Made by a program: the position numbers and the translations under genes. From the IMG/VR virus record IMGVR_UViG_3300029448_005133, positions 1-43,623 of that record: a DNA stretch of 43,623 nucleotides; one strand, 5' to 3'. Source of the DNA: a virus. Below the pieces are notes generated by a model. It did not search any database. It saw nothing but the letters and a program-made list of their open reading frames with translations, and had not been told where the DNA came from. Position 1 is the stretch's first letter; every line of letters starts with the position of its first letter. Below are positions 1 to 43,623 of this stretch, one piece after another.

Positions 1-2
1 AC

Positions 3-95
3 GTGTTCGGTTCTTCTAAAGCGATTGCAGAATGGACAGAAAAGTGTAAGGAGTTACACCCAGAGTATTTCCCTGTACCAGAAGATGATATTTAG
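3..95 (+). CDS. C-terminal end of an unidentified protein (cut by window edge)
   Basis: The third frame is open from the left edge and encodes about 30 residues, beginning VFGSSKAIAEW and ending FPVPEDDI before a TAG at 93-95. The mixed, acidic composition looks like a real C-terminus, and its stop overlaps the ATG at 85 of the next gene, the same style of overlap seen throughout the window. The rest of the protein lies outside the window, so I cannot name it. The first frame is also open to the edge, so the choice of frame is an inference. Confidence 0.4.
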   Translation: MFGSSKAIAEWTEKCKELHPEYFPVPEDDI

Positions 96-420
96 AACAA
101 ACATAGTACGGTGGTTTGGGATTAGTGGTATTATGCTATTTCCGTTTTGTATTGTAAAGAAAGATGCTCCAGAAAGAACCATACGTCACGAAATTATACA
201 TTTTAAACAAGCGTTAAATTTGCTTGTAATTCCATTTTATTTATTATATTTGCTGGAATGGATAAGATGTTTGTTTATTTATGGAAAATACGCATACTAT
301 TATATGTGCTTTGAACAAGAAGCATTTAGAAACGAATTTCATGAACACTATGAAGTAAAATATAAGTGGATTAAATATTTACCTAAGTCTAATAAAATTA
401 AATTATGGAAGGACAATTAA
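85..420 (+). CDS. Small membrane protein with HExxH zinc-peptidase-like motif
   Basis: Starting at the ATG at 85 this gives about 111 residues; a TTG at 25 would give 131. Seen: a hydrophobic N-terminal stretch, then RHEIIHFKQ with the HExxH metal-binding pattern, then a strongly hydrophobic segment rich in Leu, Ile and Tyr, then a conserved-looking FEQEAFRNE in which a Glu could be the third metal ligand. I recognise the arrangement (HExxH followed by a membrane segment and an EAxxNE motif) from small Bacteroidota and flavophage proteins of unknown function. A role as a membrane-bound peptidase is inferred from the motif alone. The short length argues that it could be a non-catalytic relative. 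The gene overlaps the next start at 405. Confidence 0.7.
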   Translation: MIFRTNIVRWFGISGIMLFPFCIVKKDAPERTIRHEIIHFKQALNLLVIPFYLLYLLEWIRCLFIYGKYAYYYMCFEQEAFRNEFHEHYEVKYKWIKYLPKSNKIKLWKDN

Positions 421-632
421 CCGAAGAGCAACTTAGAATATTAAAATCTAAGTTAGAAACATTGACAAGAATCCATGCGGAGATCGGATTACTTGAATCA
501 AAAAAACATGAGTTATTGCATAGCGCAGTAACTAACAAAACGAAGCTCCAAGATTACCAAAAGGAGCTTCAAGAAGAGTACGGGGACATCTCTATTAACG
601 TAGAAGACGGTACCTTTACTAAACCAGAATAA
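405..632 (+). CDS. Small coiled-coil protein, unknown function
   Basis: A 75-residue, highly charged protein. Residues about 5-60 have heptad-like Leu/Ile spacing (EEQLRILKSKLETLTRIHAE and onward), predicting a helical coiled coil, and there is a short acidic C-terminus. The ATG lies inside the last codons of the preceding gene (16-base overlap), implying cotranscription and coupled translation. Similar short coiled-coil proteins are common in flavophages ahead of the packaging genes. No function can be assigned from sequence. Confidence 0.7.
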   Translation: MEGQLTEEQLRILKSKLETLTRIHAEIGLLESKKHELLHSAVTNKTKLQDYQKELQEEYGDISINVEDGTFTKPE

Positions 633-646
633 ATCATTTTAACCAA

Positions 647-931
647 ATGACCTATTTTTACTCAACCATCACTGCGTCGCAAGGCGATAGCAGTGTACCC
701 GAAGAGACCAGGAAGCTTTGGGAGCACATTGTGCAGAAAAAGAACTGGAGAATTACTGAACTACCCAACGGATATTTCCAAGCCGAATACCAACGGGATA
801 ACAAGTGGATAGACGTAACACGTCGAGAAACTATTAAAACATGTGAAAGGGCAATAGACGCCTCAATCGCACATTATCAAAAACGATTAGATTTCCTAAA
901 AGGACCCGTAGTCGTTAAAACCTTTGAATAA
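647..931 (+). CDS. Conserved-looking hypothetical protein, 94 aa
   Basis: A 94-residue soluble protein. A central stretch around residues 30-65 has alternating hydrophobic and polar residues with several aromatics (WRITELPNGYFQAEYQ), suggesting a small beta-sheet, followed by a helix around residues 62-85. No signal peptide, membrane segment or catalytic motif is visible. It sits 14 bases after the coiled-coil gene and 28 bases before groEL, on the same strand and probably in the same transcript. I do not recognise a family. Confidence 0.65.
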   Translation: MTYFYSTITASQGDSSVPEETRKLWEHIVQKKNWRITELPNGYFQAEYQRDNKWIDVTRRETIKTCERAIDASIAHYQKRLDFLKGPVVVKTFE

Positions 932-959
932 CCACTAAGAAAAAATTAAATTTAATTAA

Positions 960-2525
960 ATGGAATACAACAACCCTAGTGAGATTGTAAAAGACTTGAC
1001 TTTCGGCAAGGAAGCAAGTAGTAAAATAATGAAGGGAGTAGAGAAGCTGGCCAATGCGGTCAGCTCCACTCTCGGTGCTTCTGGACGATGCGTAATCTAT
1101 GAAGATGCACTTGGTAAACCCGTTATAACAAAAGACGGAGTAACTGTAGCTGAAAGTGTAATACTTATCGACCCTGTAGAAAACATGGGTGCTACATTAA
1201 TAAAAGAAGCTGCAAGAAACACAGTAAGACAAGCTGGAGATGGAACAACAACAGCGACTGTACTTGCAAACGCGCTTCTAAAAGAACTAAAAGCTGTTAC
1301 AGATGTAAACCCAAGAGAGTTAAAAGACGCGGTGATACTGATGCAACAAAAGGTTATCATGTACATCGACAAGATAAAGAAAGATGTAAAAGGAGATAGT
1401 CTATCACACGTAGCTACTATATCAACAAACAACGATAAGGAACTTGGGGATTTGATATCTGAGGCTTATGGCCTTGTTGGTAAAAACGGTGTTGTAACAA
1501 TGGAGGAGTCTGACTCAGAGAAAACATATCTTGAGTTTGAAAAAGGGGTTCACTTTGATTCTGGATTAAAAGCACAACACTTAGCGACAAACGAAGAAAA
1601 AGATAAAGCAGAACTTGATAATCCATTTGTTCTTGTGTGTAAAACTCCAATAGAAAGCATACGCAAGGTTCAAGGGATATTAGAGTATGTTATTAAAGAA
1701 AAACGCTCTTTACTTATTGTAGGACAAGTAGAACAACAGCCAATGTCTGCTCTACTAATGAATAAAGTCAAGGGGAACATAAAAGTAAACGTTGTTGACT
1801 TGCCAGGATTTGGTCCAACTAAGATGGATACCCTGCAAGATTTATGTTTACTAACAGGAGCAAAGTTAATAGACGAGTCTCTAGGAGACGATTTAGAACT
1901 CATGGATGCTTCTATACTCGGGGAGACCTTAAAGTCCACTACAGACGATAAAAACACTATTCTAAAGGTTGCTGAAGATATAAAGGGACTTGATGATCGA
2001 ATAAAGTCTGTTGAAAAGAAGATAAAGGACGAGGATAATCCGTTTTTAAAGAAAAAATTAGAGCAAAGACTCTCGATGCTTACAGGTTCTGTAGCCATTG
2101 TAAAAGTTGGAGCTCATAGTCAGGTAGAGCTCAAGGAGAAAAAAGACAGGATTGAAGATGCTATACATGCTGTTAAAGCGGCACTTCAAGAAGGAATAGT
2201 TCCAGGGGGAGGAATTGCTCTTTTGAATGCTTCAAAAAAATTAAGACCAGAGAATGACACTCAAGGTATATTACTGAAAGCAATTAGAAGGCCTTTTGAG
2301 ATGATACTTGAAAACGCTGGAATGTATCCAAATGTTGATTTAGAAAAAGAAGGAAAAGGGATAAATGTGATAACAGGAGAGGTTGTGGATATGATTGATT
2401 CTGGAATTATTGACCCAGCACTTGTAACAAAGACAGCCTTGAAAAATGCAGTTAGCGTTGCTCTTACAATAATATCAGCAGATTGTGTAATTTCTAATAA
2501 AAGGATAGAGAATGCAAGCGATTAA
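960..2525 (+). CDS. groEL: Phage chaperonin GroEL (HSP60)
   Basis: Full-length group I chaperonin, 521 residues (bacterial GroEL is about 545). ATP-site signatures are intact: TKDG with Asp59 (E. coli Asp52), GDGTTTATV with Asp94 (Asp87), and RIEDAIHA with the Asp equivalent to catalytic Asp398, followed by PGGGIALL. Apical, intermediate and equatorial domains all align with GroEL as I know it, including VENMGA, LPGFG and IIDPALVTKTAL. Two differences stand out. The apical substrate-binding segment reads GLKAQHLAT where E. coli has GYLSPYFIN. The flexible Gly-Gly-Met C-terminal tail is missing and the protein ends in IENASD. It overlaps groES by 14 bases. The likely role is folding of phage proteins, perhaps capsid or tail; the substrate is inference. 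Confidence 0.97.
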   Translation: MEYNNPSEIVKDLTFGKEASSKIMKGVEKLANAVSSTLGASGRCVIYEDALGKPVITKDGVTVAESVILIDPVENMGATLIKEAARNTVRQAGDGTTTATVLANALLKELKAVTDVNPRELKDAVILMQQKVIMYIDKIKKDVKGDSLSHVATISTNNDKELGDLISEAYGLVGKNGVVTMEESDSEKTYLEFEKGVHFDSGLKAQHLATNEEKDKAELDNPFVLVCKTPIESIRKVQGILEYVIKEKRSLLIVGQVEQQPMSALLMNKVKGNIKVNVVDLPGFGPTKMDTLQDLCLLTGAKLIDESLGDDLELMDASILGETLKSTTDDKNTILKVAEDIKGLDDRIKSVEKKIKDEDNPFLKKKLEQRLSMLTGSVAIVKVGAHSQVELKEKKDRIEDAIHAVKAALQEGIVPGGGIALLNASKKLRPENDTQGILLKAIRRPFEMILENAGMYPNVDLEKEGKGINVITGEVVDMIDSGIIDPALVTKTALKNAVSVALTIISADCVISNKRIENASD

Positions 2526-2769
2526 TGATTACGTTGTAATACAGGAAATTAAAGAGGAGCCTAAAAACGTTGGTGGCTTTATTGTAACAGATACAACCAC
2601 AGAGGATATAAGATACCTAAAAGGTGTAATAGTAAGTTGTGGTAATCTAACTCAAGGAATAAATGAATCTGATACTATCTACTATGACCGTCACGCTGGG
2701 CATTCTATTTTGTTTGATAATAACCAATATCGTGTTATCAGACAAAGGGACATAGTTTTAATAGAATGA
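2512..2769 (+). CDS. groES: Phage co-chaperonin GroES (HSP10)
   Basis: An 85-residue GroES-fold protein. The N-terminus INDYVVIQEI matches the first strand of GroES. Residues about 15-30 form the mobile loop with GGFIVT, corresponding to GGIVLT, the hydrophobic tripeptide that docks on the GroEL apical domain. A YLKGVIVSCGN segment and a final RQRDIVLIE strand complete the barrel. Its ATG lies inside the end of groEL and its TGA overlaps the next ATG (ATGA), so the three genes are probably translationally coupled. Bacterial operons are groES-groEL; here the order is reversed. It should cap the phage GroEL, and possibly the host GroEL as T4 gp31 does. Confidence 0.93.
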   Translation: MQAINDYVVIQEIKEEPKNVGGFIVTDTTTEDIRYLKGVIVSCGNLTQGINESDTIYYDRHAGHSILFDNNQYRVIRQRDIVLIE

Positions 2770-3206
2770 GAATAGACGCTAGTGATTTAAGAGAAATAAA
2801 GCTTTTTAAATACTACAGACTTGTCAGAAAATGGGCTTGTAAAACAAATGACCTCACTGATGGCGATTTAGAGCTTTTAATTTATTTAGATTGTCTTGAC
2901 AGGTTCACGCTCAAGGATTTTAAAAGCGGGGAATATATTTACTCTTGGGACAAGCACAGATGGAATAGACTGCGTAAAGATGGCTGGATTGATGCTTGGA
3001 GAAACAAGTCTAAACAAACAGGAGGATACAGCATATTTAAAGTCTCATTCAAGACAAGGTCTCTTATAACAAGAATGTATAAGATACTTTTAGGATACGA
3101 AGACTTACCGACATCAAAGGTAAGTGTGTTTTACAAAAACAAATCATACACAGATAAGGTCTTTAACAAAGCTACTGATGATATGATAAAAGATAAAGAT
3201 AGATAA
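2766..3206 (+). CDS. Putative winged-helix-like protein
   Basis: A 146-residue basic protein. Residues about 14-60 contain a helical segment (KYYRLVRKWACKTNDL), and residues 60-100 read KHRWNRLRKDGWIDAWRNK followed by a GGYSIFKVSF strand pair. This resembles the recognition helix and wing of MarR-like winged-helix proteins, though I base that on pattern only. A basic Lys/Arg-rich C-terminus would suit nucleic-acid binding. It is coupled to groES by an ATGA overlap. I associate similar proteins with flavophages, where their function is unknown. It could be a transcription regulator or a structural DNA-binding protein. Confidence 0.65.
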   Translation: MRIDASDLREIKLFKYYRLVRKWACKTNDLTDGDLELLIYLDCLDRFTLKDFKSGEYIYSWDKHRWNRLRKDGWIDAWRNKSKQTGGYSIFKVSFKTRSLITRMYKILLGYEDLPTSKVSVFYKNKSYTDKVFNKATDDMIKDKDR

Positions 3207-3226
3207 TAACCTTTAAATTTAAAACT

Positions 3227-3352
3227 ATGCCATACGGAAAAGGAACTTACGGTTCAACAAAAGGAAGACCATCAAAAGCAGCAAAAGCAAAAGCTAAGAA
3301 AAACATGACCGCTGCCGAAAAAAAGAAATTAATGGCTAAGAAGAAGAAATAA
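3227..3352 (+). CDS. Tiny lysine-rich basic protein, 41 aa
   Basis: ATG at 3227, stop TAA at 3350-3352, 41 residues. It begins MPYGKGTYGSTKGRPSKAAK and ends in a Lys-rich tail containing MTAAEKKKLMAKKKK. Roughly half the residues are Lys, Ala or Gly. The stop overlaps the next ATG (TAATG), the junction used by neighbouring genuine genes, and the ORF fills an otherwise empty 145-base gap. The MTAAEKK stretch recurs in the basic protein at 28059-28337. It is likely nucleic-acid binding or virion-associated by charge alone; the function is unknown. Confidence 0.7.
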   Translation: MPYGKGTYGSTKGRPSKAAKAKAKKNMTAAEKKKLMAKKKK

Positions 3353-3651
3353 TGGCCAAAAGACTAGACAAATCAAAAATGCCTTGCAACAAACCACGCA
3401 GAAGCCCAAAGGCTAATAAGAAGAAAGTGGTTAAAGGTTGTGAAGGAGGAAGAGAAAAAGTAATTCACTTCGGAGCTACAGGATACGGACACAATTATTC
3501 AGCCGCAGCAAGAAAAAGCTTTAAGGCAAGACATAAGTGTGGAACAGCAAAAAGTAAATTAACAGCTAGATATTGGGCCTGTAAAAACCTTTGGGCTGGG
3601 AAAGGTGGCTCAACCAAATCTAGCCCTAAATCAAAAAGAGGTAAATACTAA
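3352..3651 (+). CDS. Basic Cys-containing small phage protein
   Basis: A 99-residue, very basic protein. It has a conserved-looking core VVKGCEGGREKVIHFG followed by ARKSFKARHKCG and KLTARYWACKNLW, with cysteines at about residues 12, 29, 63 and 76, then a Ser/Lys-rich tail. This core is familiar from small proteins of marine phages (a domain of unknown function; I think the DUF6321 type, not verified). Charge and Cys/His content suggest nucleic-acid binding, possibly with a metal. It overlaps its neighbours on both sides by the one- or two-base TAATG junctions. Confidence 0.75.
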   Translation: MAKRLDKSKMPCNKPRRSPKANKKKVVKGCEGGREKVIHFGATGYGHNYSAAARKSFKARHKCGTAKSKLTARYWACKNLWAGKGGSTKSSPKSKRGKY

Positions 3652-4100
3652 TGCCTAGAAAGAAGTTTAAAGATACTAAAGTCGGTGGTTTTCTCTCCAG
3701 GAGCGGTTCTGTTATTATAGACGCTCTTGGAGATTCAATTCCAGACAAAGGTCTTTTAGGACTTGTTAAAAACTTAGTTACAGACGACAAGGAGATGTCA
3801 GAGCAACAAAAAGCTATGGCTATGCACCTTATTAAGATGGATGAGCAAGAAGCTGACGCTATAACAAAAAGATGGGAGGCTGATGCTAAATCCGACAACA
3901 AGGTAACTAAAATAGCAAGACCTGTAATTGTATTGTATTTAACGTTTATAATGAGTGTATATATCGTGCTAGACTCTATAGGCGTTTTTTCTGTAGATGA
4001 CCAATGGGTGCAACTTATTGAAACTCTACTCGTTACAGTTTATGTTGCGTATTTTGGTTCAAGAGGAGTTGAGAAGTACGCTCAGATAAAAGGAAAATAA
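3651..4100 (+). CDS. Putative holin of the 3TM/GTA-holin type
   Basis: 149 residues: a soluble, charged N-terminal region, a helical segment around residues 45-80, then two or three hydrophobic segments. The strongest are IARPVIVLYLTFIMSVYIVL (about 87-106) and WVQLIETLLVTVYVAYFGSRG (about 120-140). The IARP(V/I) followed by a membrane segment and an LLxxxxxAYFGSRG ending is typical of the holin 3TM family first described for gene-transfer agents. Its role would be inner-membrane permeabilisation at lysis. It lies far from the M15 peptidase at 28.9 kb, so it is not in a classic holin-endolysin cassette. Confidence 0.7.
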   Translation: MPRKKFKDTKVGGFLSRSGSVIIDALGDSIPDKGLLGLVKNLVTDDKEMSEQQKAMAMHLIKMDEQEADAITKRWEADAKSDNKVTKIARPVIVLYLTFIMSVYIVLDSIGVFSVDDQWVQLIETLLVTVYVAYFGSRGVEKYAQIKGK

Positions 4101-4101
4101 T

Positions 4102-4320
4102 ATGAATTTAATTAGAAAAATAAGTATTGGTAGAGACTACAAAGACTCTGCTATGCATTATGCCGTTGGACAGGAGGTATATGGAGGTCATAGGATTTGC
4201 GACATATTAGAAGAAGATGACAAATATAGAGTCTACATATCGAAAAACAACGAGGTCTTACCATGGAAAGACTTTAATAAAAACATGGCAATTAGTGTTG
4301 AATTTAATTTAGAATATTAG
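4102..4320 (+). CDS. Conserved small phage protein, 72 aa
   Basis: A 72-residue protein beginning MNLIRKISIGRDYKDSAMHY, followed by VGQEVYGGHRICDIL, a charged segment and a final strand ISVEFNLEY. I recognise this MNLIRKISIG...MHYxVGQ pattern from flavophage and marine-phage hypotheticals, where the function is unknown. The predicted fold is a small beta structure. It starts one base after the holin-like gene and its TAG overlaps the GTG start of the next gene. No catalytic residues stand out. Confidence 0.75.
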   Translation: MNLIRKISIGRDYKDSAMHYAVGQEVYGGHRICDILEEDDKYRVYISKNNEVLPWKDFNKNMAISVEFNLEY

Positions 4321-4919
4321 TGAGAAGTTTATACAGCTTTATAATAAAACCAAAAAACAACCAACGATACCAAAATACAAAAAAAGTTTACGACAAAGAG
4401 TTAATCTTAAACACTGAAATGCAAAACCATGAGTTTGTCAATAGAACAGGTATAGTCTTGCAAACTCCAGTAAATAGTAACACAGGTATAAAACAAGGAG
4501 ATGAAGTGATTGTTCATCACAATGTTTTTAGAAGATTTTACGATGTGTCTGGTAAAGAGAGAAACAGCAGAAGCTATTTCAATGAAGATGAGTATTTCAT
4601 AGAGGAAGACCAAATATACATGTATCGAAGAAACGATAAATGGAATCCGCTTGAAGGATACTGCTTTGTAAAACCAATATTAAACCAAGATGACTTTAAT
4701 GTAAATACAACACACAACCTTATGGGTGTTATAAAATACATTGACAAGGACCTTAAAAGAAATGGTGTTAAATTAAATAATTTAGTTGGCTTTACTCCAG
4801 ATAGTGAGTATGAGTTCGAGATAGAAAATGAAATCTTGTACAGGGTCCCAACTAATTCAATATGCATAAGGTATGAATATCAAGGAAACGAAACAGAGTA
4901 TAGTCCAAGCTGGTTATAA
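4320..4919 (+). CDS. GroES-like beta-barrel protein (second co-chaperonin-like)
   Basis: 199 residues, starting at a GTG that overlaps the preceding TAG. After an N-terminal FIIKP strand, residues 38-60 read EFVNRTGIVLQTPVNSNTGI, followed by KQGDEVIVHHNVFRRF. This GIV..TP...KxGDxVIVHHN pattern resembles the body of a GroES/Cpn10 barrel (GxVxxVG...VGDxVIF). A second part, residues 100-199, repeats the theme with GYCFVKPI and LVGFTPDSEYEFEIENEILYRV. It may be a tandem or extended GroES-fold protein, which would suit the nearby groEL, but the similarity is weak and could simply be a shared barrel fold. The function is not established. Confidence 0.6.
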   Translation: MRSLYSFIIKPKNNQRYQNTKKVYDKELILNTEMQNHEFVNRTGIVLQTPVNSNTGIKQGDEVIVHHNVFRRFYDVSGKERNSRSYFNEDEYFIEEDQIYMYRRNDKWNPLEGYCFVKPILNQDDFNVNTTHNLMGVIKYIDKDLKRNGVKLNNLVGFTPDSEYEFEIENEILYRVPTNSICIRYEYQGNETEYSPSWL

Positions 4920-5151
4920 GGCAGTAGAGGAGCTTATCAAAGTAGCTGAAGAAAAGATTATAACCAATACAGAGGACGATGTGTCTGCTGATAGATTAAA
5001 AAACGCAGCAGCGACAAAGAAGCTTGCTATTTTTGATGCTTTTGAAATACTAAACAGGATAGAGGAAGAAAAAAATATCCTTGAAAACAAGCCCAAAGAC
5101 GCAGAAGACAAAAAAGTATTTAAGGGTTTTGCTGAAAGGAGGTCTAAATAA
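4873..5151 (+). CDS. Putative small terminase subunit-like helical protein
   Basis: A 92-residue, all-helical, acidic/basic protein with AGYKAVEELIKVAEEKII, then DRLKNAAATKKLAIFDAFEIL, then a charged C-terminal tail. The DRLKNAAATKKLAIFDAFEIL segment is familiar from flavophage genes directly upstream of terminase large subunits. Position (its stop overlaps the TerL ATG), size and helical character fit a small terminase subunit, but no helix-turn-helix is clear, so the function is inferred from context. The chosen ATG lies 47 bases inside the previous gene, with an AAGG just upstream. Confidence 0.65.
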   Translation: MNIKETKQSIVQAGYKAVEELIKVAEEKIITNTEDDVSADRLKNAAATKKLAIFDAFEILNRIEEEKNILENKPKDAEDKKVFKGFAERRSK

Positions 5152-7361
5152 TGGCTTACCAACAAACATTATATCAAGTTGTTGAGCCTATAAGAATAAA
5201 TACATTAACTAGGCTCAATAAAAAGAAAGCTTGGAAATACGGCTACGATAAAGAGCATGATATTGTAGTTATAAGCAAGACAGGACAAATAGGAGAGATA
5301 TACGAGATACAAAATCTAAAGATAGCTCTTCCTAAAGCTCCAGCGAAAGTTGCCAAAGGGACAAACAAGTGGGTTGCTGAAGAATATCCAAGAGAGCTCA
5401 AACAAATAAAAAGTATCTTTGACTGGAAGGAATATCCAGAAGAGTTCAAAGAGAGATGGGAGGATTATATCAATGAAGAATTTGAAAGACGTGAAAAAGG
5501 CCATTGGTTTTCCAATAATGGCAATTCTACTTACATTACTGGCACTCATTACATGTACTTGCAGTGGACCAAGATTGATGTTGGGAAACCAGACTTCCGT
5601 GAAGCAAATAGATTATTTTTCATTTTCTGGGAGGCTTGCAAAGCCGACTCAAGGTCTTACGGAATGTGTTATCTTAAAAACCGTAGATCTGGATTCTCAT
5701 TTATGTCCTCGTCTGAGACTGTCAACCTTGCCACGATTTCATCTGATTCACGATTCGGGATATTGTCCAAATCTGGGGCTGATGCTAAAAAAATGTTCAC
5801 AGACAAGGTTGTACCAATATCGGTCAACTACCCGTTCTTCTTCAAACCAATACAAGACGGAATGGATAGGCCGAAAACAGAACTCGCGTACAGGGTTCCA
5901 GCCTCGAAGCTTACAAGAAAATCAATACAAAGCAAGGACAGGGAAATCCTCGAAGGTCTTGACACGACCATCGATTGGAAGAACACAGGGGACAACTCGT
6001 ATGACGGTGAAAAACTTGCATTACTAGTTCATGATGAAGCTGGTAAGTGGTTAAAGCCAGATAATATATTAAATAACTGGAGGGTAACAAAAACCACTCT
6101 AAGACTCGGTAGTAGAATAACAGGGAAGTGTATGATGGGTTCAACATCCAACGCACTTGACAAAGGTGGTAATAATTTTAAAAAGCTTTATGAAGATTCA
6201 AATGTTACAAAAAGAAACCGCAATGGACAAACTCGCAGTGGATTATATAGTTTGTTCATACCTATGGAATGGAACTACGAGGGATACATTGACTCTTTTG
6301 GATTACCTGTCTTCGATACACCAGAACAAGAAGTTGAAGGACCGCTGGGAGAGATTATTGATACTGGCGTAATAGAGCACTGGGAGAATGAGGCGGACGG
6401 ATTAAAAGATGACCAAGACGGACTAAATGAATTTTACCGTCAGTTTCCAAGAACAGAGCAACACGCTTTTAGAGACGAAACTAAAAATAGTATATTTAAC
6501 TTAGTTAAGATATACGAACAAATAGACTACAACGAGGGTATAGGTTACTCCAATGTGATAAACAAGGGTAATTTTCAGTGGGAAAACGGAATAAAGGATA
6601 CAAGAGTTATATTTGTACCTGACAGTAGTGGTAGGTTTAGGGTGTCTTGGATACCAAGTATAAATCTACAAAACCGTGTAATAGAAAGAAATGGAATTAA
6701 GATGCCAGGAAACGAGCATTTAGGCGCATTTGGTTGCGATAGTTATGATATTTCTGGCACGGTAGACAAAAGAGGTTCTAAAGGAGCTTTACATGGATTA
6801 ACTAAATTCTCCATGGATGAAGCACCTTCAAATACATTTTTTTTAGAATACATAGCTCGGCCACAAACAGCTGAGATATTCTTTGAAGACGTGCTTATGG
6901 CTCTTATATTTTATGGGATGCCAATATTAGCGGAGAACAACAAACCAAGATTATTATATTATATTAAGCGAAGAGGGTATCGTGGGTTTTCGATGAATAG
7001 ACCAGACAAAATATATACACGATTATCAGCATCGGAAAAAGAGATAGGTGGTATTCCTAACTCTGGAGAAGACATAAAGCAAGCTCATGCAGCGGCTATT
7101 GAAAGTTATATTGAAAGGCATGTAGGTCACCTTGGAGATGGAAACTACGGTACAGTTTATTTTAATAGAACACTACAGGATTGGTCTGGATTTGATATAA
7201 ACAATAGGACAAAGTATGATGCAGCAATTAGCTCTGGATTAGCGATTATGGCCTGTAATAGAAACTTATACAAACCAACACAAGAGAAAACAACAAAACG
7301 ATTAGATTTTGGTTTCAAGAAATATAATAACTCGGGAGCCTTTTCAAAAATAATAGAATAA
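5151..7361 (+). CDS. Terminase large subunit (packaging ATPase/nuclease)
   Basis: 736 residues, the usual size for this group. A Walker A-like loop is at about residues 175-185 (LKNRRSGFSFM). Walker B is LALLVHDEAG at 289-298 with the Asp-Glu pair at 295-296. A coupling-type motif MMGSTSN follows at about 328-334. The C-terminal RNase H-like nuclease begins around residue 524 with GAFGCDSYD, giving candidate metal-binding Asp530 and Asp533. It would dock on the portal and pump and cut DNA. It is preceded by the putative small subunit and directly followed by the portal (TAA then ATG with no gap). Relaxed Walker A loops rich in Arg are normal in phage TerL. Confidence 0.93.
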   Translation: MAYQQTLYQVVEPIRINTLTRLNKKKAWKYGYDKEHDIVVISKTGQIGEIYEIQNLKIALPKAPAKVAKGTNKWVAEEYPRELKQIKSIFDWKEYPEEFKERWEDYINEEFERREKGHWFSNNGNSTYITGTHYMYLQWTKIDVGKPDFREANRLFFIFWEACKADSRSYGMCYLKNRRSGFSFMSSSETVNLATISSDSRFGILSKSGADAKKMFTDKVVPISVNYPFFFKPIQDGMDRPKTELAYRVPASKLTRKSIQSKDREILEGLDTTIDWKNTGDNSYDGEKLALLVHDEAGKWLKPDNILNNWRVTKTTLRLGSRITGKCMMGSTSNALDKGGNNFKKLYEDSNVTKRNRNGQTRSGLYSLFIPMEWNYEGYIDSFGLPVFDTPEQEVEGPLGEIIDTGVIEHWENEADGLKDDQDGLNEFYRQFPRTEQHAFRDETKNSIFNLVKIYEQIDYNEGIGYSNVINKGNFQWENGIKDTRVIFVPDSSGRFRVSWIPSINLQNRVIERNGIKMPGNEHLGAFGCDSYDISGTVDKRGSKGALHGLTKFSMDEAPSNTFFLEYIARPQTAEIFFEDVLMALIFYGMPILAENNKPRLLYYIKRRGYRGFSMNRPDKIYTRLSASEKEIGGIPNSGEDIKQAHAAAIESYIERHVGHLGDGNYGTVYFNRTLQDWSGFDINNRTKYDAAISSGLAIMACNRNLYKPTQEKTTKRLDFGFKKYNNSGAFSKIIE

Positions 7362-9779
7362 ATGCAAAAGACACCACCAAAAGGTATATTTCCTTCACAA
7401 GCAGTAAGTGACGCAGAGAAAGCATCCACCCAGTACGGGATGGAGGTAGCTAGAGCTATTGAAGGCGAATGGTTTAGAAGAGATAGTGGAGCAACTAGAT
7501 ACTACGCTAATAGAGATAATTTTCATAGATTAAGATTATATGCTCGTGGAGAGCAGTCTATACAAAAGTATAAAGACGAATTATCAATCAATGGTGACCT
7601 GTCTTATCTTAATTTAGACTGGAAACCAATAGCTATCATACCTAAGTTTGTTGATATAGTCGTTAATGGTATTAACGATAGGCCTTACGAAGTAAAAGCC
7701 TACTCTCAAGACCCAGCGTCTATAAAAGAAAAGACAGATTATGTAGATAAGATTCTTAACGACATGTATGGGTATGACATTAAAAGCAATATAAAAGAGC
7801 AGTTAGGTGTCGATACTTTTAATACGCCTCAAGAAAATGTACCAGAATCAGAAGAAGAGCTGCAAGTACACATGCAACTCGACTACAAACAATCTATAGA
7901 GATAGCGGCAGAAGAAGCGATTTCTAATGTTTTTGACCATAACAAATATGAGCTACTACAAAACAGGATAGCTTATGACGTGGTAACTCTTGGTATTGGA
8001 GCTCACAAAAACTCATTCAATACATCGGAAGGTATTAAGTTTGAGTACGTTGACCCAGCTGATTTAGTTTACTCTTACACAGAGTCACCATATTTTGATG
8101 ACCTGTACTATGTAGGAGAGGTGAGAAGGGTAAGTATTACAGAGCTTAAAAAACAATACCCTAACCTAACCCCAGAGGATATAGAAAAGATTGAAGGCAC
8201 GGGCTCAAATGCTGTGAATTACCAAAGGTCTAGTCATTATTCTGATGCAGAAGACACTAATCATGTATACGTACTTTATTTTGAATACAAAACATTTAAA
8301 AATCAAGTATACAAAGTTAAAGAGACGGCTACTGGAGCTGATAAAATTATAAAGAAAGACGATACATTCAATCCTCCGAAAGACAAAAGAGCCAGATTTG
8401 AGAAGGTTCAACGGTCAATCGAGGTGCTATACACAGGTGCTAAGGTAATTGGCCTTGACACGCTATTGGATTGGAAGATGGCAGAGAATATGACAAGACC
8501 AAAGTCTGATACTACAAAAGTTCAGATGTCTTACAATATTGTAGCGCCAAGAATGTATAAAGGCCAGGTAGAGTCTCTTGTTTCAAGGATGACTACGTTT
8601 GCTGACATGATTCAGCTTACGCACCTTAAAATACAACAAGTATTATCTAGAATGGTTCCAGATGGGGTTTATTTGGACGCTGACGGTATTGCGGAAATAG
8701 ACCTTGGAAACGGAACCTACTATAGCCCACAAGAGGCGCTTAATATGTACTTCCAGACAGGTTCTGTTATTGGTAGGTCAATGACCCAGGACGGAGAGTT
8801 TAACCACTCTAGAGTACCAATTCAAGAACTTCAGACGTCGAATGCTGGAGGTAAAATATCATCTCTTATTAATTCATATAACTATTATCTGAACATGATA
8901 AGGGATGTGACTGGTCTAAATGAAGCTAGAGATGGGTCAATGCCAGATAAAGATGCTCTTGTTGGAGTGCAAAAAATGGCAGCAGCCAACTCAAATACAG
9001 CTACAAGACACATTGTTCAATCAGTACTGTACTTGGCTCTTAAAGCAGCCGAGTCGGCTTGTCTTAGAATATCTGATGTTTTGGAATACGGGAACACTAC
9101 GGCTTCGTTTATATCTGGTATTGGGAAAATAAATGTAAGCACGTTATCGGAGATAAAAGAATTACATCTGCATGATTTCGGTATCTTTTTAGATGTATCT
9201 CCAGACGAGGAGGAAAAACAATTTTTAGAATCAAACATACAGGTAGCTTTACAGAGGGACCAAATAAGTCTCGAAGACGCTATCGATGTTAGAGATGTTA
9301 AAAACATAAAACTTGCTAACCAGTTACTTAAAGTAAGAAGGAGAAAAAAGATGATTGAAGACAGGCAGATACAAATGCAAAACATTCAATCTCAAACACA
9401 AGCAAACGCTCAATCAGCTCAGGCATCAGCACAGGCAGATATGCAGAAACAACAAGCCTTAGCTCAAACAGAAGCGCAATTAGAGCAAGTAAAGTCTAGT
9501 CTTGATATTCAAAAGTTAGAAAAAGAAGCCGCAATAAAGAAAGAACTTATGATGCATGAGTTTCAATTGAACATGCAGCTTAAACAGGCTGAAATGCAAG
9601 TAATTAATCAAAGAGACGCTTATAAGGAAGACCGAAAGGATAAAAGAACTAAAATTCAAGCATCACAGCAGTCTGAACTTATAGACCAAAGAAAAGCAAA
9701 TAAACCCCCAAAAGATTTTGAGTCCGCTGGATTTGACACTTTAGGAGGATTCGGATTAGAGCAATTCGATCCAAGATAA
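7362..9779 (+). CDS. Portal protein
   Basis: 805 residues, encoded immediately after TerL as expected for a portal. The N-terminal half contains YLNLDWKPIAIIPKFVDIV and the DPADLVYSYTESPYFDDLYY segment, typical of the portal clip/wing region of podovirus-like phages. Residues about 420-560 hold the long stem/crown helices (MIRDVTGLNEARDGS is a familiar portal signature). The last 150 residues (about 640-760) are a Gln/Ala-rich coiled coil with many QAxAQ repeats, an unusually long C-terminal barrel. It forms the dodecameric DNA channel at the capsid vertex; assignment rests on context and pattern. Confidence 0.88.
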   Translation: MQKTPPKGIFPSQAVSDAEKASTQYGMEVARAIEGEWFRRDSGATRYYANRDNFHRLRLYARGEQSIQKYKDELSINGDLSYLNLDWKPIAIIPKFVDIVVNGINDRPYEVKAYSQDPASIKEKTDYVDKILNDMYGYDIKSNIKEQLGVDTFNTPQENVPESEEELQVHMQLDYKQSIEIAAEEAISNVFDHNKYELLQNRIAYDVVTLGIGAHKNSFNTSEGIKFEYVDPADLVYSYTESPYFDDLYYVGEVRRVSITELKKQYPNLTPEDIEKIEGTGSNAVNYQRSSHYSDAEDTNHVYVLYFEYKTFKNQVYKVKETATGADKIIKKDDTFNPPKDKRARFEKVQRSIEVLYTGAKVIGLDTLLDWKMAENMTRPKSDTTKVQMSYNIVAPRMYKGQVESLVSRMTTFADMIQLTHLKIQQVLSRMVPDGVYLDADGIAEIDLGNGTYYSPQEALNMYFQTGSVIGRSMTQDGEFNHSRVPIQELQTSNAGGKISSLINSYNYYLNMIRDVTGLNEARDGSMPDKDALVGVQKMAAANSNTATRHIVQSVLYLALKAAESACLRISDVLEYGNTTASFISGIGKINVSTLSEIKELHLHDFGIFLDVSPDEEEKQFLESNIQVALQRDQISLEDAIDVRDVKNIKLANQLLKVRRRKKMIEDRQIQMQNIQSQTQANAQSAQASAQADMQKQQALAQTEAQLEQVKSSLDIQKLEKEAAIKKELMMHEFQLNMQLKQAEMQVINQRDAYKEDRKDKRTKIQASQQSELIDQRKANKPPKDFESAGFDTLGGFGLEQFDPR

Positions 9780-9792
9780 ATTATATATTATT

Positions 9793-10962
9793 ATGTCAGA
9801 AGTACAAGAACAATTAGAACAAGAAAAAGAAGGGTCTATTCAACAAAAAGAAGAAAAGGTCCTGGAGAAAGCTGGTGTTACATTTGAAGATAACACTTAT
9901 AAAGTAGATTTAAGAGATGCCGTTCAAGAGCAAAGCTCAAATGAGGTGCCTGTCCGCGACGAACCCGAAACTAGCCAAAAAGTAGAGGAAGAAGCACCTA
10001 CCCAAGAAGAAACGCCAGTATTAGAACTAGTAAAAGAGGAAGCCAATGAGTTGCGGATGCAAACACAAGACGTCCAAAAAGAGGATGTCACCGAAGAAAA
10101 AGCCCCTGTCGTACAGGAAGCGAAAGAAGAAGTAGTACTACCAGAGAATATTCAAAAGGTAGTAGACTTTATGAAAGAAACAGGAGGTAGTCTTGATGAT
10201 TACGTCCGATTAAATGCAGATTACTCTAACGTAGACGAACAAACACTACTTAGAGAATATTATAAGCAGACAAAATCACATCTGGATAATGATGAGGTAA
10301 ACTTTCTTTTAGAAGATAAGTTTTCGTATGATGAAGAGTTAGATGATACCAGAGATATAAAAAGAAAAAAGTTAGCCTACAAAGAAGAGGTTAACCAGGC
10401 GAAAAAATTCTTAAATAGCTTGAAGGACAAGTACTATGATGAGGTCAAGTTGAACTCAAATCTAACACCTGACCAACAACAAGCTATTGAATTTTACAAT
10501 ACATACAACAAACAGCAAGAGGAGCTAAGTGCTGTGCAGCAAAAACAGTCTGAGCAGTTTTCAGATTTAACCAATCAAGTTTTCAATGAAGAGTTCAAAG
10601 GTTTTGATTTCAAAGTAGGAGACAACAAGTATAGGTTTAAAGTAAACGATGTTCAACAAACCAAACAAGTTCAAAGCGACATTATAGAATCATTTAGGAC
10701 GTTCCTAGATGCAGACAACATGTTAAAGGATGCGCAAGGTTATCACAAGGCTTTATTTGCAGCAAGAAACGCTGATACAATAGCGAATCATTTTTACGAG
10801 CAAGGAAGAGCAGATGGTTTAAGACAGCTTGAGGCGGAGTCCAAGAACATAAACATGGACCCAAGAAAAACCTCAACTGGAGTCATTGAAACTTCTGGAG
10901 TAAAAGTGAGGGCTGTATCTGGCGAAGATAGCTCAAAACTGAGATTTAAAATAAAAAAATAA
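9793..10962 (+). CDS. Putative capsid scaffolding protein
   Basis: 389 residues, placed between portal and major capsid protein, the standard scaffold position. The N-terminal ~120 residues are extremely Glu/Gln/Val-rich and low complexity (EEAPTQEE, EEVVLPEN). The middle is long helices, and the C-terminus is basic, ending in KLRFKIKK, which fits the scaffold's capsid-binding tail. There is no signal peptide or catalytic motif. An A/T-rich leader (9780-9792) precedes the ATG. An alternative is a virion structural protein, but composition and position favour the scaffold. Confidence 0.8.
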   Translation: MSEVQEQLEQEKEGSIQQKEEKVLEKAGVTFEDNTYKVDLRDAVQEQSSNEVPVRDEPETSQKVEEEAPTQEETPVLELVKEEANELRMQTQDVQKEDVTEEKAPVVQEAKEEVVLPENIQKVVDFMKETGGSLDDYVRLNADYSNVDEQTLLREYYKQTKSHLDNDEVNFLLEDKFSYDEELDDTRDIKRKKLAYKEEVNQAKKFLNSLKDKYYDEVKLNSNLTPDQQQAIEFYNTYNKQQEELSAVQQKQSEQFSDLTNQVFNEEFKGFDFKVGDNKYRFKVNDVQQTKQVQSDIIESFRTFLDADNMLKDAQGYHKALFAARNADTIANHFYEQGRADGLRQLEAESKNINMDPRKTSTGVIETSGVKVRAVSGEDSSKLRFKIKK

Positions 10963-10982
10963 AACGCTAAAAAAATAAAAAA
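10963..10982 (+). promoter_or_regulatory. A-rich translation leader of the major capsid gene
   Basis: The 20 bases between the scaffold stop and the capsid ATG are almost all A with scattered T and no Shine-Dalgarno sequence. In Bacteroidota, A-rich leaders next to the start codon are known to favour strong initiation, so this probably supports high capsid yield. That is inference from sequence composition. Confidence 0.5.
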
Positions 10983-12380
10983 ATGGCAGCAATAGATTTT
11001 ACTAACACTGGCGCGGGTCTTGTACTTGGAAACGCAGCGCCAACAAAACAAGCATTATCAACAAACTATATTGACTTCACCTCAGCTGGAACAGCGGGCT
11101 GGGCACAGCAATATTTACCAGATTTATACGAGGCAGAAGTTGAAAGATACGGAGACCGTACAATCGGAGGATTTTTACAAGCAACAGGTTCAGAGATGCC
11201 AATGTCTTCTGACCAAATTATTTGGACTGAGCAAGGTCGTTTACACCTTTCTTACTCGGGACTAGATGTTGCTGCTCCTGACGGAAGCAATGAGCAAGTA
11301 ATCTCATCTTCAAACAATAACATTGATGCACACGCTATCAGAACAGGTCAAACTGTTGTTGTAAAAGCAGGTTCTACAATAAGTAAAGCTTATGTTACTG
11401 ACGCAAGTGCAGCTAATACCATCAAAGTTAAAACTTACGGAGCGGACATTGCAACTGTAACTGACGATTCAGCATCTCTTTTTGTATATGGTTCTGAGTT
11501 TGATAAAGGTACGACTGGAATGACAGGAGCTGTTACTCCACAGCACATTTCGCTTACAAACAAGCCAATTATCCTTAAAGACAAGTATGAGATTTCTGGT
11601 TCTGACGCATCTCAAATTGGGTGGGTTGAAGTAACTGGAGAGTCTGGACAAACAGGATATTTGTGGTACATCAAAGCTGAAGGAGATACTCGTTCACGTT
11701 TTGAAGACTATATGGAGATGGCACTTGTTGAAGCTGAAAAGAAAACAAACAGTGATTTAACTGAAGCAGAGGGGACTGAAGGTTTCTTCGCGGCTATCGA
11801 GGCTAGAGGACACGTAGCAGAAAACTTTGTTGACGGAGACGCGGCAGATGACTTAGCTGACTTTGATACAATCCTAAAGAGATTAGATAAAGAGGGAGCT
11901 ATCGAAGAGAATATGCTTTTCTTGAATAGAGCAACTTCCTTAGGTATTGATGATATGTTAGCAGCAATGAACTCTTACGGAGCTGGTGGTACTTCTTACG
12001 GAGTATTTAACAACTCTGAAGATATGGCACTTAACTTAGGTTTCTCTGGATTCAGAAGAGGTTCTTATGACTTCTACAAAACTGACTGGAAGTACTTAAA
12101 CGACGCATCGACAAGAGGACTTGTAGGTGGAGTAGATGGTGTTTTAGTACCAGCTGGAACTTCTACAGTATATGACCAGATTTTAGGTAAAAACCTAAGA
12201 CGTCCATTCTTACACGTTCGTTATAGAGCTTCAGAAGCTGACGACAGAAGAATGAAGACTTGGGTTACTGGTTCTGTAGGTGGAGCATCTACTTCTGACC
12301 TTGACGCAATGGAAGTACACTACTTAACTGAAAGATGTTTAGTAGTACAGGGAGCTAACAACTTCATGATTTTCAAATAA
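10983..12380 (+). CDS. Major capsid protein
   Basis: 465 residues, following the scaffold gene and ending at a strong terminator, the usual place for the major capsid protein. The N-terminus carries QQYLPDLYEAEVERYGDRTI and GGFLQATGSEMPM, typical of large HK97-fold capsid proteins of podovirus-like phages. A central Ala/Gly/Thr-rich insertion (about residues 90-190) may be a surface domain. The C-terminal part has FNNSEDMALNLGFSGFRRG and LHVRYRASEADDRRMKTWVTG, and ends MIFK. The HK97 fold is inferred. Cleaner codon use (many gac/aac, gct/gca) than the neighbouring genes fits high expression. Confidence 0.88.
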   Translation: MAAIDFTNTGAGLVLGNAAPTKQALSTNYIDFTSAGTAGWAQQYLPDLYEAEVERYGDRTIGGFLQATGSEMPMSSDQIIWTEQGRLHLSYSGLDVAAPDGSNEQVISSSNNNIDAHAIRTGQTVVVKAGSTISKAYVTDASAANTIKVKTYGADIATVTDDSASLFVYGSEFDKGTTGMTGAVTPQHISLTNKPIILKDKYEISGSDASQIGWVEVTGESGQTGYLWYIKAEGDTRSRFEDYMEMALVEAEKKTNSDLTEAEGTEGFFAAIEARGHVAENFVDGDAADDLADFDTILKRLDKEGAIEENMLFLNRATSLGIDDMLAAMNSYGAGGTSYGVFNNSEDMALNLGFSGFRRGSYDFYKTDWKYLNDASTRGLVGGVDGVLVPAGTSTVYDQILGKNLRRPFLHVRYRASEADDRRMKTWVTGSVGGASTSDLDAMEVHYLTERCLVVQGANNFMIFK

Positions 12381-12391
12381 TATTTTTTAAG

Positions 12392-12431
12392 GAACTAGGG
12401 GTCAGTAAATGGCCCCAGGTTCTTTTTTTTT
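12392..12431 (+). terminator. Intrinsic terminator after the capsid gene
   Basis: GAACTAGGGGTC (12392-12403) pairs with GGCCCCAGGTTC (12411-12422) across a 7-base loop, with one G-U pair and two internal mismatches, followed by nine T (12423-12431). It lies 11 bases after the capsid stop. Confidence 0.85.
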
Positions 12432-12453
12432 AATTTTTATATTTTATTTTATT

Positions 12454-13191
12454 ATGGCAAAAAAACAAGACAATTGGATTATAAAAGATAGGGTTTATCT
12501 TTTGAAATCAGAAAAAACTCCTTTAACATACATGCTTAAAGGAAGAGGTATATATTACTTCGACGAAGAAAAAGGTTACGAAAGGGAATTAAAACATACT
12601 ACAAATCAAAAGACACCTTTTGTGGATGAATTTAAAGGTGATGCTAGATTAGCGCATATTGTTTTTGAAGACGGTGTTCTTAATGTACCAAAAGAAAAAC
12701 AAACACTACAAAAACTACTTTCCTTATATCATCCAGGGGTAAACAACACATATTATGAGTTTGATGCAGAGATTGAGGCTCAAGATGAGCTAGAGGTAAT
12801 TGAGTATGAAGTAGATGCATTAATTGCAGCAAGGCAAATGGACGTAGATCAAGCCGAAGCAATTATGCGTGTAGAATTAGGTTCTGATGTAGCAAAAATG
12901 ACTTCTAAAGAACTTAAAAGAGATTTACTGGTTTTTGCAAGAAATAACCCTAAAGAGTTTATAGAGCTTGCTAACGACGAAAACGTAGCGATTCGAAACG
13001 TAGGGATAAAAGCGGTAGAAGCTAATGTAATAAAACTATCAGATGACCAGCGTACATTTAAATGGTCATCGAACGGAAGGAAACTAATGACAGTTCCTTT
13101 TGATGAAAATCCATACTCTGCACTTGCAGCCTGGTTTAAAACAGATGAAGGTGTTGAGGTTTATGGAGCGATTGAGAAAAAATTGAAATAA
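12454..13191 (+). CDS. Conserved virion-region protein downstream of the capsid gene
   Basis: With the ATG at 12454 the protein is 245 residues and starts MAKKQDNWIIKDRVYLL. An upstream in-frame ATG at 12409 would start inside the terminator hairpin and add a non-conserved-looking hydrophobic stretch, so I reject it. Residues about 1-80 are beta-rich (ITYMLKGR...GIYYFDEEKGYERELKHTTN, FVDEFKGDARLAHIVFEDG). The rest is helical with an acidic middle. I associate this pattern with a gene found after the capsid gene in related flavophages and marine phages. A head-decoration or head-completion role is possible but unproven. It is flanked by terminators on both sides, so its level is probably set separately from its neighbours. 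Confidence 0.75.
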   Translation: MAKKQDNWIIKDRVYLLKSEKTPLTYMLKGRGIYYFDEEKGYERELKHTTNQKTPFVDEFKGDARLAHIVFEDGVLNVPKEKQTLQKLLSLYHPGVNNTYYEFDAEIEAQDELEVIEYEVDALIAARQMDVDQAEAIMRVELGSDVAKMTSKELKRDLLVFARNNPKEFIELANDENVAIRNVGIKAVEANVIKLSDDQRTFKWSSNGRKLMTVPFDENPYSALAAWFKTDEGVEVYGAIEKKLK

Positions 13192-13194
13192 CCG

Positions 13195-13219
13195 ATGGGG
13201 CTTCGGCCCCATTTTATTT
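13195..13219 (+). terminator. Intrinsic terminator with UUCG tetraloop
   Basis: ATGGGGC (13195-13201) and GCCCCAT (13206-13212) form a perfect 7-bp stem capped by TTCG, followed by TTTATTT. C(UUCG)G loops are exceptionally stable. It starts three bases after the preceding stop. Confidence 0.88.
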
Positions 13220-13226
13220 ATAGAAT

Positions 13227-13925
13227 ATGGCTATTGACGTAAACAAAGTCTACAGGGTAGTTTTAGCTATCACAAACAAGGAGCAACGGGGATATTTAAC
13301 CCCAGACCAGTTTAATCGTATTGCAAGACAAGCACAGCTTGACATATACGAAAAAACGTTCTATGATTACAATAGAGCTATGAGAAAGCAAGCTGTAGGA
13401 GATTTTAGGGAGTATAGTGATATAGCCTCTAATATTAAGGATAAAATAGACATATTTGCAAGACAGACTAACTTAGCTCACACAGCTGGGTCTGCTACTG
13501 AACCAACAAGCCTTTATAGGTTAATAGGAGTATTTTCTACAAACAGACAAATAGAGTTTGAAGAAGTCCGAAAAGAAGAGCTACCGTATCTACTGAGCTC
13601 AAATCTTAATCAACCAACAGAGTCATATCCTGTTTATTATACAGAAGCAAATTCAATAAAAATATTGCCAACTAGTTACAGTGGTCAAATACTTATAGAT
13701 TACTTAACAACCCCAAGTGACCCAGAATGGGTTAAAGACCCGTCTGTTACAAATAGATATGAATACAGCTCTTCATTGTCAACAGATTTTGAAATACACG
13801 AGTCTGACGAAACAGACCTTGTTATAAAAATATTAGCCTATACAGGTGTAATAATTAAAGACCCAACTGTAATACAAGTTGCGGCACAAAAAGAAATAAA
13901 CGACTTTAATCAAGATAACGTATAA
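13227..13925 (+). CDS. Putative head-tail connector/neck protein
   Basis: 232 residues. The helical N-terminus (MAIDVNKVYRVVLAITNKEQ, then YLTPDQFNRIARQAQLDIYE) is followed by a beta-rich region (YYTEANSIKILPTSYSGQIL, IDYLTTPSDPEW) and a helical end. It is the first gene after the capsid block and is joined to the next gene by a TAATG overlap, so a gp11-like adaptor or connector role in the neck is likely. I recognise the N-terminal pattern from flavophage structural proteins, but no function-specific residues are visible. Confidence 0.7.
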   Translation: MAIDVNKVYRVVLAITNKEQRGYLTPDQFNRIARQAQLDIYEKTFYDYNRAMRKQAVGDFREYSDIASNIKDKIDIFARQTNLAHTAGSATEPTSLYRLIGVFSTNRQIEFEEVRKEELPYLLSSNLNQPTESYPVYYTEANSIKILPTSYSGQILIDYLTTPSDPEWVKDPSVTNRYEYSSSLSTDFEIHESDETDLVIKILAYTGVIIKDPTVIQVAAQKEINDFNQDNV

Positions 13926-14824
13926 TGGGACTAATAACAGATACTAATCAAGCGTATTACGAAGGCACTGACTTTGGTGGATACAGGCATATTCCGTTAA
14001 ACGACATCGTAAATAACTTTATGTTCTCTTACGTTGGAGAAGGTAAGATAATAGGCAAAGCAAATAGAAGGGACGTTGTTTTTCACACAAAAAGAGCAAT
14101 GCAAGAGTTTGCTTACGATATAACTAAAGTGGAAAAAATACAAGAGGTGCAAATACCATCAACGCTATCTATACCAATGCCACAGGATTACGTTAACTAC
14201 GTATCTATATGTTGGATAGACAAGTCTGGGATAGAGCACCCTATACCTAAAGGAAGAATAACGTCATCTCCTTCAGAGCCAATATCTCAAGATGACCAAG
14301 GAAACTATCAGTTTGACAGTAATGGCGATATAATTACAACTACATCTCAAACTACAGAAAGATTTAACGACTTAAACAGTGCTGAATTATCTGGTGGAGC
14401 TCCAAGCGATGATTATTTTTATAATGCAGATTTTCCAGAAGAAAGATTACTGGAATCTGGCAAAAGATACGGTGCAGAGCCAGAGCTTGCTAATGGAAAC
14501 GGAATGTTCGTCATTGATGAAGCTAATGGAAAAATAAATTTCAGTAGTAATTTAGTAGAGGCGTTAATAACCATAAAGTATATATCTGATGGATTAGGCA
14601 CGGATGACGAAATGAGAGTCCATAAGTTTGCAGAAGAGGCTATTTACAAGCATGTAGCACACGCGATTCTGTCTTCTATGGCAAATGTACCAGAATACAT
14701 AGTAAACCGCTTTAAAAGAGAGCGCAGAGGCGCTATGAGACAAGCTAAATTAAGGCTATATGACCTTAAAACGTCAGAGATGACAAATGTAATGAGAGGC
14801 AAGTCGAAACAAATTAAACACTAA
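13925..14824 (+). CDS. Putative tail tubular/connector protein (T7 gp11-like position)
   Basis: 299 residues. Contains FHTKRAMQEFAYDITKVEKI near the N-terminus and IPSTLSIPMPQDYVNYVSIC, then a Ser/Asp/Gly-rich variable loop (about 115-165), then FSSNLVEALITIKYISDGLG and a helical C-terminus with RFKRERRGAMRQAKLRLYDL. The strand-loop-strand core and position between connector and nozzle fit a tail adaptor or tube protein. It shares one base with the preceding gene and is followed 4 bases later by the nozzle-like gene. Function is inferred from order. Confidence 0.7.
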   Translation: MGLITDTNQAYYEGTDFGGYRHIPLNDIVNNFMFSYVGEGKIIGKANRRDVVFHTKRAMQEFAYDITKVEKIQEVQIPSTLSIPMPQDYVNYVSICWIDKSGIEHPIPKGRITSSPSEPISQDDQGNYQFDSNGDIITTTSQTTERFNDLNSAELSGGAPSDDYFYNADFPEERLLESGKRYGAEPELANGNGMFVIDEANGKINFSSNLVEALITIKYISDGLGTDDEMRVHKFAEEAIYKHVAHAILSSMANVPEYIVNRFKRERRGAMRQAKLRLYDLKTSEMTNVMRGKSKQIKH

Positions 14825-14828
14825 TTAA

Positions 14829-17800
14829 ATGCCAGAAATTAAAAACACGTTTCTTGCTGGTAAAATGAACAAAAGCCTTGATGACAGAATTCTGCCTCAA
14901 GGTGAATACAGAGATGCTCTAAATGTTCAAGTTACCAAGGCAGACGGTCCAGATGTTGGTGTCATACATAACATAAAAGGTAATGATATTGTAGCCTCTC
15001 TAGGTTTAGGGAATGGCTATGAAGTTATAGGTAGTTTTTTTGATGAAAAAAACAATATAATCTACTGGTTTGTTACAGATAACAATCATAGTTTCATCTA
15101 CAAGTTTGACAAAAACTCATCGTCAACATCCTTGATTGTTAGTTCGTCTAGTCCAAATAACTGGCTAAACTTTAACAAGAGCAACAGAATAACAGGAGTT
15201 AATTTACTAGAAGAACTTTTGTTTTGGACCGATGGTTTAAATCAACCAAGAAGAATAAATGTAACAAGAGCCGATGGTTCTTATTACGATTCAGAAATAA
15301 AGGTTTCTGTAGCTAAATACGCCCCCTATATCGCTCCCCAAATAACAGCAGTGGAGCATGACGATGCTATAAAGTCAAATAGAATAGAGGAAGAGTTTGT
15401 TCGTTTTGCATATAGGTATAAGTTTAAGGATAACGAATACTCTATACTGTCTCCATTTACACCGATAGTGTTTGAAATGGAAACAAATCTCATAGATACA
15501 GCATCAAACTACTACAATACGAGTGATTTGAGAGTTATTGGTTCTTCAACTGAAATACCGTTGATGACTAATAACATCAACAAAATAACAATGAATATAC
15601 CCACACCTACAGGGGTTAATGGAACTTTAGAGGATTATGAGATAAAAGAAATAGATGTTCTATATAAAGAATCTGACAGCAATGCTATTAGAATAATAGA
15701 AACAATAAAAATTTCTGAATCAGAAACTTCAGGCAATAAACAATACATATATAAATCTAGTAACTTTAAGGCTACATTACCAGAGGACCAATTAACAAGG
15801 GTTTTTGATGCTGTTCCTGTCAAGGCTCAAGCTCAAGAAATAGCTGGAAATAGGGTTGTATATGGTAACATTACAAACAAAAAAGATTTACCAGATATAG
15901 ACTTTGCTGTATCTTATGATAACAAAGTAACAACAAATCCAGCTGTATCTCAACAAAGTGTAAAACAAAGAAGGACTTATGAAGTAGGTATTGTTTTGTC
16001 TGATAGATTCGGAAGAACATCACCTGTTATTACCTCTGATTCATCGACAATATATGTAGGTGCTAAAAATAAAGCTTTTGACAATACGGGGTATTCTGGC
16101 AGTTCTCTTAATATTATATTTAAAAGCATAACAGACCCAGATGGCACTATATACGACGCATCGACAAATCCTAATGGGTGGTATTCTTACAAGGTTGTAA
16201 TAAAACAAAAAGAACAAGAATATTACAACGTTTATACACCAGGTTCATTTTATTTTAGTGGCTCATATCGAAGCTATATTACAATACACGGAGACAACAT
16301 AAACAAAGTCCCTCGAGACACTATAGGAAATAGCGATACTATTGACGAAAACATTCAATTTACAGGGGCTCAAGTTAGGATATACCCTAAAGTACTAAAT
16401 GTTTATGAAAACAACACAAACACTTATAGAAATTCAGATTTTGATTTACTAGAGATAGTTAAAATAGGAAATAAAAATAACTATAGTGGACAGATAGACT
16501 CTTCAACTAAGATGTTTGAGAGTACCAATAACCACTTAATAGGTCAAATAGAAGGAAGAGTAGGCGTTGACTACACGCAACTTGTAAGGGGTGGGGATTT
16601 TGCTGTTTTTGAAACAGAGCCATTCGAGTCAGCTCTTGATATATACTACGAGACTCCTACTTCAGATTTAATTTCAAATATAGATCTAACGCAGTTTGAT
16701 ATAGTCTCTGCAAATAGAATATCTTTCGATAAAAATACTTCAGATACTAGCAATTTCATAGATGAAGATGTTGAAGCAAGAGATAGAGTTGCCAGATTAT
16801 ATGCAAGAAAAAGTGGAGGAGGTTCTTTACCTAGCTCTATGATTCATTTTGAACACATAAGTGACGCTGATGCTGATGGAAACGAAACAAATAACTTTGG
16901 GGTAAGATTTAACTCTGGAGAAGGAGAGTGGGAGCTTTATGCTGTAAGAGGCTTGAATTACAAGCCAGCTTTAAACGACAATGACGCAAACACAAGAAAT
17001 ATAAATTTAAGAGTAAGTTTTTTAGGAACACAATACGCTACGGAACAGTTGACAATATATGTTAGTCACGTGCAGCCAGTAGTGAGTGGCTCTGCACAAT
17101 TAGTTACATTTAACACAGACGGAACGGCATCATCTGGAGCAAACAGAAAAACCACAATAACTCAAAACGCTGGCAATGTTTTATTCAAAATATATGGAGC
17201 TGGAGGCGGTAAAGGAGTCTCTAACTTAAAAGAGTTTTTGAATCTTGATTTATTAAGCATAGAAAATGTTGAGGGTGCTGCATGGCCAACAAGCGCAAAC
17301 CCTTTAGATTTTTTCTCTGTAATACAAAACTCTGATTACACGCTTGATTCAAATGGCACTCCTACTATAATAAGTAATTTAGATACTAATGGTACAGGTA
17401 TAGTCATATACCATGTAGACGATAATGGTGCTCAAATCCCTAATAATACAGGCCACCACGACAACACGTTTAGATTTGGGTATAGGTCTAGGCAAGATTT
17501 AAGTGTATGGGGTGTCAATATAACAGGAGAAGAGCTTAGTGAGACAGCTTATACTAATGTTCATTTTACAGACACGGCAGCTCTTTCTTCTGCTAATTCT
17601 GGATTTAAATTGTATCACGCTCCACCAGAAACTTTTGCAAATGCGTACCAAGCATGTGAAGAGCCTTTGAATGATAATTGGAGTGAAATAACTGTTTATT
17701 ACCCAGGGGCTGATGTAGTAAATGACTATCCGTTTATAGAGCCTAATTTTGATTCAAATCCACAAGTTCTTGCTAAAAGAATGTATTATGACAGTAGGTT

Positions 17801-18053
17801 AAGTAGACCAGCTTTACCAGGATGGTATAAAAAACCTGAGGAAAGGCTTATTGGTTTTTATTATATATCTGGAAACGAACCAGAGACTTTTAATGGGTGG
17901 TGGTATGATACGCCAGCTGTATGCGGAAGTTTTTCTAAACAAGATGCAGAAGATGCTACAAGTTATAATCCGCCAGAAGATGTAAATTATGAAGAAGATG
18001 ATGGAGAAAATCCTTATGATTTACCAACGTTTAATCCTAAACCAGAACCTTAA
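14829..18053 (+). CDS. Tail nozzle/stabilisation-type structural protein, N-terminal part
   Basis: 1074 residues. The N-terminus NTFLAGKMNKSLDDRILPQG, then EYRDALNVQVTKADGPDVGV and ELLFWTDGLNQPRRINV, is the signature I associate with large tail nozzle or 'stabilisation' proteins of Bacteroidota podophages, with a beta-propeller-like region over residues 1-330. Residues about 640-760 contain Asp/Asn-rich stretches (DADADGNETNNFGVRF) like a Ca-binding or cadherin/Ig-type insertion. The C-terminus is acidic and Pro-rich. In relatives I recall a single protein that also includes the domain encoded by the next gene; here they are separated by a TAATG junction. Confidence 0.75.
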   Translation: MPEIKNTFLAGKMNKSLDDRILPQGEYRDALNVQVTKADGPDVGVIHNIKGNDIVASLGLGNGYEVIGSFFDEKNNIIYWFVTDNNHSFIYKFDKNSSSTSLIVSSSSPNNWLNFNKSNRITGVNLLEELLFWTDGLNQPRRINVTRADGSYYDSEIKVSVAKYAPYIAPQITAVEHDDAIKSNRIEEEFVRFAYRYKFKDNEYSILSPFTPIVFEMETNLIDTASNYYNTSDLRVIGSSTEIPLMTNNINKITMNIPTPTGVNGTLEDYEIKEIDVLYKESDSNAIRIIETIKISESETSGNKQYIYKSSNFKATLPEDQLTRVFDAVPVKAQAQEIAGNRVVYGNITNKKDLPDIDFAVSYDNKVTTNPAVSQQSVKQRRTYEVGIVLSDRFGRTSPVITSDSSTIYVGAKNKAFDNTGYSGSSLNIIFKSITDPDGTIYDASTNPNGWYSYKVVIKQKEQEYYNVYTPGSFYFSGSYRSYITIHGDNINKVPRDTIGNSDTIDENIQFTGAQVRIYPKVLNVYENNTNTYRNSDFDLLEIVKIGNKNNYSGQIDSSTKMFESTNNHLIGQIEGRVGVDYTQLVRGGDFAVFETEPFESALDIYYETPTSDLISNIDLTQFDIVSANRISFDKNTSDTSNFIDEDVEARDRVARLYARKSGGGSLPSSMIHFEHISDADADGNETNNFGVRFNSGEGEWELYAVRGLNYKPALNDNDANTRNINLRVSFLGTQYATEQLTIYVSHVQPVVSGSAQLVTFNTDGTASSGANRKTTITQNAGNVLFKIYGAGGGKGVSNLKEFLNLDLLSIENVEGAAWPTSANPLDFFSVIQNSDYTLDSNGTPTIISNLDTNGTGIVIYHVDDNGAQIPNNTGHHDNTFRFGYRSRQDLSVWGVNITGEELSETAYTNVHFTDTAALSSANSGFKLYHAPPETFANAYQACEEPLNDNWSEITVYYPGADVVNDYPFIEPNFDSNPQVLAKRMYYDSRLSRPALPGWYKKPEERLIGFYYISGNEPETFNGWWYDTPAVCGSFSKQDAEDATSYNPPEDVNYEEDDGENPYDLPTFNPKPEP

Positions 18054-19264
18054 TGGCTTATTTAAAAGAAATAGAGTTTTTTAATTGCTTCATAATCAAA
18101 GATGATGACGAAAGGTTTCATATAGAAGAATCAAGAATAAAAGGTGATTTTAATGGAAAATCTGTTGACTATGGCGTTAGGGCGCATATAACTGACGAAT
18201 CTTACCAAGAGCAAACAAGAGAAAACACTTTAACTTATTCGGGAATATACAATAGTAGGACTGGTATTAATAACACTAATCAGTTCCCTATAGATAAACC
18301 AATAACCCTTTCAGTTGATATTCAACAAGGGTCGATACAAAAGTTATTTGCTGAAGACCAAATATTAAACATATTCCAAGAGGAGAAAGTTAGGTATGTT
18401 CAGATAGACAAAGATGCTATATACACTGCTGAAGGTATTCCAATATCAACAACATCTAATGTGTTTTTAGGGGATGTTGTTTCTTACGGAACAAACTACG
18501 GCATAGGTAAAAACCCAGAGAGTTTTACGCACTACGCTGGGAGAAAGTATTTTGTAGACAAACCTAAAGGGGCTGTACTTCGTCTATCAAGAGATGGTAT
18601 TACAGAAATATCCAACTACGGTATGAGAAGCTATTTTAGAGACAACTTGTCTGATGCTACGGAAATACACACGGCTTGGGATATACATGATAAAAGTTTA
18701 GTTTTGACAGCTAAAAGACCTTCAAATAGCTTTACAGTAGCATTTGATGAGGGGGTGAAAGGATGGACTTCTTTTTATAGTTTTATTCCTCAAGGATTTT
18801 CTGGGAGTTTAGATGGTAAATTTTACACTTTTTATAATACAAACATATACGAGCATTATTCTAATGATATTCATAATAACTTTTATGGAATGTCAAGCAC
18901 ATCAAGTGTTGACTTTATATTTAACGAACAGCCTTCTGCGTCTAAAAACTTTAACACAGTTAATTATGAAGGCACAAATTCATGGAATATTACTAATATA
19001 GAAACCGATACGGATTCAGCTGAAAACATAGCTTCTTTCGATATAGCTAATCAAGATTTCATTATGTCCGCGTTCAAAAAAATACACAATAAATATTACT
19101 CTAACTTATTCAACGATACATCAGAGTCTGTTAACGAGGTAATGTTTGGAGACGAGGTGTCTGGTATTAAAGGTTTCTTTGCAAAAATGAAAATACAAAC
19201 ATCATCAACTGATTACAAAGAATTGTTTTCAGTTTCAACTAATTATAATATAAACAGTTACTAA
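18053..19264 (+). CDS. Tail nozzle/stabilisation-type structural protein, C-terminal module
   Basis: 403 residues, beta-rich, without signal peptide. The middle reads DKPKGAVLRLSRDGITEISN, then MRSYFRDNL, FDEGVKGWTSFYSFIPQGF, YTFYNTNIYEHY and INEGTNS-like strands (VNYEGTNSWNI). In related phages as I know them this series forms the C-terminal end of one long tail protein that begins with the module of the preceding gene. Its ATG overlaps the previous stop (TAATG), so the two are probably made in equal amounts and assemble together. It could instead be a separate tail protein. Confidence 0.72.
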   Translation: MAYLKEIEFFNCFIIKDDDERFHIEESRIKGDFNGKSVDYGVRAHITDESYQEQTRENTLTYSGIYNSRTGINNTNQFPIDKPITLSVDIQQGSIQKLFAEDQILNIFQEEKVRYVQIDKDAIYTAEGIPISTTSNVFLGDVVSYGTNYGIGKNPESFTHYAGRKYFVDKPKGAVLRLSRDGITEISNYGMRSYFRDNLSDATEIHTAWDIHDKSLVLTAKRPSNSFTVAFDEGVKGWTSFYSFIPQGFSGSLDGKFYTFYNTNIYEHYSNDIHNNFYGMSSTSSVDFIFNEQPSASKNFNTVNYEGTNSWNITNIETDTDSAENIASFDIANQDFIMSAFKKIHNKYYSNLFNDTSESVNEVMFGDEVSGIKGFFAKMKIQTSSTDYKELFSVSTNYNINSY

Positions 19265-19265
19265 T

Positions 19266-19886
19266 ATGGGATTATTTGGTAAATCAAGAGCTAAGAGACT
19301 GGAGGAGAAGGCAGCGGCTCAAGGCCGTAAGCTTGACAATATGCTTGCTAATAGACAAGCTGTTATAAACCCTTACTCTGGAATTTCTGATTTAAGCTCA
19401 ATGATAACGAATCCATTTGCAAATCTACAAGTTGCAACACAGGCAGCAGAAATGCAAGCGGAACAAACAGATATAGGATTAGCATCGACACTAGATGTTC
19501 TTAGAGCTACTGGGCGTTCGGCTGGTGGCGCCACTGCACTTGCAAGAGAAGCTGCAAGAAGTAAACAAGGTATATCAGCATCGATAGAACAACAAGAAGC
19601 TCAAAACGCTCGATTAAGAGCTCAAGGAGAGCAAACAGCAATGAGCATGAGAATGCAAGAGGCTCAAAGAATGCAAGAGGCCGACATACTTGGTCAAACA
19701 TTTATGTTCCAAACACAAGAACAAAGAGATGTTGCCGACTTATCAAGAGTTTCGGCAATGCAACAACAATACGGTCAACAGGCAATGGATATTAGAGCGG
19801 CTAACAGGGCAATGGCTGGACAAATCATAGGAGGCGTGTTGGGCGCTGGGGCTAGTATAGGCTCTGCTTTAATAAATAAAGGATAA
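19266..19886 (+). CDS. Putative internal virion/ejection protein (T7 gp14-like)
   Basis: 206 residues, rich in Gln, Ala, Met and Arg, with long amphipathic helices. It contains NPYSGISDLSSMITNPFANL, GRSAGGATALAREAARSKQG and repeated RMQEAQRMQEA, and ends with a Gly/Ala hydrophobic segment IIGGVLGAGASIGSALI. That ending and the size match the small internal core protein of T7-like phages, which inserts in the outer membrane during DNA ejection. It is the first of three genes ordered like T7 gp14-gp15-gp16. Confidence 0.78.
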   Translation: MGLFGKSRAKRLEEKAAAQGRKLDNMLANRQAVINPYSGISDLSSMITNPFANLQVATQAAEMQAEQTDIGLASTLDVLRATGRSAGGATALAREAARSKQGISASIEQQEAQNARLRAQGEQTAMSMRMQEAQRMQEADILGQTFMFQTQEQRDVADLSRVSAMQQQYGQQAMDIRAANRAMAGQIIGGVLGAGASIGSALINKG

Positions 19887-19890
19887 TAAA

Positions 19891-21234
19891 ATGGCACTAC
19901 CAAGAGTAACACCAGGAACATACAGCTACGGGGCTTATGCAAATCCTAAAGAAATAAAATACAATGCCACTGGAGACTTGGCTATGGGTGAGGCAATAGC
20001 TCAAGGTATCTTGACTGCTGGGCAGTTAGGGGCTCAAGCTATAAAAAAGAGAGCAGACTTTAACGAAGAAACATATAAAAATACAGCTCTTCTTGAGGCT
20101 GAAAAAAGAGAAGATTTTCACGCTAAGACTACACAGCGTATAAATGACATAAGCGAAGAGTATTCCGCGTTTAGAAATCCTAAAGCATCTAGGCAACTTA
20201 AAAGACAGAATCCAGAAAAGTTTTATGCAGAAGAGTTAAGGTATAAAAACGAAATAGATTCTATATTAGCAATGGATAAGCTAGATATAGACCCAGAAGT
20301 GCTAGATAAATTTACAGAAGAAGAAATAAAAGATACAGATAAAGACAAGTTTTATCTTGCTAAAAAGCTATCTAAATCGGATTACTATTTAAAAGAGGTA
20401 AACGGAAGAACTCACGTGGCTTATGAGGATGAGTCTGGAGCAGAGAGAACATTACTTCTTTCTGATGTTGTGGATAATATCGACAACTACACTGACTTTA
20501 GTCAAAAGTTTTCTTTTAACAGCGAAGAGCAACAACAAAACATAATGGGCATAGCTGAAGTTTTCAACAGTACAGCTCAACCGTTATTCACATCGATAGC
20601 CACAAATGAAAGAGAAGCGTTGAGCTATCAAGAGGCTTTTGATTTTGTTAAAGAAATGCCAGCGTTAAAATCTTATATTGGAAGAATAGCTGGGGAAGTT
20701 TCGGATGACATAGGAATGTCTGAAGAAGAATTAATTAGCTTTGTAGCTGACCAAGTGGTTAAGTCTTCTAAGCAGTTTGGGGATAAAATAAAACCAGACA
20801 CATCTGCTATCGACAGATATAAAGCTGAAACAGAAAGAATAAAAGCGTTAAAACTTTCTCCAGAGCAAGAAAAATCAAGAATAGACCAAGAGATAGCTGG
20901 TAGAAGAATGAGGGATTTAAATGAAGATGACATGACATGGCTTACGGATATTAGTTCTATGGCCAAAAAAGGTCCAGATTTTGTTAAGCAAGTAGACGAT
21001 ATATTCTTGGCAAACGTAGCGAAGCTCAACATAAAAGCAGACCCGAGATATGATGAAGCTGGAGATGTTATAGGTTATCAACTCACAGACAACACGGGTA
21101 AAATGACTACCAAAACAAAAAGTGATGTTTACGTACCTATAGGGGATATGACTCAAGATAAATTAAGAGGTATACTAGGTAAGATGATAACGTCGGGTGT
21201 TCCTGGATTCAATAAATCAAATTTACTAAGATAA
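19891..21234 (+). CDS. Putative internal virion/ejection protein (T7 gp15-like)
   Basis: 447 residues, helical and highly charged. The N-terminus has a short Tyr/Gly-rich stretch (TPGTYSYGAYANP) and an Ala-rich helix. The rest is Lys/Glu/Asp-rich helix with few hydrophobic runs. It lies between the small hydrophobic core protein and the giant 2220-residue protein, the place of the T7 gp15-type periplasmic tunnel protein. No enzymatic motif is seen. The role is inferred from gene order and composition. Confidence 0.7.
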   Translation: MALPRVTPGTYSYGAYANPKEIKYNATGDLAMGEAIAQGILTAGQLGAQAIKKRADFNEETYKNTALLEAEKREDFHAKTTQRINDISEEYSAFRNPKASRQLKRQNPEKFYAEELRYKNEIDSILAMDKLDIDPEVLDKFTEEEIKDTDKDKFYLAKKLSKSDYYLKEVNGRTHVAYEDESGAERTLLLSDVVDNIDNYTDFSQKFSFNSEEQQQNIMGIAEVFNSTAQPLFTSIATNEREALSYQEAFDFVKEMPALKSYIGRIAGEVSDDIGMSEEELISFVADQVVKSSKQFGDKIKPDTSAIDRYKAETERIKALKLSPEQEKSRIDQEIAGRRMRDLNEDDMTWLTDISSMAKKGPDFVKQVDDIFLANVAKLNIKADPRYDEAGDVIGYQLTDNTGKMTTKTKSDVYVPIGDMTQDKLRGILGKMITSGVPGFNKSNLLR

Positions 21235-21235
21235 T

Positions 21236-24200
21236 ATGTACGAAATGTATGGAGAGCAGTTTACTATAGAGGAACTGCAAGGTATTGCTTCTGAAAGAAA
21301 TATAACTGTAGAGGAGCTTTTTAGCAACAACCCAGAATTAAAAGAAATAAAAACAGAAAAGCCTGTAGAGCAGGTTGAAGAAGTAAAGATAGAACCACAG
21401 GAGGCGGGTGCGCCTGTGGCGGAGGTTGCAGCACCCGATACGGATTCCACGCAGGAACCTGGTTTATTGGAGTCGCTATTAGCAAGAACAGCTAGAGGCT
21501 TTGTGTCTTTTGGGAAAGGAGTCGAGAATTTAAAAAACTCTCTTCTTGTTTCTGGAATGGAGCTTGTTGATGGAAAAATGTCAAAAGAAGATAGGGAGAA
21601 TTATAAAGACGCTTTAGATAATCTTTATATTCCAGGCTCATTGGCCCCAAGAACAGCTGATTATCAAAAAGCTGAAAAATTACTTTCTGAGCATGTCAGG
21701 TCAACTGAAAACGAAAGCATTAGAGAGGCTATATTGGCTGGAAATATTGGAGAGGCCGCTGAAATGACTGTCGGTGGAATGCTTGAATCCCTACCTTCTA
21801 TAGTAGCCGCTGGTACTGGAGTTGGAGGTATAATAACTTTAGGAGCCTCTTCTGCTGGAAATAAATTCGATGAAGAACTCAGAGAGAATCCAGAACAAAC
21901 AACAGGAAGATTGCTAGCTAATGCACTCACTACTGGTACAGCGGAAGCTTTTACAGAAATAGCTACAAGAGGTATATTGAAAAGCGCTGGTTTAATAAAA
22001 ACAAACACAGGAAAAGAAGCTGCACAACAGTACATCGACAAAACAATGAAGTCTTTGGCTAAAAAAATAGGTATATCATCTCTGGGAGAAGCTGGTTCTG
22101 AGGCTCTTACAGAAGCCATTGTTATGATGAGCGATGCCGTTATACTAGATAAAGAGATTAAAACAGAAGATGTATATAATAGACTTGTTGACGCTGCTGT
22201 TATTGGTGGCTTTACTGGAGGAACTATCCAGTCTATAGGTCAGATAGCCACACCTAAAGACGCTATGAGGAGCGTAGCAGAAAATATACTTACCCCAGCT
22301 CCAATCAAAAAAGAAATACAAGATTATTCGGACTTAATATCGGCTCTCGAGGCGGACCTAAGCATGGTTGACCCAGAGTCACAAGAGGCAGATGTAATAG
22401 CTCAGTCAATACGTCAACAAGAAAAAAACATATACGACAAAAAGAGATATGTAAGAAAGACTCTAGAGGGTATGAGTAAAGAGCAAATAAAATCTTATGC
22501 ATCTAATTTAGATCAAATAAAAAAGATGGAGGGTGTGTTAAAAAACAATCCATCTAACATGTCTAAAGAACTTTTTGGGAAAAAGATAGAAAAACTGTCT
22601 GAAGAGAATAAGTTTATATTTATGGAGCCAGCAAAGAAAGTTGAAATGTCAACTGAATTTTCAGCTCCTATAGCTAAAGCATTGGGCGTCGAACAACAAG
22701 TCTTTGAGACAACTGAGGAGTTTAAAAGCGTTTTGCCTGAAGCACAAAAAGACAAAGCTGATATAGCGGGTGGTTTTTACGACCCAAACACCAAAACAAT
22801 ATACATAAATAAAGAAGCCGCTACAAATACCTTACAAGTGAATATAGGGGCTCATGAAGTTCTTCATCCAATACTAAACTCTCAAATAGGAGATGCCGCA
22901 AAACAAGGTGAGTTTGTCTCTGAAATAAAAAACCTATTAAATAAGAGGCAAAGAGAGGCTATGGAGGAGCTTATGGAGGGTTATAAAAAACGAGGGGAAT
23001 ACAATACGGAGTATTTAACAGTACTATCAGATAATCTCGTTAAAAACAAGCTTGAATATGACGATACTCTAATTGAAAAAATAGTTAAACTTGTAAAGAA
23101 TACGGTAAATAAATTTAGGCCACAGGAAGTAGATTTCGAGATAGGTTTTGATAATGCCCAACAAGTATTTAATTTTATAAAAGAATACTCTGATTCAGCT
23201 AAAACAGGAAAGCTTAGTGAGTCTGCTAAAAAGGTATTAGACTTTACTAAAGAGGATGCTATAGCGAAAGCCCAGTTCAGTTATGAAGAAAATGTAGAAA
23301 AACTTGAAGAAAGATATTTTTCTGGAGAAATAGATAGTGACCAGTATTACTCACAACTTGACAAATTAGAGCAAGAACAAGAAATAACTCCAGTTGAAAG
23401 AGAAACCAAAACTGCTCCATCAAGAGATTTTAAAGCTACTTTGGATGCTGCTGGTAGTAATCCAGAAGGGTTTGACCCTTTTGATTTAAGAATATCACAG
23501 ACCGTAGAGTCTATGGTCAAGGCTAAGGCTAGAAGATTTTTGACTCAAGACAAAAGGGTTGTTGATTTAACAAACTTACCTGGTTTTAATATAGACGATT
23601 TTGCTTCTGAAGTTTACTTTAACATGATGAAGGGTAAGAAACTCAAAGAAGGAGGTTTTGGACCTGGATATATACAGATTTTTGACCCGTCTGTAAATGA
23701 TAGCTTGTATGGGTATATAAACGCTCAGTTAGGAAACAGAATGAGAGCTGTATTAGGAGAAGGGGATATTGCAGAGGAAACTTATTCAGTTCAAGCAGAT
23801 GAACAAATAGGGCTTTCTGACTTCTACGATTTTACAGAAGACATCGACAGAGAGTTATACACAGAGGAAGATATAGATGAAGGGCTTGTAAACCCTGTGT
23901 CACTACTTGATGAGGCTAATCAAACAAAAGCCGTCAAGGAGGCTAATGAAAAAATAAATAATATAAGCTTAGATAATCTTATATTTAAGAAAACTCCGAA
24001 TCTTGTTACAGGAACATTATCAGAGTTCTTTGACGTAAGAGAATCTGTAATACAAAAAGCCTCTCAAAACCTAAACACTACAGAGCTTGAAAATACAGCG
24101 CCAAAGATAGCTGAAATATCAAAACTTTTAATATCTATAATGCCACAAGGAGCTATTGTAGGAAAAAAAGGTGAGCTTGCTGTATCTGAGAAGTTAATTG

Positions 24201-27200
24201 GCACAGGCACAGGATTGCCTAGAAAAATACTTGAGGCGTTTTACACGAAAAACAAAAGACTTGTTAGCGCACAAGAGGGCATTGGAAAGAAAGGAGCTGG
24301 ACTAGAGCCTTTTGTGTTAAGAGATGATATAACAGAAAAAGACTTTTTGAATGCTTTAGGTATAAACGAAGATGGAACACACAATCCAGAGATAAAACCT
24401 AAGAGTCCACAGTCTCAAACAAGAAGAGCCATGCTTGATATGTTTGGAAAACTTGTATCCAATACAGCCATACGTCAACACATGAAAGACAATGACTTTT
24501 CTGTGGTTGCGGTAAACGACCTTGCCGCTGGTAAAAGCCCTAATATGTTTAGTTTTTCATTTAAAGAGGAAGAAAAAATACTAGACAAAGAGATACCTTT
24601 CAGTGAGTTTTCTGAAGAGTTTAAAGATGAGTTCAAAAGACTGTATCCTTATGTAGACGTAGACCAAGATACCGAAGCTAAACTATATCAAATGATACTT
24701 CAGCTTATGGAAGAGTCGTCTACAACTGCCAGAATGAGACAATTGTTTTACAACGACCCAATTCTTAAAGAAAAGCTCGAGGAGTTTGGTATTGAAGCAA
24801 AAGACATATTGGATATTCACAACAAAACAGGTAGGCGTAGAAACGAGCTCACTTTAGATGGAGTCAGAATAACCGCTAAACATGGGCAAGAAATGGCCTC
24901 CAGATTTCCTAAATTTAAAGGGATAACCACTGCTAGAATAAGAGGATTGTTTGCTTTTGACCAAAGAGCTTACATATTTAAAGACAACAAAAGGAACAAG
25001 GTGGCAGAAGGTATACATCCTTCTGCAAAAATAGTTGATGGGACTGAAGAAGAGAAACTGAATGTCATGATGGCTTCTTCTGAAGCAGAGTCTTTGGTTA
25101 AAAAAGGAAAAAAAATAAAATTTAATGCTAAACAAAATATATATATAGACAACATAAATAACATATTGTCTGAAAAAAAGATAGATCCCAAGTATTTTTA
25201 TACTAGTCAATTAAGTTCAAGAATAAACGACTTATACAAAAGACCAAAAAAATCAAGCAATCCAGAGTTTGAATTTTATACAGAGCAACAAAAGATAGAC
25301 TATGTAAAAAAAGAAGTAGACAAAGCTAAGGAGTACAATAAGTTAAAAGAAAATTTAATTAAGTTAGAGCTCAGTCTTTTAAATTCCTATGTAACGGAAA
25401 AAGGTGTGTCAAAACAAGAAAGAGCAGAGCGAATAGTATATGCTGTTAGATTACTTTCTGATACTTCTGGAGGGCTAAAAGACTTAGCGTCTATAACGTA
25501 TAGAGGGAGCGTAATAGGACCTAAAACGGAGGCTGTTAGGATAGAGCATTTAATATCCACTGGTTTTCAAGACGTAACATTCTTGAAATCTGTTATAACA
25601 GGAAAAATGCCTAACTCGTCTTACAAGTCTGGGATAGTAGATGATGGTATATCCAACACCATGGACTCTAAAAAGATTAGAGTTTTAATGAAAGGTGGAA
25701 AGTACAAAGACATTAACTACCAGACTGGAGCTATAAATTCAAGATACCAAGAGATTGCACTTAGAGCAAAAGAACAGGGTGCTATAATGTTCAGTATCGA
25801 TGAGGGTGTAGATGTAAAGTCTAAAGAAAATTTCTTGGACCTGTCTATGGGTAATATACTAAAGTCACTGACTAGTATACCTGTAAAAGAACAAGTGTCT
25901 CAGTCTACAGCTAAAATTATGGCTGCTAACAGAAACAAAAAATGGAGACTACTTTCTCCATCTGCTGATGACTTTGTTGGTTTACTGTACTCCACATTAG
26001 GTAAAGGTAAGATTGGAGATGCTCAACTTAAATTCTATAAGAAGTACTTGATAGACCCGTTCAATAGAGCAAACCATGCCATGGATTCTGCTAGACAGAA
26101 AATATCAAGAGACTTCAAGGACCTCAATAAAGAGTATGAGGTAGTTAAAAAGTCTCTAAATAAAAAATCTGGATACAAAAACTACACAAACGACCAGGCT
26201 ATAAGAGTATACCTATACAAGAAAGCTGGAGCTTCAAACACATCTCTATCTATAAACGAAGCTGACGAAAATGCACTATTAGCTATCGTTCGTTCTAATC
26301 CAGAGTTTGAAGCCTATGCAAACTATTTAATGGAGATAACAGAGTTAGATAATTCTTGGATCGAACCTTCACCAAACTGGGTAGTAGGCTCTATATTTGA
26401 TGATATGAACTCTATTATCGATAGGTTGAAAAGAGCAGAATACTTGTCTGAATGGAAAGAGAATGTAGATGTTATATTCTCTGACAACAACAGAAACAAG
26501 CTTGAAGGTCACTTTGGAGAAGACTACAGAAAAGCCTTGGATGATATGCTATACAGGATGGAAAAAGGCAAGGCTATACCTGAGAAGATGAACAAGGAGA
26601 TGAACAGGTTTCAACAATGGCTTACTGGCTCTGTTGCTGTTACCATGTTCCTTAACAGGCGCTCTGCTGTTCTTCAGACTATATCAAACATAAACTACAT
26701 GAACTGGTCGGACAATAATCCTCTTGCCGCGGCCAAGGCATTTGCTAATACGCCTCAGTTTGCTAAAGACTTTGCACTTATCTTTAATTCAGACTACTTG
26801 AAACAAAGACGTGGAGGATTGAAAACTGAAGTTGAGGCTGCTGTTCTTGCTAATGAACTCCGCAAGGGTGGTGTTGAAGGTATGCGAGGAGCAATCAATA
26901 AGATACTCAAGGCTGGTTTTACATTAACACAGCTAGGGGATAGTTTTGCAATATCTTTTGGTGGAGCATCTTTCTACAGAAACAGAAAGAACTCTTACTT
27001 GAAACAAGGTTTAACAGAACAGGAAGCAAGAGACCAAGCGTTTTTAGATTTTAGAGAAATATCTGAAGAGTCACAGCAGTCAGCTCGTCCAGATAGGTTA
27101 TCGATGCAACAGACAAACTCTATTGGCCGTGTATTCCTTGCGTTCCAAAATACACCGATGCAGTATTACAGACTTATTGCAAAATCTATTATGGATATAA

Positions 27201-27898
27201 AAAATGGAAGAGGAGATTTAAAAACAAACATAAGCAAGATAGCCTACTATGGAGTAGCTCAAAACTTAATGTTTACCGCTATGCAACAAGCTCTGTTTGC
27301 ATTCTTATTTGACGCACCAGATGATGAAGAGGAAGAAGAAACTAAAGATGAAAAGGTTCTTAGAACAATAAACAACTCTATAGACACGTTGATTAGAGGT
27401 ACAGGGTATTATGGAGCTATTGTAAGTACAGTTAAAAACGTAATCCTTGAGTTTATAAAGCAAGAGAAAAAAGGATTTAAAGCCGACCACGCATACACAA
27501 TGGTACAAGCATTGAACCTTTCAGCTCCTATTGGTATTAAAGCAAGAACACTTTATCAAGGCGCATATCAGAACTACAAATATAATAAAGAAATTATCGA
27601 TGACCTTGGATATGACATCGACAACCCAGGATATGACATTGTAGCGAGTTTAACCTCCTTCGGTGTTAATGTTCCACTAGATAAGGTAATACAAATGACT
27701 AGAGGTATTAAAGAAGCCTCTGACAAAGACAACGAAGCTTGGCAGAGAATTGCACTTGCATTAGGATGGAGTACTTGGAATTTAGGTATGCCAAATGAAA
27801 AGATTGACAAAGCTAAAAAAATCAACACAGAAAGAAAAAGACGTAAATCAAGTGGTAAAACATTTGGTAAAGGTTTTGGTAAAAAATTCGGAGAATAA
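21236..27898 (+). CDS. Giant internal virion/ejection protein with zincin-like domain (gp16-like)
   Basis: 2220 residues, the largest gene here and the last of the internal-protein trio. Seen in order: an acidic N-terminus; Gly/Ala-rich amphipathic segments (about 165-240); a zincin-like region with IAGGFYDPNTKTIYIN followed by HEVLH at 540-544, and Glu592 in NTEYLTVLSD as a possible third ligand; a segment at about 782-840 (DDFASEVYFNMM, then FDPS and YINAQLGNRMR) that recalls sigma region 2-like helices in other giant phage proteins; a long helical region with a FLNRRSAVLQTISNINYMNW motif near residue 1800; QNTPMQYYRLIAKSI near 1970 and a hydrophobic helix near 2005-2025; and a Lys/Gly-rich end. 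No lytic transglycosylase motif was found. It probably travels in the capsid and crosses the envelope on injection. Confidence 0.82.
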   Translation: MYEMYGEQFTIEELQGIASERNITVEELFSNNPELKEIKTEKPVEQVEEVKIEPQEAGAPVAEVAAPDTDSTQEPGLLESLLARTARGFVSFGKGVENLKNSLLVSGMELVDGKMSKEDRENYKDALDNLYIPGSLAPRTADYQKAEKLLSEHVRSTENESIREAILAGNIGEAAEMTVGGMLESLPSIVAAGTGVGGIITLGASSAGNKFDEELRENPEQTTGRLLANALTTGTAEAFTEIATRGILKSAGLIKTNTGKEAAQQYIDKTMKSLAKKIGISSLGEAGSEALTEAIVMMSDAVILDKEIKTEDVYNRLVDAAVIGGFTGGTIQSIGQIATPKDAMRSVAENILTPAPIKKEIQDYSDLISALEADLSMVDPESQEADVIAQSIRQQEKNIYDKKRYVRKTLEGMSKEQIKSYASNLDQIKKMEGVLKNNPSNMSKELFGKKIEKLSEENKFIFMEPAKKVEMSTEFSAPIAKALGVEQQVFETTEEFKSVLPEAQKDKADIAGGFYDPNTKTIYINKEAATNTLQVNIGAHEVLHPILNSQIGDAAKQGEFVSEIKNLLNKRQREAMEELMEGYKKRGEYNTEYLTVLSDNLVKNKLEYDDTLIEKIVKLVKNTVNKFRPQEVDFEIGFDNAQQVFNFIKEYSDSAKTGKLSESAKKVLDFTKEDAIAKAQFSYEENVEKLEERYFSGEIDSDQYYSQLDKLEQEQEITPVERETKTAPSRDFKATLDAAGSNPEGFDPFDLRISQTVESMVKAKARRFLTQDKRVVDLTNLPGFNIDDFASEVYFNMMKGKKLKEGGFGPGYIQIFDPSVNDSLYGYINAQLGNRMRAVLGEGDIAEETYSVQADEQIGLSDFYDFTEDIDRELYTEEDIDEGLVNPVSLLDEANQTKAVKEANEKINNISLDNLIFKKTPNLVTGTLSEFFDVRESVIQKASQNLNTTELENTAPKIAEISKLLISIMPQGAIVGKKGELAVSEKLIGTGTGLPRKILEAFYTKNKRLVSAQEGIGKKGAGLEPFVLRDDITEKDFLNALGINEDGTHNPEIKPKSPQSQTRRAMLDMFGKLVSNTAIRQHMKDNDFSVVAVNDLAAGKSPNMFSFSFKEEEKILDKEIPFSEFSEEFKDEFKRLYPYVDVDQDTEAKLYQMILQLMEESSTTARMRQLFYNDPILKEKLEEFGIEAKDILDIHNKTGRRRNELTLDGVRITAKHGQEMASRFPKFKGITTARIRGLFAFDQRAYIFKDNKRNKVAEGIHPSAKIVDGTEEEKLNVMMASSEAESLVKKGKKIKFNAKQNIYIDNINNILSEKKIDPKYFYTSQLSSRINDLYKRPKKSSNPEFEFYTEQQKIDYVKKEVDKAKEYNKLKENLIKLELSLLNSYVTEKGVSKQERAERIVYAVRLLSDTSGGLKDLASITYRGSVIGPKTEAVRIEHLISTGFQDVTFLKSVITGKMPNSSYKSGIVDDGISNTMDSKKIRVLMKGGKYKDINYQTGAINSRYQEIALRAKEQGAIMFSIDEGVDVKSKENFLDLSMGNILKSLTSIPVKEQVSQSTAKIMAANRNKKWRLLSPSADDFVGLLYSTLGKGKIGDAQLKFYKKYLIDPFNRANHAMDSARQKISRDFKDLNKEYEVVKKSLNKKSGYKNYTNDQAIRVYLYKKAGASNTSLSINEADENALLAIVRSNPEFEAYANYLMEITELDNSWIEPSPNWVVGSIFDDMNSIIDRLKRAEYLSEWKENVDVIFSDNNRNKLEGHFGEDYRKALDDMLYRMEKGKAIPEKMNKEMNRFQQWLTGSVAVTMFLNRRSAVLQTISNINYMNWSDNNPLAAAKAFANTPQFAKDFALIFNSDYLKQRRGGLKTEVEAAVLANELRKGGVEGMRGAINKILKAGFTLTQLGDSFAISFGGASFYRNRKNSYLKQGLTEQEARDQAFLDFREISEESQQSARPDRLSMQQTNSIGRVFLAFQNTPMQYYRLIAKSIMDIKNGRGDLKTNISKIAYYGVAQNLMFTAMQQALFAFLFDAPDDEEEEETKDEKVLRTINNSIDTLIRGTGYYGAIVSTVKNVILEFIKQEKKGFKADHAYTMVQALNLSAPIGIKARTLYQGAYQNYKYNKEIIDDLGYDIDNPGYDIVASLTSFGVNVPLDKVIQMTRGIKEASDKDNEAWQRIALALGWSTWNLGMPNEKIDKAKKINTERKRRKSSGKTFGKGFGKKFGE

Positions 27899-28059
27899 TG
27901 AGCAAAAAAGACGCATGTTACAATAAAGTCAAAGCACGATATAGAGTGTTCCCTTCAGCATACGCTTCTGGAGCAATAGCTAAATGCCGTAAGGTAGGAG
28001 CATCAAACTGGGGTACTGGAGGTAAAAAGAAGAAGACTACTAAGAGAAAAAGAAAATAA
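27898..28059 (+). CDS. Tiny basic Cys-containing protein, 53 aa
   Basis: ATG at 27898 (overlapping the giant gene's TAA as TAATG), stop 28057-28059, 53 residues. The core DACYNKVKARYRVFPSAYAS, followed by GAIAKCRKVGASNWG, is a pattern I recognise in many small marine-phage and giant-virus proteins of unknown function. The tail is almost pure Lys/Arg/Thr. Two cysteines (residues 7 and 30) are conserved in that pattern. It is likely DNA- or RNA-associated, perhaps packaged. It is shorter than usual ORF cut-offs. Confidence 0.78.
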   Translation: MSKKDACYNKVKARYRVFPSAYASGAIAKCRKVGASNWGTGGKKKKTTKRKRK

Positions 28060-28337
28060 TGGCCGTTAGGAAGACGAAAAAAGGACTGGCCCTTAAAAGA
28101 TGGTTTAAAGAAGAGTGGACAGATGTCCGTACAGGTAAATCATGCGGAAGGAAAAAGGGAGAAAAAAGAGGAACACCTTACTGCCGCCCTAAAAAGAGGG
28201 TTTCAAAGAAGACGCCAAAGACTGCGTCAGAGATGACAGCAGCAGAGAAAAAATCAAGAATTGCACAAAAGAAACGAATTGGACAACCAGCAGGTAAACC
28301 AAGGCGAGTTAAATCATTAAAAAGAAAAAACAAATAA
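28059..28337 (+). CDS. Basic small phage protein (DUF5872-like)
   Basis: 92 residues, starting on the overlapping TAATG junction with the previous gene. GLALKRWFKEEWTDVRTGKS, then CGRKKGEKRGTPYCRPKKRV, then SKKTPKTASEMTAAEKKS form a module I recognise from marine phages and large viruses (DUF5872 type, from memory). It is very rich in Lys and Arg. The MTAAEKK stretch also appears at the end of the 41-residue protein at 3227. No function is established; nucleic-acid binding is plausible. Confidence 0.78.
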   Translation: MAVRKTKKGLALKRWFKEEWTDVRTGKSCGRKKGEKRGTPYCRPKKRVSKKTPKTASEMTAAEKKSRIAQKKRIGQPAGKPRRVKSLKRKNK

Positions 28338-28340
28338 ACC

Positions 28341-28622
28341 ATGTCAAAGATAAGTGAAACAACAGAAGTAACTTTAGATTTAAAAACCATTATTATGGTT
28401 GTAGGGGGAGTAGTGTCTTTAGTTGCAATGTATTTTGCCTTACAAAAAGAAATCGAGGTGGCTAAAGACTTGCCAGAGCCTACAATTACGAGGGCTGAAT
28501 ACGATTTAAAAGACCAACTTATTCGTGAGACTATCATGAATACTAAGCAAAAAGTGGATGAAAATAGCGCAAAGCTAGATCGCATAGAAAGTAAATTATT
28601 TGAAATAATCGAAAGACAATGA
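28341..28622 (+). CDS. Single-TM protein with C-terminal coiled coil (lysis candidate)
   Basis: 93 residues. A hydrophobic segment TIIMVVGGVVSLVAMYFAL (about 17-35) is followed by a charged helix with heptad spacing (TKQKVDENSAKLDRIESKLF). The N-in, TM, periplasmic coiled-coil layout fits an i-spanin or a holin-like lysis protein. It lies just upstream of a secreted small protein and an M15 peptidase and overlaps the next gene by 4 bases (ATGA). The lysis role is inferred from neighbours. Confidence 0.68.
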   Translation: MSKISETTEVTLDLKTIIMVVGGVVSLVAMYFALQKEIEVAKDLPEPTITRAEYDLKDQLIRETIMNTKQKVDENSAKLDRIESKLFEIIERQ

Positions 28623-28933
28623 GAAATATATTCACAACACTCTTGATGATAGTTTTTTTTGGGGCAATGGCTCAAAACATAACTGTCGTGCAAATAAACG
28701 CGAAATGGAACAAGGTTAATGATTTTAAAATAACAGACTTGCCGTCAAGTGTCAAGTACAAGTTTGCTTATTTAGAGGACCAGAACAATGAAGTGAAATC
28801 ACAAATCCAAGCAGTACCTGTTATTATTGTTTATAAAGGTAGCGAACCTGTAAAACAATGGAATGCAAACCTAAGTTTCAAACTGGAAGTAAAAGAAGAA
28901 GATATTATAGCAGCAGTAAGAGCGGTACAATAA
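28619..28933 (+). CDS. Secreted thioredoxin-fold-like protein lacking the CxxC
   Basis: 104 residues. A clear signal peptide (MRNIFTTLLMIVFFGAMA, cleavage near residue 18) suggests export across the inner membrane. The mature part resembles thioredoxin: a beta strand ITVVQINAKWNKVNDF where the active-site WCxxC would be, then QAVPVIIVYKG with the cis-Pro-type VP before the last strand, and KLEVKEEDIIAAVRA as the final helix. Both active-site cysteines are absent, so a redox function is unlikely. A structural or binding role in the periplasm, perhaps in lysis, is inferred from position. Confidence 0.65.
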   Translation: MRNIFTTLLMIVFFGAMAQNITVVQINAKWNKVNDFKITDLPSSVKYKFAYLEDQNNEVKSQIQAVPVIIVYKGSEPVKQWNANLSFKLEVKEEDIIAAVRAVQ

Positions 28934-28936
28934 TAA

Positions 28937-29299
28937 ATGAGTTTTAAATATTTTAAGTATTCAGAGTTTGATTCCCCAGATGAGCCTGGAAGCGGAGAGA
29001 AACACATGTGTGAAACTCTTATTCAGATGCTTGATGAGGTGAGGAAAGAATACGGAAAGCCTATGAGAATAAATTCTGGCTATCGTTCTAAGTCTCAGAA
29101 CCTTATGGCTGGTGGTAAAAAAGACTCGAGTCATCTGCGTGGTTACGCGGCAGATATATCTGTAAAAAGTAGCGTGGACCGTTTTCACTTGATTTGGTTG
29201 TTTATGAAATACAACTTTCGAAGAGTAGGGGTAGCGAAAACATTTATACATGTAGATGTAGACCCAGATAAGCCGCAAGAAGTAATGTGGTTATATTAA
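28937..29299 (+). CDS. Endolysin: peptidase M15A (D-Ala-D-Ala/L-Ala-D-Glu type)
   Basis: 120 residues. Zinc-site motifs of the M15 family are visible: SSHLRGYAADI with His66 and Asp73 (the SxHxxGxAxD motif), and HVD with His105. RINSGYRS (about 44-51) is the usual preceding strand. Such proteins cut peptide cross-links in peptidoglycan and serve as phage endolysins. There is no signal peptide, so release depends on a holin. It is the last gene on this strand and ends at a bidirectional terminator. Bacterial carboxypeptidases of this family are usually longer; phage versions are this short. Confidence 0.88.
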   Translation: MSFKYFKYSEFDSPDEPGSGEKHMCETLIQMLDEVRKEYGKPMRINSGYRSKSQNLMAGGKKDSSHLRGYAADISVKSSVDRFHLIWLFMKYNFRRVGVAKTFIHVDVDPDKPQEVMWLY

Positions 29300-29338
29300 A
29301 AAAAAAGGGAGCCGATTAAAGCTCCCCTTTCTGTTTTT
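29298..29338. terminator. Bidirectional intrinsic terminator between convergent genes
   Basis: GGGAGC (29307-29312) pairs with GCTCCC (29321-29326) over an 8-base loop. A-rich sequence on the left gives a T-run for the minus-strand transcript, and TTTCTGTTTTT on the right serves the plus-strand transcript. It stops both the endolysin end and the receptor gene end. Confidence 0.9.
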
Positions 29339-31847
29339 AGAATCGATACTTCAAAGAAGCATTCCAAGTACGTCCGAATCCGAACCATACTGAGTTCCTA
29401 ACATCGACACCATTCCAAGTGCTAGAGCCTTGTGTAGCGTGAATATTAGAGTTAGACTCTGCAATGTAAGTAGTATCAAATACATTGTTCATATTAGCAC
29501 GTAAGCTAAAGCTTGGGCTAAAATAAACAGTAGCACCCAAATCAAACAATCCATAAGAAGGGAGTTTTAATGCACCCTTGTTGTCTGGATTTGTAAAATC
29601 TGAATCTGTAATAGAATAATCAGCATACAGACCATCTACAAAGCGGTAGTTTAAATCTACCTTAGCAAAGTCACCAATTCTGTGGTCGGCTTGAAGACTC
29701 ATAGTAAACTGAGCAGCATCCCCTACCTTAGCACCTTTAGTATAAAGAGTACCATTACCGATAAGGTTTTGATTTTCATCAAATAACTCTGCCTCAAAGT
29801 TTTTAGTGTACCTCCAATCCCCAATAGATAACATCCCTTTGAAAGACGTCTTAGGAGAATAAAAATACCTACCTTCAAACTCAATACCGTTGTGTACAAC
29901 GTCAATGTCATTGAACTGAGCGAAGCCGTCAACACCTTGTTGGTTTGTTAAAGAACGAGAAATAAATCGGTTACCCCATACTGTAGAGTAAGCATTAATA
30001 TCTGCCTTAAACTTTCCGTTGTTGAATCCATAACCAACCTCTAACGAATTTACTTTTTCGTTTTGTAAGTTAGGATTGATTGCGTTTGCGTAGTTAGGGA
30101 AAACTGCATCAAACAATGGCTGACGTGAAATAAGTCCTCCATTAACAAAAACATTACTTACATCACTCAAGTTGTAGTTAAAACCACCTTTTAAGTAACC
30201 ACCAGCAATGTTCTTCTTGTCAGAGATAGGATTGGCTGGTTGGTCAAAATAATCCTCACGCTGATAGCTTTGAGTTGATGTACCGACTTGTAACACCGCA
30301 GTGAACTTCTCGTCAGTATACTCAGCCATACCGTTTAATCCTCTCCAACCTACGTTTCCGATGTTGTAGTAGTCAATCTTTGGACCTCTAATCCCTGTGT
30401 TTTTGAATGGACTAGCCTCAACAGTAGTGTTAATAATCTGTCCTGCGCTGTTTCTGTTTCCTCCAGAATAATACCCATCAAGTCCTAAAAGGTCATTTAA
30501 GACTCGGTAGTGATACCCTTTATAATTCCGTAAGTCAACTCCAATAGAATACTTCATTTTGCCAGAAGTAATATCTAAAGAGGAAATAGCACCAACCCAG
30601 TCATGTGAGTTCATTGATGCACGACGCACAAGAACAGCTCGATTTACATTACCGCCTGGATTTGTGTTACCACCGATTTTTTGTCCAGCAAAGCCACTAA
30701 TAGGACCATCATATCCCTCAGTTGTAATTCTGTTAACTCCAACAATGTGGTCAAAGTTAATGAATCCATTTGAATCCCTTGCTGCAACGCCTTTACCCTG
30801 TGCAAGTTGCTCGGTTAAGTCTTGTCTGAAAGGGTAAACGTTGATGTTGTCGTTTCGGAAGTAATTACCTCTAGGTCCTGTTCCACCACCACGACCAGCG
30901 GAACCGTAAAGAGATGTGTTCAACTGAACATTGTCAGAAATGTCCCAATCCCAGTTAAACGTAGCAAGTGGTTTGTTGTAGAAGTTACGTCTGATATTGT
31001 ACTCCTCTCCATTCAAGTAACCACCATTGGTGTTCCATCTTCTGTCGATACCCTCTGAACCAAAATTCTGATAGTCTCGAATAGACACCCAAGCTGAACG
31101 TTGGTGGTGCCATTGACCCGCACCAAGTACAGATAGGTTGAATGCGTGAGCGGAGTCATCGGGGTCGTAACCAAGAGCAAAAAAGTAGGTTAATCCTTCT
31201 CCACCTGTAAAATTAACGTAACCATCTCCTTGCCACTTAGATAAAAGGACAGATGCTGCAAACCCCTTGTCGCTCTTCCCTGTGTTGTAGACAGCCGCAG
31301 TCTTTCTATAACCATCATTACCTACCATTTGAGTGATAGAACCACCCTCATTAAGTTGAGCGGTTTTAGTAAAGATAGAGACTGTACCACCGACAGACGG
31401 AACTGCAAGTCTTGACGCTCCAAGACCTCTCTGGATTTGAATACCAGAAGCAACATCTGTTAATCCTTGCCAATTTGACCAATACACCCATCCGTTTTCC
31501 ATATCATTGACAGGTTGCCCATTGATAAGGAATGATGTGTTACGTTGGTCAAATCCACGTAAAGAGATACGAGAATCTCCATAACCACCCCCTTGTTTAG
31601 TAGCGTAAACGCCAGGAGTGTTGTTCATGATTTCTGGAAACTCTTGGTTTCCAACTTTCAATGATATGTCACTAGCAGAAATAGATGACACCGCAACAGG
31701 TGTAACACGCTCTCTAGCAACATCAATAACTCGAGATGTGACAACCACCTCGTCTAATTGCTGAGTCAAGATAGAATCTTGCTCTGCTTCTTGGGCATGT
31801 AGCCCGATTGTTAGTACCGCTAACAAAAAAGTAAATAGTTTTCTCAT
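29337..31847 (-). CDS. TonB-dependent outer-membrane receptor (phage-encoded)
   Basis: 836 residues, a complete receptor. Signal peptide MRKLFTFLLAVLTIGLHA (cleavage near 18); TonB box LDEVVVTS at 31-38; plug domain with NTPGVYAT, SLRGFDQRNTSFLINGQPVN and GLGASRLAVPSVGGTVSIFT (to about residue 160); then a barrel-like series of alternating strands with many Gly/aromatic residues; C-terminus ASLKYRF ending in Phe, the outer-membrane assembly signal. It lacks the N-terminal carboxypeptidase-regulatory-like domain common in Bacteroidota receptors, and no SusD-like partner is adjacent. The substrate is unknown. In bacteria these import iron-chelates, B12 or glycans using TonB-ExbBD, none of which is encoded here. 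It sits downstream of thioredoxin with its own promoter-like box. Host-derived cargo (a moron) is inferred. Confidence 0.95.
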   Translation of the reverse strand: MRKLFTFLLAVLTIGLHAQEAEQDSILTQQLDEVVVTSRVIDVARERVTPVAVSSISASDISLKVGNQEFPEIMNNTPGVYATKQGGGYGDSRISLRGFDQRNTSFLINGQPVNDMENGWVYWSNWQGLTDVASGIQIQRGLGASRLAVPSVGGTVSIFTKTAQLNEGGSITQMVGNDGYRKTAAVYNTGKSDKGFAASVLLSKWQGDGYVNFTGGEGLTYFFALGYDPDDSAHAFNLSVLGAGQWHHQRSAWVSIRDYQNFGSEGIDRRWNTNGGYLNGEEYNIRRNFYNKPLATFNWDWDISDNVQLNTSLYGSAGRGGGTGPRGNYFRNDNINVYPFRQDLTEQLAQGKGVAARDSNGFINFDHIVGVNRITTEGYDGPISGFAGQKIGGNTNPGGNVNRAVLVRRASMNSHDWVGAISSLDITSGKMKYSIGVDLRNYKGYHYRVLNDLLGLDGYYSGGNRNSAGQIINTTVEASPFKNTGIRGPKIDYYNIGNVGWRGLNGMAEYTDEKFTAVLQVGTSTQSYQREDYFDQPANPISDKKNIAGGYLKGGFNYNLSDVSNVFVNGGLISRQPLFDAVFPNYANAINPNLQNEKVNSLEVGYGFNNGKFKADINAYSTVWGNRFISRSLTNQQGVDGFAQFNDIDVVHNGIEFEGRYFYSPKTSFKGMLSIGDWRYTKNFEAELFDENQNLIGNGTLYTKGAKVGDAAQFTMSLQADHRIGDFAKVDLNYRFVDGLYADYSITDSDFTNPDNKGALKLPSYGLFDLGATVYFSPSFSLRANMNNVFDTTYIAESNSNIHATQGSSTWNGVDVRNSVWFGFGRTWNASLKYRF

Positions 31848-31873
31848 GAGAAATTATAAAGGTTAATAATATA

Positions 31874-31881
31874 CAAAAATA
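31874..31881 (-). promoter_or_regulatory. Candidate Bacteroidota-type -7 box for the receptor gene
   Basis: On the minus strand this is TATTTTTG, matching the TAnnTTTG consensus, 26 bases before the receptor ATG in the only sizeable gap of the minus-strand operon. No good TTG -33 element was found at 17-23 bases upstream, so the call is tentative. Confidence 0.4.
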
Positions 31882-31910
31882 ATAAATGTTAAGGAAGTAT
31901 TAAAATTATA

Positions 31911-32174
31911 CTACAAATATTTGTCAATAATTTTAGTGTAGCGTTCTTTAGCTCCAACGCCACGTATTCTTCCGATCTCCTCTCCGTCCTTTACAAAAAC
32001 AACGGTGGGTACTGTTTTTACTGAATACGTCATCGCCTCGTCGTATTCCTTCTCGACATCTAACTCCTGTAGAGACACTGCATCGGGATAATCCGACACA
32101 GTATCTTCTAGTACAGGTTGTAAATTCTGACAAGGTTTACAATTAGGTAGATAAAACTTTTTTAGTTCAATCAT
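31911..32174 (-). CDS. Thioredoxin/glutaredoxin-like protein
   Basis: 87 residues, cytosolic. Active site CKPC at Cys12-Cys15 after the first strand (FYLPNCKPC), cis-Pro56 in KTVPTVVF, and a final GxxxKERYTKII helix, giving the whole short thioredoxin fold. It begins 9 bases after the ribonucleotide reductase large subunit, so it probably re-reduces the C-terminal cysteine pair of that enzyme. This is the common phage arrangement, as with the T4 glutaredoxin. Short size and the CKPC motif fall between thioredoxin and glutaredoxin. Confidence 0.9.
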   Translation of the reverse strand: MIELKKFYLPNCKPCQNLQPVLEDTVSDYPDAVSLQELDVEKEYDEAMTYSVKTVPTVVFVKDGEEIGRIRGVGAKERYTKIIDKYL

Positions 32175-32183
32175 AAATAATTT

Positions 32184-33947
32184 TTAACCATCACAAGAGA
32201 CACAATCTGGGTCCATTGCTTTTGCTGCAATATCTCCTCTAAGGACAGACTCTGTTCTCATGTAATATAAAGTTTTGATTCCCTTCTTCCAAGCATCTAA
32301 ATGCACTTGGTTTATCCACTTAGGAGAAGCCTCTGAGGGGAAGGCTAAGTTAAGAGACACCGACTGGTCTATATACTGTTGACGTATACCCGCTTGATTC
32401 ACAAGCTCTAGTTGGTTAATCTCTTTGAAAGTCTTGAATACATCCTTAACTTTATCGCAAGGAGCATCGCCTATATCATCTGCTCTGTTAAGAAACCCAT
32501 CAACAAAACACCATTTATCAAGTTCATCGATACCTTGAATAGACCCCTTGTCAGCGAGTATAGCCGACCAAGTATCTTCATTGTTAATACCAATAGCATC
32601 AAGTACTTTTTCAAGCTCTGCGTTCTTTCTAATAAACGTGCCCTTTGCAGATTGCTCTGTAAAAAGGTTAGCGGCCCAAGGCTCAATACCAGGGGAAACG
32701 TTACCAGAAAGCTTTGAGTTTGAGACAGTTGGGGCTATTGCTCTGAGGTGTGTATGTCGTAAACCCGTATCTCTGCACCAGAGGGGTTCTCCATATACGT
32801 CTGCAAGGTCTCTCGAAGCTCTCTCGGACTCAATCTTGATTTGACTAAAAATTCTGCGTGTTTGGAATTGAGCTCGTAATCCTTCAAATGGAATACCATT
32901 CTGTTGAAGGTACGTATGCCATCCGAGCACTCCAAGGCCCAAAGCACGTCCTTTTTCCGCGGAACGAACACTATTTTCAAATCCGCGTAGTCCCTTTGCC
33001 TTTTGGATAAATTCTTCCAAAACGCCATCCAAAAACCAAATGGAGTGGTAAATAAGGTCAGTATTTTTCCATTCATGATATTTTGCTAAATTTACAGACG
33101 AAAGACAGCATACAAAACTATGGGACTCATCGGTATGCAGAGTAATCTCTGAACATATATTAGTCATGTGAACTTTAAGTCCATTTGCCTTGTAAGCTGT
33201 AGGATTCGCTTTGTTTGTATTCCCTTTAAATAATATGTAAGGCTCTCCAGTAGCCTTACGTTTTTGGAGTAGTTTACTCCATCTCTGTCTTGCTGTCTCA
33301 TCTCCTTCAACGAGTCTTCGCATAAACTTATCACCGACGACAGCGCACTGATGAAGATTGAGAGATTGTCTGTTGACATCACCTTTTGGCTCCCTAATTT
33401 CCAACCAATGCTCGAAGTCATCGTGTTCAATGTTGAGATTGACAGATGCAGCTCCTCGTCTGACTGCTCCTTGATTAGTCGCGAGAATTGTTGAGTCGTA
33501 GATTTTGCAAAACGGCACCACGCCATCAGATGTTCCATTTCCTGTAATTTTAGAGCCAGCGGGGCGAATCATATTGATACCAATTCCAACTCCCCCACCG
33601 TGTTTAGCTAGTAGCATCATCTCTAAATTCTTAGAGCCAATCTCATGTACACTATCCCCAACATCGATACCAAAACAACTGATTGGTAACCCTTTGTCTG
33701 TACCTGTGTTCGATAATACTGGAGAGGCTAAGTTAAGCCAGCCGTTCCAAATGTACTCAAAGAACGTATCTGCTAACTCTGGCTTGTAAAGTCTTTTTGA
33801 TACCGTAGAAGCAACCCTCATATAAGCATCTTTTGGAGACTCCCAAGGCTGAAGATAACCACCAATGATAGTCTTCTTGTAAACCTCTGTGTCTCCCCAT
33901 TGTGGGTAATCAACTCCGACTACCCATTTGTCGTTCCATTCTGTCAT
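32184..33947 (-). CDS. nrdA: Class I ribonucleotide reductase, large (alpha) subunit
   Basis: 587 residues, shorter than E. coli NrdA (about 760). It makes dNDPs from NDPs in complex with NrdB. Key residues are visible: Cys91 in PISCFG (first active-site cysteine), Asn263-Cys265-Glu267 in NICSEIT (radical cysteine and acid/base pair), Cys280/Cys281 in CCLSS (disulfide partner), Tyr561-Tyr562 in LYYMRT (radical transfer), and C-terminal Cys582 and Cys585 in DCVSC for thioredoxin. The N-terminal ATP-cone that senses dATP is absent, so overall-activity shut-off should be missing. Its ATG overlaps, as ATGA, the stop of the frameshifted thyX extension. Confidence 0.96.
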   Translation of the reverse strand: MTEWNDKWVVGVDYPQWGDTEVYKKTIIGGYLQPWESPKDAYMRVASTVSKRLYKPELADTFFEYIWNGWLNLASPVLSNTGTDKGLPISCFGIDVGDSVHEIGSKNLEMMLLAKHGGGVGIGINMIRPAGSKITGNGTSDGVVPFCKIYDSTILATNQGAVRRGAASVNLNIEHDDFEHWLEIREPKGDVNRQSLNLHQCAVVGDKFMRRLVEGDETARQRWSKLLQKRKATGEPYILFKGNTNKANPTAYKANGLKVHMTNICSEITLHTDESHSFVCCLSSVNLAKYHEWKNTDLIYHSIWFLDGVLEEFIQKAKGLRGFENSVRSAEKGRALGLGVLGWHTYLQQNGIPFEGLRAQFQTRRIFSQIKIESERASRDLADVYGEPLWCRDTGLRHTHLRAIAPTVSNSKLSGNVSPGIEPWAANLFTEQSAKGTFIRKNAELEKVLDAIGINNEDTWSAILADKGSIQGIDELDKWCFVDGFLNRADDIGDAPCDKVKDVFKTFKEINQLELVNQAGIRQQYIDQSVSLNLAFPSEASPKWINQVHLDAWKKGIKTLYYMRTESVLRGDIAAKAMDPDCVSCDG

Positions 33948-34574
33948 AATCCTTTTTGTTTTCTAAACCAAGCAAGCAACGTGTGCTCGAATGGATTCCC
34001 TTCAATATTCTGCACCAACTCTAACATCTGCTTTGCAATATCCCTTATCTCAAGTTGAGCGTGTTCACTATCTCTAAAAGTTATGGAAACTCCTCATATT
34101 GAAAGATACATCTGCTTGTATCTGAGAGTTATAAGTCTTGAAAAACCTTGCGGCTTCTTTTGCTCTTTTTCTCCCAAGCTCCTCTTGTATGTCAGCCAAA
34201 CATTCGTGGTATAGCGAGTCTGAAGTCTGTGTATGCAAAAACAACTTGCGCTTCCACTTGTCGGGAAAGTCAACAGGCACATAGACCTTATCTTCTTTAA
34301 GTTCTTTGTATCTAGCCGACTCTGCATTTAGAGACGATATGCGGTGCTTTAATAAGTGTATGTGACTAGCTATATCACAATCCACCAGAAAGTGCACGAT
34401 ACCTTTTTCAAATGGCGTCTCATGACCATCTCTCCATAGCGTATTGATAAGCTTAGGTATACGTGCTCTTTTTTCGTCGGTTAGTTCTCTCGACGTAGAT
34501 GTCCAAGCACTACAAGCAATGACCTCGTCACTGCCGTAGTGTCCTAATAATTTAACTGAATTTGCTCTTACCAT
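33944..34574 (-). CDS. thyX: FAD-dependent thymidylate synthase ThyX, split by a +1 frameshift
   Basis: ThyX converts dUMP to dTMP using FAD. The first frame (34574-34074, 166 residues) has HETPFEKG at 51-58 and the ThyX motif KHRISSLNAESARY at 76-89, then stops at TAG (34076-34074) after SFNMRSFHNF. In the +1 frame the sequence continues with RDSEHAQLEIRDIAKQMLEL and 23 more residues to a TGA at 33946-33944 that overlaps the nrdA ATG. This continuation is the conserved ThyX C-terminal part (LRxxxHAQxEIR) holding a dUMP/FAD-contacting Arg. Together it would be about 209 residues. The join is TTT-TAG with a preceding or overlapping T run, an ideal +1 slip site. Mutation or an assembly error is the alternative. 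Confidence 0.88.
34073..34079 (-). other. Candidate +1 frameshift site in thyX
   Basis: On the minus strand the bases are TTTTAGA: Phe codon TTT, then TAG. Moving one base forward, the same Phe tRNA can re-pair with TTT and the next codon is AGA (Arg), entering the conserved ThyX C-terminal frame. A stop codon in the A site next to a slippery P-site codon is the layout of the bacterial release factor 2 frameshift (CUU-UGA). No clear SD-like stimulator is seen upstream. Confidence 0.5.
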
Positions 34575-35536
34575 ATATCTTCGAAATCTTCTTTCTCATT
34601 TGCTTTTGAGTAATCTGTTGGGCGAATAGCGAAAAAATCTGTATGAGTTACACCACCAGTTAAGTGGTAGAACCATTCAAGATTAGAAGCGCTAGTGCTG
34701 TCATAAGCAAACTGATTATTATGGTCCGCATAACCAAGTTCTGCAATCTTCTCATTGATACGTTTTCTAATAAAATTCTTTAAATCTTCTGCTTTAAGGT
34801 TCTCAATGTCACCTTGTTCAAACATCTTATCGATGTATCGCTCTTCTAAGTCAAGCATAATAGATGCCGCATCCAAAACATCTTGCTTCACCTGGTCTTT
34901 TAATTCAGGCATTTCTTCACACATGTGTCTAAACAACTGACAACCCATCTTAGAATGTAAAGACTCATCTCTAACACTCCATTTCATCTGTTGTCCGATG
35001 CCTTTGAGTAAGTTACGGAGCTGAAACGAATAAAGCACTGCAAAAGCAGAATACAACGATACTCCCTCAGCAAAGGCTGAAAACAAAGCCAACGACCTTG
35101 CAATACCTACTGGGTCATTGCCCTCGTAGCTTACAAGATTGTCGAATCTATCAGCAGTAGCTGGTTCGTGTAAGAAAGCATCAAAGTCCTCCAACCCAAG
35201 AGTTTCATTAAGATAGCTATAAGCTACCGCATGAATAGTCTCTTGAGAGCCGAACATCATTGCCATCTGTTGTATTTCATGTTTTGGAAACCAAGACACA
35301 ACTTTTTGCGTCCAGTAATCAGAAACTGCACACTCAGTTTGAGCAAATCCAAGTAAGATGTTACCCACTAAATTCTTTTCAGAGTCTGTCAGCTTTTCAT
35401 TCCAATCTTTAACATCTCCAGACATTGGGATTTCTGTGTGAAGCCAAAATGCCTGTGCTTGTTTTAACCATCCTTCTGTATAATAATCTGGATACTCGAA
35501 TGGTTTGTAAGGTATCCTTTTGTCAAATAATCCCAT
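34568..35536 (-). CDS. nrdB: Class I ribonucleotide reductase, small (beta) subunit
   Basis: 322 residues, normal length, helical. Metal ligands by comparison with E. coli NrdB: Glu68 (position of Asp84), Glu99 and His102 in QETIHAVAY (Glu115/His118), Glu157 in FAEG (Glu204), and Glu191 and His194 in RDESLH (Glu238/His241). Tyr106 lies at the radical tyrosine place (Tyr122). Glu instead of Asp as first ligand is a feature of some class I subclasses such as Ic, but those replace the Tyr with Phe, so the subclass is not settled. The acidic C-terminal tail EKEDFEDIW would bind NrdA. It is the first gene of the nrdB-thyX-nrdA-trx run and overlaps thyX by 7 bases. Confidence 0.96.
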   Translation of the reverse strand: MGLFDKRIPYKPFEYPDYYTEGWLKQAQAFWLHTEIPMSGDVKDWNEKLTDSEKNLVGNILLGFAQTECAVSDYWTQKVVSWFPKHEIQQMAMMFGSQETIHAVAYSYLNETLGLEDFDAFLHEPATADRFDNLVSYEGNDPVGIARSLALFSAFAEGVSLYSAFAVLYSFQLRNLLKGIGQQMKWSVRDESLHSKMGCQLFRHMCEEMPELKDQVKQDVLDAASIMLDLEERYIDKMFEQGDIENLKAEDLKNFIRKRINEKIAELGYADHNNQFAYDSTSASNLEWFYHLTGGVTHTDFFAIRPTDYSKANEKEDFEDIW

Positions 35537-35548
35537 ATAAGTTGTTTG

Positions 35549-35764
35549 TTAAAAATTCTTAAAAACTACGTAGTTTATTATTGCTGGAGCTACAGTGTAA
35601 ACAATGTCTAAAATTTCTGGCGTTCCTTTGCCCGATAACTTATCGTAAACCTCTTTAGCTACTGCAATAAACAAGGTTAAAAATATACCATAAAAACCGA
35701 TTAACGCGATTGATAATGATATAAAATAACCTATCATAAAATGTTTTAATTTGTCGTGTGCCAT
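35549..35764 (-). CDS. Small membrane protein with DKxKH motif
   Basis: With the ATG at 35764 it has 71 residues and starts MAHDKLKHFMIGYFISLSIA. The upstream in-frame ATG at 35791 falls inside a terminator hairpin, so I reject it. Two hydrophobic segments (about 9-38 and 50-68) flank AKEVYDKLSGKGTPEILDI. The DKLKH...G...KE.YD pattern resembles small phage/bacterial membrane proteins of unknown function, where His and Asp/Glu are conserved. It ends 12 bases before nrdB and is possibly cotranscribed with it. A lysis or envelope role is possible, not shown. Confidence 0.65.
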   Translation of the reverse strand: MAHDKLKHFMIGYFISLSIALIGFYGIFLTLFIAVAKEVYDKLSGKGTPEILDIVYTVAPAIINYVVFKNF

Positions 35765-35775
35765 ATTTTGCAGAT

Positions 35776-35807
35776 AAAAATACCCGTGCAACCGAAGCTA
35801 CACGGGT
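35776..35807 (-). terminator. Intrinsic terminator upstream of the nucleotide operon
   Basis: On the minus strand ACCCGTG (35807-35801) pairs with CACGGGT (35788-35782) across a 12-base loop, followed by A and then TTTTT (35780-35776). It lies after the holin-like gene ending at 35829 and before the next ATG at 35764, dividing the minus-strand genes into two transcription units. Confidence 0.85.
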
Positions 35808-35828
35808 GTTAATTAATTGATAGTCAGC

Positions 35829-36095
35829 CTATTTCAAGCCAATTTTCGCTTTTAGTCGTCCGTAAACAGCCACAGCTTGTCCTACAAAGAACATGACAGC
35901 CGAAATAACTTCGTCTGCTCCAGTAGCTAATTCATCGGCTCCTGTCATAGTAGAATCTACTGCTCCAGCTACATCTACGCTACCATTAGTTAGTGCGTAA
36001 ACAACTCCAGAGATAGAAGAGATTACTAATCCAATAATTGTTTTTGATTTGTACCAAGATTTAAACTCTGATACCTTGTCTGAAACTTTTCCCAT
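35829..36095 (-). CDS. Holin-like small membrane protein
   Basis: 88 residues. A charged N-terminus (MGKVSDKVSEFKSWYKSK) precedes TIIGLVISSISGVVYALT (TM1, about 19-36). A Gly/Ala/Asp-rich loop follows, then VISAVMFFVGQAVAVYGRL (TM2, about 63-81) and a short basic tail. The KSKT(I)IG...YGRxKAK layout is what I know from two-TM phage holin-like proteins. It is on the replication strand, not with the endolysin, and is bounded downstream by a terminator. It may act as a second holin or another membrane effector. Confidence 0.68.
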   Translation of the reverse strand: MGKVSDKVSEFKSWYKSKTIIGLVISSISGVVYALTNGSVDVAGAVDSTMTGADELATGADEVISAVMFFVGQAVAVYGRLKAKIGLK

Positions 36096-36113
36096 TTGTT
36101 AACGTTTTAAGGG

Positions 36114-36248
36114 TTAATTGTCTATATTTAATGCTACATCGATAAACGGTAAATAAAACACGTATGTCGTGTAGCTTTCTGAATAATAAGTTCTAACACC
36201 GAATAATACTCCGTGGTAGAAACCTAATGATAATTCCCAGTTTTTCAT
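36114..36248 (-). CDS. Small conserved-looking protein, 44 aa
   Basis: ATG at 36248-36246, stop TAA at 36116-36114, 44 residues: MKNWELSLGFYHGVLFGVRT, then YYSESYTTYVFYLPFIDVAL and a short end. It is rich in aromatic residues and alternates hydrophobic with polar. I recognise the MKNWELSLGFYxGxLxGxRTY...YLPF pattern from flavophage micro-proteins. The ATG follows directly on the upstream gene's TAA (36251-36249), so the two are probably coupled. It fills a gap that would otherwise be empty. Confidence 0.72.
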   Translation of the reverse strand: MKNWELSLGFYHGVLFGVRTYYSESYTTYVFYLPFIDVALNIDN

Positions 36249-36419
36249 TTAATATACTTTAATATCGTATTGCTCATACAAAGATACTAAATCTTTATAT
36301 TTTAAACAACCTTTTTGTTTTAAAGACCACTTGATAAATTTATCTATCTGTCTTTTAGTGTATTGTGCTCTGGCTAGTCTTTTTTTCTTTCCAGAATCAT
36401 TTGTACTACTTTGTCGCAT
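36249..36419 (-). CDS. Small basic protein, 56 aa
   Basis: ATG at 36419-36417, stop TAA at 36251-36249, 56 residues starting MRQSSTNDSGKKKRLARAQY, then TKRQIDKFIKWSLKQKG and a Tyr-rich end. Basic and helical. The start lies inside the 3' end of the nuclease gene (46-base overlap in another frame), and the stop abuts the next ATG. Tiling with both neighbours supports it as a real gene. The function is unknown; the Lys/Arg-rich helix could bind nucleic acid. Confidence 0.6.
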   Translation of the reverse strand: MRQSSTNDSGKKKRLARAQYTKRQIDKFIKWSLKQKGCLKYKDLVSLYEQYDIKVY

Positions 36420-36823
36420 TCGGATTGGTTTTGTGGTTTATAGAGCGTAACCCCTTTTAGGTTAGTCTCTACATACTTTTTAAATAACTTGTAGCGCATA
36501 GGGAAAGACTCATTAGCCCTTCCCTTGCACTCAATAATAAAGCCTTCGCCTACAAAATCGGGGGTGTACTTGACGGGTAATATTTTTTTATTACCTCTAT
36601 TTACAAATTCTCCTTTTCCGTTTGCTTGACGCTCGTATGCGGGTGAAGTGAACTCAAATCCTTCCAGGAGAGTGAAACATTCACCTTCATACTGTGCTTT
36701 GATTTTTGCCTTTTTGAGAGCCATGTACATGTATCTCTCAAGGCCCGACGCAAAATTAATACCATCATACTTAATTTTTTTAGCCTGTACAGGCCCTCTC
36801 TTACTCCTTTTTCTCTTTGCCAT
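36374..36823 (-). CDS. PD-(D/E)XK nuclease (DUF1064/resolvase-like)
   Basis: With the ATG at 36823 it has 149 residues (MAKRKRSKRG); an upstream ATG at 36874 adds a poor 17-residue stretch lying inside the previous gene, so I prefer the shorter form. DGINFASGLERYMYMALKKA (20-39) with Glu29, then YTPDF with Asp89, then FIIECKG with Glu98 and Lys100, form the PD-(D/E)XK active site. This layout matches phage DUF1064 proteins, related to Holliday-junction or T7 endonuclease I-like nucleases. A role in resolving replication/recombination branches or in host DNA breakdown is inferred. Confidence 0.82.
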   Translation of the reverse strand: MAKRKRSKRGPVQAKKIKYDGINFASGLERYMYMALKKAKIKAQYEGECFTLLEGFEFTSPAYERQANGKGEFVNRGNKKILPVKYTPDFVGEGFIIECKGRANESFPMRYKLFKKYVETNLKGVTLYKPQNQSECDKVVQMILERKKD

Positions 36824-37106
36824 TATCGATTTGTTTAAGAACAGCCCTTGTCTTTTCAATATAATTAATAGCATCCATTAGTTCTTCTTGCAGATTTGCA
36901 AGCCAGTAATCCAAAGGATTGTCGTTATTATCAAGACTCGTACCGTATTTTACATATCCTATCAATGACCTTTTAGCTAACTTTCTAGCTACTTGCTCAA
37001 CGATAGGGTCGATAAAGGTAATATCTTTTTTACTTTCTTCCAACTTCTTTGTTATAATAATATTTATAAAATTCAAATACTTTCTCAATGACCTCATCTC
37101 TGCCAT
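36801..37106 (-). CDS. MazG-like/all-alpha NTP pyrophosphohydrolase-like protein
   Basis: 101 residues from the ATG at 37106; a TTG at 37043 would give 80 residues and a much smaller overlap with the preceding gene (14 instead of 77 bases), so the start is uncertain. The core RKLAKRSLIGYVKYGTSLDN, then LDYWLANLQEELMDAINYIE, follows the phage pattern KYGxxL...LxHLQEELLDAxxYIEK, which resembles MazG-family metal-binding helices (ExxD type). A house-cleaning nucleotide pyrophosphatase role is possible. The single EELMDA motif alone is not enough to prove catalysis. Confidence 0.6.
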   Translation of the reverse strand: MAEMRSLRKYLNFINIIITKKLEESKKDITFIDPIVEQVARKLAKRSLIGYVKYGTSLDNNDNPLDYWLANLQEELMDAINYIEKTRAVLKQIDNGKEKKE

Positions 37107-37299
37107 ACATCTTAGGAGAACGATGAACGTTTCTGCCTTTCTTTATAAAGACATGCCAAGGTCCATCCTTTTTAATCTCCTCATGTATTACAATGCCATT
37201 TGCGTGGCACCAATACATAGCCTCTCGGTCTTCTTTGGTCATCTCATACTGTCCCCAGTCGAGGCGTCCATTCGGGTCTAACTTCTTTCTCCAACTCAT
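37030..37299 (-). CDS. Conserved-looking hypothetical protein, 89 aa
   Basis: 89 residues, basic, soluble. EDREAMYWCHANGIVIHEEI (about 23-42) is followed by GPWHVFIKKGRNVHRSPKMY, a beta-type segment, and a helical end FEFYKYYYNKEV. The EAMYWCHxNGI...H.SP..Y pattern appears in my memory of flavophage proteins between primase-helicase and small nucleases. It overlaps the helicase stop by 4 bases (ATGA), so it is cotranscribed with replication genes. No function can be given. Confidence 0.68.
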   Translation of the reverse strand: MSWRKKLDPNGRLDWGQYEMTKEDREAMYWCHANGIVIHEEIKKDGPWHVFIKKGRNVHRSPKMYGRDEVIEKVFEFYKYYYNKEVGRK

Positions 37300-39005
37300 T
37301 CCCAGGGTAGTGCTTTTTCATTTGGTAACTCAATCGGTATAAAACTGCCAGACTTAGGCTCCCATTTGAAGTGCGCTTCAGCTCCGTTCTCTCCAAGGTT
37401 TTGGAACTTAACCTTTAACACCTTGGCCTTCACCGTCTTAGCATCATAGTCCCTGTGGACCAGAATGCCGTGATAGGAAGCATCATACCATTCACCACCG
37501 CCTTTTATGTTGTACATTGTTGGTTCTTCAATCTTGCCTTCAGCATTTTTATACATCTTAGTTGGGTGGGCTACTATTATTACCAACACATCGAACTTCT
37601 TACAGAAAGTTTCAATCTTTTGTAAGTACTCTAAAGTATATTTATTAACATCGTCAGTTTTTGCATCAGTATCACGCACCTTATTATAAGGGTCTATAAC
37701 AAGGCACTTGATACCTTTGCGTTTCACAAGCTCTGCTCCTTTGCGCAAGACAGAATCTAAAGAGTATCTGTCCATCTCAATGAAGAAAAAGTTGTCGTTG
37801 ATGTGAGACGATATGTTATTCCACTTATCAGAACCCACATCGGACTTATCTGGCATACCTTGCCAAAACTTACGAATAAGTTTGTGGGCGTGTAGGTATG
37901 TTGGCTTGTTCTCTGGAGATGCAAATGCAGTCTTCCAACCATAATTTAGATTGTAACCTACAGTCATTTGGTCTACAAAGTCTGACTTACCCGATGACGG
38001 TATACCTGTTACCGTAATAAACTGACCAGTGTAAGTAGAGAATATAGAGTCAAAGTTATCAATACCAATCTGATAGCCAGGCTTAAAACCGTTAAAAACA
38101 AAATCTTCAACATCAGCTTCAATTTCCTTATACGTAAGTACATTCTCAAGGGGTATTGCTTTGGAGGCGTATACACGCTTCGCCAGTTCTTCTTTTCCGT
38201 ATTTTTGTAAGTATTCATTTGCATCTTTGCAGTCTTTAAAGTCAAGTGTATAGCACAATTCTGCCCCCAGTCTACGAACAAGCTCAGATTGTAAAGCTTG
38301 ACCAGCCTCGTCAGAATCAACAGCAATAATAATTTTCTCCTTGTCAGCAAAATAATCTATGCAACTGTCAAGATATTCGAGATTATTACTATTAAGAGTA
38401 GCGCCATTAGGGACACTGATGCAATTTTTAATTCCAGCTTCATGGAAAGAAAGAACATCCATCTCTCCCTCAACGATATATACGCTGTCATAACCATTAG
38501 TTGCATCAATATTGTAGAATACTTTTTCAGCACCCTTGTAGAGTTTGAAGTTTTTTCTTCCATCTCGGTATTTGATGTTAACAAGTTCTCCACCAATGTA
38601 GTAGTTGAATTGAATTGTATTCTCGACCTTGCTTGTCTGTGGCATATACTCAAGACCCTCCCCAACACCTAGGTCAAAGAGAGTCTTGGGTGATATACCC
38701 CTACTTTCAAACCAATCCTTAGCCTTCTGGCTAACGTCCAATTCATCAATAGGCTCTGGTTTGGCATACTCTTTCTGAGCATCCCCCTTACGTTTATAGG
38801 TATGCATCTGAAAGGTTTGATTACAGTTGTGACAAGTACCGAGACCACGCTTCCAATCATACGAAGCGCATTTAAGCTTCTTGTTAGCAGCTTTTCTGTC
38901 ATGAGAACATAGTGGGCAGATTCCTTGCGTCTTGCCTTCTTCTAATTTATGAATGTTAAATTCATCTATCTCAAAACCATTAATCTCGTAAGTCTCAACT
39001 TGCAT
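37296..39005 (-). CDS. Bifunctional DNA primase-helicase (T7 gp4/Twinkle-like)
   Basis: 569 residues with the full domain series. The N-terminal zinc ribbon has Cys30/Cys33 (CPLC) and Cys58/Cys61 (CHNC). The TOPRIM primase core shows VYIVEGEMD with Glu179 and IIIAVDSDEAG at about 225-235. The C-terminal RecA/DnaB-type helicase has Walker A GIPSSGKS at 334-341, Walker B CLVIDPYN, and an AHPTKM segment with the catalytic-type His. It unwinds DNA and lays primers at the replication fork. Fusion of primase and helicase is the T7 plan. SSB is encoded just upstream. Confidence 0.95.
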   Translation of the reverse strand: MQVETYEINGFEIDEFNIHKLEEGKTQGICPLCSHDRKAANKKLKCASYDWKRGLGTCHNCNQTFQMHTYKRKGDAQKEYAKPEPIDELDVSQKAKDWFESRGISPKTLFDLGVGEGLEYMPQTSKVENTIQFNYYIGGELVNIKYRDGRKNFKLYKGAEKVFYNIDATNGYDSVYIVEGEMDVLSFHEAGIKNCISVPNGATLNSNNLEYLDSCIDYFADKEKIIIAVDSDEAGQALQSELVRRLGAELCYTLDFKDCKDANEYLQKYGKEELAKRVYASKAIPLENVLTYKEIEADVEDFVFNGFKPGYQIGIDNFDSIFSTYTGQFITVTGIPSSGKSDFVDQMTVGYNLNYGWKTAFASPENKPTYLHAHKLIRKFWQGMPDKSDVGSDKWNNISSHINDNFFFIEMDRYSLDSVLRKGAELVKRKGIKCLVIDPYNKVRDTDAKTDDVNKYTLEYLQKIETFCKKFDVLVIIVAHPTKMYKNAEGKIEEPTMYNIKGGGEWYDASYHGILVHRDYDAKTVKAKVLKVKFQNLGENGAEAHFKWEPKSGSFIPIELPNEKALPWE

Positions 39006-39022
39006 TGGTAAAAATTTAATTG

Positions 39023-39091
39023 TTAATCTTCTACGGAAGTTACGTTTCCGTTTTCATCTTTTGATATGCTAATGTAGTCATCGTCGAACAT
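39023..39091 (-). CDS. Possible micro-protein, 22 aa, acidic
   Basis: ATG at 39091-39089 overlapping the SSB stop as TGATG, ending TAA at 39025-39023; product MFDDDYISISKDENGNVTSV plus ED. Coupled junctions of this kind join real genes elsewhere in the window, and the ORF fills most of the SSB-to-helicase gap. At 22 residues it could also be chance. Confidence 0.35.
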   Translation of the reverse strand: MFDDDYISISKDENGNVTSVED

Positions 39092-39402
39092 CAGAACGGC
39101 AAATCATCATTAGAACTACTTTGCGGAGCAGAGCTTTGCATAGGTGCACCATCTCTAGGTGGTACTTTTGGCATTACGTCGTTAGTCCAAACGAGTTTGC
39201 AATTACCCAAGTACACTTTAGGAGACTTAGCCTCCCTTTCTTCTTTGGTCTGAGCCATAGTTATACTTGCGTTGTTGCCGAACTTGTCTGGTTCGTCGTT
39301 GATGGTAATGGTAAGGTTTGCATACTTACCCTTTTTACCACTAATAATCTTGTCTTTTGGAACATCGGTAAGACAGATACCGCCACTTAAAATTAAAGCC
39401 AT
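39091..39402 (-). CDS. ssb: Single-stranded DNA-binding protein
   Basis: 103 residues, short for an SSB. The N-terminal ~75 residues look like an OB fold: ILSGGICLTDVPKDKI, GKYANLTITIND, NASITMAQT, then VYLGNCKLVW. A Pro/Ser/Gln-rich linker leads to a C-terminal DDLPF, the hallmark acidic tip with which SSBs recruit partner proteins. It sits between recombination genes and the primase-helicase, as expected for a replication-fork SSB. The OB fold diverges from E. coli SSB, so the symbol rests mostly on tip and context. Preceded by the recurring A/T leader. Confidence 0.75.
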   Translation of the reverse strand: MALILSGGICLTDVPKDKIISGKKGKYANLTITINDEPDKFGNNASITMAQTKEEREAKSPKVYLGNCKLVWTNDVMPKVPPRDGAPMQSSAPQSSSNDDLPF

Positions 39403-39404
39403 GG

Positions 39405-39419
39405 TATATAATTTAATTT
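39405..39419 (-). repeat. A/T-rich leader, copy 1 (upstream of ssb)
   Basis: The 15 bases read TATATAATTTAATTT on the + strand and occur identically at 41057-41071, in both cases just upstream of a minus-strand ATG. It may be a translation enhancer or a promoter element; simple base composition is the alternative. Confidence 0.45.
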
Positions 39420-39565
39420 GTTAAAAAATTGATGATTGAATAAAGCATAGCACAAAAGGAAACTACAAGTACAACCCATGTAATTACATCAGACTGCCTT
39501 GTAACTCCCTTTATTTTTTTATCTCCATATACTCTCATTCCTGTTATTGTTTTATTTTCTTTCAT
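39413..39565 (-). CDS. Single-TM small protein, 50 aa
   Basis: ATG at 39565-39563, stop TAA at 39415-39413, 50 residues. A polar N-terminus (MKENKTITGMRVYGDKKIKG) is followed by VITWVVLVVSFCAMLYSIINF, a clear membrane helix, and a short end. It overlaps the nuclease gene by 14 bases and ends in the leader of ssb, so it tiles its neighbours exactly. Small phage membrane proteins of this kind often target host functions; nothing specific can be said. Confidence 0.62.
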   Translation of the reverse strand: MKENKTITGMRVYGDKKIKGVTRQSDVITWVVLVVSFCAMLYSIINFLTN

Positions 39566-39896
39566 AAGGTTTTGCGTGTCCACTGTTTAGTAATTCTTCT
39601 CCTATATCAATACCTCCTACAATAATCCTACCGAGACTACGACCAAAGCTATCTAGCTTTTCAGACTCAAGTACTTTCTCTTCATGCTCCATCATTCTGA
39701 AGTAGTCAACAATAAAGTCAAGAGCTTCAAGACCACGCTCTTTTTCCTCCTGGTCTTTTGTCCTTATCTCTGGAGTGTCAATCCCGATAAGCCTAACTCT
39801 AGTTTTGTGATACACAGAGAAGCCAAGGTCTACTAAAACCTCAACTGTATCTCCGTCAATCACTTTCAATATTTCTTTTATCCTATAGTTATACAT
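39552..39896 (-). CDS. Staphylococcal nuclease-like (SNase) endonuclease
   Basis: With the ATG at 39896 it has 114 residues; the longer in-frame start at 40025 lies deep in the preceding gene and adds no SNase sequence. KVIDGDTVEV with Asp14, then VRLIGIDTPE with Arg35, Asp40, Thr41 and Glu43, then FGRSLGRI with Arg86, reproduce the SNase catalytic set (Arg35, Asp40, Thr41, Glu43, Arg87 in staphylococcal nuclease). It is a Ca-dependent DNA/RNA nuclease, without signal peptide here, so it acts in the cytosol. It starts one base after the exonuclease stop. Breakdown of host DNA for nucleotides is a reasonable inference. Confidence 0.9.
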   Translation of the reverse strand: MYNYRIKEILKVIDGDTVEVLVDLGFSVYHKTRVRLIGIDTPEIRTKDQEEKERGLEALDFIVDYFRMMEHEEKVLESEKLDSFGRSLGRIIVGGIDIGEELLNSGHAKPYERK

Positions 39897-39897
39897 C

Positions 39898-40641
39898 TTA
39901 TAGTATTTTCGTCTCAATATACTCGTTCGGGTTAAATCCATTAGTGTTGTGATACAAGTTGAAGATGTCAACAGCTTTCTGAACTTTTTCTTCACCGCGT
40001 TGTAATGTTTCATTTGATACTTCAAAGATATTAATTTTTAATGACTTTTTATCAATTACTACGAAAATTAATGGCACACCAAATATATGATTATACAAAT
40101 ATGCTTGACTATCGTAATTGTATTTCTTGGCTGAATAGTAAAAGTTACTAATGTCAGACGTAGACTTGAGATCTATAACAAGCCTTTCATCTTTGTTGAT
40201 GACATCAGCCTTACCTTTCCACATGTGACCATTGATTTCTGCAATACCTGGCATTTCATATAACACTTCAGTTTCTTTGCGTGAACCTATGATGAGGTCC
40301 CTTATGATTGTATTCTTCATAAGGGCATCTCTCATTCGGTACACATGGTCAGCCTCGTGTCTTAGTAGACATATCTCGCCTTCAGACTCCTCTTTGTAGC
40401 GTTTGACGTTACGGTTAGAGGCGTCAATTATTTTGAAGGAATCGAGTTTATGAGGCTCCAAGACGCAAGTATGCAAGTAACTGCCAATGACAAGGTTGAC
40501 GCTACTGACAGATTGTTTCTTAAACTCAAGGGGATTGGTAAATAGTGTGCCAATATCAGAGTTACTAAGGAACTGGTTGCCAAAGTCACCATAATAGTTT
40601 TCGTCGTCTTTGAGTTTCTCAATAATTTCTTCATGTGTCAT
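39898..40641 (-). CDS. PD-(D/E)XK exonuclease, RecE/RecB-nuclease-like
   Basis: 247 residues. RecB-family motifs in order: IGSYLHTCVLEP with His57, GKADVI with Asp146, VIDLKST with Asp157 and Lys159, and YDSQAYLY with Gln179 and Tyr183. This is the exodeoxyribonuclease VIII/YqaJ-like layout that makes 3' single strands for phage recombination. It partners by position with the annealing-protein candidate upstream (TAATG overlap at 40641-40643) and an SNase downstream. Processivity or polarity cannot be judged. Confidence 0.87.
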   Translation of the reverse strand: MTHEEIIEKLKDDENYYGDFGNQFLSNSDIGTLFTNPLEFKKQSVSSVNLVIGSYLHTCVLEPHKLDSFKIIDASNRNVKRYKEESEGEICLLRHEADHVYRMRDALMKNTIIRDLIIGSRKETEVLYEMPGIAEINGHMWKGKADVINKDERLVIDLKSTSDISNFYYSAKKYNYDSQAYLYNHIFGVPLIFVVIDKKSLKINIFEVSNETLQRGEEKVQKAVDIFNLYHNTNGFNPNEYIETKIL

Positions 40642-41057
40642 TAGATAGATTTCTTTAGTTGGTACTTATTTGCATCGACAAAGTCATCAGACTCATCTTG
40701 ACCGAACACACCAAGAGCGTAAAACCCTGTGAGTTTCAGTACAATACGTGACATTGCGCGTTTTTCTGCCATAGCCAGTACATAAGACTGACGGCAGTTC
40801 TTCTCATTTGCCTCACCAAAGGTGGTCAGTTTGCGGTCATTCCAAGTCGCAGTAGCCTTTACAGCAGCAGACTTACCTTGTGTAAGTTCTAACATTTCAT
40901 AGTCAATGTCGATGTCAGCTTCTGCTTGAATCTTGTCAATCCCAGAGCGCGTGATAATAGTCCAGCCTTGTGGAGACTTGAACGTGTCTTCTTTGTGAAG
41001 ACCATACTTAACGAATAGCTCACGCAACATTTCGTTTTTACTAAGTGTTGTACTCAT
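40641..41057 (-). CDS. Putative single-strand annealing/recombination protein
   Basis: 138 residues. SPQGWTIITRSGIDKIQAEA leads into a beta region (VKATATWNDRKLTTFGEAN), then YVLAMAEKRAMSRIVLKLTG, FYALGVFGQDES and a basic end. The AMAEKRAMSRAVLK helix resembles the conserved TxAxxRALR-type helix of ERF/Rad52-like annealing proteins. Pairing with a RecE-like exonuclease (overlapping stop/start) is the classic two-component recombinase arrangement. The assignment is by context and a weak pattern. It is preceded by the second copy of the A/T leader. Confidence 0.58.
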   Translation of the reverse strand: MSTTLSKNEMLRELFVKYGLHKEDTFKSPQGWTIITRSGIDKIQAEADIDIDYEMLELTQGKSAAVKATATWNDRKLTTFGEANEKNCRQSYVLAMAEKRAMSRIVLKLTGFYALGVFGQDESDDFVDANKYQLKKSI

Positions 41058-41071
41058 ATATAATTTAATTT
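41057..41071 (-). repeat. A/T-rich leader, copy 2 (upstream of recombination gene)
   Basis: Identical 15-base TATATAATTTAATTT (+ strand), overlapping the start codon's first base at 41057. Its partner is the copy at 39405-39419. Confidence 0.45.
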
Positions 41072-41074
41072 TTT

Positions 41075-41836
41075 CTAGTTTATAAAATCCAATACATCCT
41101 CTGGCTCTACGCTGTCAATAAGCTTGTCCAAGGCCTCCCTTTTAATCTGAGAGACTCGAACAAAGTCAGCTGTACCTTGAATGTTTAGAAGCTTTGCAAT
41201 TTCTTTTGCTGGCATCTTATCGCAATCTAAACCAAAGCTAAGGCGAAGGACATCGTACTCTCTATCATTAAGATGCTTCTGCATCAAAGATAGTATGTAT
41301 TTGTTAAGCAACACAATGTTATATCCATCTGGTTTATCTTCTATCTCAAAACTTTTATCGCTTGACTGGTCAATCTTGTCATCGATAGATAGAAAGATGG
41401 AATTAAAAAACATCTGTACTAACTTCCTGTCCTTGCCCTCACTTTTGCGCATCTCGGTTAGTTTGTATTCTGGGATTCTAATGTCCCCACGATTAGCATC
41501 AATCGCACGTCTAACACCCCCTCTAATACGCTTTGATATGAACCCTTTGATTTGTTTTTCATAATCATCATTGGGATTCATGAAGTCAAAGTCAAGTCGG
41601 TCAATGGCTGATACCAGACTCTTGTTTGCCTCCTGTATTAAATCTTCGATACTTAATATACCGCAGACTTTTTCTGCCACTGAAAAACTTCTAGCTATGT
41701 CTTCAGCATACGGCATGAATTTAATGATGAGCTCCTCTCTGGTATACTCATCCCAAAACTTCCCCTCTATTAATCTTGTAGAGGTATCTAAATCTTTTTT
41801 ATAACGCGAATAGTTCTCCCTGTTGTAATGCTTCAT
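41075..41836 (-). CDS. Phage RNA polymerase sigma-70-type factor
   Basis: 253 residues. Region 2: ELIIKFMPYAEDIARSF (35-51), then SIEDLIQEANKSLVSAIDRL (62-81), then KGFISKRIRGGVRRAIDANR (97-116), the -10 recognition part. A RIPEYKLTEM segment (120-129) matches the RIPxxM region 3.0 of RpoD-type factors. Region 4: LNDREYDVLRLSFGLDCDKM (189-208), then AKEIAKLLNIQ and SQIKREALDKL, the -35 reader helix-turn-helix. It lacks region 1.1. It would redirect the host polymerase to phage promoters. Its start overlaps the HTH gene by 38 bases. Confidence 0.93.
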   Translation of the reverse strand: MKHYNRENYSRYKKDLDTSTRLIEGKFWDEYTREELIIKFMPYAEDIARSFSVAEKVCGILSIEDLIQEANKSLVSAIDRLDFDFMNPNDDYEKQIKGFISKRIRGGVRRAIDANRGDIRIPEYKLTEMRKSEGKDRKLVQMFFNSIFLSIDDKIDQSSDKSFEIEDKPDGYNIVLLNKYILSLMQKHLNDREYDVLRLSFGLDCDKMPAKEIAKLLNIQGTADFVRVSQIKREALDKLIDSVEPEDVLDFIN

Positions 41837-42449
41837 TTAAAATCTTCTTTTCGACCTTTAGGTCATTGTCCATGTTTCGATATAAGGTTCTCTCCGATAC
41901 GTTGAGATACCCAGCTATTTTACGCATAGTTATCTTTTGTCTTTGATGGTGAAGATACAACATACTTTCGTAAATATCAAAGTTTGTAGCATTTTTCTTT
42001 CTACCAATGACAGAACCAACTATCTTTAGCTTGTCTACAGCAGAGAGTCCTATCCCGTCCTTAAATATAATCTTCCTAACTCTTGTGTTAGGAGGGTTGT
42101 GAAACTCAATCTCTAATACCTCTGCAAGAATATTGTGCAGAATGCCAACAGAGACGCTAAAAGTGATAAATCCATTGTTTTGGTCTATTATATATTCACA
42201 TAAGGTATAAAACTTCTGGGGTTCGATGCTCATGTTAAGGTAGCGTAGCACAATGATATGCCACTTCAAACTCTTGTAGGAGTTGATTCTAACCTTAGTA
42301 TTGAACAAAGAATAAAACTCAGAAGTTCCGTTCTCATAATACCAGCCCCAATCATACGTCTCTGTCGGAATATCCGTAACAGGCATTCTCTTGTAGATGA
42401 TTCTGTTTCGATGCAGAAAATCCATCTTTCGGTATGACATTAGCTCCAT
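41799..42449 (-). CDS. Helix-turn-helix protein, putative regulator
   Basis: 216 residues. The C-terminus has a convincing HTH: ITMRKIAGYLNVSERTLYRN at about 173-192, with regularly spaced hydrophobics and the NVSxRTLYR recognition helix. The N-terminal ~150 residues are mixed alpha/beta with many aromatics (YDWGWYYENG) and no family I know. It is coupled to the sigma gene by a 38-base overlap, so it may regulate the same programme. It could alternatively be a replication-origin-binding protein. Confidence 0.75.
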   Translation of the reverse strand: MELMSYRKMDFLHRNRIIYKRMPVTDIPTETYDWGWYYENGTSEFYSLFNTKVRINSYKSLKWHIIVLRYLNMSIEPQKFYTLCEYIIDQNNGFITFSVSVGILHNILAEVLEIEFHNPPNTRVRKIIFKDGIGLSAVDKLKIVGSVIGRKKNATNFDIYESMLYLHHQRQKITMRKIAGYLNVSERTLYRNMDNDLKVEKKILNEALQQGELFAL

Positions 42450-42494
42450 ATATTATAATTATAACACCCTATTGTCAGGTTTTTTGTTAGCTTA

Positions 42495-42519
42495 CCCCGA
42501 CACCACTACAGCATCGGGG
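42495..42519. other. G+C-rich hairpin upstream of the HTH-sigma genes
   Basis: CCCCGA (42495-42500) pairs with TCGGGG (42514-42519) over a 13-base loop. No adjacent T-run fits either strand, so it is not a standard terminator; an operator or RNA regulatory element is possible. Confidence 0.5.
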
Positions 42520-42540
42520 AACTAAACAACCAAACTAAAG

Positions 42541-42559
42541 CAACTATGAACTACAGTTG
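42541..42559. repeat. Inverted repeat at the end of a coiled-coil gene
   Basis: CAACT (42541-42545) and AGTTG (42555-42559) are perfect inverted copies around a 9-base spacer, overlapping the stop of the minus-strand gene ending at 42551. The stem is short and may be chance. Confidence 0.3.
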
Positions 42560-42808
42560 ATTTTCATTATTTTCTTTAAGTACTCCAGCTTCGGTAAGCT
42601 CTTTCTTGATTTTGTCAAGTCGCATCTTTACCTCATAAGCTTTCTTGTACTGCTCACTTTGTTCGTAGATACTAAGCATTGTCTCAAGCTTAGACATTTC
42701 TCCGATTTTATTCTCGGTCTCTTCTGATTCAGTTTCTAACTGCATCTGCTTCTCCCATAGCTTGTCGGCTATGAGATTAGCGATGTTTTCCATTTCCTCT
42801 TGGGTCAT
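42551..42808 (-). CDS. Small coiled-coil protein, 85 aa
   Basis: 85 residues, acidic, with almost no break in helix prediction by eye: EEMENIANLIADKLWEKQMQ, then KIGEMSKLETMLSIYEQSEQ, then YKKAYEVKMRLDKIKKELTE. Leu/Met spacing suggests a coiled coil. It begins 3 bases after the sliding-clamp-like gene on the minus strand, so they are cotranscribed. A function cannot be given. Confidence 0.68.
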   Translation of the reverse strand: MTQEEMENIANLIADKLWEKQMQLETESEETENKIGEMSKLETMLSIYEQSEQYKKAYEVKMRLDKIKKELTEAGVLKENNENQL

Positions 42809-42811
42809 ATA

Positions 42812-43480
42812 TTATTGATTAATTACTGCTTGTACCTCGTCTGTAACCTCTACCTCTTGGTCTAAGGTATCGACTACATCTTGGTCTTCATCACCATTAC
42901 CTTCTAAATCCTCATCCTTGTTATCTTGGATGAGTAAGGGCATGATGATACCGTACTGGTTACCAGAAGTGGCGTAAGCGTCGTCTGGCATAGCTACGGC
43001 TACTGGCTTGTTATCACCAGCAAACTCTAATTTGAATGTAGGAACGTCGAGAGCTTGGTGCAAGTTGTATAACATCTTGGGGTTCAATCCGATTCGACCA
43101 ACAGAGTCGAATTTAGATGCGTCAGGTACGATTTGCTCCCATTGTGGGTAGTTACCTACATCCTCAATGGTACGAGGTCTAACGTGAGCCTCGCTTTTGC
43201 GGGGGAAGAATGCCACAACAAACTCTCCGTTGTAAATCACTTGATACGCTCCTACTAATTTTTTCCAGTCGTTTGAATCGATGTACATTCCCTCTTCTGG
43301 TAATAACTCAATAGATGGGTCATCGAATACGTCTTTGGTTGGAACAACAGCTAAGATGTTGGCATCTGTAGCTACGATGTTCTTTTTGGTTACATACACT
43401 TGTGTCATAGATGGTCTTAGGTCATCTTTTGAACATGCGAAGTGTAATTTGAAATTCATTTTGTCTGTTTTTTGTCTCAT
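42812..43480 (-). CDS. Sliding-clamp-like protein (DnaN-related fold)
   Basis: 222 residues from the ATG at 43480; an ATG at 43459 gives the cleaner start MNFKLHFACSKDDLRPSMTQ. The opening DDLRPSMTQVYVTKKNIVATDANILAV (shown in parts) resembles clamp domains, where a strand pair RPxMxxVYV...VATDxxxL is standard, as in DNA polymerase III beta subunits. Later LYNLHQAL, FKLEFAGDNKPVAVAMPDDA and YGIIMPLL match clamp-like strand ends. The C-terminal 45 residues are very acidic (EDLEGNGDEDQDVVD). It may tether a phage or host polymerase. No polymerase gene is in this window, so this stays a fold-level guess. Confidence 0.55.
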   Translation of the reverse strand: MRQKTDKMNFKLHFACSKDDLRPSMTQVYVTKKNIVATDANILAVVPTKDVFDDPSIELLPEEGMYIDSNDWKKLVGAYQVIYNGEFVVAFFPRKSEAHVRPRTIEDVGNYPQWEQIVPDASKFDSVGRIGLNPKMLYNLHQALDVPTFKLEFAGDNKPVAVAMPDDAYATSGNQYGIIMPLLIQDNKDEDLEGNGDEDQDVVDTLDQEVEVTDEVQAVINQ

Positions 43481-43508
43481 AGTTGTAAAGTTAATAAAAG
43501 TTAATTGA

Positions 43509-43623
43509 TTATGTATTTATTTTTAATTGTTTTGCAAATTCTTTTTGTACCTCATCCTTGTCAGATTTGTTAAGGTATGATATTGAGTTTAGGAAATCAT
43601 CAAGGGTTTCGCTTTCATAACAT
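43509..43623 (-). CDS. C-terminal end of an unidentified protein (cut by window edge)
   Basis: On the minus strand an ORF runs in from the right edge and stops at TAA (43511-43509), giving about 37 residues that end YLNKSDKDEVQKEFAKQLK and INT. The charged helical ending looks genuine. It is followed by a 28-base A/T gap and then the clamp-like gene. The identity lies beyond the window. Confidence 0.55.
   Translation of the reverse strand, partial: CYESETLDDFLNSISYLNKSDKDEVQKEFAKQLKINT

Follow-up and report, generated by a model that had tools for sequence, protein, structure and literature searches.

Carriage of a complete TonB-dependent receptor by several kinds of marine Bacteroidota viruses, often beside a nuclease gene, suggests scavenging of outside nucleic acid for viral DNA

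Several kinds of marine Bacteroidota viruses carry a gene for a TonB-dependent receptor (TBDR), often with a nuclease gene adjoining, which suggests that the infected cell scavenges outside nucleic acid for viral DNA. The copy studied here lies in a stretch of 43,623 nucleotides (the window) from a 49.5-kb IMG/VR record. That record encodes a phage terminase, a portal, and capsid-type proteins, and the terminase has relatives in Flavobacterium elemo phages, Cellulophaga phages, and other flavophages. Judged by its sequence, the receptor belongs to one single-copy Bacteroidota subfamily, a core transporter of Flavobacteria.

The receptor gene occupies positions 29337 to 31847 on the minus strand and encodes an intact protein of 836 residues, with an ATG start and zero internal stops. 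By reading the translation, we recognized a predicted signal peptide, MRKLFTFLLAVLTIGLHAQ, at residues 1 to 19 (31791 to 31847, minus strand) and a putative TonB box, LDEVVVTS, at residues 31 to 38 (31734 to 31757, minus strand). The plug domain spans residues 47 to 154 (31386 to 31709, minus strand; Pfam PF07715, E 4.8e-12, 46.8 bits against a cut-off of 23.9), and the beta-barrel, with its strands visible in the structural model, extends to the C-terminal Phe836 (29340 to 31385, minus strand; PF00593, E 1.2e-6, 29.1 bits against a cut-off of 27). AlphaFold2 returned a plug-in-barrel (mean pLDDT 86, pTM 0.85), with low confidence at the N-terminus, in the region of the signal peptide. The first-pass annotation had described a complete receptor with these same elements, and the ORF, Pfam, and AlphaFold2 all bore it out. 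It had also proposed a structural comparison with known receptors; the model matched solved TBDRs nearly end to end, and no particular ligand was favored, since BtuB (Z 35.9, rmsd 2.4, 535 aligned), FoxA and FhuA close behind it, and others tied. Neither the NCBIfam BtuB equivalog TIGR01779 (49.7 bits versus 599.7) nor the siderophore receptor model TIGR01783 (62.4 versus 223.5) was reached, and a search with Rfam for a riboswitch that might hint at the ligand found none in the window or in four host loci. Among the window neighbors and the recurrent viral neighbor families, identified by Pfam in part and otherwise by eye, there was no SusD-like gene.

In the window, the receptor is the final gene of a minus-strand run for nucleotide metabolism. 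The run comprises the small subunit of ribonucleotide reductase, NrdB (34568 to 35536; PF00268, E 1e-57), a ThyX-type thymidylate synthase named by eye from its sequence (34074 to 34574), the class I large subunit NrdA, of the NrdE-prime type (32184 to 33947; PF02867, TIGR02510, PRK09102), and, immediately upstream of the receptor, thioredoxin (31911 to 32174; PF00085, E 8.1e-16). The ThyX gene near the TBDR of another viral locus, L066, is Thy1 (PF02511). On the other side, convergent with the receptor, is an M15 peptidase/endolysin gene (28937 to 29299, plus strand; PF08291, phrog_894), separated from it by a terminator-like hairpin (29301 to 29332, both strands; a consensus match only). Pfam and phrog matches thus confirmed the earlier description of phage genes on both flanks. 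A small secreted-looking protein is encoded beside the endolysin (28619 to 28933); it is conserved in the related contigs L003 and L004 and matched no family. The window further encodes GroEL (521 residues) and a GroES-like protein (960 to 2769), and groEL with chaperonin 10 is also found in the related podovirus record MW202828. No nuclease adjoins the receptor in this phage; an SNase-family nuclease (PF00565; 39552 to 40025, minus strand) lies 8 kb away and has no evident signal peptide. In L053, a homologue of this SNase immediately precedes the TBDR.

The integrity of the two junctions had been named beforehand as a test. Both edges are kept in the viral contigs L003 and L004, which come from other assemblies, and one junction is spanned by L083, a contig of a metagenome-assembled genome (MAG); receptor identity across the three ranged from 94 to 100%, the highest value being that of L083. 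A chimeric join, which these contigs make very unlikely, was accordingly ruled out as an explanation. The MAG in question, Crocinitomicaceae MED692, holds L083 (100%) together with a separate TBDR copy (L108, 60%), so that a phage contig was evidently binned into a bacterial MAG. In comparison with L004, the receptor gene had a dN/dS of 0.08, which indicates purifying selection, and a dS of 0.39, close to those of the endolysin (0.44), NrdA (0.47), and thioredoxin (0.40) genes; it is therefore an established, selected resident of the phage genome. As a host-derived gene kept under selection in a phage, it is a candidate auxiliary metabolic gene. None of 30 terminase-selected relatives, many of them fragments, carried it, and the gene is thus accessory in this phage group.

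When viral contigs were scanned for the receptor, 409 stretches proved to encode relatives. The best 80 of these 409 (60 to 100% identity), grouped at 95% identity, represent about 55 viral lineages, a set whose short contigs are not all of proven viral origin. Six of the 34 large records encode the T4-type capsid protein Gp23, so that the gene is found in T4-like phages in addition to podovirus-like ones; a Terminase_6C search for phage hallmarks gave no match. Named phages yielded only remote TBDR matches (about 32 to 34% identity at best) and no match to the S1/P1 nuclease described below. The first-pass view that a phage bringing its own receptor is not an established theme has to be revised, given the occurrence of the subfamily in about 55 viral lineages and the earlier accounts of phage TBDR domains in PMC8857322 and PMC10504331. 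The search that it had called for, for host homologues and further phage copies, turned up both. Relatives are also present in bacterial genomes (60 to 75% identity to the closer host copies), with exactly one copy at E<=1e-60 in each of the 15 host genomes checked, and pgi adjoins the gene in 31 host loci. Viral and host copies were interleaved on trees and a single clade of all viral TBDRs was rejected (AU p 3e-4); the interleaving argues for repeated transfer between hosts and phages. A supposed swap of the TBDR allele in L046 was dropped, as the quick tree search was unreliable there and a careful test gave p 0.19.

The best pointer to function came from the genomic setting: an S1/P1 nuclease gene is found near the viral receptor in 13 of the approximately 55 lineages, nearly always at position +1 or +2, and in the T4-like groups it is a nuclease of this family, predicted to be secreted, that comes after the TBDR. 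The linkage was also evident when viral contigs were scanned for the nuclease alone. Of the 39 loci found, 2 were cut at a contig end and 3 were remote homologues, leaving 34 evaluable, and in 30 of these a TBDR was upstream, within 0.5 kb in 27; three of the four loci lacking it have short upstream sequence. All nine expected metal ligands, at the positions known from P1 nuclease, are invariant in the phage proteins, in which a signal peptide was recognized both by inspection and with a simple rule. The phages with S1/P1 may trace their nuclease to a single acquisition, in which case the lineages are not fully independent. Endonuclease_NS occurred near the TBDR in 8 of the approximately 55 lineages, and it was less than 1 kb away in 7 of the 14 records having it, versus 0.44 expected under uniform placement, a figure inflated by close relatives among the records. 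As 77 of 80 loci found through Endonuclease_NS itself had no TBDR nearby, we dropped this nuclease as a TBDR-specific partner.

The remaining recurrent neighbors of the viral TBDRs, nearly all on the same strand, include many genes of nucleotide metabolism. Within five genes of the TBDR, NrdA and NrdB were each found in 11 of the approximately 55 lineages, and nearby were ThyX (6 lineages), GTP cyclohydrolase (6), and a phosphoribosyltransferase (5). A P-loop kinase of the AAA_28 family (PF13521; L045:13442-13987 and relatives) comes after the TBDR in 24 lineages. An IMPDH/GMPR-type gene (L027:8604-9674 and relatives) lies directly upstream of it in 11 related lineages; since such genes are also common in phages without the receptor (a TBDR was present at 16 of 76 newly fetched loci), IMPDH was likewise dropped as a specific partner. 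Five lineages, L023, L005, and L053 among them, have small ferredoxin-like genes, named by eye, at a distance of two to four genes upstream.

The pairing with S1/P1 has a counterpart in one host. In "Ca. Arcticimaribacter" (L089 and L090), the only S1/P1 gene of the host comes after the TBDR, and in L090 the order is TBDR, S1/P1, Na+ nucleoside transporter, LOG-family protein, and Endonuclease_NS. On a tree, the phage S1/P1 genes grouped with those of Arcticimaribacter (support 97/98), while their TBDR partners did not form a single group (rejected by AU), which indicates that the two genes stay paired even where the TBDR has been exchanged. Thirteen of the 15 host genomes checked have their own S1/P1 nuclease above the cut-off; in most hosts, the TBDR is beside pgi and S1/P1 is elsewhere. 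Weak hints come from genes close to the TBDR of some hosts, for a secreted Exo_endo_phos_3 protein (9 loci) and for thymidine kinase (8 loci).

The nucleases next to the TBDR in other phages, together with the nuclease and nucleoside-transporter genes in one host, favor nucleic-acid-derived substrates. From the gene neighborhood, we give about an even chance to the joint reading that the receptor is a captured host outer-membrane transporter kept by the phage for nutrient acquisition and that it imports nucleic-acid fragments which feed phage dNTP synthesis. In such a scheme, the receptor would be expressed together with the nucleotide-metabolism genes and exported through the signal-peptide and outer-membrane insertion pathways of the host; drawing energy from the TonB-ExbBD complex of the host, it would let oligonucleotides or nucleotides pass the outer membrane. 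Nucleic acid would be cut outside the cell or in the periplasm by secreted nucleases; in other lineages the phage itself encodes candidates for this step (S1/P1, Endonuclease_NS), and for the phage of the window the host would probably provide them. Host transporters and salvage enzymes would then supply the RNR/ThyX pathway of the phage with nucleotides for making DNA. Somewhat short of an even chance is the broader proposal that marine Bacteroidota phages encode a nucleic-acid scavenging pathway, consisting of a TonB-driven importer and a secreted S1/P1 nuclease, by which the infected cell collects nucleic acid, perhaps from already-lysed neighbors, for phage DNA synthesis. Two points weigh against import of nucleic acid by the receptor of the window: its phage has no nuclease gene beside it, and genes for RNR, ThyX, and kinases belong to the usual early repertoire of phages. 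The phage TBDR plausibly changes the nutrient uptake of the infected cell, a possibility listed in the first-pass annotation and one that a complete, conserved, phage-resident receptor makes credible; for iron, the example it gave, the adjacent class I RNR and the ferredoxin-like genes of some lineages are indirect indications.

Phosphate, and not building blocks, could be the main gain, if the receptor and nucleases drew on phosphodiesters, nucleic acid included, to meet the needs of a P-rich phage genome. Phosphate depletion in Flavobacterium co-induces TBDTs, SusCD-like systems, and extracellular nucleases (PMC8115612), and the secreted Exo_endo_phos_3 protein of the nine host loci would fit as well. 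However, the host cluster L090 has a nucleoside transporter in place of phosphate genes, and the neighbors of the phage TBDR are dNTP and salvage genes, and we hold this explanation to be unlikely. Iron chelates are the cargo of most characterized TBDRs, and acquisition of iron or another metal, for instance for the adjacent di-iron class I RNR, would accord with the NrdA and NrdB genes close by in 11 lineages, with the ferredoxin-like neighbors, which are compatible with such a role, and with weak NCBIfam matches of the receptor to siderophore and heme receptor models. Those matches are nevertheless far under the curated cut-offs (62 to 63 versus 224 to 324 bits), the neighbor lists, read by eye, showed no gene for ferritin, Feo, or a siderophore, and the linkage to S1/P1 is left unexplained, so that a metal as the cargo appears distinctly improbable.

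Another explanation is that the phage adds or replaces a receptor for phages or bacteriocins, or competes for TonB, and thereby alters who else infects the cell. TBDRs have long been known as receptors of phages, FhuA for T5 being an example, and TBDR domains of Bacteroidota viruses are read as receptors in PMC8857322. An added functional receptor, however, is expected to raise, not lower, co-infection, and neither a plug and barrel conserved in their entirety nor a pairing with a nuclease is predicted; we consider this a shade less probable still than a role in metal uptake. The accessory distribution among the terminase-selected relatives would suit a passenger gene that serves no selected function in the phage, but the low dN/dS, divergence in step with the neighboring genes, and recurrence across the viral lineages make this by far the least credible explanation.

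Among the closest known systems is the core, pgi-linked TBDR of Flavobacteria, a family for which we found no published name. It has the same plug, barrel, and C-terminus as the phage protein; the host gene is beside pgi, whereas that of the phage stands in an early-gene run, and an N-terminal carboxypeptidase-regulatory-like extension, present in many relatives, is absent from the phage protein by eye. BtuB, FhuA, FecA, FoxA, and PqqU of E. coli or Pseudomonas share the fold, but with about 13 to 18% identity and no curated family cut-off reached. The cyanophage-type pstS is another phage nutrient gene, thought to raise host uptake in infection; it encodes a periplasmic binding protein, whereas the phage TBDR is predicted to be a TonB-driven outer-membrane transporter. 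The Flavobacterium systems induced by phosphate depletion (PMC8115612) likewise tie Bacteroidota TonB-dependent import to nucleases and organic phosphorus, but they are bacterial and partly SusD dependent, and no SusD gene was recognized beside the phage TBDR. TBDR domains in phages are already known, from gut Bacteroidetes viruses (PMC8857322) and pelagiphage Skadi (PMC10504331), where the available portions of the reports present them as entry-receptor or immunogenic domains, without nuclease linkage. We found no description of this subfamily in phages, or of its pairing with a nuclease, in the literature covered, most subscription papers being outside that coverage.

Phage nutrient genes are well known; what we did not find described is a complete, conserved, active transporter of the outer membrane in about 55 viral lineages, many of them nuclease paired. 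If import of nucleic acid is indeed its role, viral lysis, dissolved DNA and RNA, and viral replication would be directly linked, and an uncharacterized single-copy core transporter of Flavobacteria and Bacteroidota would be given a function that can be tested.
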